Shown: positions 1-64,000 of the stretch, piece after piece | How positions within the stretch are numbered: the stretch's first letter is position 1 | Layout of the letters: each line of letters begins with the position of its first letter | Assembly: GCF_032854445.1 (NCBI RefSeq) | Contig: NC_088300.1 | Coordinates: forward strand, 57,200,984 to 57,264,983 | Direction: 5' to 3' | DNA from: Liolophura sinensis | Lineage: Eukaryota; Mollusca; Polyplacophora; Chitonida; Chitonidae | Length of the DNA stretch: 64,000 nucleotides | The notes under the pieces: generated by a model | What the model saw: only the letters and a program-made list of their open reading frames with translations | Told to the model about the DNA's origin: nothing | The model's database searches: none | Position numbers and translations under genes: made by a program

Positions 1-834
1 TTCCACATTAAATGCTTTAAATTGTTATATTCACTGACCTGGAGCTCAGTCCTATGCTGTCCTTAAAGTGTCAAAAGTGTACGCAACGTAGAAAGGTTTC
101 CTGTAGGTTATTCTGAATCTTTTATTACCTTACTATGTGGAAATGTTGTAAATCATGACTTTGTGATTAACACAAATTTAGGACAGCATCCAAACTTCGC
201 AAACTATTATTTTCAAATCCCTGGACTCTTTCCCAACATTGTAAGGAAATTATAGTTCCTTATATTCATGATTAAGATGAAAACTAAGTTAAGATTGCGA
301 AACAAGTTGCCAATCACCACATTAAATGAAGTACATTATCAATTCAAGCATTCCAAACAACAATGGTGGCTCGCAAACTTTATCTTTCTGTCAGTTTGCC
401 AGGTACATGGTGTTAATTTTGGTGGTGTGATCTTATAATTCACGAACGAATAGAAAATGTCCACTTTGAATACACAAGTTTCGAGTTAAGTCATTGCTAT
501 AGCAGAGGAACATCCCAGTGCAAAAAAAGCTTTCAGCTTTATTGGCATTGTATGGCTGGCTATTGTCTTCTCAACATGGTATTGATTGTGGTTAGATCAT
601 AGTACCAGTAGAAAACCATTATGTTTGAAATACTGGGAACCCAGGAACATAATACAGAAGATTAATCTAATCCTTTTTAATTAGTTGTCTGTATTCCGTA
701 TACCACTCTATGTTAAAACAAAGCGACATCACCGTTCTTGTAACCTTGTGTCTCCAAACCAGTGCATTACTGCAGGATAAAAGGCTCCTGTACGTTCCAG
801 TGTAATTGTAAATGTTTCATCAAGTTTTAGTAGG

Positions 835-920
835 GTTTGTTTATTTCATTGGTGACTTACACCGTACTTAAGAAGACTTCACTTATAGGATGGCCAGCAT
901 TGGTAGGGGGAGGAAGTTTT
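835..920 (-). mobile_element. SINE 3'-end fragment
   Basis: On the plus strand this reads as tail (TTTATT), then a diverged GGTGACTTACACCGTACTTAAGA, then GGCCAGCATTGGTAGGGGGAGG. This matches in order the 3' half of the intact SINE at 20255-20527. The head is missing. Confidence 0.7.
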
Positions 921-947
921 TTGGTACAAGTCTAAAGGTTGATAAGT

Positions 948-1007
948 ATGGCTCCAGTGCTTAATGACTTGTGGGGCATGGCTCCAGTCCTTAGTGACTC
1001 GTGGGGC
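948..1007. repeat. Direct duplication of a 30-bp unit
   Basis: Two adjacent 30-bp copies (948-977 and 978-1007) begin ATGGCTCCAGT and end GTGGGGC, with a few differences. Short reading frames on both strands here are by-products. Confidence 0.8.
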
Positions 1008-1227
1008 ATTCAATTCAGTAATTATACTTGAAGACAACTTCTCATCCACTAACATGGTGAGAATATCTACATATTGTGTTGAAAAGTCAGTCTGTGGTTT
1101 TGGCACAGCAGTTTTCTCGACACGAGAAATATTCTTGAGTATTGCATTCAGCAAAAAGCTTTGATTTTGCTGTGAGGAAACCATTAACTGTTGAGTGTAA
1201 AGATCATGAAATAAGGTTTATGTAATA

Positions 1228-1432
1228 CCATAATTCCTCAACCTTTTCGCATATGAAAGAAAAACTTTACATTTATACACATTTCTCATTTAATTTTGTA
1301 GAAAAAACTACACTGACTGGGGTTTCAGGCCTGCACAAGAAGTAGAACTTTAGCAGTGTACACAGACTAATTCCCTGAGAATATACCTAAGTAAACACCT
1401 TGGCAACATGCGAGAAGGTTGCAGAATTACAG
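1228..1432. mobile_element. TA-flanked inverted-repeat element (MITE), copy 1
   Basis: The ends are inverted repeats containing AATTC-TCAACCTTTTCGCAT on the left and its complement ATGCGAGAAGGTTGCAGAATT on the right. The dinucleotide TA lies on each side. Internal sequence is shared in order with the copy at 4340-4559 (for example GTGTACACAGA-TAAT and AACACCTTG-AACATGCGA). There is no coding capacity, as expected of a non-autonomous element that could be mobilised by a Tc1/mariner-type transposase. Confidence 0.75.
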
Positions 1433-1454
1433 TAGCACTGGCTTGGAAAGTGAC

Positions 1455-1900
1455 AAACATTTGTGTAAGGGCCCTAGCCAGGAGAGTCGCCTCATTTGTG
1501 TAAGGGCCCTAGCTGGGAAAATTAACATTTCTGTAAGGGCCCTAGCTGGGAGAGTCGCATCATTTCTGTAAGGGCCCTAGCTGGGAGAGGAACATCATTT
1601 CTGTAAGGGCCCTAGCTGGGACAGTCACTTCATTTCTGTAAGGGCCCTAGCTGGGAGAGTCACATAATTTCTGTAAGGGCCCTAGCTGGGAGAGCAACAT
1701 CATTTATGTAAGGGCCCTAGCTGGGAAAGTCACATTTCTGTATGGGCCCTAGCTGGGAGAGTCACATCATTTCTGTAAGGGCCCTAGCTGGGAGAGTCAC
1801 ATCATTTCTGTAAGGGCCCTAGCTGGGAGAGTAACATCATTTCTGTAAGTGGTCCTAGCTGGAAGAGTAACATAATGAATGAAGATTTCTATAAGGGCTC
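1455..1900. repeat. 35-bp minisatellite, about 12 copies
   Basis: A tandem array with unit core TTTCTGTAAGGGCCCTAGCT followed by GGGAGAGTCACATCA. Units at the right end are decayed. Each unit contains the palindrome GGGCCC, a donor-like GTAAGG on the plus strand and an acceptor-like CCCTTACAG on the minus strand. No exon is recognisable next to it. Confidence 0.9.
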
Positions 1901-4339
1901 GGGCTGGGAGAGTAATATCAAGAACTATATCTGTAAGATGTCAGTTAAGGACAAGACTGGATGGGGGAGAAACTTTCTTATTTCTTGACTCAGGAACTTG
2001 GTTGGTTACATGATGAATCCATCTACAGCTGTGTCCGATGGCTTGTCAGGTAGTTCGTGAGAGCAGAGCCATGATCTAGCTTGATACAGCTCCCTCTATG
2101 CATAAACCTGACTAACAACACGTCAAAATGTCTTGAACAGAGCTTTAAACACCAGTCTAATTTGACTTGTGTGTTACTAATATGTTCTACCTTTCTACTG
2201 CAAGGTGGTTGAGGAGAAACTCAAATAAGATAGTGCAACAGAACAGATCCCGATCAGGATCAATCCAATTTCCTCATGCCCTGAAACTTGTTCAGTATAT
2301 ATGCGAGTGGAATAATATTGGGAGGTCAATCAAAACCTGTATTTTTGACAGGAATGAAGTCTTGGCACTTTTGAAAGGGATTTTTATTTGCAATTTAATC
2401 TTTACCAAAGTACATGTACATCCACAGTATGGGAACCAAACTGACAGTGAAATAACAGCAACGTATTTGACACGCTATAAAATATATATATCTATATATA
2501 TTCAAAGGTAACACAGGCAGTTTCTGTACAAACAAAAAATGAGCAACAGGCAGGCAGGCATGGAACAGAGCGTGGTGGAAAGTCTGGACAGCATGTAATA
2601 CAAAGATCAGTTCTACTGATTAACCAGTCTTCCAGACCCTCGACAGACCTGAACCCTCTTGAACTAAGCGATCGTAGATTAAGTTAGCTGTAATTACCAT
2701 AGCAACACATATTAACAACATATGTTGCCATGGTACTTACAATCAACCTAGCCTACAATCACTTTGTGCAATAACATTGAAACAGTTCCGAAGTGCCACA
2801 ACACGACACCAGCAAACCTGGCCAACTGCGTCCTTGCAGTAAGATGTCTGTAGAACTCCATAAACCAATCAGAATGCAGTTGAGTCGTCGTTTGGAACAG
2901 GTGAGTTTTGTTGCTGAAAATCTTGTGACAGTTAAGCTACAAGGCTGTCCACTTGTGACCAGGCATTGGCAGACCGACGAGGTTCTGCAGGATAATCAAT
3001 CCTCTATCCATCAACCAACTGATTACAATGGTGATGGGCAATGAATGTAGCAAAAATATTCATATACAGACCACAAACAACGCTGCAATTCACAGTTACA
3101 ATTAGTTACACAAAAGGCAGTCCAAAGAACCCATGGGTTCATGGCTGTGAACATGTGACAATGATATGGCAGCAGTACAATGTTAGCAGTTACCTCCCTT
3201 GACTGTTCAGCTGTATCTGGAAACTTACTCTGGCGGTCAAGCACTTATTCAGGAATGGACGAGTCAGGAATAAGAAACAATTTAAGGTGTGACATTTAAA
3301 CTGCTAATCTGAGCAGACTATTGTGACACCATATCATCACTGCTTTAAAGCTGCACAAAGAATGACCGAACCCAGAAGCTCTCTTCTCAACCAGTTTGTT
3401 CACTCCTGGAGGAATGGCCTATACTATCCACAATGTGCCTCAAAGTTTAAATACACTTTACTAACTAAACATATTCAACACAAATAAAAAAAAGAAAACA
3501 AATGATTATCAAAGCAGATTTTACAGAAACATGGAAACCAAGTTAATATAGTGTTATACTGATACATTGAATTGGCATCATTCCATTTCATTAACATACA
3601 GAAATAAATGTAAGACATCAAAACATTATCCGCCAACAGTTCATAAGTACATATTGAGGAAACTTTAACCATTTGTTAGTTAAAAAAAAAAAAGCCTTGG
3701 CATTCTCACTGGCTGGGTTGGAGGGATTAGTAATGTAGTATAGCAAGAGTATAAAATTCACTTGCAGGTAAATATGATGCACAAGTTGCACAGGTAGATA
3801 TCATGAGGTACACTCTTCACACAACATTCTTTTCACCCACGTCCAAAACAATGAAATACCCTAGGTGAACATAAATTTCGTCCATGACGAACGTGCCCAT
3901 TTTTCCTGACTTTGAGAGTTCTATTGATTTTAGACATGTGTTGTGAGGTTTGGTTGGAACACGTGATGATATTCTGCTGGAAAATTCTAAGTTTCATCAC
4001 CACAAATAGTATTTTGTGACATTTATTTGCCTCTAAAAATGCCATTTTGTGGGCGAAATTTTAGGTCATTCAGGGTATGTGACAAGGTACAAATAATGTT
4101 CCAGTGATGATTTCTCATTTGGACAACAGTACATGACCACAAAATGGTATTATACTAGAACAGGCCTACACGTAGGTCAAAGTTACAAAAATATATGCAA
4201 CTGCATAGCTCTGTTAACACACACTTCCAAATTGTTTTGTGTGAATCACATGTCAAATAGGTCCAAAGAGCTCATTAAAACAAAGCTTGCCTGAGAAAAG
4301 TTTAAAATTGTCCTTTTTTCAGGAATACATCATTCAGTA
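1901..4339. other. Non-coding stretch downstream of PTDSS2
   Basis: I see no exon with family similarity, no RNA gene and no long reading frame that looks coding. There is a short TA-rich run near 2480-2500 and a CAGG run near 2549. Confidence 0.6.
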
Positions 4340-4559
4340 AAACCCAAATTCCTCAACCTTTTCACATATCAAAGGACAACTTTCAAAGTCATTTATCCAC
4401 CTTTTTAATTTGATTTTGGAGACAAAATTGCAATGGTAGGGTTGGCCAATTTCAGGGTTTCACAAAAAGTGTAACTTAATGAGTGTACACAGAATAATGC
4501 CTTCAGAATATGCTTGGATAAACACCTTGAGAACATGCGAAAAGGTTGAAGAATTACAG
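4340..4559. mobile_element. TA-flanked inverted-repeat element (MITE), copy 2
   Basis: Same family as 1228-1432. The left end has AAATTCCTCAACCTTTTCAC and the right end GCGAAAAGGTTGAAGAATTA, with TA outside. The internal order is conserved with copy 1, so both derive from one mobile parent rather than from local duplication. Confidence 0.75.
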
Positions 4560-5000
4560 TAGTAGTTATCACTGCCAGGATGACTCTATTTATCATGAAT
4601 CCACTTTAATCCAATTCCTATCGTCCGATTGCCAAATAAGGTAATCCCAATTAATTTCAAGTACACCAAGTACCAATGTAGGCCTTACATGTTGAAGAAA
4701 AGTTAACCTCTCAACAATATCCTGTCAACAACAAGGAGCACAGGACTTTAATTGTTAAACACGTTGTACAAGAAATACGAACACATCAAAAGTACAAACC
4801 TACAGTACCAGCCACCTTAGTCAGGTCACATACTGTGTAAACAATGTATCACTCCAAACAACAGAACAAACAGGGCCATAATCTATCATTAACAATCCAG
4901 ATTACTATTTCTTGATCCATGGTATAAATATACAAAACTTTTACCCAACGATTTGTTTGGAAATATAAACATGCTTTGTTTTAGAAATAACACAATTTAA

Positions 5001-5006
5001 TTTATT
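5001..5006 (-). terminator. Candidate polyadenylation signal of PTDSS2
   Basis: An AATAAA hexamer on the minus strand lies about 345 bases beyond the stop codon at 5349. It is the nearest canonical signal I see downstream. The DNA is AT-rich, so chance occurrence is likely. Confidence 0.3.
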
Positions 5007-5348
5007 GTTGTGTTCATAAGGACCTAATTTGTCATATAAAATTATATGTTTGTCACTTATGTGTGAAAAGATAAACATCCTCAATGTTGTAACATATACA
5101 TCTATTACTGTCCCCACGTGAGCCTAATTTTCAACCCAATTCCAATAAAAAGCTTACAACGGCTCAATATAAATTTGTATACCAGTAATTATTTATATTT
5201 TGAATTTAATACACAACAGAAAATAGTTTATCTTTTGTTTAAAAACTTTTCAAAAGATACATATTTGCAAAATATAGATTTAGGCAATCTGAACACAATC
5301 AGACATGTTTGTGTGTGTGTTTCAAGTGTTAATATGGTGCCTTGAAGG

Positions 5349-8300
5349 TCATGTAGATTTGACCTTTCTGGCATGAGCTGATTGACGAGTCCCATTGGAC
5401 ACTCCCTCTCCATTGGACTGCTTGTACATCTGAGTACTGCCATTCTGATACATTAGTTTCTCTTGAGGCAGGATGTCTAGCTTGACATCCCGCTTGATGT
5501 AGAACTTCCAGAAGGTGTACAGGAAAAGGCTGATGAGACCAACAGACCAGAATATGACAACATGCCGAGGCAAGGGCAGGCTGATCAACTCCCAGTCAAA
5601 CTTCAGCGTAATTAGGAACTCTGTGACAATGATACCAGCGATCATCCATGACTGGCGGCCAAATAACTTTATGTTTCTGGAAGAAGTGATCAAAAAACAC
5701 GTTATTTTAGTGATCCTATGGCTTGTCAGCATTCCTCACACAGGTTCAACATAAAATCTCATCAATGCAGTTTAGTCATTAATACAACGCCTGTCTGTAC
5801 AACAATTACAATTTCCCATGATTGCACTCATGATTTTTAAGAGCCATTCTCACAAACTATAAATTCTTTCCTAACACCACTGAGATATGTGAGGTGAAGT
5901 AACTGATAGGTCACTGAAATACACCTATGAGGTGGAGTAACTTATGTATCATCCGAGTGCTGGAAAGTCTTTATGAGGTAAAGAAACTTAAGGGTCACCC
6001 AGTACTGGAAGGTCTTTATAAGGCAGAGAGATTTATGGGTCATCTAAGTACTGGAAGGTCTCTATGGGGTGGAGCAACTTATGGGTCATCCAAGTACTGG
6101 AAGTCTCTATGGAGTGGAGTAACTTATGGGTCATCCAAGTACTGGAAGGTCTCTATGGGTTGGAGTAACTTATGGGTCATCCAAGTACTGGAAGGTCTCT
6201 ATGGGGTGGAGTAACTTACGGGTCATCCAAGTACTGGAAGGTCTCTATGGGGTGAAGTAACTTACGGGTCATCCAAGTACTGGAAGGTCTCTATGGGGTG
6301 GAGTAACTTATGGGTCATCCAAGTACTGGAAGGTCTCTATGGAGTGGAGTAACTTATGGGTCATCCAAGTACTGGAAGGTCTCTATGGAGTGGAGTAACT
6401 TATGGGTTATCCAAGTACTGGAAGGTCTCTATGGGGTGGAGTAACTTATGGGTCATCCAAGTACTGGAAGGTCTCTATGGGGTGGAGTAACTTACAAGTC
6501 ATCCAAGTACTGGAAGGTCTCTATGGGGTGGAGTAACTTACGGGTCATCCAAGTACTGGAAGGTCTTTATGGGGTGGAGTAACTTACGGGTCATCCAAGT
6601 AATGGAAGGCCTCTATGGGGTGGAGTAACTTACGGGTCATCTAAGTACTGGAAGGTCTCTATGAGGTGGAGTAACTTATGGGTCATCCAGTACTGGAAGG
6701 TCTCTATGGAGTGGAGTAACTTATGGGTCATCCAAGTACTGGAAGGTCTCTATGGGGTGGAGTAACTTACGAGTCATCCAAGTACTGGAAGGTCTCTATG
6801 GGGTGGAGTAACTTATGGGTCATCCAAGTACTGGAGGGTCTCTATGAGGTGGAGTAACTTACGGGTCATCTAAGTACTGGAAGGTCTCTATGGAATGGAG
6901 TAACTTACGGGTCATCCAAGTACTGGAAGGTCTCTATGAGGTGGAGTAACTTATGGGTCATCCAAGTACTGGAAGGTCTCTATGGGGTGGAGTAACTTAC
7001 GGGTCATCCAAGTACCGGTACTGGAAGGTCTTTATGGGGTGGAGTAACTTACGGGTCATCCAAGTACTGGAAGGTCTCTATGGGGTGGAGTAACTTACGG
7101 GTCATCCAAGTACTGGAAGGTTTCCCTCATGGCAGCAGCTCCCCAGAACAGGAACAAAACTAGACGACCCAGGCAGAGATAGTGCTCCGGTGGGATCCAC
7201 AGCACAAACTTGAGGTAGAATGTGTTCAGCTCAGCCAACAGAAACTGTTACAAAAATATGACATTATGTACAACCTCAAAAGGAACTGTTACAGAAATAT
7301 GATATAATGTCAAATCTCACCAGGAACTGTTACAGAAATATGACATGGAGTAAAATCTCAAAAGGAACTGTTACAGATATATGATATGGTGTCAAATCTC
7401 AACAGGAACTGTTACAGAAATATGATATGGTGTCAAATCTCAACAGGAACTGTTTCAGAAATATGACATGGTGTAAAATCTCAAAAGGAACTGTTACAGA
7501 AATATGACATGGTGTAAAATCTCAAAAGGAACTGTCACAGAAATATGATATCGTGTCAAATCTCACAAGAAACTTTAAAAAATATGACATGGTGTCAAGT
7601 CTCCACAAAAACTGTTACAGAAGTATGATATCATGGCAAATATCAAAAGAAACTGTTCCAGAAATATGATTTAGTGTCTAACCTCCACAGGAACTGGTAC
7701 AGAAACATAATATGGTGTCAAGTCTAATTCAATCTCCTAGGGTACTATGTACATTCACAGAAAATGGCCTATACAGTAAATGTTGGTCTTCTTAAAACAG
7801 CCATACTAGGGGCTGGTCGATATGGCTTTTTATGTGGCTTTATGCCTTTGAAAGAATAATGAATTGCACATGGTCAAACATAGCTGGTGTGGTAAAGTTC
7901 TTTAAAATAAGAAATGGAAGAAATATCTTTGCTTTTGCTCTTTGTCTCAATGAGATCAATCAATACTTACTATGGATATGACTCCTAACATGGCAAGCCA
8001 GCGCTTAAGGCTTGATGTGGGTCTCCAATCAAAATCTGTCCAGCTATAAGGTGTAAACTGAGCGGCAACTCGCATGAAGCGCCCCCTGGAAATATAAACA
8101 AAACATCACTACAGCAGATATCCATGTGACACGCCTCTGTACACTAAGGGGGATGTTGTGTGAACTTTAAGTCTCAGTCACAGAGTTGTAATTTTAATTG
8201 CAACCTAACATGTAACTTCCATTCTACCGTACATTATTATTTTTATAAAACAAGGTCAAGAGAAAAGAAGATCGTATTTGGTTTAGCAGACTCATAACTC

Positions 8301-11300
8301 GCTTTCAATCTGTCTATCTATTGTGTACATGCGCGGTTAACGAGCATAGTAGAAATCCCTGTGTTGTCACATTTGTGTGAGGTGGACAACTTAGACCAGT
8401 GACGGATTTCCCCTTCTAATTCTCTTAATTGTTATTTTTTGGAAAATATAAGCCTAGAACATTTAGTTTAGTCAACTGCAGCAGCTCATTTTTTAATATA
8501 GTTGAACCAGTTCAAAAATATTCTCGACAATATGAACCTTTTCAACCTTCAGCTGCCTGAAATTTGTCCAAATAATCTGCTTCAGACTTTTCCAAATTAA
8601 CTGCCTGACATTTTCCCAGATAATTGTTCTAATATTTCTTCATATTATTTAATCAGAATTTATTCCATTTATACCATATCTCAAGATTAAGCTTCCACAT
8701 CTTTGCAATGCTAATGAATTGTACACAACCTTTCTTTTTCACCAGAAAAAAGGTTGAAACATAATATCAGAAATTAGTGAAGTAAAACACAAAACTCTAT
8801 CTCACTTGTAAGAGCGTATGTTCCACATTCCTCTCCAATGATAAGGCTTCATGGACAGATACCGCAAGGTCTTCATCCCCAGGAAGATACCAAGGCCATT
8901 ACACACAAGGGCATCCATAATCCACTGCAAGGGTAAGTCAGACGAGCAGGCATGTACATGTATACGAGCTGTGTAACAAGGAACTGCGCTAACAGCTGTT
9001 ATTATCGGTTGTTTGGTTTTCTAACATGTTTCAATGAAATGTTATGCTCAAGATATCAGGCATCGTGCCCAATTCCACTACACTGTAACAACATCAGGTG
9101 GACCAGTCCTTAGTGTCCTAGAGTTACCATATACCTGGTCCTTACCACTGTTTCATGTCAATCCTGATTAATACTTTTGTTTGAAGTTCAGCGTTCAAAC
9201 CTTGCTTTTGTTAGTACTTCCTTGGTCTTCAGTCAAGTTGGTAATTTACAATTCTCTGAAATTTTGTGATTTTTGACAATCATAAACACAAACAGAAATT
9301 TCATTCAAACACAAGGAAACTATTTAAGCTAATATCAACCACTGAACTTCCAAATACATTGGCTTGTAGATGTATTCTATGCTTGTGCTTGAATGCTTGT
9401 GTATGTATTCTATGCTTTTGCTAGTATGCTTGTGTGTGTATTTTATGCTTGTGCTTGTATGCTTGTGTATGTATTCTATGCTTGTGCTTGTATGCTTGTA
9501 TATGCATTACACATGCCCTAGACTAGAATAGATAATATTTTTACTCACATGATCCCACCAGCACTCGCTGAAGTTAGGCAACTGATGCTCTAGAGTGTAC
9601 TCCAGGATCTCAAACATAATACTGATAACAGTACACAGCCACCAGTCACGCAGGATAAGCGTCTGAAACGTGCAATTTACATATTTATTTATTTACATGA
9701 ATTGTGTTCAATGCTTATCAGATTTAAGGGTGGGTGAAACCATAGCAGTAAACTACCTCCCATTACCAAGGACCTGACAGGCTTCCTGACTTCTAGCCAT
9801 CATAGTATTAAACCATCACCCATTACCATGGACCTGACAGGCTTCCTGACTTCTAGCCACCATAGTAGTAAACCACCACCCATTACGAGGGACTTGACAG
9901 GCTTCCTGACTTCTAGCCACCATAGTAGTAAACCACCACCCATTACCATGGACCAGACAGGTTTCCTGACTTCTAGCCACCATAGTAGTAAACCACCACC
10001 CATTACGAGGGACTTGACAGGCTTCCTGACTTCTAGCCACCATAGTAGTAAACCACCACCCATTACCAGGGACATGACAGGCTTCCTGACTTCTAGCCAC
10101 CATAGTAGTAAACCAACACCCATTACCATGGACCAGACAGGCTTCCTGACTTCTAGCCACCACAGTAGTAAACCATCACCCATTACCATGGACCAGACAG
10201 GCTTCCTGACTTCTAGCCACCACAGTAGTAAACCAACACCCATTACCAGGGACATGACAGGCTTCCTGACTTCTAGCCACCATAGTAGTAAACCATCACC
10301 CATTACCATGGACCAGACAGGCTTCCTGATTTCTAGCCACCACAGTAGTAAACCAACACCCATTACCAGGGACCTGACATGCTTCCTGACTTCTAGCCAC
10401 CATCTAAACATGCCAGATCTGGATTTTGCCTCCCATATCACTTATTGTTAAGGGACTCAGCAACTGCGATGGAAGCAATGCATTAAAAATCCAGCAAAGG
10501 ACTCCATTTCATGTACATGTATCGATTTCTTCTGTTGTTCGTTTCCATTTCAACACTTTCACGTATGAGAGACACTATGGCCAGTTCTTGATCAACAAAT
10601 TCAGGTATGGAGAATTACTTGCAGACAAGCACAGTTGTCCCACTATATTGTGCATTTGCTGAGGAAGTGAGCTATTGTTCTGACTTCCAATGATGATCAC
10701 AATACACTTACTTTCAACCACCAGCCAAAGAAGTGCACCACAACAAACCCATCCATTTTGTCCTGAAAGAGAAACATATACACAAGTTACAAATTAAAAT
10801 GTCACAAAGCATTAATATCATTCGCAATTAATCAGGGTACATTAAAAAAAATGTACATCAAAGATCGGGAATTGTCCGGGATAAACTCCTGCTATGTGAA
10901 ATAATCAAAGAAGTTTCCATTCAGAAAAAGCATGGCGCAGATGTACCAGCGTTCAGTTTACACCTGAACACAAATACATGTATGTAGTTGTATACACAGG
11001 TAATGAGTACAATGTTCAGGTTACTCACTTTGATGTTGTGGAAAGGATCTTCATGTGATGGATCATACAGGTAGCAGTTTCCTCCATAATCCTTTTCTGG
11101 CAGTGGTTTCCCAAGATTCTCATCAAAATGCTTCATCAAATGGCGGGCATGGTCTACAGTCTGGTGAAAATAAAATAAATCATGTGATCAAGGTGTAGTA
11201 AAACTGGTCATGACAGTAGCAAAAATACTGTACTAAGAATGATTTCATGGCCGACCTTAGCAAAACTGAATTTAATGACTTTTTCGCACCTGTTCTGATA

Positions 11301-14300
11301 ATGCCTTATGGCGTTAACAATCAGCAGTCATTTCTGAAAAAAGTTAGAGAAATTACGTTCATATTACCATTACCATCTTCAAAAGAAAACAGCTGGAGGC
11401 AAAACTTTGAGAATATTTAACTAAAATATATACAAAAATGAGTTCCATTATAGTTTATCAAAAAAAGTTTATCATTAGAAATCAAGCCAAAATATACATG
11501 TTGTTAAAACACAGCTAACAGTCGTTTTATTGTTCATCCCATAGCTGGAATGACAAGGTTCAACATTTCTAAAATTTGCCTTCAACCTTTAAATCCACAC
11601 GAACAGACTGTACCCTATGGACAGTTCAACAGAATGCATGTTAAGTAGGGATTCTTCTTAAGCAGTAATTCTATAACTATTGCAGCAACTTTATCATGCT
11701 TAACACAGATTAGTCAACAACTTTGTTGCGGACACATATATTGTGGTTCTTACCTGAAATAAAAGAAACACTAAGGCCAGCTCATACACAATGCTGAGAC
11801 ATAGTGTGAGTCTCCAAAAGGCTGTAAAACAAACAAAACCCATTCAGTGAGGCTCACATGTCATGTGAACTTTATTTCAGTGTTATTTTACACAATAACT
11901 ATTCATCTGTTTCATTGGTTTTTAATTCCAAACTCTAGAACATTAAAGCCTGGGTGTTACCATTTCTCCAAAGGATGCCGTAGTCACAAATTTTTCACTT
12001 ATATAATGGCAGTCTGTTCCTGGGTCGAGATTACTGGAGTGCCCTGCATAAACCACAAACCTATGGCAAGTTACTGACAAATTTTCATACAAGTGAGATA
12101 CTGATATGCAACTATATCGGTGGAAGATCTTGAATGAATTTTAGACGAACAGCTACATGAGCGTCTTCAGACACCTTTTGTCACCAAGGCTACAAAAGCT
12201 GTGACAACGGGTGTTTTCAAAAAACACGCAGCTGGCAAAATTACCATGATAAAGATGCTTCCCAAGTCAGCAGGACCAGAATATGAACCCTGAACTACAG
12301 CGGGCAGCAGCCAGTAGCCTGGACCATTACATGAAAGAGTAACCTTGTAGAGGTATTTCTTTCTGTCAAAAGTTGATAATCTCCTGAAAGGGCCATGACT
12401 GAACGTGTCTGTTTATTCATCTATTTAGGTGTCGGTGTTTCATGAATATTTCCCTTATGCAGTGGTAAAATACAAAGTACAAAAGAACATTTCATACAAC
12501 ATCTTCACAAATGTCAGATTATTTCTTTGGAACTGTCAAGCAGCAAGTAACTAATAAAAAAAAAAGGTATTGTGATACATTGAAGTACTTCAGCTGTATT
12601 AATATTACATGAACAGCAGGTAGCACCTGCACATGTATGAAGTTGGGGACCCAACAGATTCATGTATATATCTCTCAGCTTAAATCCAGTTTACATGTAG
12701 TTGCGCATAACAGTGTGTAGAAATCAAAGATGGATCATGTAACTGCTTCTATATTGTTGTGCATATAAGTGTGAATAAATGAGTTTTCATTCTGTTCTGA
12801 GCTAACCCACCTAACGTGACATTTATGTGATGTACGCTTACCAGGATGAGGCCTTTTGAGGGGTCCATCAGGGGTTTGAGTGACCCCGAACAGCAGAAAG
12901 GCCAGAATCAGGGCAATAATACCTCTGTGAAAAGATTCAGATGTAAGACATAGAGGTAGAGGTAAAATACATAGTGTACAGGCTTTTGGGACATGTTTTA
13001 TCACTGTTCATTGCATCCGCAGTACAAGAATGCCGTTCCACTGTGAATAGGCAAAGGTACACTTAAGAATATGGACAATTCACCTTTCATAAATTCAATC
13101 ATACATCTAGAGTAAACTGTTTAAAGCACTTTAAGGTGGCACAATAATCCATTTATCCTTGAAATCAGCAGTAACAGCCACTCTGTTTTATTTGAAATTT
13201 GGGTTAGTTAGCCTAAAATGTGGCACATGCTGGTTGGGTATTAAAACAGCATCATTTTTCGACCCTTTTTCCATGATATTGGACATACATCTTATAGAAA
13301 TAGGTTCTGCAAATAATCAATTCCAAACACAACTGTGAAAACTTAATTGGAATTGGTATTTTGAAAACTTGATAAAAACGTGAACAATATTTATCTATAT
13401 TGAATATACTGTAAATCTTCAACCTTTTTAGCCACTAAATCACTATTTCAATGGAATTCATACAATTATAATTAAAATGACGCTAACAATGATTTCTTTG
13501 TGTCATTAAAGATTCAAGATTCATAAAACTGCAATCTATTTCTGTACACCCCATAGTTCTCTCGCAATGTTTCAAAATATTGGTTGCACGGGCTGTTGAA
13601 AAGGTTGAAAATTTAGAGTAAACGATGTTGGCAAATTACCATCAGGAAAATGTTATTGGTAATAAAATTTTGATCATTTTTTTTTTTATGATCATAAAAT
13701 GAAAACGAAATATGATTATGCCCAAAACCATGGTTGCATGTGTTTATGCTGCTTGTATCGTTTGTTAAACCTCAGGAATACATGTATTTGTTATTGGTGT
13801 GTTTATTCTCTAGATCTTTCACTATGAGGAGGTTGGATATAGAGTCAACTGTTATGTTAAGTGCATGGTCAGTGGTGGTGGGTTCTAGTGTTGACTTGGA
13901 AATCTGCGGTTGGTCACAGAGAGTTTTCTCTGTGATTCACTAGGCTGGTATATAACTGTTTAAGAACTGGTCAGCTATACTGATGATCAGGCCTTCCTAC
14001 ATGCTGTGCGATAGCATGGTTTGCATCTGCCAATGTTCTGTTATATATTTCAGGGACTTCTGGCGGATGTGTTAATGGTGTTGATTTTTGACGTTGTATT
14101 CGGTGTTTGTGTAAAGAGCGAAGTGCAAGCTTTTTTTAATTTATACAAGATTTTTTATATCTGGTTTGACTTGGGTGGCACCCGGTACTTGATAAAGCCT
14201 GTTTTTTTTTCTAAATTTATGCTGACGTTTACACTGGCTAATTTTCCTGTACCTATACGGCACCTGTACCTATGTGTGTGGCGCAGCCTACATTGGTCGG

Positions 14301-15815
14301 CCTCATCCAGCCTGTGGTGAATGAAACATTGTTGAAATGTTCAATAATTTATGCTCGTTTGAGCGTAACAAATTAGAGAACATAAACGTAGTTACCCTTT
14401 TCATAGGGTTTGTTATGTTGTTAGTTACCACAAGCCTAAACCTCATCACAGGTTGAAGTGGCAAGATGTGAAACCCTGTTTGTGCTGCTAAATTTTGTGT
14501 TTGCATAAAATGTTAGCATTAAATACATATACAGTTTAATGGCAGATTAATTAAAATTCGTGCACTTGTTAGAAGCCAAAAAGACAAAATTCTTTGCATT
14601 TCTCCTTTAAAAGCAATACTGCTTTTTTATAACACAGGATAAAACGCAACAAACAGCACAGGAAATGAAGATAACAACATGCTTGACTGACTAGCCCGAG
14701 CTGCCTACCTTTTAGTGTTGTACTCTGTGTCTGTATATTGAGTCTCAAATAAGGCAACATAAACCAGGATTGCACTGAAGATAACTAGCACCGAAATTGT
14801 GTGAGCACGCCTAGAAAAAAAAACATTAACAAATAAGCATATTTGTTAAATAAAAGAAAAACAATACATTTAAATACAAGTGCATACCTGCTTAAAGAGA
14901 GTTGAAACAAGCTCTACTGATATATTTTCTTTTTTCAGCTGCAATTCAGCAGATCTACAAGTGGGCTGTTTGGTCTGTGAGTCGTAACATTTTTGAAATC
15001 CCATCTTTTTTGCAAAAGAGAATAATACATTTTAAAATCTATTAATTTTTTTTAAAATTTTACCATGCAGAGGAAACTATATCAAAGAGGAAAGGACTAT
15101 ATTATGTTGGACGTCAAATGACATTGGTGTTCACAGAAACAGTCATAGCTGGGCGGCAAAACCTGCTCTTGACCTTCATATACCGATATCTAAGGTCAAA
15201 ATACTTTATTATGATATATCAATAATAATAATTATATAGTTATTATAATAATAATTAATAGTCGATCGCCTTTGGCAGGGTGAATGGGTCCATAATAAAC
15301 TGCATGAAATTCTCCTTGTCACTGGCTTTAATTCTTACACTCATGGTATATCTCAAAAGAGACTAAAATAGTTTTAACGATGTGCCATAATGGGCATTTT
15401 CCTTAACACCCAAATCTGTCCTTGACTGGGACATTACCACCCAACTATGTTCCTTGCAACTCCCAGTCAAATATACCCTAGTCTTCCCATGTACGGGAAA
15501 GGTCCCACAGTCACCTCTGCATCTGAAATGTTTGACAACATGAATGGCAATGCAGTCAAGAATATGAAAATAGTAAGTCAAATTCAAAAAGTGTAAAGTG
15601 AGTACATTAAGTATTTACATGGCTCTATATTTCGGCTTTAATAACATGCTGAATGTTGACAAATCAAGAACAAACCAGAAAAATGTCATGGTGCCATCAT
15701 CAAAAAAGTCCTTCTGTTTGCGTTTTTCCTCCTCCCAATCATGAGCGGTGGCGGTGTGGACGAGATGGTCATGAGGGAATGGGAGCTCCCCATAGGTGGT
15801 TTCCACCGATGCCAT
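5349..15815 (-). CDS. PTDSS2: Phosphatidylserine synthase, PTDSS2-like, 11 coding exons
   Basis: Base-exchange enzyme of the ER membrane that makes phosphatidylserine; PTDSS2 members swap serine for the ethanolamine of phosphatidylethanolamine. Exons in coding order: 15815-15676, 14810-14709, 12924-12842, 11821-11754, 11160-11029, 10762-10712, 9662-9549, 8924-8806, 8085-7971, 7244-7099, 5676-5349. All junctions are AG/GT, phases match throughout, and they sum to 1398 nt or 465 aa (human PTDSS2 is about 487). Family hallmarks seen: [13 protein letters not shown] (39-51), DYGGNC (155-160), RDWW (197-200), [14 protein letters not shown] (218-231), [12 protein letters not shown] (313-324) and PPEHY (326-330). 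Many hydrophobic stretches fit a multi-pass membrane protein. The start is the ATG at 15815 in a good context (CAACCATGG), with an in-frame TAG upstream. The exon continues as 5'UTR to a likely acceptor at 15862-15863, so a non-coding first exon is expected at higher coordinates. Introns 6, 7, 9 and 10 carry minisatellites. Assignment to PTDSS2 rather than PTDSS1 is from remembered similarity and is strong. Confidence 0.93.
5930..7120 (-). repeat. 46-bp minisatellite built from the exon-10 5' splice site
   Basis: About 26 tandem units fill most of PTDSS2 intron 10. Read on the minus strand, each unit is 23 bp matching the end of exon 10 (ending GGATGACCC) plus 23 bp matching the start of intron 10 (GTAAGTTACTCCACCCCATA and three more bases). 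Twelve units, including the real donor at 7098, keep GT at the splice position. The others mostly read AT, consistent with C-to-T change at a CpG. The first units at the far end (5930-6080) are the most diverged. Confidence 0.93.
7099..7244 (-). CDS. PTDSS2: PTDSS2 coding exon 10, bordered by two splice-site minisatellites
   Basis: This exon encodes residues 309-357, beginning [13 protein letters not shown] and ending YLDDP. It is the part of the synthase with the conserved ELNTF and PPEHY segments. The acceptor (TGTAACAG) ends at 7245 and the donor (GTAAGTTA) begins at 7098. Joining to exon 11 gives [13 protein letters not shown], which aligns with the human PTDSS2 order. The sequence just outside the donor is the first unit of a 46-bp array. 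The sequence just outside the acceptor is the first unit of a 41-bp array. Reading through the donor meets TAA at once (codons CCG TAA), so only the exon-proximal donor gives a full-length protein. Confidence 0.92.
7241..7715 (-). repeat. 41-bp minisatellite carrying the exon-10 3' splice site
   Basis: About 12 tandem units lie in PTDSS2 intron 9, directly upstream of exon 10. On the minus strand each unit contains CATATTTCTGTAACAGTTCC or a close variant. The unit touching the exon holds the real acceptor (CATATTTTTGTAACAG before TTTCTG). Units further from the exon are more diverged; the one near 7569 has lost the AG. Confidence 0.9.
9370..9508. repeat. 33-bp minisatellite, about 4 copies
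   Basis: The unit is TGTATTCTATGCTTGTGCTT followed by GTATGCTTGTGTA, in PTDSS2 intron 7. Later copies differ by a few substitutions. Confidence 0.85.
9741..10405. repeat. 60-bp minisatellite, about 11 copies, no indels
   Basis: Located in PTDSS2 intron 6. Units keep an exact 60-base period, each containing GGCTTCCTGACTTCTAGCCA and AAACCACCACCCATTAC. Variant positions (ATGGACCAG versus AGGGACATG or GAGGGACTTG) recur partly in alternation, suggesting amplification of two-unit blocks. Because 60 is a multiple of three, long open frames run through the array on both strands. These are artefacts. Confidence 0.95.
13409..13618. mobile_element. TA-flanked inverted-repeat element (MITE), copy 3
   Basis: The ends read CTGTAAATCTTCAACCTTTT on the left and AAAAGGTTGAAAATTTAGAG on the right, with TA on both sides. 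It is the same family as 1228-1432 and 4340-4559 but with a more diverged interior. It lies in PTDSS2 intron 2. Confidence 0.7.
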
Positions 15816-15861
15816 GGTTGCACAGCCTTCTTGCACCTCTGGCTAAATCTGGGCTACCTCA
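15816..15861 (-). other. 5'UTR part of the first coding exon of PTDSS2
   Basis: On the minus strand a pyrimidine-containing tract ending TTGCAG precedes this segment and looks like a 3' splice site. The segment holds an in-frame TAG before the ATG at 15815. The true first exon and promoter should lie further right (16-24 kb), but I cannot place them. Confidence 0.55.
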
Positions 15862-16508
15862 CTGCAACAGCCAGGAAATATCTGCTGTTTACAATCAATA
15901 AACACAATAAAACCTTAACTTACATCTTAAACATATTATCAATTCAGGTATTTACATTTTCAATTCTGTCAATGAACTTATACATGCACATGTAAGTGGA
16001 AATAACAGCTCAAAGTTTACTTTTTTGTACAGTCATTACACAAGTAATGTCTATTAATTTATTAAGATTTAACAGCAATTGGTATTCCATACCGTGCTAT
16101 GCACGTAGATAAATCAGTAAAAATTTACAGGGCAAGGAATCTGCAAATGCCTGTGGAAAGCATTGTATCCTGCCAGCTGGTACCTGACAGAGGAACTGAT
16201 ACACACTGTGCAAGTACATTCACAATGGCATGTGTATGCCCCATCCTTCAGTATATGTACATGGTCGCAGGGAATTTCCGGTATGATACTGTTTGCCTCC
16301 TGTCCCTCTTTCCACTTCAGATTTGAACAAACATGTGGGTGAAGTTAATAATGTACTTCTGCAAAACTCTTACTGATACTACAAAATAACATGGGTAAAT
16401 AAAGGAGGCATACTAACATACATGTACCTTAGATAAGAAAATAAGCAAGGCCTTAACAGGGAACAGGAAATAGGAATCCAATTCCCAAAATATTCACGTA
16501 CATGCATG

Positions 16509-16510
<2 letters not shown>

Positions 16511-16564
<54 letters not shown>
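16511..16564. repeat. (TA)n microsatellite
   Basis: About 27 uninterrupted TA units. It forms the left flank of the foldback at 16597-16765, and a shorter TA run lies on the other side. Confidence 0.95.
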
Positions 16565-16568
<4 letters not shown>

Positions 16569-16596
16569 GTTGATTGTTCTGATGTGGAGAACATGT

Positions 16597-16765
16597 AAAA
16601 GAGAAAGCAAGGGAGTCCTTCTTAAATTACTGCATCGTTGTATTCTGACGGCAGTTTCAAACTTGTGTTCTCATCAGGAGTCCCTGATGAGAACACAAGT
16701 TTGAAACTGCAGTTAGAATACAACGATCTAGAAATCTGAGAAGGCTTCCCTTGTTTTTTCTTATA
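16597..16765. mobile_element. Foldback (palindromic) element with hammerhead-like core
   Basis: The centre is an inverted repeat of two 45-base arms (16634-16678 and 16683-16727) with two mismatches and a 4-base loop AGTC. Outside it, 16597-16622 is imperfectly complementary to 16738-16762. TA-rich DNA flanks both sides. The right arm contains CTGATGA, then GAACACAAGTTT, then GAAAC, which are the two conserved core strings of a hammerhead ribozyme in the right order and spacing. There is no open frame. Confidence 0.65.
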
Positions 16766-18547
16766 TATATATATTATTTAAATAATAAGTAAGATTTGTA
16801 GAATTAAAGTCTTCTTGTTGGTACTGAAACGGCTTACATTTTATCACTTATTTTGCTTGAGAAAATGGATTTAAAAAATATCTGAAGAACAAGAATCTAA
16901 AAACAGACACCCCTGCATTCTGGAATGACAAATGCATTTGGATTTTTGCACAATTTATCCAAAAATGAGTCATGCCATCGTAAAAGTAACGTTACATGTA
17001 CATATTTGGATAACGTTCACATGGCAAGTTAGGTGAATTCGAACTGATACAGTGCTCACGACCATGAACATGCAACTAGGAACTGTCGAGGTACAAGCTC
17101 ACACGCAAAGTCAAACAGTGGTAAAGAGGAGCTATTGGAACAAAGACAATCAACGTCTGGTTATCGTACATACCCTTATTACAATTACGATGTTAGTATG
17201 AAGATGTGCCCAAGTGTAAATTCACACACAACTCATCCTCTTACCAGGCAAAAGTTGACAATGATACAAGCTCTTAATGCGCCCTCTGTAGAAGTAATAT
17301 GTGACTGGTGTTCGGTCGTAACATGATGAGAAAATAACACATGGTCCATGCTGGAAGTTCTATCTTCGCTTACAGTATCTGAAGCCACTCTTGTACATTA
17401 TCTCCTGAACTCATGGAAAAATTTGTCACACCATAAGTACATGCAGATCCCAGAAAAATTTCCATCCAGATTGGATTGTCGATCTGTTAACTTATCCTGA
17501 TAAAATCTAACAAGCTTATACACGTACTTTACAATGTCTGAAGATCTCCATGGAGTGTACATTTATAACTATACCATATAAAGGAACAATGATCTTTTGC
17601 ATGAATACAACACTAAGTAATGTTCAAGAAGTAAAGCACAAATAGTCTCTATTCCCAAAATATTATATATATGTAGTGTGTATATGCATCCGATGCTGAA
17701 GCTAGACAGTTCAATAAAGCCCTACACATACCTTACAAACTGGCGCCTACTTCAGTCTGGTGTTTTTCAGTTCTACAGGTGAATACATGTAGGTCTTTAT
17801 TGTCATAAAAAGTCAAGAAATGAACGGATAATGTACCACTTATAATGGAGCAACATGTTAAAGTGTGTATACTGTGGTAATGAGTATTGACTTTGAATAC
17901 CATGCTGCCAACTCATTTCTCAAAGGTATTTCTACCCACTGTACAAGTCAAGCTACATTTATTCCAGATCTTATGTGCATGCACATAATGCCAGTAGCTC
18001 TAGCTACCGGTGGCTTAGTATAGTAAGCGCAATAACATTACACCTGCTATCAGTCCTTTCAAGAAAAGATCAAACAGTCTGAAAATGAAGTCTTATTAAC
18101 CTTAATTACCTCTGACCTTTAAAGAGCTAAACAGGCAGTCAGCCCTCAGCCTACCTATTATACATGTACATACATGCACTGGCAAGAGGGTGAGCAATCA
18201 ATATGTGTACAGCATCAAAAAGTGTAGGGTCCAGGATGAAAGGCAGGCTTTAACTAGCTGCCTCTACCCAAGACAATACCATGTTATAAGTCTGCACAGG
18301 CAGACCACACTTACTGATACACGCATATATACAAACACTGTGTAACAGACAATTTAATCAAGGTCTTAAAGGAAAAGTGCACTAATTTCAGCCATCCGTA
18401 AACAATTGTCTAATGACCATAACCTAACATTACCCACAAAAAAAATGGAATTCCCTTTTTTTTTAATCTGTTTAATGAAGACGTTTTAAATAAACTAACA
18501 CTGTGAGAAAATGAAATACATAAAAACTGTTATAACAATATTGCTCT

Positions 18548-18657
18548 GCCCAGTTTCCTCTCATCCTAATGTCAGCCCCCTTTCAGATAATAAGTGAAGT
18601 ATTCTTGAGTACGGCAGAAAACACAACTCAAATAAATAAATAAATAAATAAATAAAT
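18548..18657 (+). mobile_element. SINE 3'-end fragment with AAAT tail
   Basis: The segment has ATAAGTGAAGTATTCTTGAG, then TACGGCAGAAAACACAACTC, then six or seven AAAT units. It matches the 3' end of the SINE family. The 53-bp minisatellite begins directly after the tail. Confidence 0.75.
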
Positions 18658-19425
18658 GCAGCTCTTTTGTCCTGTGATAAAACAGGTATATGTACCTGGC
18701 AAGGTGTTATGGTTTACCCCAAGCTTTGTCCTGTGATAAGACAAGTACCTGGCAAGGCATGGTGGTTTACCCCCAGCTCTGTCCTGCGATAAGACAGGTG
18801 GCTGGCAAGGCATGGTGGTTTACCCCCAGCTTTGTCCTGTGATAAGACAGGCACCTGGCAAGGCATGATGGTTTACCCCCAGCTTTGTCCTGTGAGAAGA
18901 CAGGTACCTGGCAAAGTGTGGTGGTTTACCCTTAGCTTTGTCCTGTGATAAGACTGGTACTTGGCAAGGCATGATGGTTTACCCTTAGCTTTGTCCTGTG
19001 ATAAGACAGGTGGCTGGCAAGGTGTGGTGGTTTACCCTCAGCTTTGTCCTGTGATAAGGCAGGTACTTGGCAAGGCATGGTGGTTTAACCCCAGCTTTGT
19101 CCTGTGAGAAGACAGGTACCTGGCAAGGCATGATGGTTTACCCTTAGCTTTGTCCTGTGATAAGACAGGTGGCTGGCAAGGTGTGGTGGTTTACCCTCAG
19201 CTTTGTCCTGTGATAAGGCAGGTACTTGGCAAGGCATGGTGGTTTAACCCCAGCTTTGTCCTGTGAGAAGACAGGTACCTGGCAAGGTGTGGTGGTTTAC
19301 CCTTAGCTTTGTCCTGTGTTAAGACAGGTACTTGGCAAGGCATGGTGGTTTACCCCCAGCTTTGTCCTGTGAGAAGACAGGTACCTGGCAAGGTGTGGTG
19401 GTTTACCCCCAGCTTTGAGAAAAAA
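18658..19425. repeat. 53-bp minisatellite, about 14 copies
   Basis: The unit contains CTTTGTCCTGTGATAAGACA, then GGTACCTGGCAAGGCATGGT, then GGTTTACCCCCAG. Variants alternate (TACCTGG or TGGCTGG; GGCATGG or GGTGTGG), and one two- to three-unit block is nearly identical at two places, so it expanded in blocks. It abuts a SINE tail. Confidence 0.93.
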
Positions 19426-20254
19426 AAGCAAAGTACTATAGCCTGCATATGAGCATACACCAATTAAGTCATAATACAGTAATAAAAATAAAGCACACCT
19501 CTGTACAAAACAGGCCAGATTATCAGGAAAAATTCAAATTTGGGAAAATATATGGTAATTTTTGAATGAAACAAAAAATATTTTCACTTATATGTATCTT
19601 ATTTTTCTCAATTTACCAAATACCTAAATAATTAATCATGTATATGCACAGGGGAAATTGCTACACCTCAGCAAGTGACTGACAAATATTCTGAACAGTC
19701 TTCATATTTTGTAAACAGAACCTGATACTGCCATTATCCCTATACTGATTTTCTTATCTTGTATTATCAAAATCTCTTCAAAATCGTGTTGTGTTAAAAC
19801 TTGGTGAAGGGCTCACCAAAGCACATGTTGGCACATTTTTCTGTCTTGTGCAAAAGTTACTGATAATTATAATTTACATATTCGAATGGGTAGTATGAAA
19901 ATCAAATATATATTCACGCGTTGAAACCATATGAGGATGTCACATGATACGTGTATGTGTAGTTGCTGGTAGCTGACATTACTTGCATTTAAGCCTTAAG
20001 CTGGATAAATTACGGAAAAAATGAGACCACTTTCACAAAACTTTGTGAAGTTTTTGTGATTTTCTCGTAACTGACGTTGCCCAAGTTGCAGTGTCTTTTA
20101 CAAAGAAAGTTACGAGAAACCAGGCTGCTAATGCTTCATGAAAGTCTGCCCTCAGAGTGCCTGTAAGCTAATATAAAGGAGAAAATATAGGGAGGCTTTC
20201 AGAAAAATATAGACAATATAGAATTTTCCCATGAAAATATAGGTACATATAGGA

Positions 20255-20527
20255 TTTTTTTTTTTTTTTTTTTGATTGGTGTTTTACGCCGTACTCAAGA
20301 ATATTTCACTTATACGATGGCGGCCAGCATTATGGTGGGTGGAAACCAGGCAGAGCCCGGGGGAAACCCACGACCATCCGCAGGTTGCTGGCAGACCTTC
20401 CCACGTACGGCCGGAGAGGAAGCCAGCATGAGCTGGACTTGAACTCACAGCGACCGCATTGGTGAGAGACTCCTGGGTCATTACGCTGCGCTAGCGCTTT
20501 AACCGACTGAGCCACGGAGGCCCCCCC
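20255..20527 (-). mobile_element. Full-length tRNA-derived SINE with 13-bp target duplication
   Basis: On the minus strand the element starts GGCCTCCGTGGCTCAGTCGG, where TGGCTCAGTCGG fits a pol III A box. It continues through a B-box-like GTTCAAGTCC, an internal body, ATATTCTTGAGTACGGCGTA, and a poly-A tail. GGTACATATAGGA is present on both sides (20242-20254 and 20528-20540), which is direct evidence of insertion by target-primed reverse transcription. The family resembles SINEs common in molluscs. Confidence 0.93.
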
Positions 20528-20579
20528 GGTACATATAGGAAATTCCAGACATAATGCTGAGAACTATGGATGACACATT

Positions 20580-20680
20580 ATTTCTTTGATTGTTGTTACA
20601 TTACATACTCAAGAATTTTTTAATTATACAATGGAGGACTGGTCAGTTTTATGAGTGAATGAAACTGCTAAACAACAAAA
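20580..20680 (-). mobile_element. Decayed SINE 3'-end fragment
   Basis: The plus strand shows TGATTGTTGTTACATTACATACTCAAGAATTTTTTAATTATACAATGG in pieces. This is a diverged form of the SINE 3' end seen at 20255-20400. Confidence 0.5.
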
Positions 20681-20689
20681 CAAGTTTGT

Positions 20690-23600
20690 GCATTATTTGA
20701 CATACAGATATGCACACCAATATTTGGTGGAAGACAAATAGCTTTCAACAACTGTGCAATCCATAGGATGATGTAGCTATACATTATCAGCCAAAATCAT
20801 GACAAACAAGCATGTACTTATCCTGAAATGAGAACAGCTCACATACAGTTCACACCTTTTCATGGCATTGTAATCTACAAAAGGGGTGCTCTGGTGCATG
20901 GCCAAAGTCACCCCTCAGGATTTATAGTCACTAAGATGATAATGGTGTAACAGTATTAAAGGTATTATGAAACATGCAATATATATAGATAAAAATACCA
21001 AATTTGATAGTGAACAAAAGCTTGCCTGTAGAATAAGCATGAATGCAAAACTTCACCTTAATACATGAAGAGCTCTTTAGATATCAATGGCATCCTTAAC
21101 ATTTATGCTGATTAATACACCAGGTCACCATGGTCTATTAACTAAAAGCACTCAACAGTTATCTAGGAAACATGGGATGTGGGTTCAAAGCCAGCAATTG
21201 ATAAGGAATTTAAGAATTATCCCCTCAATGGCTGTGTGGTCTTGGTGACAGTACCTGGTTGACAATGCTGGTGTGGCCATTTGCGGAATCTTAAGTTCAT
21301 TGAGGACCACCTGCCTTCCATCAATATGCAGAACATGTATCTGTACATCATGTGTGAGAAAGCTTGCCAGTACCATGCAAATGGTTGGTGGTTTACCACA
21401 GGCACTGTTTCCCCCACCAGAACAAAACTGATAGCCATCTGACCATCATCAAAACTATGTTTGTGGAGGCTGGGTGTGGCCCAACCAACCCTACAAAAAC
21501 GATCTTACTCTAAAACACTTAAATGGCTTTTGATAGAACTTTTTTCAACATTTCTCCCAATGTTAACGTCTTTAAAATTCCTATCATTTTTATAAGCCAG
21601 CATAAAAGAAACTAGAGAGCTGATGTCCAAAATACCATCCTTCCATCCCCAACATTTGCAAGAATAAAAGAAAGAAAACTAAGAAAACCTTAAAAGAATT
21701 GACAGGACATAACATTGCTACTTTGGCTTCATACAGAATGCTTCATGGGCCATTTGTGTTGTGTGTTGATAGCATGTTGCTCACTTTGCCTTCATACAGA
21801 ATATTTCATGGGTCATCCATTATCTGTATTTATTGTCCTACTGGTACATCCAGTTTGAATGGAGAAATGCAGCAATCAGAAAAAAATACAGCTTGAAATA
21901 TTTGTGTATGGTTAGGCAGGCCAACGAATAACTTTCATGGAAATAGCTTCAGTGCTTGAGGAAGAGTTGCATGGACAAAATCTTAATACATGACAAAGCA
22001 CTACATAGTAATATTACACTAGAAAACCACTGTGCGTAATACTGCACAAAGTCCTAAATGGGGAAATGGGTAAAGGTCATGAATCTTGCTATTTACGTTA
22101 CACGGCATCATGGACAGAACATTCCCTTTGTATTGTTGTATGCAAAATTTGACCTTAAAGCAGGAAAGATAAGAATATAGTAGTACATAGAACACACTTT
22201 AACCAATTAAGCCATTACTTTTCCAACTGATTGGAATGGGAACCAAGATATCATCCATAGAACATTTTGTCATGATTGTGGTTTACATCTATGTAAAAAC
22301 CTGAGTTTAATATAACTGAGTGTACATGTACCTGTTCATATAGTACTTTATGAAATACCACCCTATACATAACCTTAACGCTGATTAACATTTTCAGTAA
22401 TTACCATACACCTGTGGCATCAACGATGGAGTATCTCCCTCATATCATTGTGCTTTACATGTACAAGATACCACCCTAACACTTACCTTAACATGAAATA
22501 AACAGGGACATTGAAAATCCTAAGTTGAAATGGGTTACAATTCATTAAGCAAGTGATATGCGAGGGTAGATTACACATTAATGAAAATGCTCTTTAAATT
22601 TTACAATTGTTAGAAATTGTTACATAAAGATAAGATTAGTATACTACTATTGTCACAAAAGTTTTCCCTTAATTTGCTATAGCTATTGTTTCATGCAGAT
22701 GTCACGGGTATGACATAAGCTCCTGATGTAGCTTAGAAGGACTTGTACATGTATGTACAGACAAGTTAAGAAGCATTGAAAAGGTTGACATAGACAGCGA
22801 ATTTTGAGCTAGTTTTGGTAAATATATAGAAATATAGGAATTTTTTAGTAAATATTGGAAAATAAAGGCGGTCCTGGAAAATACAGGAACAGTGTGAGGC
22901 CTGTGGGAGTGGCTAAAGGATACATAACTTACATGTAACAGTGATCATGCTTTGTAATAATGTCAATAATTCCATTCTTAATCACAGCATATCAGGAAAA
23001 CTCAGAAGCACTATTACTGAAGAAGTTCAAAACTACACAGATCTGACCTTGTACCGTTACAAATACAGAGGCTTCTCTCAGTGAAAGCCTCCATGTGACC
23101 TTTTGAATAAATAACATTGTATTCTGTCCTAATTTATGGGTAATGTGTGTCATGCTTTTTGATTTTACAGGTCAAGTTTCACCTTAGCTGTATTCATGTG
23201 TGACGCATGATGATTGCTAGGCCTATGGGTCACAGCGGTGATATTCGAGGTAAGCCAACTTATACGGCATCATATTATAGGCAGTATCAGTGGCGGCAGT
23301 TGGCCCTACACCACAAAAAGTTAATGACCTAAACAGAGAAACACTGTTTATGAATATGGAACACCTTTGTGAGAATTGACATATATTTCACTAGGGTCTA
23401 CAGAAGTGACAACATACCAATGAATAATAAAACTGGCATATGAAGCGTATTTCATAAAATGTAATCAACACTATACCGTACACTGAACCCCTCCCTCTAT
23501 ACCCTCGCATATCACGCCAGTTTGTACGATATAGATCTGTTCACTCGTCATGCAGCAACAAGTGAAATATCAAAACTTACGAAGCTCAATAACAGAACCC

Positions 23601-23879
23601 TGCGCTTTAAGTTAAGTTTTGAGACAACATTAACATAACAATTCTATACGTACGACGTTCTGGTAAATTAGCTGACATTTAGGCACGCAGTTGTCACCTC
23701 GGCGGTATCGTGGTCAAGAAAACGAGTTGTCAATGAAACATTAGCCGCTTAGCCGTAGAAAAATTGGTATACAGTATCTCAAAAAATACACTGTTTTGAA
23801 ATAAAATCAGAAAACTTTTATTAAAAAAAAGCATTCCTAGCTTTCAGTATTAGACAGGCATTTTTAAATAATGCAGAAC
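20690..23879. other. No gene recognised upstream of UBE2M
   Basis: AT-rich DNA without recognisable exons. A motif near 21385-21420 (GGTTTACCACAGGCACTG, then CCCCCACCAG) looks like a fragment of another dispersed repeat also hinted at near 29655 and 31105. The untranslated first exon and promoter of PTDSS2 could lie here. Confidence 0.5.
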
Positions 23880-24009
23880 AAATCACGATCGGGCGGCTAA
23901 AAATATGTGCGTAGCTCTCCATTCAGATCACAGGAAGTTACCATTTTGCTGATCACCCAGTGCCAGGTTCGTTATTTCTAACGAAGGAAAACATACTTTT
24001 ACAACAGAA
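23880..24009 (+). promoter_or_regulatory. Probable UBE2M core promoter and 5'UTR
   Basis: Directly upstream of the UBE2M ATG there is no TATA box but an ETS-type site (CAGGAAGT, 23931-23938), followed at once by CCATTTTG, which partly fits a YY1 site. This pair is common in housekeeping promoters of animals. The transcription start is inferred, not seen. Confidence 0.4.
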
Positions 24010-27000
24010 ATGATAAAGCTTTTCTCCTTAAAACAACAAAAGAAGGATGGCACAGATGGTGGTGATAGAGGTGGGAGCCAGAAGAAAGCGTCAGCAGCAC
24101 AACTGCGAATTCAAAAAGGTTTGACAAACAAATTTTTACCTGGTGACTGATTGATGAGGGGGCTACTCGTCATTACCAGAAACTGAAAATAGTCGTCTTG
24201 ACAAATAGCACTTGAGACGATTCTTGTGATTTTCTATGACAACTTGGCGAAGAAGATGAAGGATCCTCATTATTTTGTTTTGTTTTGTTTGTGTTTCTTT
24301 TTTTCGACCAGAGGATAATCCCAAGGAAAAAAAGCAATTATAATGCAGGAAAAAAGTTTTAAGAATACTTTTTAAGTTAACAATTGAATACAAAATTAAG
24401 TGATAAAAATTGCAGTTGATGCAATTTATACATTTGTGAATGTAGTGTTCAACAGAGAGATACAGAATGAAAGCTAATGAATCCCAGAGCTACGGTACTG
24501 TATCTGATGTGACCATTATTTCAACTGAATTAAATGTTGAGGTCTGTTTTCAACAATATCTGATATTTACCTGCTTTAAAGTTTAATCGTTGAATTCAAA
24601 AACATGGTAGGTCCATTCCACTCTGTGGAATGAAGCTGGCCGTTAAATCCACTTCAAAATGGAAGCACATGCCGATTTCAGGTGTGCATTAAAAAGGACC
24701 TTTATTACCACTCCTGCAAGACTAAACCCATTCCTGAGTTGAAATGCTGTTGAAATCCACAGAGGTATTTCCTTACCGCTCATCAAAATTACTTGGTTGC
24801 TGTCATGGCAAATGAACCTAATAATACAAGAACACTCAAAAGGTCTTAATGACAACTTTAGCAATGATTTCATCAGTCAGTTCTGTTCATCGGATGTCAA
24901 GCGAAAGTTTGAGAAAATATGTGTCCATACATGTACCTTTCTCAGAGAAGAAACTTTGAACAAACCACCATTTTCACCTAAGAATGGCACCCAGTTGACC
25001 GATTTGGACAGGGTAACGTTCAGGTTGTCGTAGGAAATTTTGCCTGTCAGCTCTCCTCATATCCATCCAGTGAAGGCCTTCACTTTTTTTCCAGCTACTG
25101 CTATCAGATTGTTAGACTTTACAAGCCCCTGGCCCCAGGATCACGAAGCAATCTTAGACTTAAATCAAAATTTCATATCACTTTAAAATTTGTATTTCTT
25201 TCAAATTGATCGAACTGGTGTTATAACAATGTTCAGTGCAACTCTTGATTGTAAAGATCACATCAGACCACTCTGGAAAGCAAACCTCATTTCTCCACAA
25301 ACCAGTATATGCCATTAAACCTTGCTTTTAAGGAAATTATCGGTTTGCTGATTGTCCTGATTTCCATCAAAGCCTTGATTGAAATAAAAGTTCCTATAAC
25401 TGTAAAATTCTGAAATATATAGCTGTGTATAGAGGATGCGAATGACAATATTCGAGGAGTTTTATGGGGCATTCAGAAATACAAGGCAAACAGATATTGT
25501 GCAAGTGGCATATTTAAGAGACATTACAGTATGTTTTTAAAACATGCCAAGGTGGGTAGCACGCCAGCACTGCGCAATGACCCAGTAGCCTCCGGCCTCG
25601 CTGTGAGTTCAAGTCATGCTGTCTTCCTCCATGGCCATAGGTGTTGGAAGGTCTGTCAGCAATCTGTTGATGGTTGTGCGTATCCCCGGACTCATTGGTT
25701 TGCTCCTTTCGTAATGCTGTCAGCCATTGTATAATTGAAATATTCTTGAATATGGCATAAAACACCAATCAAATAAATAGATAAATAAATAAAACATGCT
25801 GACAAATGCTTTATGGACTTTGAAGTTCATTTATGACAAATTTAGACTGACTTTTATAGAATATTGTGCTCTAAGTGACAGCTTATCAGAATTCCAGAAT
25901 ATTAGTTGAATTTTGAGAACTAAAATAATTAGGTGTCTTGTAATTACCTATCTTCTGTCAGCATTCTAAAGCTAAGCAACAACACAGTTGTATAGTACTG
26001 TAGTTGTTTTTACAGCACTCGCAAGCCACGTCACTGGCCTATCTCCTTAGGTGTTGGTGTCCCTGCTGAGACCCGATGAAGCCTTACCCTCTAACATGAA
26101 GACTGAAAAGCTTATATGTACTTTTAAAAAAAAGCATTACATGCACATTTCATGAATCCTTTAACCCTGAAATGAAAAATGAAAGTAATTGATGGCAAGT
26201 GCTCATGAATGAGGGATTTAGAAGCTTGTAATATATTTTTCGTACCATACAATACACAATGAGAAGGTTTTTTTTCCTGGAGCACAAGGAATGTTATTTT
26301 TAGCAGGGCAGCATTGTTGAAGAGCAGAAAGTTTTGTTAAGTCACACTATGTTCTACATGTAACTTAAATACTTATTTATAATTTTCACAGGACTTTTGT
26401 TACATTTCTTTTCAGATATTCATGAACTAAACCTTCCAAAAACTTGCCAAGTTGACTTTCCCGATTCTGATGATCTACTGAATTTTAAATTAATAATATG
26501 TCCAGATGAGGTATGTGTTTTCTTGTACTATTGAGTATTACCTGTATTTGTATAATTATCATTCACAAGTGTCTCTGTTTTGTAAAATTCTGTGGACTGG
26601 CAACAATAATCGTGTAGTTATGAATTAAATATAACCCATTGTGTCTTGCAAATACATGTAATTTTTTGTAGCAACTCACACACCAATATTTACATGATAT
26701 TTAAAGTATTGGTCTCTGTTGGAAGATATCCAACAAATATAGTTAGATGGCTGTGTGATGTATGTTTGGTTTTTGACATTTCAGGGTTTCTATCGAAATG
26801 GCAGATTTGTGTTTAGTTTTAAAGTGGGTCCGGGCTATCCACACGATCCACCCAAAGTGAAGTGTGAGACGATGGTCTACCACCCCAATATAGACTTGGA
26901 GGGAAATGTCTGCTTAAATATTTTAAGGTAAACCCACTGTTGTGTAGCATTGCTTTGCATTAGGGTATATATTATTTTATCATGGAGTCCTTATTGAGAA

Positions 27001-28267
27001 CTGCATGTTTATTTATTTATTTATTTGAGTGGAGTTTTACACAGTACTCAAGAATATTTCGCTTATGCAATGGAGGCCAGTATTATGGTGGGAGGAAACC
27101 TGGCAGAGCCCTATGGAAACCTACAACCATCCGCAGATTGCTGACAGACCTTCCCATGTTGCTCTGTGTCACAATGCTGAGCCATAATTAACTATATGTA
27201 GTACTATATTTGATGGTGGTTACAGCCTGTCTGTAAAATAAGTTCTGTGATCCAATTTTTTCACATAATATGAGGCTAACATGTACATGCTACTGTAATC
27301 TGTTTTGTATATTTACTATTTCAGAGAGGATTGGAAACCTGTATTAACAATAAATTCTATAGTCTATGGTTTACAGTATTTGTTCTTGGTAAGTACTCAG
27401 CGAAAAAGACTTATGTTTGTTGTCATGCATGTTTGACAAGACGATAACCAATTTAATAATGCTTCATCATCTGGTGGCAATCTCCCTCATGAACTCTGGT
27501 TGGAATTCCTTTCCTTTTCAAACAAGATGTCAGGAAAAAGTGCAAACATAACATTTACAGTTCTTGTTGGACATCTGAAAACAAGCACCCAGTTTTGTAT
27601 ATGTATTGTAACCGCATCCGGTTGATTCAGAGGAATCGTACACAATACTGGAGTGCACAACATCAGTTTAGGGCTTCAGACTTTTGTGGTCTTCTATTAC
27701 AATGCAGTAATTAAAACCCACTTGATAATATGAATTATATGTTACAAGGCTTATGTCAGTATACTGTGAGTGAGGCAGCTCTTTAAAGATGTTTGCATTC
27801 TGTTTAAGTCCAGCTCATTCTCGATTTTCTCTCAGGTCACACGAGCGAAAGACGGCCAACAACCTACAGGTTGGGCTCTGCACGGTTTCCTTCCACAATA
27901 AAGTTGGCTGCAATCATATAAGTGAAATATTCTTGAACACTATGTAAAACATCACTGGCAAATACCAAACAGCATTCATGGCCTGCCTCTGTAATGAAAC
28001 ACAAAATACTACTATTGATATGTTAAATCAAGTATTTTTTTCTGGTCTTGTGGCATGTGTATGCATACTGTTTGACTGTATAACATTGTTATAAAAAAGT
28101 ATGCTGTAAAACTTGTACATTCACAGGAACCCAACCCAGAAGATCCCCTAAACAAAGAAGCAGCCGAGGTTTTGAGAAACAATAGGAGAATATTTGAACA
28201 GAACGTTAATAAGTCTATGAGAGGTGGCTACATTGGGTCGGTGTACTTTGAACGTTGTTTGAAATAG
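24010..28267 (+). CDS. UBE2M: NEDD8-conjugating enzyme UBC12, 5 exons, complete
   Basis: E2 enzyme that takes activated NEDD8 from the NAE1-UBA3 E1 and, with RBX1 and DCUN1-type cofactors, attaches it to cullins. Exons: 24010-24118, 26416-26510, 26785-26927, 27325-27388, 28127-28267. Borders are GT-AG, phases agree, and the total is 552 nt or 183 aa, equal to the human enzyme. The N-terminal docking peptide ([12 protein letters not shown]) is intact. The UBC fold carries the HPN motif (101-103) and the catalytic cysteine C111 in [12 protein letters not shown], the same position as in human. The C-terminus [14 protein letters not shown] is also conserved. The main variable patch is residues 13-22 after the docking peptide, rich in D and G. 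Introns 1, 3 and 4 contain SINE copies or fragments. I see no canonical AATAAA close to the stop. Confidence 0.98.
25128..25205 (+). repeat. Dispersed repeat fragment, copy A
   Basis: Contains AGGATCACGAAGCAATCTTA, then GACTTAAATCAAAATTTCAT, then ATCACTTTAAAATTTGTATT. A second copy with the same order is at 34622-34692. It lies in UBE2M intron 1. Confidence 0.7.
25548..25790 (+). mobile_element. SINE, diverged, with target duplication
   Basis: The order of SINE body motifs is kept: GCACTGCGCAATGACCCAGTA, GCTGTGAGTTCAAGTCATGC, GGAAGGTCTGTCAGCAA, ATATTCTTGAATATGGCATAAAA, and an AAAT-type tail. The 9-bp sequence AAAACATGC flanks both ends (25539-25547 and 25791-25799). It is inserted in UBE2M intron 1. 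It has many differences from the intact copy, so it is an old insertion. Confidence 0.85.
27005..27190 (-). mobile_element. 5'-truncated SINE in UBE2M intron 3
   Basis: The plus strand shows the tail TTTATTTATTTATTTATTTG, then TACTCAAGAATATTTCGCTT, GGCCAGTATTATGGTGGGAGG, and ATCCGCAGATTGCTGACAGACCTTCCCA in pieces. It is the 3' part of the SINE in reverse orientation with the tRNA-like head lost. Confidence 0.85.
27835..27965 (+). mobile_element. SINE 3' fragment in UBE2M intron 4
   Basis: Matches the SINE 3' half in order: GGGCTCTGCACGGTTTCCTT, then CACAATAAAGTTGGCTGCAA, then ATAAGTGAAATATTCTTGAA. There is no clean tail. Confidence 0.7.
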
Positions 28268-29639
28268 TTTCAGTGAGCTGTTCTCCAAGCAATGGCCTGG
28301 AGTACTGTAGGACAATTTCCAACATATACCGACAAGGGGAGACTACTCTGAGGGCTGTCTCACTGTCCGCATCCAGCCCACCAAAGATTTTATATATGAG
28401 CCATGTGTGGCTGTAACAACAGTGAGAGCTGGTCCAGTTACCAGCCTGTTACCAAGGCCATCTTGTGGATGTACTCTGATTGGTTTCCAAGACTTGATGC
28501 AACATCAGATGTCATGGTGACTGATGTCATGGAACACCTGCCATCCTGTACGAAACAGGAACAAGGCTGTGGATGTCTGCAAACTGGATTAGCTTTCATC
28601 AAGCTAGAATTTGGAGTAGTGTGGATTGATACTACTACTGGGTGGGGCAGACAAAGCATATAGGGATAGGGTGGGTGTACTCATACCTTGTTTAACTTGT
28701 GTGAGTTTAGATTAATTGCTGATCAGGTTATCAGGTTAGCTGATTAGGAAAGGGTGAGTTTTTTGGGGGAATTTTTTTTTTTTTTTCGTAGTGTATATTG
28801 TACTTGGGGGTGGACAGGTACAGCTGGTGTGTGAACAGTGAGTCAGGCATGCTAGTGTGCTGTACATGGAGTCACAAGGCAGAAACAGATGCCAATTTTA
28901 CTGGTAACAGTGCTCACATTAAATGTGAACCATCATTGTGTTTTTACTCATATCAAGGTTTACTTGTTTGGCTCCTAGTCAAAAGATACAAATTGATCTG
29001 TTCAAATGTGTTTGCGTGTGCTGGTCATTGAGCCTAATGATGACACAACCCACTAGCATGGTTCAGATCACTGGCAGTAGGATAGGCTGGGAAGCCTAAT
29101 TGTGTAAATGACTGACTCCTGGATGTGCGTATCAGCGGTCTCGTGTAAACTATTTGTGTGAGAGAATTACTAATTATCTTTTAGGTGGGCGTGGAAGTTG
29201 TGATTTATAATGTTAACCTGTCACTGTGTACACTATCACCTGGTTTGGGTTAAATGCCTTATTGAATGAGCTGTCACATTTTTGATGTCAAACATATAAA
29301 TATGTATGCCCTTAAAATGACTACATGGGGAGTTTGTTTTTGTGTGGTTTGTTTCTTTTATATGTTGCGTTTATTTGTATTGGAATATTTAATTTCCATT
29401 AGGTTCATAGATCAGGTTCATGTACTGGTACGTTGTACTTAAGCACTAAAACATAACCTTAGATAGGGAATGTGAAGATTTCCCCTCTTTCGCTGTTTGT
29501 GAGAACTTGATGACAATGAGTGATCAATCTCACTTGTGAGATTGTACAGTCTAACCTTGATTGGAATAACTTATTTTTCATCAATATGGTGAGCATATGA
29601 TCTGTATATCACACATGGGAAATTTCAACAGTAACTTGC
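28268..29639. other. UBE2M 3'UTR and downstream flank, no further gene
   Basis: Presumed 3'UTR begins after TAG at 28267. There is a T-run near 28768-28785. The small reading frames at 28403-28663 show no family feature and overlap on both strands. Confidence 0.5.
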
Positions 29640-29735
29640 CAAAGGTTGGTGTTGTGCCCTGGTCACTGGTTTCATCCACCCTTTAAAGTATCGTAAGTGA
29701 AATATTCTCAAGTATGATGATAAAGAATAACCAAA
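29640..29735 (+). mobile_element. SINE-related 3' fragment
   Basis: Contains GTAAGTGAAATATTCTCAAG followed by TATGATGATAAAGAATAACC, a diverged match to the SINE 3' end. It is preceded by TTTCATCCACCCT as in related repeats. Confidence 0.5.
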
Positions 29736-30357
29736 GAAATAATCTTTTAGCATCTTATAGAATGCTTCAGCATGTGAAGAAAGTTAAATCATTGTTGAAT
29801 AATCTTTTGAATTTCTGTGTATTTCGTGTCCACATTTCTTTGAAATTAGCAATGATTGGCTGCTCTAGAAATTGGGTCATCTTTTTTCAAAGGCATTCCA
29901 AAATGCCCATATCAATGGGGTTTTTTTCTTCTTGAAATACAAAAAAAGATTTAAAAATCTAAATTAACTAGTATTACAGACCCAGAATTATCAATTGGCG
30001 GTATCCTGTTAAAGGTATTTTGCAACCCAATAATTATCGAAATCATTTATACATTTTCAAGATAAAACAAGTGCAAATTGCCTCGAATAATGATGTCTGG
30101 TACAGTGTGTTAGGGGGAAAAAAGTTGTCCCCATGTTATAGTAGTGTTTATGGCATTACATTTTAAATTTGTAATTTCACATTACAAATCTGTTTGGGCT
30201 AAAATTAAAACAGGTCAGTCAGATCATTTTTTTAAGTATTTATAACTTCTAGGAAAACCCTAATTTGATGATCTATCTTAATGAGGTGAATTTTATCCTG
30301 TAGACAACCCTTAAAATGTTAATGTTTGACAAATACTAGCATAACTCCCAACAGAGA

Positions 30358-30545
30358 GTGATTTATTTATTTAGTTAGTAATTTATTTACTTTTTACATT
30401 TGCACTCAGGATTATTTCATTTATTTGACGGCAGCCAGCATCATAGTGGGAGGAAGCTGGGCAGAGTCCTAAACATCTGCAGGTTGCTGGCAGATCTTCC
30501 CATGGCCAGCAGAGATTGAGGATGCATTGTATACTTGAGTCTTGC
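30358..30545 (-). mobile_element. Diverged SINE, reverse orientation
   Basis: Tail-like ATTTATTTATTTAG is followed by GACGGCAGCCAGCATCATAG, TGGGAGGAAGCTGGGCAGAG and TGCAGGTTGCTGGCAGATCT. This is the SINE body with an internal rearrangement and no recognisable head. Confidence 0.7.
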
Positions 30546-31094
30546 TTGACGTGTCAGCACATTACCTTTGGCAACTTGTCTCTTTCTTAAATCACCATAC
30601 AAGGAAAAAATATAGATGCATTGTCTAAATTTCAGTTAACTGATGTCTTCATGTTCTTAGTCCTAATAGCTTCCATTCGATAGTCAACTTGATCAAACTG
30701 TATCGTTTGTTCTATCTGTTTTCTTTACATTTAATTCAACTTTTGCATTAGTTTTGAATTTGCAGCTTTTTTTCGCCTGTTTTGTTCTGTATTTTCTTGT
30801 ATTTGCCAAGCTGGGAATGAACAACAAAGCAAAGTATTCTTGGCCAGTATGTGTTTGAATTGGAACTTTGGATACCAAGGTTATACTAGTGTGTATAGGA
30901 ATCTGTGCTGATGATTACATGAAACAAACAATGAGGAGGACAGTGCTTTTGGCATAAGGAAAGCAGATTAAATCTTTCAACCCTGAAATCCACAAATTCG
31001 GGAACAGACTGTTGTCTTGAGATGTGGTTGTTTGTGCAGTCTCCTGTTTGTCAAGAACGGTTTGTCTTCCATCAGAGATGCAAGTTTGTCAGAA

Positions 31095-31190
31095 ACGCGT
31101 AGGTAGGCACTCCAGTTTCCTGCACCTATAAAACTGACATTGTATTTATAAGTGAAACATTCTTGAGTAAGGTTAAACAACAATTACATA
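31095..31190 (+). mobile_element. SINE-related 3' fragment
   Basis: Contains GGCACTCCAGTTTCCTGCAC, then TATAAGTGAAACATTCTTGA, then GTAAGGTTAAACAACAATTA, the order seen at other SINE 3' ends. Confidence 0.55.
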
Positions 31191-31966
31191 AAATCAAATC
31201 CATTTACAACAAAAATAGTTATAAGCAAAGCTCAGTTTAATGACCTTTCACTCATGCATACATGGAGAGATGGACATTTACGGTCTGGGAAACACTTCTA
31301 ATGGCCACAGTTTGATGGGTATCATAGAGCGAAATGGATGCCTACTTGTCTGGTATACCAAATTGTCAAACGTTCAACATTTTACACATGGGCCGGATAT
31401 CCCTGACAGCTCCACAAAGGGATTTTGTTACATATATACGATTTTGTAATTCTCAATCACATCTGAATGAAAAGTAACCAGATGTATGTATACAGAAGAA
31501 AAGAGCGTTATAAACACTTATAGTCGGGTCCACTGGGCAGATGTCCAAAACTGCAGGCTTAAATCTTCATACCAGTCTCATCCTAATACAATGTAAATTG
31601 CATTTTGGTCTTGACTACAATTAATACCGGGCTTAAGTCCTAATACACTTTTGAACTTTACCCAGTTGTTCAAAAGTTTATTAGCAGTTAAGCACAATAT
31701 TAACTTCAAACTGGTCTAAAGACTCATTAGACTGGTGTCAAGGTTTAATTCTGGCTTAACTTTTAATATACCTTGATACATTGAACAAGGTAATTTCACA
31801 GGAAAGTATCTTGTCGATTGATGATGTAGCTGATGTTGATGAGTAACGCATTGGGAGAAGTTCAATTCTTATGTAGAGGAAAAAAATTATGCGTCGAGTG
31901 ATGTAATCCTTATATATGGTAAAATCATTGAGGTTTTGAGATCAATATACCTCTGGTTTAAAAGAC

Positions 31967-32940
31967 GGAAAGGAACTCTTTTGTTCTGAGTCAGATAGGT
32001 CTCCTGGTGACAAGACTGGATGGAAACCCTCCCTTGTTCTGGATCAGATAGGTCTCCTGGTGAGAGGGCTGGATGCAAATCTTCACTTGTTCTGTCAGAA
32101 AAGTCTCGTGGTGGGAAGGCTGGACGGAAATCCTCACTTGTCAGATAGGTTTCATGGTGAGAAGACTGGCTGCAATCCTCACTTGTTCTGAGTCCTATAG
32201 GTTGCAAGATGAGAAGGCTGGGTGCAAATCCTCACTTGTTCTGAGTCACATAGGTCTCTTGGTGAGAAGGCTGGATGTAAATCTTCACTTGTCCTTAGAC
32301 AAATAGCTCTCAAGGTGACAAGACTGGACAGAAATTCTCACATGTTCTGAGTCAGATAGGTCTCATGGTGAGGACTAGACAGAAATCATCACTTGTTCTG
32401 AGTCAGATAGGTGGTGAGGACTGGACAGAAATCATCACTTGTTCTGAGTCAGATAGGTCTCGTGGTGAGGACTAGACGGAAATCCTCGCTTGTTCCGAGA
32501 CAAATAGCTCTCAAGGTGAGAAGACTAGACAGAAATCTTCACTTGTTCCGAGTCAGATAGATCTCCTGGTGAGGACTGGACAGAAATCCTCACTTGTTCT
32601 GAGTCAGATAGGTCTCGTGGTGAGGACTGGACAGAAATCCTCACTTGTTCTGAGTCAGATAGGTCTCCTGGTGAGAAGACTGGACAGAAATCCTCACTTG
32701 TTCTGAGTCAGGTCTTGTGGTGAGGACTGGACAGAAATCCTCACTTGTTCTGAGTCAGATAGGTCTCATGGTGAGGACTGGACGGAAAACTTTCCCGTTT
32801 TCTGAGTCAGATAGGTCTCGTGCTGAGAAGACCGGGCAGAAATCCTCACTTGTTCTGAGTCAGAATGGTCTCTCACTGAGAAGACTGCATGTGTTTCCAT
32901 ATACTAGCCCTGACTTGTTTTGGATCTGATAGGCCTTTCG
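31967..32940. repeat. 50-53-bp minisatellite, about 17 copies
   Basis: The unit contains ACTTGTTCTGAGTCAGATAG, then GTCTCCTGGTGAGAAGACTG, then GACAGAAATCCTC. Several units lack three bases (GAGGACTGG for GAGAAGACTGG). Left-hand units are more diverged than the centre. There is no exon nearby. Confidence 0.92.
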
Positions 32941-32989
32941 TTGAGGAAGTTTAGTAACTCCATACCAGTCCAGCCCATTGACAAGGTTG

Positions 32990-33115
32990 GAATCACATAC
33001 TCTATTAATTTAACATACATATTCTATTAGAATAACACAAATACTCTATTAATTCAAAATATATATTCTATTAGAATTAATAGACTTTCTGTTAAAAATG
33101 ACATTAATATTTTGA
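32990..33115. repeat. Internal repeat related to the inverted-repeat element at 34225-34480
   Basis: Two loose copies of ACTCTATTAATT and ATTCTATTAGAAT are followed by TTAATAGACTTTCTGTTAAAA. The same words occur in 34225-34480, so this is likely a broken relative. Confidence 0.5.
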
Positions 33116-33260
33116 GTACCTATTAGACTGGTAAAATGGTCGATCTCTTGCTCTCCTTTTCAAGGAATTTTTGTTGCACAACTATTTGGGTCACAAGGAG
33201 AATTTGTTTCCCTGTTGCTTCCATTTCAGATATATTAATAGTATTTGTTTTTCAAAGTAA

Positions 33261-33503
33261 ATCAGTTGGTCAGTTCGCTAGCACAGTGCAATGACCTAGG
33301 AGCCTCTCACCAATGCGGTCGCTGTGAGTTCAAATCCAGCTCATGCTGGCTTCCCCTCTGGCCCTACGTGGGAAGGTCTGTCAGCAACCTGCGGATGGTC
33401 TTGGGTTTCCCCCGGGCTCTACCCGGTTTCCTCCCACCATAATGCTGGCCGCCGTCGTGAAATATTCTTGAGTACGGCGTAAAACACCAATCAAATAAAT
33501 AAA
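33261..33503 (+). mobile_element. SINE, nearly full length, with 9-bp target duplication
   Basis: The element runs from ATCAGTTGGTCAGTTCGCTA through GCGGTCGCTGTGAGTTCAAA, CCCCCGGGCTCTACCCGGTT and CTTGAGTACGGCGTAAAACA to an AAAT tail. TCAAAGTAA lies on both sides (33252-33260 and 33504-33512). The head is short by roughly ten bases compared with the copy at 20255-20527. Confidence 0.9.
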
Positions 33504-33599
33504 TCAAAGTAATCATGGTGTATTCTGAAGATAATTGTTATGATGCCTCGCACCTACCCAGTTGGACACATGGTCGCCCAGTTCTTTACTTACTCCAAG

Positions 33600-33730
33600 C
33601 CCACTACATATCTATACTTGGTCTAGCTCGAATTCAGGATTGCCAATTTTAAAGCTTTATGTGTGATTCGACGGGAGATTGAACCTGGATTTCACTCTAA
33701 ACAGATGAACATTGTAACCACCCGGCGCCG
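33600..33730 (-). repeat. Possible tRNA-like SINE head of a second family
   Basis: On the minus strand, GGCGCCGGGTGGTTACAATG is followed about 45 bases later by AGGTTCAATCTCCCGT. The two resemble A and B boxes. No convincing cloverleaf or tail was found, so I do not call a tRNA gene. Confidence 0.35.
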
Positions 33731-34224
33731 TATATCCTCGCGTACATAACTGTTCTGGTGGCCTTGAATGGACGTGTTTAGCAATTTTGTGAAAATGGCC
33801 ACATCTATCTTCACCATATCTTGGGTATGAGACATAAATTCATCTTTACTTGAGAGTTTGCAGCCCGTGGATAGACACAGTCTCTAATTTTCTGTCACAT
33901 AATTTAATTCATAATCTCTCTGATAAAACTGCCTTTACCCATTGACCGGCTTCTCAATTCACCGAGTTTTTCAATTTACTGATAAGAACACTTTTGTGTT
34001 TGTGAATAGCCTTATCTCTGTCATGTCATTTCATCCACCGTCCAATTAACCGTTCATTTGGGGATAAAATGCTAGGAAGGACATCCCGGTCTGGATTTTA
34101 TGTCATAAGTTATAAGTTGGATGTATTGCCGATCTTAGTAGCCTACTCCATGCTTTAACATATCATGTAGTCAGGATTTCTATGCTGACCAGATATAGAT
34201 AATAACCAAATTTTATCCTTTATA

Positions 34225-34480
34225 CACTCAAAAATTAGTCTGTTAATTTTAACAGAAAGTCTGTGGCCTGGGTGATGCTACAAAGTATTCTGCTATTGCA
34301 AATTGTTCTGTTAAATATAAACACACACATTCTATTAATTCACCATAAATATTCTATTAGACTTACAGGATATTATGTTGAATATGACAGAATATTGTGT
34401 CATGATAACAGAATACATTCTAGCATCATTCAGACAACAGTCTTTTCTGTTAAAATTAACAGACTAAGTTTTTGGGCGTG
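34225..34480. mobile_element. Inverted-repeat element (MITE-like), about 255 bp
   Basis: The left end CACTCAAAAATTAGTCTGTT and following AATTTTAACAGAAAGTCTGT are mirrored at the right end (34438-34480) as ACAGTCTTTTCTGTTAAAAT, then TAACAGACTAAGTTTTTGGG. The inverted ends are about 40 bp. The interior is AT-rich and non-coding. No clear target duplication is visible. Confidence 0.75.
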
Positions 34481-34621
34481 CTGAAACGCCTGCTTTCTGA
34501 TGCTGGGTATCAACATTGTTTTATTTCTGATATTCATATTACTCTGTGTTCAAGGCCCCCGCCGAGTGCTGACAGGAGACGACTCGCCTTAAACCAAAAA
34601 GATCATGCGTTCAGTCGAGGA

Positions 34622-34692
34622 GCCAGGATCACGAAGCGACGTTAAACTTAAGTCAAAATTTAAAATCACTTTAAAATTGTTATTTCTTATGT
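34622..34692 (+). repeat. Dispersed repeat fragment, copy B
   Basis: Contains AGGATCACGAAGCGACGTTA, then AACTTAAGTCAAAATTTAAA, then ATCACTTTAAAATTGTTATT. It is homologous to 25128-25205. Confidence 0.7.
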
Positions 34693-35361
34693 AAGAAGGA
34701 CAAAATATTGCTTGACTGCGTAAGTCCTGGGTAAGTTATTGTGAAACAAATTTCAGCAAAAAATAACGGAAAGGAATATACCAAGTTTAATGATCCCTGG
34801 GTTGGATGTCTCAGCTGTGAATATACGCCATGCAGAAGGATTGTCGGGTGTTAAGATTAATCTCGTGCAGCGGTTGCTTCCCTTGTGTTTCCTGCATGCG
34901 CTCAAAAGCTGATCTCTGTTCCAAAAGTGAGAGCAGTTAGTTATAGTGAGAATAACAAGGGGAATAACATAGAATAATGTATCTTTGGTTGATTAATACA
35001 TTCTCTATACGCTACATCATCTAGGAAACGAACCACTCCATCAGAGTTAAGTAATCTCATCTGGTCACACAAGTAGTGCACACCCTCCTCCACTTTTTTA
35101 TGATAGAATTGCAATGGGGTTTTGCAAATATCAAAAGCAACCTTTAGGTCACACGAAACATTGCTTGTCCGTTCAGCCTCCCAGCGGTTGTCTGTTCCTG
35201 CTCTACGTTAATTATGTGTTCTATCTGTGCATGCTTCCGTGCATTTTAGTAAATACAAGAATGGATTTGAAAGCTTCCATTTCCAATGACATCTTTACAT
35301 GGCTGCTCCATTCTGAATAGCGCTTCAGCAACACGATTAGTGTAATTACGGCCAACCTTTA

Positions 35362-35516
35362 TATTTGTTTATTTATTTGATTGGTGTTTTACGCCGTACT
35401 CAAGATTATTTCACTTATAAGACGGCGGCCAGCATTATGGTGAGAGGAAACCGGGTAGAGCCCGGGGGAAACCCACGACCATCTGCAGGTTACTGGAAGA
35501 CCTTCCCACGTACGAC
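35362..35516 (-). mobile_element. 5'-truncated SINE, little diverged
   Basis: The plus strand reads tail, GATTGGTGTTTTACGCCGTA, CTCAAGATTATTTCACTTAT, GGCGGCCAGCATTATGGTGA, GGTAGAGCCCGGGGGAAACC, and stops at CTTCCCACGTACG. The tRNA-like half is absent, which fits incomplete reverse transcription. Confidence 0.88.
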
Positions 35517-36984
35517 AACTTTTATACTGGAAGAGTTTATACAGTGGTGGTACAAGGAATACCCAGTATAGGCTTCCGGTATCCTGGGTGTTAGCCGGAA
35601 CACAAAACACAAGGATATTCTCTTTTGTTAATATAATCGAATGTATTAATGTTTGAAAACGGAAAGTATCTCGCTGCAATGACACTGCAGGAAACGAGGT
35701 TGACACAATTGCATGGTATGGATGAAACAGCAATGCCTCAGATATCGAGAGGATAGATTCTCTCAACTAACTGACAAAGGTAAAACATTCCAACACGAAT
35801 GTTAACGATTAGCCCCTTAATAAATGTTGACTAGAAGTAGATTATTAATTTTTTGAGGAAGAGTTTCATTTTTCTTGGCGTGCGATTTATTTTTCTGTAG
35901 TGCGACTTACCCTTATTTCCCAGTTTGGTCTACGACTGGTCAAGCCCGACCCTCTGACTATAGCTGGTTAGGTTAAAGTATCGGGTAAAATGTTCATTCA
36001 TTAGTAAGTTGACAAGTTATAGTTTCAGGCTCAAGACTTGGCGTCTCCTGTGTCAAAAAATAGGACAGGCAATGCTAATAGTAATTTTTCGTGCCATCTT
36101 AGAAGGAGTCTGCGTATTTAGGACAAGCATTGCAGTATGTGTTTGATCATTTGACGGATCTTGTTTTGCAGATTTTTATTTCTCACAAATTAGAAAGCAA
36201 AAATGAGACAAACGAAACAGTTGGCTATCTGTTATCTTTGCCCGGTTTATTGTTGCCAGCGATTTGCTTAAATCAGAAGTAGATTGCAGTGATATAGTTC
36301 ATTATTTTGTTCTGTGTTCACAGGTTTTAGCTCGACAGTGTTCGTGTTGCCAGGTTTAATTACCATAAAAGCAAATACTTTTTCATGGAGCTATAATTGA
36401 CAAGGCTCTTACCGGAATAAAAAAGTTGGTTTGGAATTTAATGGAAATGTAAGACGTTTCTTTAGCATTACATGTATTGTACTGCTTATTTCAGTCATGC
36501 AGATAAAGCCATTAATATTTGATAAAACCGTTAATGTTCCAATGAATCCCGATAACTCCTCTGTCACGGCGATATGACGATCGCAACAGTTCAATCGCAC
36601 TTTATGAGAAAACAGAAAAACAAATTGAACAGTGACGTATAAAACAATAAGACCTGAAGTATCCTTCATGCAATGTAGGACAAAGCCATGAATACTTCAT
36701 TCGAATTAAGAGAGCTGTACAAGGCTGAGGGTATTGCCCCAATGTACAATATCCAGGAAGAGGGATTGTTTTTATATAGGTAATCAAGAGCATATTAAGA
36801 ATAAAAAGATCTTTACACTGACGCACCTTGAGTTCTGTCCATTTTAATACCATTATTACATAGTGTAAAACTTTAGCATATACTTTTAATCAAAATGTTT
36901 TATATGATCATTTTATTCTACAGTGAGGTACTAGTTATAAGCTTCTATATGTGTGTGCCTTCGTCAGGCTTGTTCAGACGAAGG

Positions 36985-37110
36985 CATCGTTGGCACAGAT
37001 GGTTAGGCAATGGTTCTCAGTCGTTATATTTAGCACGGCCAATAAGGTTCGAATCTTTGTTTTGTCTGTGGCTTTAAATCAAGAGTACCTTGGGTGGATG
37101 TTTTACTCCG
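36985..37110 (+). repeat. tRNA-like SINE head, unclassified
   Basis: TTGGCACAGATGGTTAGGCA (A-box-like) is followed about 50 bases later by AAGGTTCGAATCTTTG (B-box-like). The distance is longer than in a standard tRNA and I could not fold a clover leaf, so a SINE remnant is more likely than a tRNA gene. Confidence 0.4.
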
Positions 37111-37419
37111 TTTTACTCCGTTCATACCAGTATACCATCATAGAAGTTAGCAAGAGTTCAGGTGAACACAACATACGCCCGAAGAAATGCATTTGTTTGA
37201 AATGTGTAGGCTAATAGAATACCAGCAGCACTGTGATGAGTATACACTCTGAGGGAAAGTACTTCATGGGAGCCGATGACAGGTTCTAGTATTAAATAGT
37301 AAACCGAAAAGAAAACATTAAAGAACGAGTTTGGAAAGAAATGCTTTTCAAAAATACGTGTGTGTGAATTGTAGTTCTCATTTTGTAACGAGGTTTTGTC
37401 CACCTCTATATATATATGC

Positions 37420-38640
37420 ATCCATCAAAAATCAAATCTACGTAAGAAAAACAATTGGGGTTGTAGTTCATAGAGGTAATGATACTATGTAATTTATATA
37501 CTGGAGCAAGGGAACTGACTATCTGGTTGTAATTATAACCATAGACTGTGAGACATGATAAAATGTGCCATATGTTGTTATACGTCTGTACCTGTGTGCC
37601 CACCAAAAATTAAAGCTGCATCCAGAACAAAGGAGTTGTATCCTTTTATCATCCAGACCTACTTTTATGATACATACCGGGAAAACGGCCATGTAGTTTC
37701 TATGGAAACTGTGGAAATGGACAAATAAGTGAGTCTAGACACATTGTCACCTTGTATCTATGTATCCACTAATTAAAACTCTAGCCCGGACACGAAATCA
37801 TATCTATTTATAGAGTATGTTCGGTTAATGGCACTCTGGTTACCATGGCAATGGTGAAAATCGAGAAGGGTGAGTAGCGATAATTCATCACATCTGTATC
37901 ACCAACGAATTAAAATTGAATATGGAAAACAATTGGAGACATGACATGAATATGGACAAACAGACGGACAAAATTACTATACCATAATATGCTCAGCCTA
38001 ATGGCAGTGGATGTATAAAAATGAACAAACGAGAGGCACGACACATCGCCACATCTGTATCTGGGTATACACCAAAAAATCCAAACTGTGGATGGAAAAC
38101 AACTGAAGCTGTAGCCCGGGCACCAAGTTCACGTCAATCTATATTACAGATATCACAGACTGGACATTTTAGTTACCATGGCAACTTTGGAAATGAACAG
38201 ACTCTTGACACATCGCCATATCTGGGTCTAGGTATACACCAAGAATTAAAACTGCCCATGGAAAACAACTGCAATTGTAGCCCGACACGCAGTTCATATC
38301 TAAGTGTATAGCAGATATCAGAAAATAGCAATGTGGTTACCACGGCAACCGCAGAAATGTCCAAATGTGAGTCGCCACACATCGCCCTCTGTGTATCTAA
38401 ATATCCACCAAAAATTAAAACTCTGCGTGGAAAACAGATAGAGTTGTAGTCTGGACACGAAATCATACAGTATATGTAATGATGGTGGCAAGCTGGTTAC
38501 CAAGGCAACGGTGAAAATGGACAAATGTGAATCCAGACACATCATCACATCAGTATCTATGTATCCACCAAAAATTAAAACTGCACATGGAAAACAATTG
38601 GTGATTGACACCAATACGGACGAACAGACGGACATAATCG
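37420..38640. repeat. About 165-bp diverged tandem repeat, 7 or so copies
   Basis: The marker CACCAAAAATTAAAACTG followed by TGGAAAACAA recurs at about 37601, 37766, 37901, 38072, 38238, 38406 and 38568. Between markers, GTAGCCCGGACACGAAATCA, TTACCATGGCAAC and GTCCAGACACATC recur in the same order. The first copies are the most eroded. Open frames of about 100 aa on the minus strand are shadows of the period. Confidence 0.85.
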
Positions 38641-41600
38641 TCATAACATAATCGCCATAACATTGTCGGACTTGTGAAAATTGTTGAATAAAGCGCGTTA
38701 AGCATCAAACAAGCAATCAAATTTGTTTTGAAAATTTTAGATTTTGAGATATGTAATATGATTATAGACGTACAACATGGAAAGCTTATACAAGTCCTCA
38801 CCTGCATGCCAACATCCTAGCCGCATACATCAATACGTTTACTTAAAACAGTGATTTCCATCTTTGCATTAAGGAATTTAGGTTAAGTCAGCTGTTTTTC
38901 ACTCTCCATCATATCCCCACCCCGACCCCTCTTAATCCTCGCTCCTCAAAGGCCTCTTTATCTCTTTAAATCTCATCTATCTCATCATATCTGGAGATGC
39001 TTTTTATATACTATTTTGTAACGGCTGTAAGCATTCATTTACATTGATACACCAACAGTTTACGTAATAAGTGTACATGATTAAAACAGGTCGCTGTCTC
39101 TATTTATTTAGCAGTGAAACACAATCATAACGAAAGGCCATAAACGTAGTCCTTATCCGAACTGCTAAAACGATAAAACTGATAAGGTTCAAACTAATCA
39201 ATATGTGATCAGAAAGACTGATTGTTTAGTTGATTGACTGATGTTTAATGATCAGAAAAAAACGACCAGTCTTACAAAGGTTAAACTCCAGGTGTTGTCT
39301 TGGTATTGAGGTAGTCAGTTTCAATGAAATTATATATTTATTATTCCTTACGTTCTATAATCAGACTCAATAATGTAAACCTGCAGAACTATAGGTAAAT
39401 GAAAAATGGGGGGAAAAAAGCAAAAAGAACAATTGATTATTTATTAGCATATCGTTACTTTGCAGTACTAAGTTTAGCATAAGCATCGGTATATATCGAA
39501 AGATTAACCCCTTCTAGTAATTTCATAAAATCATTATGTCAAATATATTTCCATATTTGTTCACACAAATGTAACTGATTTTCAAAAAATATATATATAG
39601 TCATTTAAAATACCGTTAAGGATGGAATAAATATATAAATAAATGAATAAATAAATCAATAAATTATTTAATTCAGGGTAGTTGAAGGCGGTGGATGAGG
39701 TGGTACGATTTATATTAAGGGAAATAACTCGTGTAGGCAACAGGCCACTCAGTCGGCCGTTGATTTTCTTTGTGCCAAGTGTGACTCATTTGGAACGGAT
39801 TTGATGGACAAAGGGGTGCTAGATAATTGATAGAGTTCCAGCCAAAGGTGCCGAATGTCGCTAAATGTCAACTGTTTGAGGCCAGATTTTGTAGGCTATA
39901 GGGAATAAAAAATAAACACAAAAAATCTAAATTTCATTCAGATAAAATGCATGATGGTTTACAAAATAAGTTAGATAGGTTTCCAGTGTGATTTATAGGG
40001 TGTGATGCTGGAAGGATGTCACCTTCCGGCGCATTCTTTAGACAGATCCACTCTCTGAAGACAGCCTTGTGTAGCTGTGGTCAAAACGCGCCATGCCCGT
40101 CTCACGGCTTCTCGAAATAATGTGACATTTTTCACTTATTTATACAAGATGTGGCCGAGGCGAAAACTGAAGAAATATAGAGATTCATGTGTGTCCGTGC
40201 TTACACTGGTGCATTCTCTGACGGCCTGAGCTGGTCAGATGTTTTACACACAGGCTATCTCAAAATGGCTTATGCTAAAATAATGTCTAAGTTCACAGCC
40301 GACAAGGGAACATTGGACAAAGACGCTCCGTGCAAACATGCGTATTAACTCATTGTGACAGCTAAGTGCGCATGGCGTAAACTCGTCTCGCTTAGCTCCA
40401 GTTTCCAATTTGGGATTTACTGTTTTACAAATGTCACACTTTTCCATGGACGACGCTTTCATGGCCGCTGGGTTAACGACACCACGGAGCAGAATGATCC
40501 TTGTTGATCCTTATGATGCACTTTTGAATAATCACATGGAAGGAGCAATTCTTGGCCAGAAGTACATATACTTAAAACAAATTTCTCCTATAATTCTCTA
40601 TAGGCCTACATATTAATTACTAATCCTCATCATAAATAAATATAATTATATTGTACTATGGATTCATCATAAATTTGGCAATATTTGAAAAGGTCTTCAA
40701 GATCCTCTTGGGCCAAATTTATAAGTTTGGATGATTTTTTGAAATGCTAGCTGGTGGTGGTTATAGGTCCATTTTAAATTTGATCTGAACGTTTATGATT
40801 GGATTCTATATGTGTTACTATTTGGAACAACTTATATGTATTCTGTTAGGACACGCGGCACAGTGTGAATAAAGCTTAAACCCCAAACTGCGAAATATAT
40901 TAGAGATTAAAATTTTTACTTGATTCAAAAATTAGTTTATGGTATCAGCCCATGTTCGCATGTGTGTCCATTTAATGCATGTTTTGGGACAGCTTTCTCT
41001 TGCCACCGCCGTAATATGACTGTAACATAGAGTGAACATATACATTTATTTCATTCATTTCTACAGTCTTTTTCACTACTGTTCCTTTTTAATTTGATTG
41101 TTCCGCCTTTTCTATAAAGCTATATTCATGGATTGTGTCGTCTCAGTTATGTTCTGTCTTCTACACACGTGTCAGACGTGCTATGTATATCTATGAATAT
41201 ATATAGCAGACACGGAAGTTATAATACAGGCTGTGGACGTCTTTATCATAATATCACACGTGCCAATTTGCGCTGATGCAGTCCCGGAAGTGTCAACATA
41301 AAGCTGTTATGCATTTTCTCCCCCCATTGAACTAGACTTTCCAACAAGAGTATACATGACAATGATTGTCATAATGGTGTATATAAGCTTATTGTATTAC
41401 TGGCGAAATCTTCGTCGTTCCGAAATAATACTTCCTCTTGGTGAACGGTAATTTGGGGGTCGACTTCATGTAGCTGACAATCTTTAAATTGGCCCGAATA
41501 AATGGACCGAATAGAAGTATTTAATTATATTTGATTGCTGAGCATATATATGCGAATATCACTGCGTTAACTTTTTACAGATAGATTTGTACAGGTGATA

Positions 41601-43290
41601 AGCAGAGCTTGTGCATATGCAGTGTTTATTTTCATCAAGAATTACAGCAGCAAATTTAAATAAACCATACTGTAACAAAGGCCATTAGAGAAATGTATAG
41701 CTCATTCAATGTATATACCAGCGTATACCAATGTATGTATAGCCAGTGTCTTCACGTGTATATGTATATAACACACACATGCAGGTGAGGGATCATTTAC
41801 ATTGCATGCCCCTCCAGTGTTTTACTGACGGCAAAAATAGCTGATTAAAACATAAAAACATTATTCATTTATATACTATCATGCAGAGCTGCGTAGAAAA
41901 ACTTTAACAGCTGCATGTGTAATGACATTTTGCATCCTTGTTTACTGCTGTATTTGAGGTATATGGTATATAGTATGAGGCAATGGAGGGAAATATATGT
42001 AACCCGGCCGTGCATTAGTGTATATATATATACATATATATATGTATATATTGTCGAAACGATTCACTGACAACTATATATGTATGTCGTACTTTTATCA
42101 ATATATGAACGCCTTGCCCTGTATTTCAGTCAGTGGAGGGTACACAATTATGTTTGAACCTTTGTTTGAGGAAGGAAATAGATGTTATATGGATGGAAAT
42201 TCTGATTTTATATTCTAGTTTTCATATCCAAATCGGATATATGCATTGGTGTGGTGAATAAGTTTTTGATGGCGATATTTTAATTGGTGGATACTCATTT
42301 CAAAGCTTTATAGCAGAAAGGTATTTAACGTATATCTACCTTCCCTGCATGTTTCCGTGGTGGTACATAAAGTTAGAGTCGTCACTTAGTGGTAATTGTA
42401 CAGCGCCTTGATAATGTCCGTGATAACATTTATTCCCTGGGCTGACATTAACTGCTTCCTGGTTACCCCCTCCCTCACTCCTCACGTAACGCTTCCCTTT
42501 CTCTAATAGTCACCAGGTTGTACGAGCTCTTGGGTGACAGATGTCAACAAAGTACCAAGTTAATTTTATTAAGACCAGTTGCTCATAATAATGAAGCTGT
42601 TAAAAGTTGGAAGCTTATTACCATAGGTGCCTGTCATTATGTCTGTACAGTGGAAACACAATGTCTGGTCTATCTATATATACACAGGCTTATTTTTCCC
42701 CTTCTTATAAGCATTATTGTCCCAATGTTAGAAAAAGACATTCTTTGCAGTTATCTCCTCTATGCTCTTGTCTTTAAATATAGTTCTTAAATTGGTACAT
42801 AATATAGTTTGAAAATTTATTGTTTTTTGATAAAGAGAACTGTGTTATTACAGTTGGTCGGAATCTGTGTATATAGTCTTTGGGTCTCCTAACTGAAGTA
42901 GTAGCAGTGCGGTTCACAGAAACCTTAGATGGCTATGTTCTATTTATATTTTCTTTCCTTTATTTCTTCCCTTTGTCCTTTTTCTTGAGATGGTTTTGGA
43001 GAAGAAGTTTAATCATGACAGTCCTATAGCCGTCAGTTTTATGTGCCAGCTAGCTCTTCAAACGATAAAAGGTTATTCGGACAATAGTGGACAAAAGCCT
43101 GAACTGGAGTGGTCATCTGTAGGAAGCTGACCACCATAGTTACTTTCGTCCCTGTCACATAGAAATTAAAGAATGCTCAGTCTGGGACAATGGTAGGGTA
43201 TAGACCAGTAAAAGTATACCACCGGGGCCTTTTGGTACAGTAGAGTAGAGATATTGCATAACGCGTTTGTAGGTTTTAGGGAAGGACGTG
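38641..43290. other. Gene-free AT-rich stretch
   Basis: No exon, RNA gene or organised repeat recognised. AAAT-rich runs occur near 39630-39670 and alternating TA near 42020-42050. Small reading frames show no composition or motif of a coding exon. Confidence 0.55.
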
Positions 43291-44450
43291 ATGAGGTTTT
43301 GTGGGGATGGCTAGAAAAACTCGGCCTTCGCCCCGGGGCATGCTACAGAACAAAACGCGCCTCCTGCCAACTGATAGAGTGTCCCTTAACTATCGCTTAA
43401 CAATAGCTGGGCACAGGCACGTATTCAAATCACGCCTCCTTTCTCCTTTTGTAAGACAGACCCAAATTTTCTTTGTGTCTCTGTGCCGCGCTTGACAATA
43501 GGCCCGGGTCAGTGGTGGAAATCTGCCGTGCTCTAGTCCGTGGGGTTGTGATTGAGCCCGCTAGGCCGGCTCGTGCGGGGTGACCTATGGTAGACCTATG
43601 ACGAGGGGTACACGACACAACAATGGCCCAGGACTATTTGAGGGTCGGAGTGAGGCTAACCCGATGCAGCTTGACCCCTGCCCCAGCATTGTCATCTCTG
43701 TCCCCTCCATATGCGCGTCACCCGCTCTTCAGTATATTAATAGCATTGTATATCACTACGCATCTTCCAGACTGAAGTGTGAAACAAGGGCAAATTGCAT
43801 TGTATCTAAATTTTTTCCTGAATAAATTGTAAACCGAAACATCAGCTTTATTTATACCCTTGTAAGTTAGATTTTGGCTGATTATTTTTTAAAAAATATA
43901 TATATAAACGTGTTTTGGCATGGTACCTTGCCTATATTTGATTTTCAATGTACTTTTTTATTTGGCGAAGCGGGGCGCTGATCTCGCCTTGCATTCAGAG
44001 GTGCGCGTGTGGCCTGGGATAAGAGAACTGTCCATTATTACAGGACCCGGGGAGCACGGCCGGCACGCGCCCCCTGTCCTAAAGCGTCGCGCATGAGCGC
44101 CGGGGCTCATTGACGAGTATCTCCACGACCGATGATTCATACGATTGCCGGGTTAAATACATTGGTGGTTGCTGCATGCTTGCCTCATACATTATAAGCA
44201 TCTCGGCTCGCGCGCAACTGATGCATACATTACGACGATAGATGTAGAAACCTTTGTCTGCATAAGCCAGTGAGATGCCTTAATTTAATTTTAATGGCGA
44301 ACCACTGGAATTCCATTGTGAACGCACGGACCGTAGCCCCTGAAAGCCATTCCCTGGGGGCGAGCCTATAACTGTTTTATCTACAACATGCAGCGCGCTC
44401 ATGTCTCCTCGGCTCTATGGCCGATTTTCAATTGACTTTTTCTGTTCAAT
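43291..44450. promoter_or_regulatory. CpG-rich, GC-rich islands in AT-rich surroundings
   Basis: CG dinucleotides cluster strongly at 43310-43600 and 43960-44150, with several words such as CCCCGGGG, CCGCGC, GGCCCGGG, GCACGCGCC and GTCGCGC. The same strand is AT-rich on both sides. No coding exon is recognisable, so a distal regulatory element or an unannotated promoter is possible. This is inferred from base composition only. Confidence 0.35.
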
Positions 44451-45499
44451 TATGCACCTGTGTATCAAATTACCAAGGGACATGATAAAGCACTAAGACA
44501 TGGGATACTTTATATACTTAGCACGGACCTGCTTCCCTTAATTAGGCTATACCGTGAGGGATACGAATTTACATGCATCTATAACAAAATATATCTGTAG
44601 TTATCAACTGCTTTTAACGGTTAAATTAGTATGCTTCCATGTATTCCTTTCGGATTATGGGACTCACTGGAACCCCAAAATAGCCTTCATGCCCAGAGTT
44701 GTTGGTCGTTATTTCAATGTCTTCTATATAGTTCTCTACTATATACGCACATACTGGCTTCAGGGGCAATTCTCATTGCTCTCAATAACTATTTTGATGT
44801 ATTTTAATTTAGTTCCAGCGATAGGTGATTTAATTTTACATACAGAACTAACGAAATGGCCTGTCCATGGATGTTAAGTTGACCGCTTACAGAAGTAGGA
44901 GAGTAGTAAAGGCTCATAAAGCTGGTTTAATGGCGAGTTTTGACCGAGTCTAAACTGCCTGTCATCGATCTAAGCGCCTGTATTCTGGGTATACTGGGTA
45001 AGTGCTTTATTCAATGGCACACGTTAGACCATTATCTGGGCAAAGGCCCTTTATTTCGATGACACATCGGAGCGCGAATCTGGCGAGAGAGGTTGACTGC
45101 GCGCTGGATTCAGGCGATGGCTAAGATGGTATTTATACAACCGCTTACTCCAACAGATGGGACGGAGATTTCATTACAGCTTAGGGATATTTATTTAGAT
45201 CCTGGAATTCAGTGGTCGTCCAGCAAACAAAGACCCGAGTATATAATTATAATAGGCCTGGTAAATCACTCACATCAGTTATTACCGTTTTAGTAAACCA
45301 ATGCCGGAAAATTAATGTTGAACGTCTCATGTACACTTCACCGTACATGTTATTGAATAAAATCGATCCGTCCCCATGGTAACGGCAGGGTTGTGTACGT
45401 GCATGTGTATACCGTAAATACGTATAGGCGCACAGTGTCCCATCTGGCGGGAGAGCACAAGCTGACCTTCTTTCTTTGTTAGGATCATGTGGACCCGAC

Positions 45500-45512
45500 C
45501 CCCCCCCCCCCC
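45500..45512. repeat. Poly-C run
   Basis: A run of about a dozen C after GACCCGA. Its length may be unreliable in assembly. Confidence 0.85.
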
Positions 45513-45719
45513 AACTCCACCCCTCCAAGATTCCTTGTATCGCCTTCCTCCTACCGTGTGATTACATGTCTTTGACTTTCGCCTACTGTCAGCTTCCTTA
45601 TGGTACATATTCAGGGCCTGTATGCGTTGCCTTTATCCTTATTAATGGAATAAAAAAATCGCCTATCTCCAGCATTATCATGTTTATGTTTAATACAGAA
45701 GAATATTGAACAGAGCTTA

Positions 45720-46560
45720 AGCCGGGTGAAGAGGAGCTAGCTGACGTATGTTGGCCGTTAGAGCGCTATATTAGGAGGGGAAATGTCAGAAACTGGGCCC
45801 GTGACGTAAGGTCGGTGCAATCTGATGAACAGTTCGGGTTTGAGATTCAATTTAGTCAAAGACCACATTCGTCAGTGCGATAAATGTTCAGCCAGAATGC
45901 TCTCTGCTCCGTCTTAATCGCTATTTTTTTTGTAACAGCGACAAACCTATTCCGTTTTTGAAGGTTTTAAGAAACGGCCATCTGAAACCTTCCAGGAGCA
46001 ACGCAGTAGTTTTAAATTTGGCCAAGCAGTTTAATAGGATATGTAATCATGACCAATTCTACTTCACCCTATGGCACAAAGCTCCCAACAGGGCATTCGC
46101 TGTTTTACGCAGAATTTTTCTCACACTCCTGGTGAAAGTGTTTATTTGGTTGCTAAATTGGCGTTTCACATACAGCCGTTATGATATGCAATCCATTTGC
46201 TGAGCCAGTTTGGGGCCAGCTTCCGTGTGATGTAAAGTGCTTATTCCACACGCTTATTTAACCAACAAGAAATTCCCTTCTTGACTGTCAATAATCTCAT
46301 ATATTTTTTCGGCTCTTCATTTTGTTTCCACTCGTGAAATAAGCGACGTGTTTGTTCTCTCTCCAAGCACGGCTCTATCGAATAGCTTGTTCTTACGTCA
46401 GAAGCCCCGCCGGGGTAGATGCAGTCAGTGATAACCCCCTTTCCCCATGGTTATATTATAGGCTGCATGCAGTCACCATGTCGTATGACCAGCTTGTCGC
46501 TCTTTGTGTTGCAGCAATCGGGCCTCGTATGATGACTGAATAGAGTATAGGCTTGTTCTG
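45720..46560. promoter_or_regulatory. Second moderately GC-rich non-repetitive block
   Basis: Complex, non-repetitive sequence with CRE-like GTGACGTAAG (45800-45809) and an octamer-like ATATGCAAT (46183-46191). It has no coding features beyond chance frames. A conserved non-coding element is one explanation, but no comparison could be made. Confidence 0.25.
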
Positions 46561-49090
46561 CACCCAATACTCACTGCATATACTACCGACTGGCCTGGAG
46601 ACGCTGCAACTGCAAGAAAACTCTTAATAGGAGCATACAATTTAGAGGGCTGCCATTGATCTCCAAGCCATCAATAGTGAAACGAATTATATCTTTATAT
46701 GATTACATCAATGCATAATTTATTGTAAAAAAAAATCCAAACACAGGTTGTTTTCATGCAAAATGGAATGTTGAATGAGTGAGCGCTATTCCGCAGATGG
46801 TTTTGTTCAGTTTATCACATCGTCATTATGGATTTTCCTGATCAACTAATTACGGGTTTGTTTTTGGTAATTTACGAAACAGAAACCGTTTCCTCGCATT
46901 TCTTGAACAAAAATTTGTCCAATCTCATTCACATTTACATACTAGTATCCGTTAGCATGCCAGTAAACTCAAGGGATCTGTAATCTGGCAAATCATTTCC
47001 TACCAGCCTGATCTTAATGCCCAATGGCCATAAGTGTGAATAGCGGTCAGCTCATATGTAAGGTTTGTCGGGAAAACCTTGCCATGCCATTGAATCAATT
47101 TGAGGTATACCTGGAAATTAATTGTTTTGGGGCAAAATTACTTAACAGTTGCTTTAATAGCCTCATGGTTGGGTTAGAAGAATAGTTATAGAATGCCGCC
47201 ATGCTAAAAATCATAGCATTCTATAAACTCGCCATAGCGCACACGTGTTTTCAAGAATATATTCATTTCTTTATCCATCTGACATTGACATATCCTTAAT
47301 TACATAGTTTGTTGTATATAGCACTGGTTCATTTATATGGCGTATCCATCCCGTGTTCTTATGTCATGTAAACTAGCCCATGTTTGCGTAAGGCAGACAA
47401 CAGTAACTAGTTTGTGCAAAATGTATAGCAAATCTATGCTTGCATATATAAGACACGTTGTTGTCCCATGTTTTGCATAAAACAGTTATTCCACATCTAG
47501 TAGGGTTTTTTTCACATCAAGCAATGACGTCCAAAAACTGATTAACTTCACTTACCGAGATACTATACTTTATATCTCCTATGATACTTTATATGACAGA
47601 ATTCTAGCAATTGGATACTGAGTAATTATTGTTAAAATTCGCAACATTCTGCAAGGCTGTGGCAAAAATAAACACCCCATATAGTGTCCTCAAATCCATA
47701 TTTCTCATTAACTTCAAGATATAATGAATGACAGATGATCTTGAGCTGTTTCCACGTGACAAACTAAGCTGTACAGTAAGAAGAACTGCTCGTCAAACTG
47801 ACGTGAACCGGTTATAGCGTTACTGGGCCATTTTTATCGCTTTCTGACTAAATGGATCAGCTTTGGCCAATGTGGCCGCTTTCCTTTCTCGCTGGAATAC
47901 ACACGCCTTGTTAGAACACAGTAAGCAATAAGATTGGGGTTGCATTGTGTCAGGCATTGGGCTACTATCAGCTCGATCAGATGGAAGCAGGGATATGAAA
48001 AATTATACTACTGTATAATGGTGAAGTTGACTCCTTTCGCAAAGCTTTATAGCCTTACGCCACGGATCAGGTACTCAGCTTTCTCATTAAAGTTCATTTT
48101 CCCAGCACTAATTATTGTTTAGGACAACCTCTGAACGTGTTTAAGGGGCCTGTTTTTTTTAGACCAACACCGTTCATAAGCTGACCAGGTAATCAGCATG
48201 CGGGGCTAACACTGTCACAATATCGCACTGTTTGCACACTGGCTGGTCAACAAAGACAAATGCCTCTCTATACCTTGACCCCGAACCAATTAACCTGTAT
48301 ATAAACAATAAATAATCTCAACATTGCCCCCGTTTCAAAACTCATATATTTCTTTTCAATAAATTATGTTACATGTACATATATGGAAGTCGAGGTACTT
48401 TAGTGCATGCAGAGAACAGATGGATATAGGCATAAGTCTGTCCAACTGACCCTTCATTTTCCTGTGTAAAGTCCTATACTTACTTATATGCATATGTATA
48501 CATTGATATGTTTTCTTGTTACCGAAGTAGAAGGTCACCGGTGCTTCAGAACGAACGACAATCCGTTAAGTTTGCCGGTATCGATATATATCATCCAGCG
48601 AGGCAAATTTGTTTCGGTAGAACGGTTGCCACTAACGCTTCCTCAACAGCTAAAACCATTCATCACTGTGGACTTCCTGTTCGTGCAGCCATATGTTGGT
48701 GTATATTACAATTACCTGTATATATGTGTTGTTTTGGTCGGTAATAATTCACCAACGAGGAAGTCACGATAGCTGATAGTCGTTATTTTCAGCATAATGC
48801 ATCCGACAGCCTAACTTATATACACATGCCATACGAATATAAGATGGATGTCCTTATAAAACATACCAGAACTCGCTTTATATATATCCTACATTGAAAT
48901 ATTATTTATATATCAGCAAAACATGTGACAGCTATGTTGTGTGTCTGCCAAAATGTGGCATCTAGGGCGATATTGGTTGTGCATGCACGGCGGTTCAAAG
49001 CGTGAAAACAACAATATGTGTGGTAAAAATATCATCATTTAATCTAATTTAATACTTCATTCATTCATTCAAAATTGTAGACAGACAACA
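46561..49090. other. Gene-free stretch
   Basis: I see no exon, RNA gene or tandem array. Sequence is AT-rich with scattered CpG. Confidence 0.5.
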
Positions 49091-49094
49091 GTCA

Positions 49095-49270
49095 AATATG
49101 TCACAGCTGTGAATTAAAAATCCAGTCTCTGGTTCGAATCCAGGTCTCGTTGACTCGGTTGTGACAAAGTCAGGAGGTTTTTGAAGACCGGTTTCTCACA
49201 CCCACTAACCTAATCGGCGGCATACAAGTGAAATATTCTTGAGTACCGCATTAAAAGCCAAAAACATAAA
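49095..49270 (+). mobile_element. Diverged SINE with B box
   Basis: CTGGTTCGAATCCAGGTCTC (B-box-like) is followed by GGTTTCTCACACCCACTAAC, then GGCGGCATACAAGTGAAATA, then TTCTTGAGTACCGCATTAAA and a short AT tail. The 3' half matches the SINE family. Confidence 0.65.
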
Positions 49271-52200
49271 TAATATGGCCGTACGAAACCACGCAGCCTC
49301 GGCCTGACAACGTTCTAACCTAAACCCGCCGGCTGAGTAAGCATGTATAGCAGGTTTGAACTTTTAATTCGATCTTGCTGATCAATAAAAGATTAGAAAC
49401 ATAGTTTTTATCCATTATTTAAATATAACTTTCTACCAAGGATCGCCACAATGTTTTAGATAAACCTCATATCTTCTCACGTAAACCTTCCAATAAATCA
49501 TGCATAGAGTAACCAGAATTTGGTATAAATTATTTCCGGCCTATTAAAGCTTGCTTGTAGAGTACAACCTTGTCTCACTCACAACCATGCGACAGCGGCG
49601 CTCCAAATGTCACACATGCATTAGATTTGATGTGTATTAAATGTTCGATAGACTTCAGTAGATACAAACATAGGAGGGGTTCGTCAGCAGTGTAATTTCC
49701 TCAGGCAAACGTATCACTAGGATTTCTTGCATGTTAATTCTGAAAAAAAAAAAAAGAAAAACTAAGCGCTTCACTTAATTCTTTTTTTTTCTTTCTCCTT
49801 AGAATTCGTATTTATTCCTGTGTAAAACTCGCGGCTTGAAGTAAAAATCTTCATCGGTAAGAAAATGAAGATCGTTTCCACATCAACATCTAAACCTATA
49901 ACGGCCATTATTCCTTGGATGGGTTTCGTGGTAAGCCTTTTGAATTCATCAGAAAACAAACCTTACTTTTGCAATCGATCCGAATTGTTTTTAAAAAGGG
50001 GAAAGGAAAAACGGAAAAGAGGTTATACACTTAATTTTCAGTCCAAGAACAAACTTCCTCTATTAGATCTGGTTCCATAATATGGAGTTTCTATAAACGC
50101 ATTTTGTCATATTCTTGTGATGATTAAAGATATTCAGACTCTATACCTTTGTGCAGCTTTTGGAACATCACCGTGTTTATCTGTTCATTTGTTGTTTAAA
50201 GCAGTTCTATCACGCCTTGCTGTCACTGTATTCGTGTAAAAAAGACATTAACACTTTCACTCCCACCTCTATACGTGTGGACAACTACAAACACAACAAA
50301 CCATCCAAAGTATAACTGCAAAGAGTTTATTTTCTCTATAACACTACCGACAGTTTGTAACACTTCTAACATCAATGGAAAAAATCAAAAAGACGTTCAG
50401 CATTCTACATTGGGTTCTGTAATTGCCAATGTCATCCTGCTAGCAAAAGTGACCAGAGGTCGCAAAGGAACCGAACCTGTGCACCAAGGCATTGATATGT
50501 ACAACTAAAAACACGGTGTAGAAAACATATCTGGGTAAAAGATACGAACATTAAACAGAAATGTAAATCGTTCTTTGAGAACAAACGCAAATATAAACGG
50601 TGTGGCGTAACACACGAATCTTGGTAACTCTAGTAAGTCAGGAAGCTAAAAACCAGCAGCAACAAACTGCAACTTAATAATACACAAAGAAAATATGTCA
50701 TCAAAATGAGGTAGAAATACCAAAATAGTAGTGGTAATATGTCACGATTTAACCCGTCGTAACGAAGCGCTGGAACTAAGGAAGTGGAAAATTTACAAAA
50801 GATAAACTGGTAAATTGAAAACGAAAGAATACAGCTTGGTTATTGGACAAACAGTGACTGCTTAGCCTGGGCAAGGAAATGAAAGGGGGGGGGGGGGGGG
50901 TCCTTTCTTGCAGAACGCGTCCCCCACTACTCTGGCCTGCTCATCTACTAGTATGTCCAACGCACAGAACTAATCATCATATAGCACTTTGAGTATATAC
51001 GGTCACCACATTTCACCACGACACGCACAGTTGTAATCATAAGTAGATATGTATACAATAAGACTATTACAAAATTATTCTCAGACCGACTTCGAATTTC
51101 ACAATGGACAATCTGCATAGGAAGAAGGTAACCAGCAGAATTCCGCGACGAGAACCGAAGCCGGACGAGTAGTGCCGAGCGTTGACCAGAGGGAGCCCCC
51201 AACAAGGGACAGAGGACGATAGGATAGGGGATCCCGCTTTGCTCCTGATAATCAGGCAGTCTAGTGCTTGGACAGAGTTTAGCCGTGCACGGCTACTACC
51301 ATTTCTACCTATGACATCAATAGCATATATCCCAGATTGATTTGGTACAAAAATAGCACAACCATCTGAAATTAACAGGACAGTTTTGAAGGATAATTTC
51401 CAATTTTCGTCAAGAGAATAGGCAACAAACACTGGGCTTTAAAGTAAGGATGGGCCGAGAGAATATTAGAGACTCCACTACTTCACTTGCTAGAATATGT
51501 GTCATTCCAGTTGCCCATATCTGAAGAGGGAAGTATATATAAGTGGGATTAAAATGTGAAGGGATTTAAAGTTCTTTTCACAACCATTGAAGTCGGTGCT
51601 CCCTCAGTGCGAGGCTCGGCTCAAGACAAACCAATTACAATATAGTCACGGAAGTTAAGGAAGTCCTTGGACTGCATGGGTCATCAAAAATCAATTATTT
51701 TCCTAAACACAGATATGTCAACATTACATGAAAATAGTCCCTTGTACATTATTGCTATATACAGACCATCATTATACTATCATTAAAACCAGGAAGAAAT
51801 TTTCAAGTCCCGTGGACCGTGCATATGGCTGGCATGTTTCTGCACATCATTACCATTTTGTCCATATTTGGTAAATTTGGCTAAAAAGGAAGACACAGTA
51901 TAGTATATACTTTATTTGGAGTTTCATAACCCCTCTTTGGCTACGACGCTACAATTTTCTTACAAACTATACACTTACAAGATCGCCAGAAAAAGCTACA
52001 ATCCTAAAAACGTTAGAATTCCAAGGCCACGATTTACATTAAAATATACTACTCTGTAAATAGACATGAATATGGGAATAAAAGTCGTTTTTTTTTTTCC
52101 ACTGCCTATCTCTCCAGGACTAGTTCGTCCTTGTTTCTGGTGAAACTATTCGCAAAGGCATATAACAACACTTAGCACATCTGCTTGGTCTAAACGAACA

Positions 52201-53020
52201 GCAGGTGACTGTCATAAAAGAAAAGAAAAACTAACAAGCATTCCTTCATCAAGTCCAACAGCAAAATGCCATACAAAAATAATTCTTGGGCAGCGATTAA
52301 ACGAGGGAAAAAGCATGGCCAATAGCCCGGCAATAGGCCCATGGAAGATTCAGTTTTACAGCAGTTCAATCATTACAATTGACAAATATACAATATATAA
52401 TAACATCTGAAGACTATACAAGAATTCACCCCTCCTGGGCTTACAGCATGGCGTTGCTCCACATCATTAGGATGAGCTACATCCCAGCAAACAATCACTA
52501 AAATGTTCATAAATAAAAGTCTTATATGGAATTCAAGCAAACACTCCTGTCAGAGAGAGAACACAAAATGGGGAAACACCATAATGTCGCAAGTTTGTCC
52601 CACCAGTAAGTTTTGTGAACAATGCGGTGGGCAGGGGAATTATCTATCACTAATATACGTACAGAATATACACACAAAAAGAGATTCATCAAAAAATGCA
52701 TTCTGTCGCAAAACAAGCCTCTAAGTTTCTTGTGGGGAGGGAGCGGGCCCTGGACTAATGACCAGGAGGTCCAGTGTAGTGGGACCATCTCAGCCTGATC
52801 GGAATATGGTCAGCTCATCCCACAGAGTCATAGAGCACCGGTGCTTCATTCAGACTAGAATGGGTCAGCAATCCTCAGTGATCTGGATCAACACCAGACA
52901 CTCAACCGGAATAAATGCATTGCAAAAACATAAAACACACACACAAAAAAAAACACCTTTTGGTCTTTCACGTGGTACGTCCATCCCCTTAAACCACAAC
53001 CGATGGGAGGGCGTTCACCA
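49271..53020. other. Mostly unassigned; possible far 3' flank of the zinc-finger gene
   Basis: No exon recognised. A minus-strand open frame of 121 codons at 51067-51432 lacks an ATG start and known motifs, so I do not call it a gene. The stretch lies downstream of the zinc-finger gene, whose 3'UTR length is unknown. Confidence 0.4.
50884..50899. repeat. Poly-G run of about 16
   Basis: A mononucleotide run inside GAAAGGG-GTCC. Its true length is uncertain in any assembly. Confidence 0.9.
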
Positions 53021-53022
53021 TA

Positions 53023-53026
<4 letters not shown>

Positions 53027-53090
<64 letters not shown>

Positions 53091-53115
53091 CACACATACA
53101 TACATACATACATAT
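53027..53115. repeat. (TA)n then (CATA)n compound microsatellite
   Basis: About 30 TA units are followed by ACATACACACATACATACAT. It creates artificial IYIYIY-type frames on both strands. Confidence 0.95.
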
Positions 53116-55798
53116 ATCCATATAATATAGATGTGGTACGTCATAGTGTCGTGTTGGTATATTAGAACACAACGGAAGATCTTGGTCTTTGACCAAAATT
53201 TCAGAGAAAATACTAACATTGCTTCAGTAGAAATTTCATTAACAAACAAAATAGAGCATTTTGTGTTCAATCAAAGTTAAGGAATAACCGGAAGAAAATA
53301 ACACATGCGCGGTGGGTTTGACTAGGTTATGATACCGGTGGTAAAGACAACAGCAGTAGTAAACAACACTGCCAACAAAAGCAGATCAAAACAATGTGAT
53401 CCAAAACGGCTCTGAACAAGCCAGCAGCATAAATTAATACAATATACATGGTGGTTTAGAAAACATACAGAATTTACTCAACGCTGCCTTACTCAAAGTC
53501 TTCCAAGACAAACAAAAATACATAACAAAGCATTAAGGTATAAAAATGAGACTTAATTGCATTACACTAAAATTTTAACAACAATTCCAGAGACAGTAGC
53601 CAATACTGAATTTACCAAAAAATATGTAAAATGTCATCAACTGTACACAAGATTGGAATGTAATGACACCCAAAATAAGCCAGTTGGGGGGAGGGGGGGG
53701 AACATTTGATATTCTTACTTCAAGCATCAGAACAAGAAAGGTATAAACAATATACATTAAACATATGAACCAAAAAAAATTAAAAATACTTGGAAATTGT
53801 GACCTTTGGTATGAAGAGACGTGTGATTGGTAGGTGAAGGTGGGTGTTTTACTACCAACAGTATAATGAGATGATAATAATGGTCTCTTTGGTCACTGGA
53901 CTGAACAAATACTGAACCAAAACAAGTGAAAAAATAAAGATAATCTGACAACAAAAATCTCAAAAATAGTTACTGAATGTGGAGCACCATGGAGAAAGTG
54001 GGATGAGATTTGAAGGTGCCTGGCCAGCTGTAGCTGGTGATGAGATTGCCTTGAGTCCATGGGGGACAGCCAGCTATAACACACCATTATACAAGACATT
54101 ATTTATACTAAGATAGATCTCAAAAATACACTTATCTCTCAACATCCATAAAGGATTTTAAGTATACGGTTTGGGTGGTTAGTACTCACTAATGTAACCT
54201 TGATTTAACAATGATTATTGGCCCATAATTGATATACATGTATATAGTGGTGAAGAATGAAATGATGAGATTATACATGGGTCTATATGCTTGGAGAGGG
54301 TGAGGGTGGTGGTGGTGTGGGTGACCCCAGGTGAAGCTGGGCAGGGAAGACCGGACACACATGGGGAACACATCAGACGGCTACTCACACATGGATGGGG
54401 CATGATTGGAATGCTCAAAGGCATATTGCAAATGTCATGTAACAAACATACCCAGGGCCAAAGCACTCATAGTACTGAGGCGACCTGGGGAAAAAAATAG
54501 TACAATTATCTCCTTCTGGATAATCTTTAAAAAATAAATCACTAAAGGTATATAGTTCATTTAAATTTTTTTCTTCTTATATAGCAGATATATTATCAGG
54601 ATATCCCGCAAGTTCTGAACTTTGGAATGCACCTTTTTTTTTGCGAGGAGATCTCTGACTGATAACGGACTCAGAACAACCTGTGGTATTGCTTCCCTGG
54701 TAAATCTAAGTACAAATGGTCCACAAAATGTCACAACTCTACATCAATATATGTATGCCCATCTGGCCCTCTGACGGGACTCAGGTACATCAGCAGGGCA
54801 GGACATCAACGAGAAAGTAAAGAGCGCAAACAGGACATACTGTATGCCACTACTGCAACAGTTTGATAAAGCCAGATCATCAAATACAACCTTGGTGACC
54901 CAATAAATCAATCAGCCAATAACAATATACATTCCCATGATAAACCATGGGAACATTTCAGCAAATATGATTTTACTTAAGCCTATGAAACTGCACATAC
55001 ATGTAAGCCTCCCATACTGCACTAATTATGATATACTGCACTTAAGCTTACAGCTATGCACTTAAGCTTACAATACTGCACTAAGACTAATATACTGCAC
55101 TTAAGGCTGAATTCAGACAACACTGAGTATAGTATACAGCAAATTTCTTGGTTCAAAAAACCATAGAATAACACTAACATGACAAAAACTGTAGAAAAAA
55201 GCATACAGACAGCTGCACATATAGGCCATAACAAAAAATAAATATTACAACTACAGCCAGCATTAAGTACAAGATATGTATTGCAAACTGACACTGGTAA
55301 AACAGTTTACAAATACATTATCAATGCCACAAAGTCAACCAGTGATGGGTGTAAAATATAGCGTGATATTATTCAACTCTGCTGCATGAGTTTGACAACC
55401 CTACCACAGTACACGGTAATAGATGCAGCATGTATATAGCCATCCCTAGGTGGGAACATTTGTAAGTTAACAATATTTGTACAGCCATTCCTCAAATTAC
55501 ATTCATTCATCAACCACAAACCACATATACAAACAATTAAAATAATATTAATATTTGTAAAGGAGATTCATTTCTTTGTAAAAAGAGATCATAATTTCTT
55601 TGACGGGTTCTCTAATATGAGAACAATGAACTCAGAGAGCTGACCTTTCGGTTAGATGAAACCAGCAAAAAACCAGAAAAACAAAAACAAAACTGACAAT
55701 TTTATCGTCTTGTTTAAAAAGTTCATCTAAACCTGACAAAAACTTAGAATACTGTTTTGTGTACCTATGTCACCAGAGATGGAGGACTTGGTATAACC
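53116..55798. other. Likely 3'UTR and 3' flank of the zinc-finger gene
   Basis: Follows the stop codon of the zinc-finger gene on the minus strand. No other exon is visible. A G-run lies near 53686-53700. A short imperfect repeat of CTTAAGCTTACA-style words occurs at 55030-55110. Confidence 0.4.
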
Positions 55799-57927
55799 TT
55801 ACTCGTCTGCGGCTGGCTCTTGTGTGTTGCTCTCGATGACATCTTGCAGAAGCTCATCAATGGAATCCCCCTCGGCGCTGATACCTTTCTCCTCAAAATT
55901 GAGGTTAGGCACAAGTATACTCAGCATACGGAGGACATTCCTACGCAGGGCTTTCAGTTTCCAGGCATGGTTACAGTTGTTGTTGTTGCCGTTCTGTAGA
56001 CACATTGCCACAGTCTTCTGAAGCTCGTCATCAAATTTGGAGCCTCCCTTGATTGGTTTTTTGGTCAGGTCCATTGCTCCACCACTTTCGCGGGACACTT
56101 CCTCCTTTGGGGTATTAGGGAAGACCTCTCTTTGCTGCCAGCCATTGGGTGTATGGTGACCAATTGCCGGCTTTTCACTTCCTGACAGATGTCGCACACC
56201 GTGTCCATTGCGAAGGAACTCCGGAGTTGGTTGTTCTTGCTTCAGCAGTTGTTCCCTGGCCATCTGACCAGCTGGTCCACGATCCGGGGTACGAACGGTA
56301 ACATCTGGGGACTGCTGGATAGCCAGCAGGGAATTGGTTGGAACAGGGTAGCGCATCTCTTGAGGAGACTGTGTGGTAAGGTAGCCCATGCCCCTTGGGG
56401 ACCGGGTGCGCTTCTCTTTGATGTAATATGTCATCATGCCATCGTGTTTGTTAATGATATGACTCTTCAGGCTATGACTCTGGCTGTACTGTACACCGCA
56501 GGCTCCACATATATAGGGGCGCTCACCTAAAACAAAGACATTAACACATATTATTACAGCACACCACTAACTAGAGGAAGAACCAACATGCTGGTTGGCT
56601 ATCTTAGGCATCACAGTAGCAAAGACACTGAAGCAGATGTTTGAAAACCATTTGTAGTTGAAGGATTTACATCACAGAAAACATACCTTAATAGATATTA
56701 CTACACCACAACTTCACTAAAAGCAAGCACACCCTACCATTTGCCTATGACCCTTAGCAATGACAACGAAGATTGATGTAATGTTTTGTCAGTACAACAG
56801 TTGTATGAACACGTGTGAGGAGTACTTGTAGTTTCAAGATTTACATGAATAAAAAATGCATTAATGAGTGGTTAGAATATTTTACAGATGTATTCTAGTT
56901 TCTACAGGTAAATGCACTTACCTGTGTGTATCCGTAGGTGGACGTACAGGTTACTTTGGTGTTTAGTGGTGTAAGGGCAATGAGTACACTTGAAGTACAT
57001 GTCCCCTTGATTTCCCTCTGACCTTCGCTTTGTTTTTGCTTTGCCTTGGTGTGCATTCTCAATGTGGTTTTCCAAGTTCTTCTGACGGCGGAATGTCCTT
57101 TCACAAAATTGGCACTTTAGATAATCTTTTTCAGATTCTGGGGCTCCAAATGGGCTGCCCACCATGGGGAAGATCTTGGATACCAGTCCGTTCTGATCCA
57201 TGTGACTGGGTAGGAAGGGAGAGGGAGCCAGGCCGCTCATGCTGTAGGGGAACAGGTAAGGATTAATCTGAGAGGGGAGGATCCCTGGGGGGAGGAACTG
57301 ACTCAGGGAGGGGTCATCTTTGATGGAGGATGCCAGCAGCTGGGCTTGGTGACTTAAGCTTGGCAACAGGGAAGAACTAACTGGGATCTTCTCACCAATA
57401 TTGGATCCCAGGAAATCTTTGGCAACAGGTTCTCCAGACTGGGACATGCTACTGTCGAGCTCTGAAGGTTCATCTGTACCTGGAGATTTATCCAGGCGGT
57501 TTAGCATGTCTTCCTCGTTGAAGGTATCATTGCTGTCCTCCCCATCTTGAGGGGTCTCTTCTTTCATCTGACGCACTATGTCCTCTAGCGTGCGCTTACG
57601 TTTGTTCTTTTGCATGGGACTGCTCTTACCACTGTTGAGAATGTCAGAGTCTGGGACAAGGTCTGGCACAGGCCCCAGATCCTCTCCTGGAGCAATGGGG
57701 GTAATGCCTGTGTCTGCCTCCTCAGCACAGGGCTGGGACCGTTCGTCTTGCGCTGTGACCGGGGCAGGGATCAGCTCCGGTATACTCATGGCCTGGTCAG
57801 ACGGTTGAGAGGACGGGGGTTTGTCTGACTCTCCCAGACTCTCAGTCTCAGTTTCTACCTCTGGTTCCTCCACTGTGGAGTCAGTCTCCATTCTTGACTC
57901 GCTCTCTTCAGTTTCTGTCATGGCCAT
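55799..57927 (-). CDS. C2H2 zinc-finger protein, three fingers, last two coding exons (5' end uncertain)
   Basis: A probable nuclear DNA-binding regulator that I cannot name. Exon 57927-56922 joins exon 56526-55799 (donor GTAAGT, acceptor TTTTAG). The split codon makes the G of the HTG-ERPY linker. From the ATG at 57927 the product is 577 aa. It has an acidic, Ser/Pro-rich N-terminal part; a basic KNKRKR stretch (107-112, possible nuclear signal) followed by TLEDIVRQMK; finger 1 (C272, C275, H288, H293); finger 2 (C314, C317, H330, H334); and finger 3 (C342, C345, H358, H363). A PxDLS-like AMDLTKK near 487 might bind CtBP (inference). The C-terminal part (LKALRRNVLRMLSILVPNL, then DSIDELLQDVIES) is predicted helical by eye. 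The frame stays open to 58002 without another ATG, so an upstream exon is also possible. The ATG at 57927 has a strong context (GAGATGG). Confidence 0.85.
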
Positions 57928-58002
57928 CTCTACATGGACACTGGACTGGCTGCAGTCAGGGGGACTGTCAAGTGGAACAAAATCAAAGCTTTGTGAATCC
58001 AA
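57928..58002 (-). other. Open extension upstream of the zinc-finger ATG
   Basis: The reading frame continues 25 codons (ending SSVHVE) above the ATG and is closed by an in-frame TGA near 58010. AG dinucleotides at the upstream end could be a splice acceptor, but their pyrimidine tract is weak. It could be coding if an upstream exon joins here, or 5'UTR if not. Confidence 0.4.
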
Positions 58003-58029
58003 ACTTCACATAAATGTTATGTAAATAGT

Positions 58030-60247
58030 GACATAAGTGGGGTTTATCCTCATCCTAGCAATTTTTGTACAAATTGATAGTATTAATGCGGATAAAAAAA
58101 CCTGAAACAGCTTCAAGTCATGACCAAAAACCTGAAATCAGGCACAAAATCTGAAAATTTTTACCAATCTAAACTGATTGCATAATGCTAACATACCCTT
58201 TGACAATGAATCAGCCATTTGTAACAATGTACATAAATTTCATTTCTAAAGAAGAAGTGAGCTACACAAAATTACTGGATCAGACACACAGAAAGATCAT
58301 GTACCTAGAGAAATCTTGTATATCTGGTAGTCCAACTGGCTTGTTGTGGCTCAAGGAATCACACGAAAAGGAAAATCTAGCTGAAGTTGCACAGTTTGTG
58401 GGTAGGCTTTGTATTTCCATGCTCATCTATCCACTATATGTAACGCTGACTATTCTGGGTTCACACTGTTTTAGCCTTCTCCATTAACACATAGTTCCTA
58501 CAATGAGAACAAGTAAGCAATTAAATACATGTACAGGATTGTAAAGAACATGTGAGAAAAAAAAAAAAAAAGCCACAGTATCCTAACAACTAATGGCCAC
58601 ACCTTAAAGGACAGATTAGCGGTTACCAGTAAGATCAACCACCCAGCGAACACTTCCACTGGCTCTGGTACCATATTAAATACCGTCTTCTGTCTTAATT
58701 CCAGTAATTAAATCTACCTGTGAAATGCTGAGTGGAATGGGGCTCTTTTTTGTGGGTTGTTTCGTGTCAGTATTGGTTTCCTGTCATTACCTGACAGGTT
58801 GCTATCACTGACAGCTGATGACACATGTAAGAAAAACACTTCACCAGCTTCTCTCAATATTGAACTTGGAAAGGCCTGTCTGTCGAGGCACTCTCAGTGT
58901 TCAGGTGTGTGCCAAGGTTGCTGTTCAAAATAAGTGTCTCCCCAATCAGTTTCTACATCCCCACAAACATTCCCATCACATGGAGATCGCACATTTAATA
59001 AACAAAACACAATTAACGATTGCTTTTCACTGGTATCAGGTGAAATTGAAAATATGACATCATTATTTAAGCACACCAAGTTGTGTGACTTTTGTGGAGC
59101 TGTAGCCATGCCTTGCCTGGATTTGTTTAAGGAGACTGTTAGCTGAACATGCTAGTGTTACTGATTGTGTGCCAGTGGCAGCCCAGTGCTGTATCATCAG
59201 ATAAAACTGCCATCTCCACATACTGCTAAACAATACCTACTTCTCCATCTGGCCTAGAATTAAACCCAAGACATCTCCTGACACCCACACATTAATACAC
59301 CAGTCACAGACCAAGGGGCTACCTCAGAAGGACAAAGAAGGTAAATAGTCCCTACTACAGTTAAACATTAAAACAACTTTTGAAGAAACCAATACTCATT
59401 TCAATTCACAGAATTGCAGCTCTTATGTTTGGTAATTCAGGCTTTACGCTGCCTGTGATCATGTATGTGATATCTGGGAAAGAAGTGACAGAAATCAATA
59501 TAGACCTAAAGAATAACTTTACTTGTGAGTCTTGTGGGCATTTATCACTTCGATAAACCTAAACTGATTAATCAATATAAAGTGCTTGATAAACTGAAGC
59601 TGGCTCTCTGTAGGCAAATCGGCATGTCAGAGAAGCTATCTGGAAAAGTTACCTGCAAATACAGGAGCAGATGTTTATCTAGAAAATGGCAGGAAGACCA
59701 TGTGCCGTTTGATTCAATAATTATGTTTGGTTTATGATAAAGCCAGCTATAAATGTATATAGGAGAGAGATTGGGGCAGACTGCTGGCCTCACTGGTCTC
59801 GCAATACCAGCCATTGGAATACAATATACAACCACACAGGCTCCACACACACACTATATTAGTCTAATAGGCAAACAAGAAACAAGTCAACAGTGAAAAA
59901 TGCTAACTCTAAATGATCCCATCCCAAGTCAGTTAAAATCAATTCCAATACTTCCCATCACATTCTGGCTGTTTACCATTACAACCAGCCATGGTCTATA
60001 TCCAGTCTATATCCTAGCTCTGATCAACAACAATTTACACTTCAACATATGTACACTTGTGTTGATCTGCCAAGTCAATGACTTTAAGGCACACACAACA
60101 CAGGCTAATGATATACACTGTACATGTATAGTACTGACCTGGGACTTATATGTTTGAACATGGGTCCAAGCTGAAGGCCAATGCCTTAAACCTTTAACAA
60201 ATTCAACCAGTAAAGTACAACTTAAAATGGAATTTAAAAACATACTT
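58030..60247. other. Upstream region or intron of the zinc-finger gene
   Basis: No exon recognised. A-run at 58557-58571. Small frames at 58894-59146 overlap on both strands and lack motifs. Confidence 0.45.
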
Positions 60248-60418
60248 TATATTTATTTGATTTGTGTCTTATGCCGTACTCAAGAATATTTCACTTGTAC
60301 AATGGTGGCCAGCATTATGGAGGGAGGAAACTCAGTAGAGCCCAGGAGAAACTCATGACCATCCGTAGGTTGTTGGCAGACCTTCCAACCTATTCCTGGA
60401 GAGGATAATTTCTAAGAT
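60248..60418 (-). mobile_element. 5'-truncated SINE
   Basis: The plus strand shows TATTTATTTGATTTGTGTCT, then TATGCCGTACTCAAGAATAT, then GGTGGCCAGCATTATGGAGG, then CATCCGTAGGTTGTTGGCAG. It is the SINE 3' half in reverse orientation. It ends near CTTCCAACC, so the tRNA-like head is missing. Confidence 0.85.
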
Positions 60419-63400
60419 CTTGAGGAACAAAATGTTCAGGTAAGGGCAAATATGTACTACACAGTAATGATAAAATAACAAGCTCAGATCAAACTGCAAT
60501 ATTCTAATATGGCAAAACATGCAAAGCATGTATTTTTTTTTTTTTTTTTAGTTCTTAGGGTATGTTTAATTTCAGCTTGGTGAAATTTTCATGTTATTAA
60601 GGCCGGTTTCAATCTGCATTACGAACCCCTGAAATCAAATTCAACCACTTTTTGAAAATTAACCACAAAGGCACAAAAAAGTACACTGAACAATCTGAGA
60701 TACAAGGTCACATGGATGTACATATCCGCAGCACGTTAACAAGTATCATATGATGTGTGTGTATGTTAATGAGCCTGCAGAAATGATGGCAGGCTGTAAG
60801 TGTCACCAGGAGAAGATGTAATGCACTGTTCCCACTCATTACTAGGTAGGATATTTCTCGCTGCATTAGGGGGTCTACACCAGGTGAAAAATGAAGCGTT
60901 TCTCATGTGTCCCTAATACCCTAAGCTTATATTACGCCTCTGAATGACAATAAAGCATATATCCACAAATACATAAAACTGTTTAACAATTACTATTAAT
61001 AACAAATACATTTAGTATGACAAGTCTATGAAGCCTAAACAGCATGACTTGACCTTTCTGTAAGTAAAACTATCATGTGGTGTGCGTGTGTATGTGTGAG
61101 TATATATATAGTTTAGAACCATTTTCAAAACAAATCTGAACTGGACAACAACTGTAATAACATGTATATAAGGTCTACTTATCCATGTCTATGTCATACA
61201 TGTAAATATGCCTGTCAATATCAGTTTAATACTAAAATACAAGTGGGTTTAATGCTTAAGTGAACGTGGGCTTAAATTTAAAGTGAATTAAGCTAACCGC
61301 TAAAGGCGAATGAGGGCCTAATGCTGGAGTGAATGTGGGCTTACCGCAATTCAAAAGAGAATGGGAATTTACTGCAACTTCCGCTCCAAAAAGTTATGAT
61401 TAAAGTAAGATTAAGCTTAAATATAGAGACCTTTTCTTTTAGTGGGCCAGATTCACGTGTTGGCACGAAAAGCACACAGTACTACAACAGTATATGTATT
61501 ACAATGTACACATACACGTTCTATTTATCTTAACAGCAGATTTATACATGTAGTAATTCTGAAAATCTAGATGAATTCATAGTAAGTGTAACAACAGTAT
61601 AGATTCAAATACGCTGAGGGAAGGAAAAGAGACAAATTGTGCTGGGGAACAGGACGAGTACTACGAACATCCCAAGGGGAAGCTTGGAGACACGCTTTGG
61701 GAACAGCCAGGCTGTGTATCAGCACAAAGAACATAGGGGAACATCATACTGTCACCATATCTTCTCTCCACTGAGCTCTGCTGTGCTGCATAAATACATC
61801 CAATCACAGGCTTCAATCAATAAACAGCTATGTCAGCTTCTTATTAACAAACTGGGGGTTGTCAGAATGGTGAACAGGGAAGCCTGTCCATTGTGATTGG
61901 CCAAGGATCTGACCCTTTGGCCTGGCCATCCACTAGCACATCTACCCTGTACCTAGCTAACATATAGCCTCGCTGCTACAGCACTGAGCCTGCCATCTAT
62001 AGTAAGCCTCTCTCTCTAGTCCCACATCCAGAAAGCCCAAAAGGTCACCAGCACCATGCATAAAACATCAATAGCATTGATTTTGATTTAATAAAATACA
62101 TGGGCTATAGATAAAAATAGAGCCGGTTAGTTGCAGGTCTTGAGCCATGCATCTCCAATAGCTTCTGGCATATAACAATTTTAACTGTTCACAACACTGA
62201 ATCAAGACATGGCCATATGTCAGAGAAGCCTGCATCTAAAATACACCTTCCATACACAGCTGGCAATCTTCAGCATCAGTATCTGAAGAAAAACTGAGTT
62301 TTACACATCGCACAATGGACAGGATACAGATGAAGAAAGATGGGAAGGAAAGGGAGGAAGAATGAATACAAATTTGTTATTCCCTAATCTGCTTCCATGT
62401 CACTCTGACACGCTGGTACTTCTAGCTGACCATTCCACCTTGAACCATTTCCCCTTGGGAGCGCAATCCCAAGTTTATAACCCTGTGTCCAGCATAATGG
62501 ACAGCCAACATTTATCACTTATTGGAAACTTCCATCCACCTGCATGTACTCAGATACAAAGCTCAGAGTAGAATCCAAGGTTGTTCACAAAATGTCACCG
62601 TACTACACATACACTGATATAGTATTCAGACTGGACACATCAGATCCTAAGGACAGGTAACATACATGTACATGCAACTACATGTATTCCGTCACAGTGT
62701 TATATCTCTTGGTTCCATTAAAAACTTTTATAAATTTAAATTCATTAATTTGATCAACCTACAACTCATTTGGGTACTCACTGTGATAATCCCAACCATC
62801 TTCCAACAGCAATCTTCGGGCTGGGCCACCACGACCACAAAGCCAGCTAAAGCCAGCACTAATTTCTCCCTTGTATTGGCATATGTAACATAATGTCCTG
62901 CTTGTAGCACCAACTTAACCAGCAGCAAGCACTTCAAGGCTGTACCGTTTATTTAAGAATTGATTTTTTCAAAAATTCCACATTTAAGATATGGCTGTCC
63001 TGTGGCACACTGCTGCAATCTTGCCATACCCAGCTTCTTCTCACATTATCACTATAGGTTTTTATTAACTCCACTCGATTCTCCACTATCAATATTTTAT
63101 GGTCACAGATTCAGATGATATTGGCATTTGGCGATCTTTACCAATACATTATCATTATTTATGAAATTAACACCACGTAATATCAAATGAGCTTTTAATT
63201 TCATTCTAATTTTTTCCCCGTTTGAGGGAGGGAAAAAAAAAAAAACAACCCCCAAATTAGGAGGATTAATTTGAGCTGTTGTCAGCCGGGCCCAAAAGCT
63301 GGCCACTTATTTCCATAGCTTCACTTTCTATCCATTCATACACATACAGGGCTGGCTTTGTCCTGTCTCTATTTGCCAAGAGCTCAGTGTAAAGAAAGGA

Positions 63401-64000
63401 GCCTGGTTAGGAATGTCTTCCCCTTGGAAACCAGCCCGGGAGATGCGGGAATGTGCTGTATACTGTCATTGCTTTATTTACAGGAACAACACGCTGTGGT
63501 CCCCGCAGCTGTTGATGAAGAAAGCAAGTAGATAAAACAGGCAGTAGATGTCAACCAGTCTTGTGGTCTCCTACCAAACAGGTAACAGGGAGACAAACAA
63601 CAAGCACATCCCCTGGCCTAGTCTGTTAGTCTAGCAAGGCCTAGTGACACTGGGTCACTCTCTTAACAGTGTCCAGCAACTAACACCTAAACACACCCCA
63701 CAGTCTCCCTTACACCCTACACAATTAGCAGGTGACATAACAGAGTCGCACCAAACTCTAGCCAGGGCTTTGTGTCAGCAGTACATTATAAGTTACCATA
63801 AGTAAACACAATAGACAGGCCTTAGATTGAAATCATTGCCTCAATTGTGCAAGTGGTAGCACCCTGAGGCAAATGCCAGCTTAACTAATACAGCTGCTTA
63901 CATCTATATAATTGCTGGCCAGGTGAAGCCCAAAAGCCTCTTCTTCCACAAGAGAGCTTTGCCTCTGGTCTTGAGGTGCTGGCCTTTGCCTATCCGAGGT
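60419..64000. other. No gene recognised to the window end
   Basis: AT-rich, with a T-run at 60533-60549, two CCAAT-type sites (61800, reverse 61897) and an A-run at 63232-63244. Sequence from about 63240 to 63530 is complex and non-repetitive and might be regulatory. Any upstream exon of the zinc-finger gene could lie here or outside. Confidence 0.4.

Follow-up and report, generated by a model that had tools for sequence, protein, structure and literature searches.

In human IFI6 (6-16), a minisatellite carries multiple splice donor sites, on the donor side only. The closest described systems are the so-called mirages of amphioxus, tandem repeats that run across an exon-intron boundary and that can duplicate the 5′ as well as the 3′ boundary; according to the accessible parts of the report, those in the globin genes have units of variable length and show length instability, while RT-PCR suggested regular splicing (PMC3087553). 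The amphioxus gene PGBD5 has repeats at the splice sites of two exons, as described in the accessible text (PMC3902484). In humans, the available sections of one report describe a 31-bp VNTR across the end of an exon of CBS, present in 16–21 copies, together with a junction duplication, 844ins68 (PMC2630376); we read the numbering of this VNTR, c.1444_1467+7, as 24 exon and 7 intron bases. Finally, boundary minisatellites in human segmental duplications can yield novel introns and alternative splicing, as stated in the part of that report that is accessible (PMC2812944).

The stretch of DNA analyzed here, called the window throughout, comprises 64,000 nucleotides of a chiton genome, whose assembly was published under the name Liolophura japonica (PMC11068029), the species being corrected later to L. 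sinensis (PMC12441733). The minus strand of the window contains a phosphatidylserine synthase gene, for which we placed seven C-terminal coding exons by eye. Synthase 2 was the best match of the conceptual protein obtained by joining these exons, which scored 428 bits (E 2.7e-127) against 9n0x_A, a solved phosphatidylserine synthase 2, compared with 155 bits against synthase 1; against the Pfam family PSS it scored 339 bits. The gene is referred to as PTDSS2, and its features that matter here are the following (positions in the window):

5349..5676, minus strand: final PTDSS2 coding exon, stop codon included
5925..7124, minus strand: minisatellite (mirage) on the donor side, with 26 units of 46 bp, starting in the exon and continuing into the intron downstream
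7093..7101, minus strand: working 5′ splice site CCC/GTAAGT in the exon-touching unit, predicted to be used in the mRNA
7099..7244, minus strand: PTDSS2 coding exon between the arrays, 146 bp, last but one among the seven placed C-terminal coding exons
7236..7725, minus strand: minisatellite (mirage) on the acceptor side, with 12 units of 41 bp
7245..7246, minus strand: AG of the working 3′ splice site TAACAG/TTTCTG in the exon-touching unit, likewise predicted to be used
7971..8085, minus strand: PTDSS2 exon upstream of the array-flanked exon, neither splice site inside a listed tandem array

A preliminary description of the window had placed two minisatellites on either side of a single PTDSS2 exon, and the arrays are indeed found there, at 5925–7124 and 7236–7725. 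Among the 13 splice sites in the seven placed exons, the two that fall in a listed array both belong to the exon at 7099–7244. Tandem Repeats Finder gave 26.0 copies of the 46-bp unit and 12.0 copies of the 41-bp unit, in agreement with the earlier estimates of about 26 and about 12, while the bounds of the arrays were taken from cyclic alignment. Array alignment and unit composition also bear out the proposal that each array was amplified from one splice junction of this same exon. The donor unit had been correctly described as the end of the exon joined to the start of the intron, but its two parts measure 24 and 22 bp, not 23 and 23; the acceptor unit consists of 32 bp of intron end and 9 bp of exon start. 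The preliminary description had named a match between unit and exon no better than chance as grounds for giving up the claim. The exon-touching acceptor unit agrees with the consensus of its array in 33 of 41 positions, whereas 5,000 shuffles gave a mean of 12.2 and a maximum of 23.

The tandem copies of each junction segment are confined to the intron side, with the exon-touching copy as the coding edge. As had been proposed, these exon-touching units probably hold the working splice sites, judging by reading frame and homology: the alignment with 9n0x_A continues across both edges of the exon and shows identity at FLL, encoded by the exonic bases of the acceptor unit, and at DDP, with which the exonic bases of the donor unit end. 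Considering that these exonic bases code for protein and lie inside this alignment, the exon sequence most likely served as the template and the array as the copy. Within each array, the units differ from each other by scattered substitutions. When the genome was searched with the 46-bp unit, all 13 matches fell inside the donor array (the search ignores very common words). The 46-bp and 41-bp units are unrelated to one another (local score 9.0, shuffled mean 11.1, P 0.90), from which it follows that the two arrays arose separately.

The exon is thereby surrounded by decoy splice sites. The preliminary description spoke of dozens of them, but some units no longer qualify: all 11 decoy acceptors retain AG, while GT is retained in 11 of the 25 decoy donors, fewer than had been claimed; nine of the 25 contain the 9-mer of the real donor, CCCGTAAGT. 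All 14 losses of GT are at position +1, and in 13 of these 14 decoys, CA stands in place of the CG of the working junction. Across the window, the observed/expected ratio is 0.46 for CpG and 1.28 for TpG+CpA, a depletion and an excess of the kind that would be expected of methylated DNA. Because the +1 G of CCC/GTAAGT lies in a CpG, the loss of GT from about half of the decoy donors is most simply explained by CpG decay. Selection against decoys could also explain the variability of +1, which is the second most variable position of the 46-bp unit, and the donor array of L003 (one of the loci sampled below), where none of the three decoys has GT. Nine other donor arrays, L081 included, have GT in 63 of 70 decoys, which speaks against a general purging of decoys; in the donor array of L021, it is present in 20 of 21. 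Altogether, GT retention across arrays gave no clear signal of selection for or against decoys.

Other arrays were seen elsewhere in the window. By eye, the units of those at 9739–10403 (60 bp) and 18692–19417 (53 bp) resemble each other, on opposite strands, and the two arrays perhaps derive from a dispersed repeat. A further 53-bp array at 31981–32887, with about 18 copies, has a unit that contains the donor-like ATGGTGAGAAG.

A search for the PSS family identified a second gene in the genome, in which one exon stretch was matched repeatedly at 94-bp steps. This gene is PTDSS1 (G000:C3), with 165 bits to synthase 1 and 85 to synthase 2, and it has donor-derived arrays at two exons:

L001 2088 to L084 415: PTDSS1 94-bp donor array continuing into a 115-bp array, together about 2.8 kb
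L001 1490–1631: PTDSS1 60-bp donor duplication at another exon

In a PTDSS1 intron, away from the matched exon, there is also a 22-bp array (L084 5395–5700 and L002 1–87) whose unit, CCTACAGGTATA, contains an AG/GT-like motif.

The frequency of splice sites in arrays was estimated on the genome assembly (632 contigs, 609,464,459 bases), using loci of about 3.2 kb each that were chosen by match score and with repeats ignored: the best 25 of 132 kinesin matches, 28 of 50 chaperonin matches and 28 of 81 myosin matches. Arrays with a period of 15 or more make up 13.6% of the 263,328 sampled bases, a share in which some arrays are counted twice owing to overlapping loci (e.g., L003/L012 and L004/L019). 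Splice sites were placed with a simple weight matrix, whose values were untrained on these data. L028 and L029 were left out (long single open frames, with no placed site in an array), as were 3 donors and 6 acceptors that scored below 4 or were not found, among which a misplaced L043 donor was the only array-borne one. The final sample consisted of 79 loci from three families, with 76 donors and 73 acceptors (149 sites). Eight of the 149 sites lie inside arrays (6/76 donors and 2/73 acceptors), at the following loci:

Array-borne donors: L003, L021, L034, L042, L045, L073
Array-borne acceptors: L008, L043

The acceptor array of L043 goes no further than the AG and the first one or two exon bases. 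Both ends of the locus exon lay in arrays in none of the 79 sampled loci, the L043 donor being judged by eye. L043 was considered as a second pair and rejected: its acceptor array is a mirage, but the 27-bp array across the exon from it begins about 12 bp inside the intron (by eye) and does not include the donor. The weight matrix had placed that donor elsewhere, inside the array, with a score of 1.3, and this placement was dropped. L081 looks donor-derived, but it is degenerate and its array begins 59 bp into the intron, which puts it outside the eight. In L004, L019, L041, L065, L070, L075 and L079, arrays lie near the exon without spanning the site. The mirages of L034, L042 and L043 (two donors, one acceptor) are found within about 6.5 kb on one strand (G000:C8, ~53.406–53.412 Mb), apparently in a single chaperonin subunit gene, and the eight array-borne sites are thus not all independent. 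The array at the L034 donor (oriented position 1690) has a unit of 66 bp, a length divisible by three, and its frame meets no stop for 144 codons beyond the donor; decoy donors, if used, would thus add in-frame 22-residue repeats.

These counts raise the possibility that minisatellites of this genome arise preferentially at splice junctions, for instance owing to pausing or R-loops at the edges of exons, and that a targeted process lies behind the PTDSS2 pair. The numbers of array-borne donors and acceptors given above speak for this, as does a comparison with random seeding: unit-sized seeds are expected to give 3.2 junction matches against the 8 observed (P 0.014 in 2,000 simulations, about 2.5-fold), and a simple product estimate gives 2.9. 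Random rotation of whole arrays, however, predicts 21.8 matches, with 8 or fewer in 0 of 2,000 rotations; such a shortfall relative to whole-array placement would be expected if growth into exons is barred to arrays. Also against it, array edges within 100 bp of the sites number 5 on the exon side and 6 on the intron side of donors (the L042 spanning row was dropped from this count as redundant; moving L042 would make it 6 and 5), and 2 and 4, respectively, for acceptors. With the clustering on C8 also counting against it, the excess of junctions over random seeding is at most modest, and we hold a preferred birthplace to be unlikely. As a rough estimate built on the 6/76 donors and 2/73 acceptors, that is, on two acceptor events, both ends would lie in arrays by chance in about 0.2% of exons, which would amount to hundreds of cases genome-wide. 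At such a rate, the PTDSS2 pair needs no special cause, and it is probably a coincidence and not a special device.

The explanation that we prefer, with a probability of roughly 0.8, is that of two independent mirage births in a minisatellite-rich genome, tolerated as passengers while the exon-touching copy was kept. Slippage or unequal exchange would have caused an initial tandem duplication across each junction, which would then have grown into an array. Selection would retain the exon-touching copy, because its sequence codes for protein and fixes the frame, and array growth would in this way be directed into the intron; splicing would take place at the exon-touching sites, and the arrays would thus be mere passengers. 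The junction matches in excess of the random-seed expectation count against this explanation, in that junctions might be favored birthplaces. The arrays could instead act as a splicing switch, in which decoys compete with the real sites and premature stops reduce PTDSS2 output. The nine decoys with the 9-mer of the real donor would fit such a switch, and so would the consequences of missplicing: read-through of the real donor meets a stop at once (CCG TAA), 10 of the 11 upstream acceptors lead into a stop codon in 30 codons or fewer, and use of the closest one, 41 bp away, changes the frame. Early stops in introns arise by chance anyway, however, the GT is lost in 14 of the 25 decoy donors, and comparable arrays exist at kinesin, chaperonin and myosin genes without evident shared regulation, all of which makes a switch quite improbable. 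Tandem arrays are a common site of misassembly, and the contig of the window, C6 (82,489,547), falls short of the published scaffold_2 by 3,673 bp (published total 609,495,693). An assembly artefact nevertheless seems very improbable: the HiFi reads, with a mean of 8,347 bp at 14x according to the accessible part of the genome report (PMC11068029), exceed the 1.8-kb stretch, the substitutions between units are scattered, and the same pattern recurs at other loci. We give the least credence to a dispersed mobile element inserted beside the exon as the source of the units. The two look-alike arrays at 9739–10403 and 18692–19417, which may stem from a dispersed repeat, could be taken as a hint of one, but the 46-bp unit holds PTDSS2 coding sequence and was found, by the search that ignores very common words, at the PTDSS2 locus only, and the 46-bp and 41-bp units are dissimilar.

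Beyond this locus, we tentatively raise a wider idea, which we consider rather doubtful: that several percent of all splice sites in chitons, thousands in number, bear mirages because minisatellites arise preferentially at exon edges, and that splicing ignores the decoys by position alone. If true, up to twenty near-identical decoys are ignored at a single exon (L021), a natural experiment on the choice of a splice site among copies, and some cases, such as L034 with its 66-bp unit, could feed repeats into protein. If the share of 8 in 149 holds genome-wide, splice-site minisatellites are routine in a mollusc and no curiosity of amphioxus. With near-identical competing donors and acceptors, some of them in housekeeping genes, one could ask of existing RNA data how position decides the use of one among many similar splice sites, and whether the arrays contribute to alternative splicing or to the origin of introns.

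In their structure, the PTDSS2 arrays resemble the amphioxus mirages of Adh3, BflGb6, BflGb9, PGBD5 and troponin C, which span the exon-intron boundary in the same manner and, in the accessible parts of the reports, have AG/GT signals in many units and units of 10 to 160 bp (PMC3087553, PMC3902484). Here, too, the unit runs across the boundary (24 + 22 bp and 32 + 9 bp), the exon-touching copy represents the authentic boundary and the others are intronic, as far as frame and homology indicate, and splice signals are present in many, not all, units (GT 11/25, AG 11/11). The preliminary description had set this exon apart from known cases; that view is not supported, in light of the amphioxus mirages at 5′ and 3′ boundaries and of the 8/149 sites and two PTDSS1 donors in this genome. 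What differs from amphioxus is the mollusc host, the involvement of both boundaries of one exon, and the numbers of 26 and 12 units. The CBS VNTR and 844ins68 each amplify one boundary and are polymorphic in people, whereas both boundaries of the PTDSS2 exon are amplified. The boundary repeats of human segmental duplications were compared between recent paralogues, and the accessible part of that report does not describe an exon with both ends amplified (PMC2812944); the PTDSS2 arrays sit in the two introns that flank the exon. Intron gain by tandem duplication would mean a new intron formed within a former exon by a duplicated AG/GT. Among the matches listed in our literature search, in which subscription papers are mostly uncovered and absence therefore weighs little, there was neither a mollusc mirage nor an exon amplified at both ends, and the accessible parts of papers on a chiton genome, an earthworm, a nematode and cone-snail gene structure likewise contained no mirage or both-ends case. 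The kind of repeat is thus a known one, while its host group and its abundance look new.
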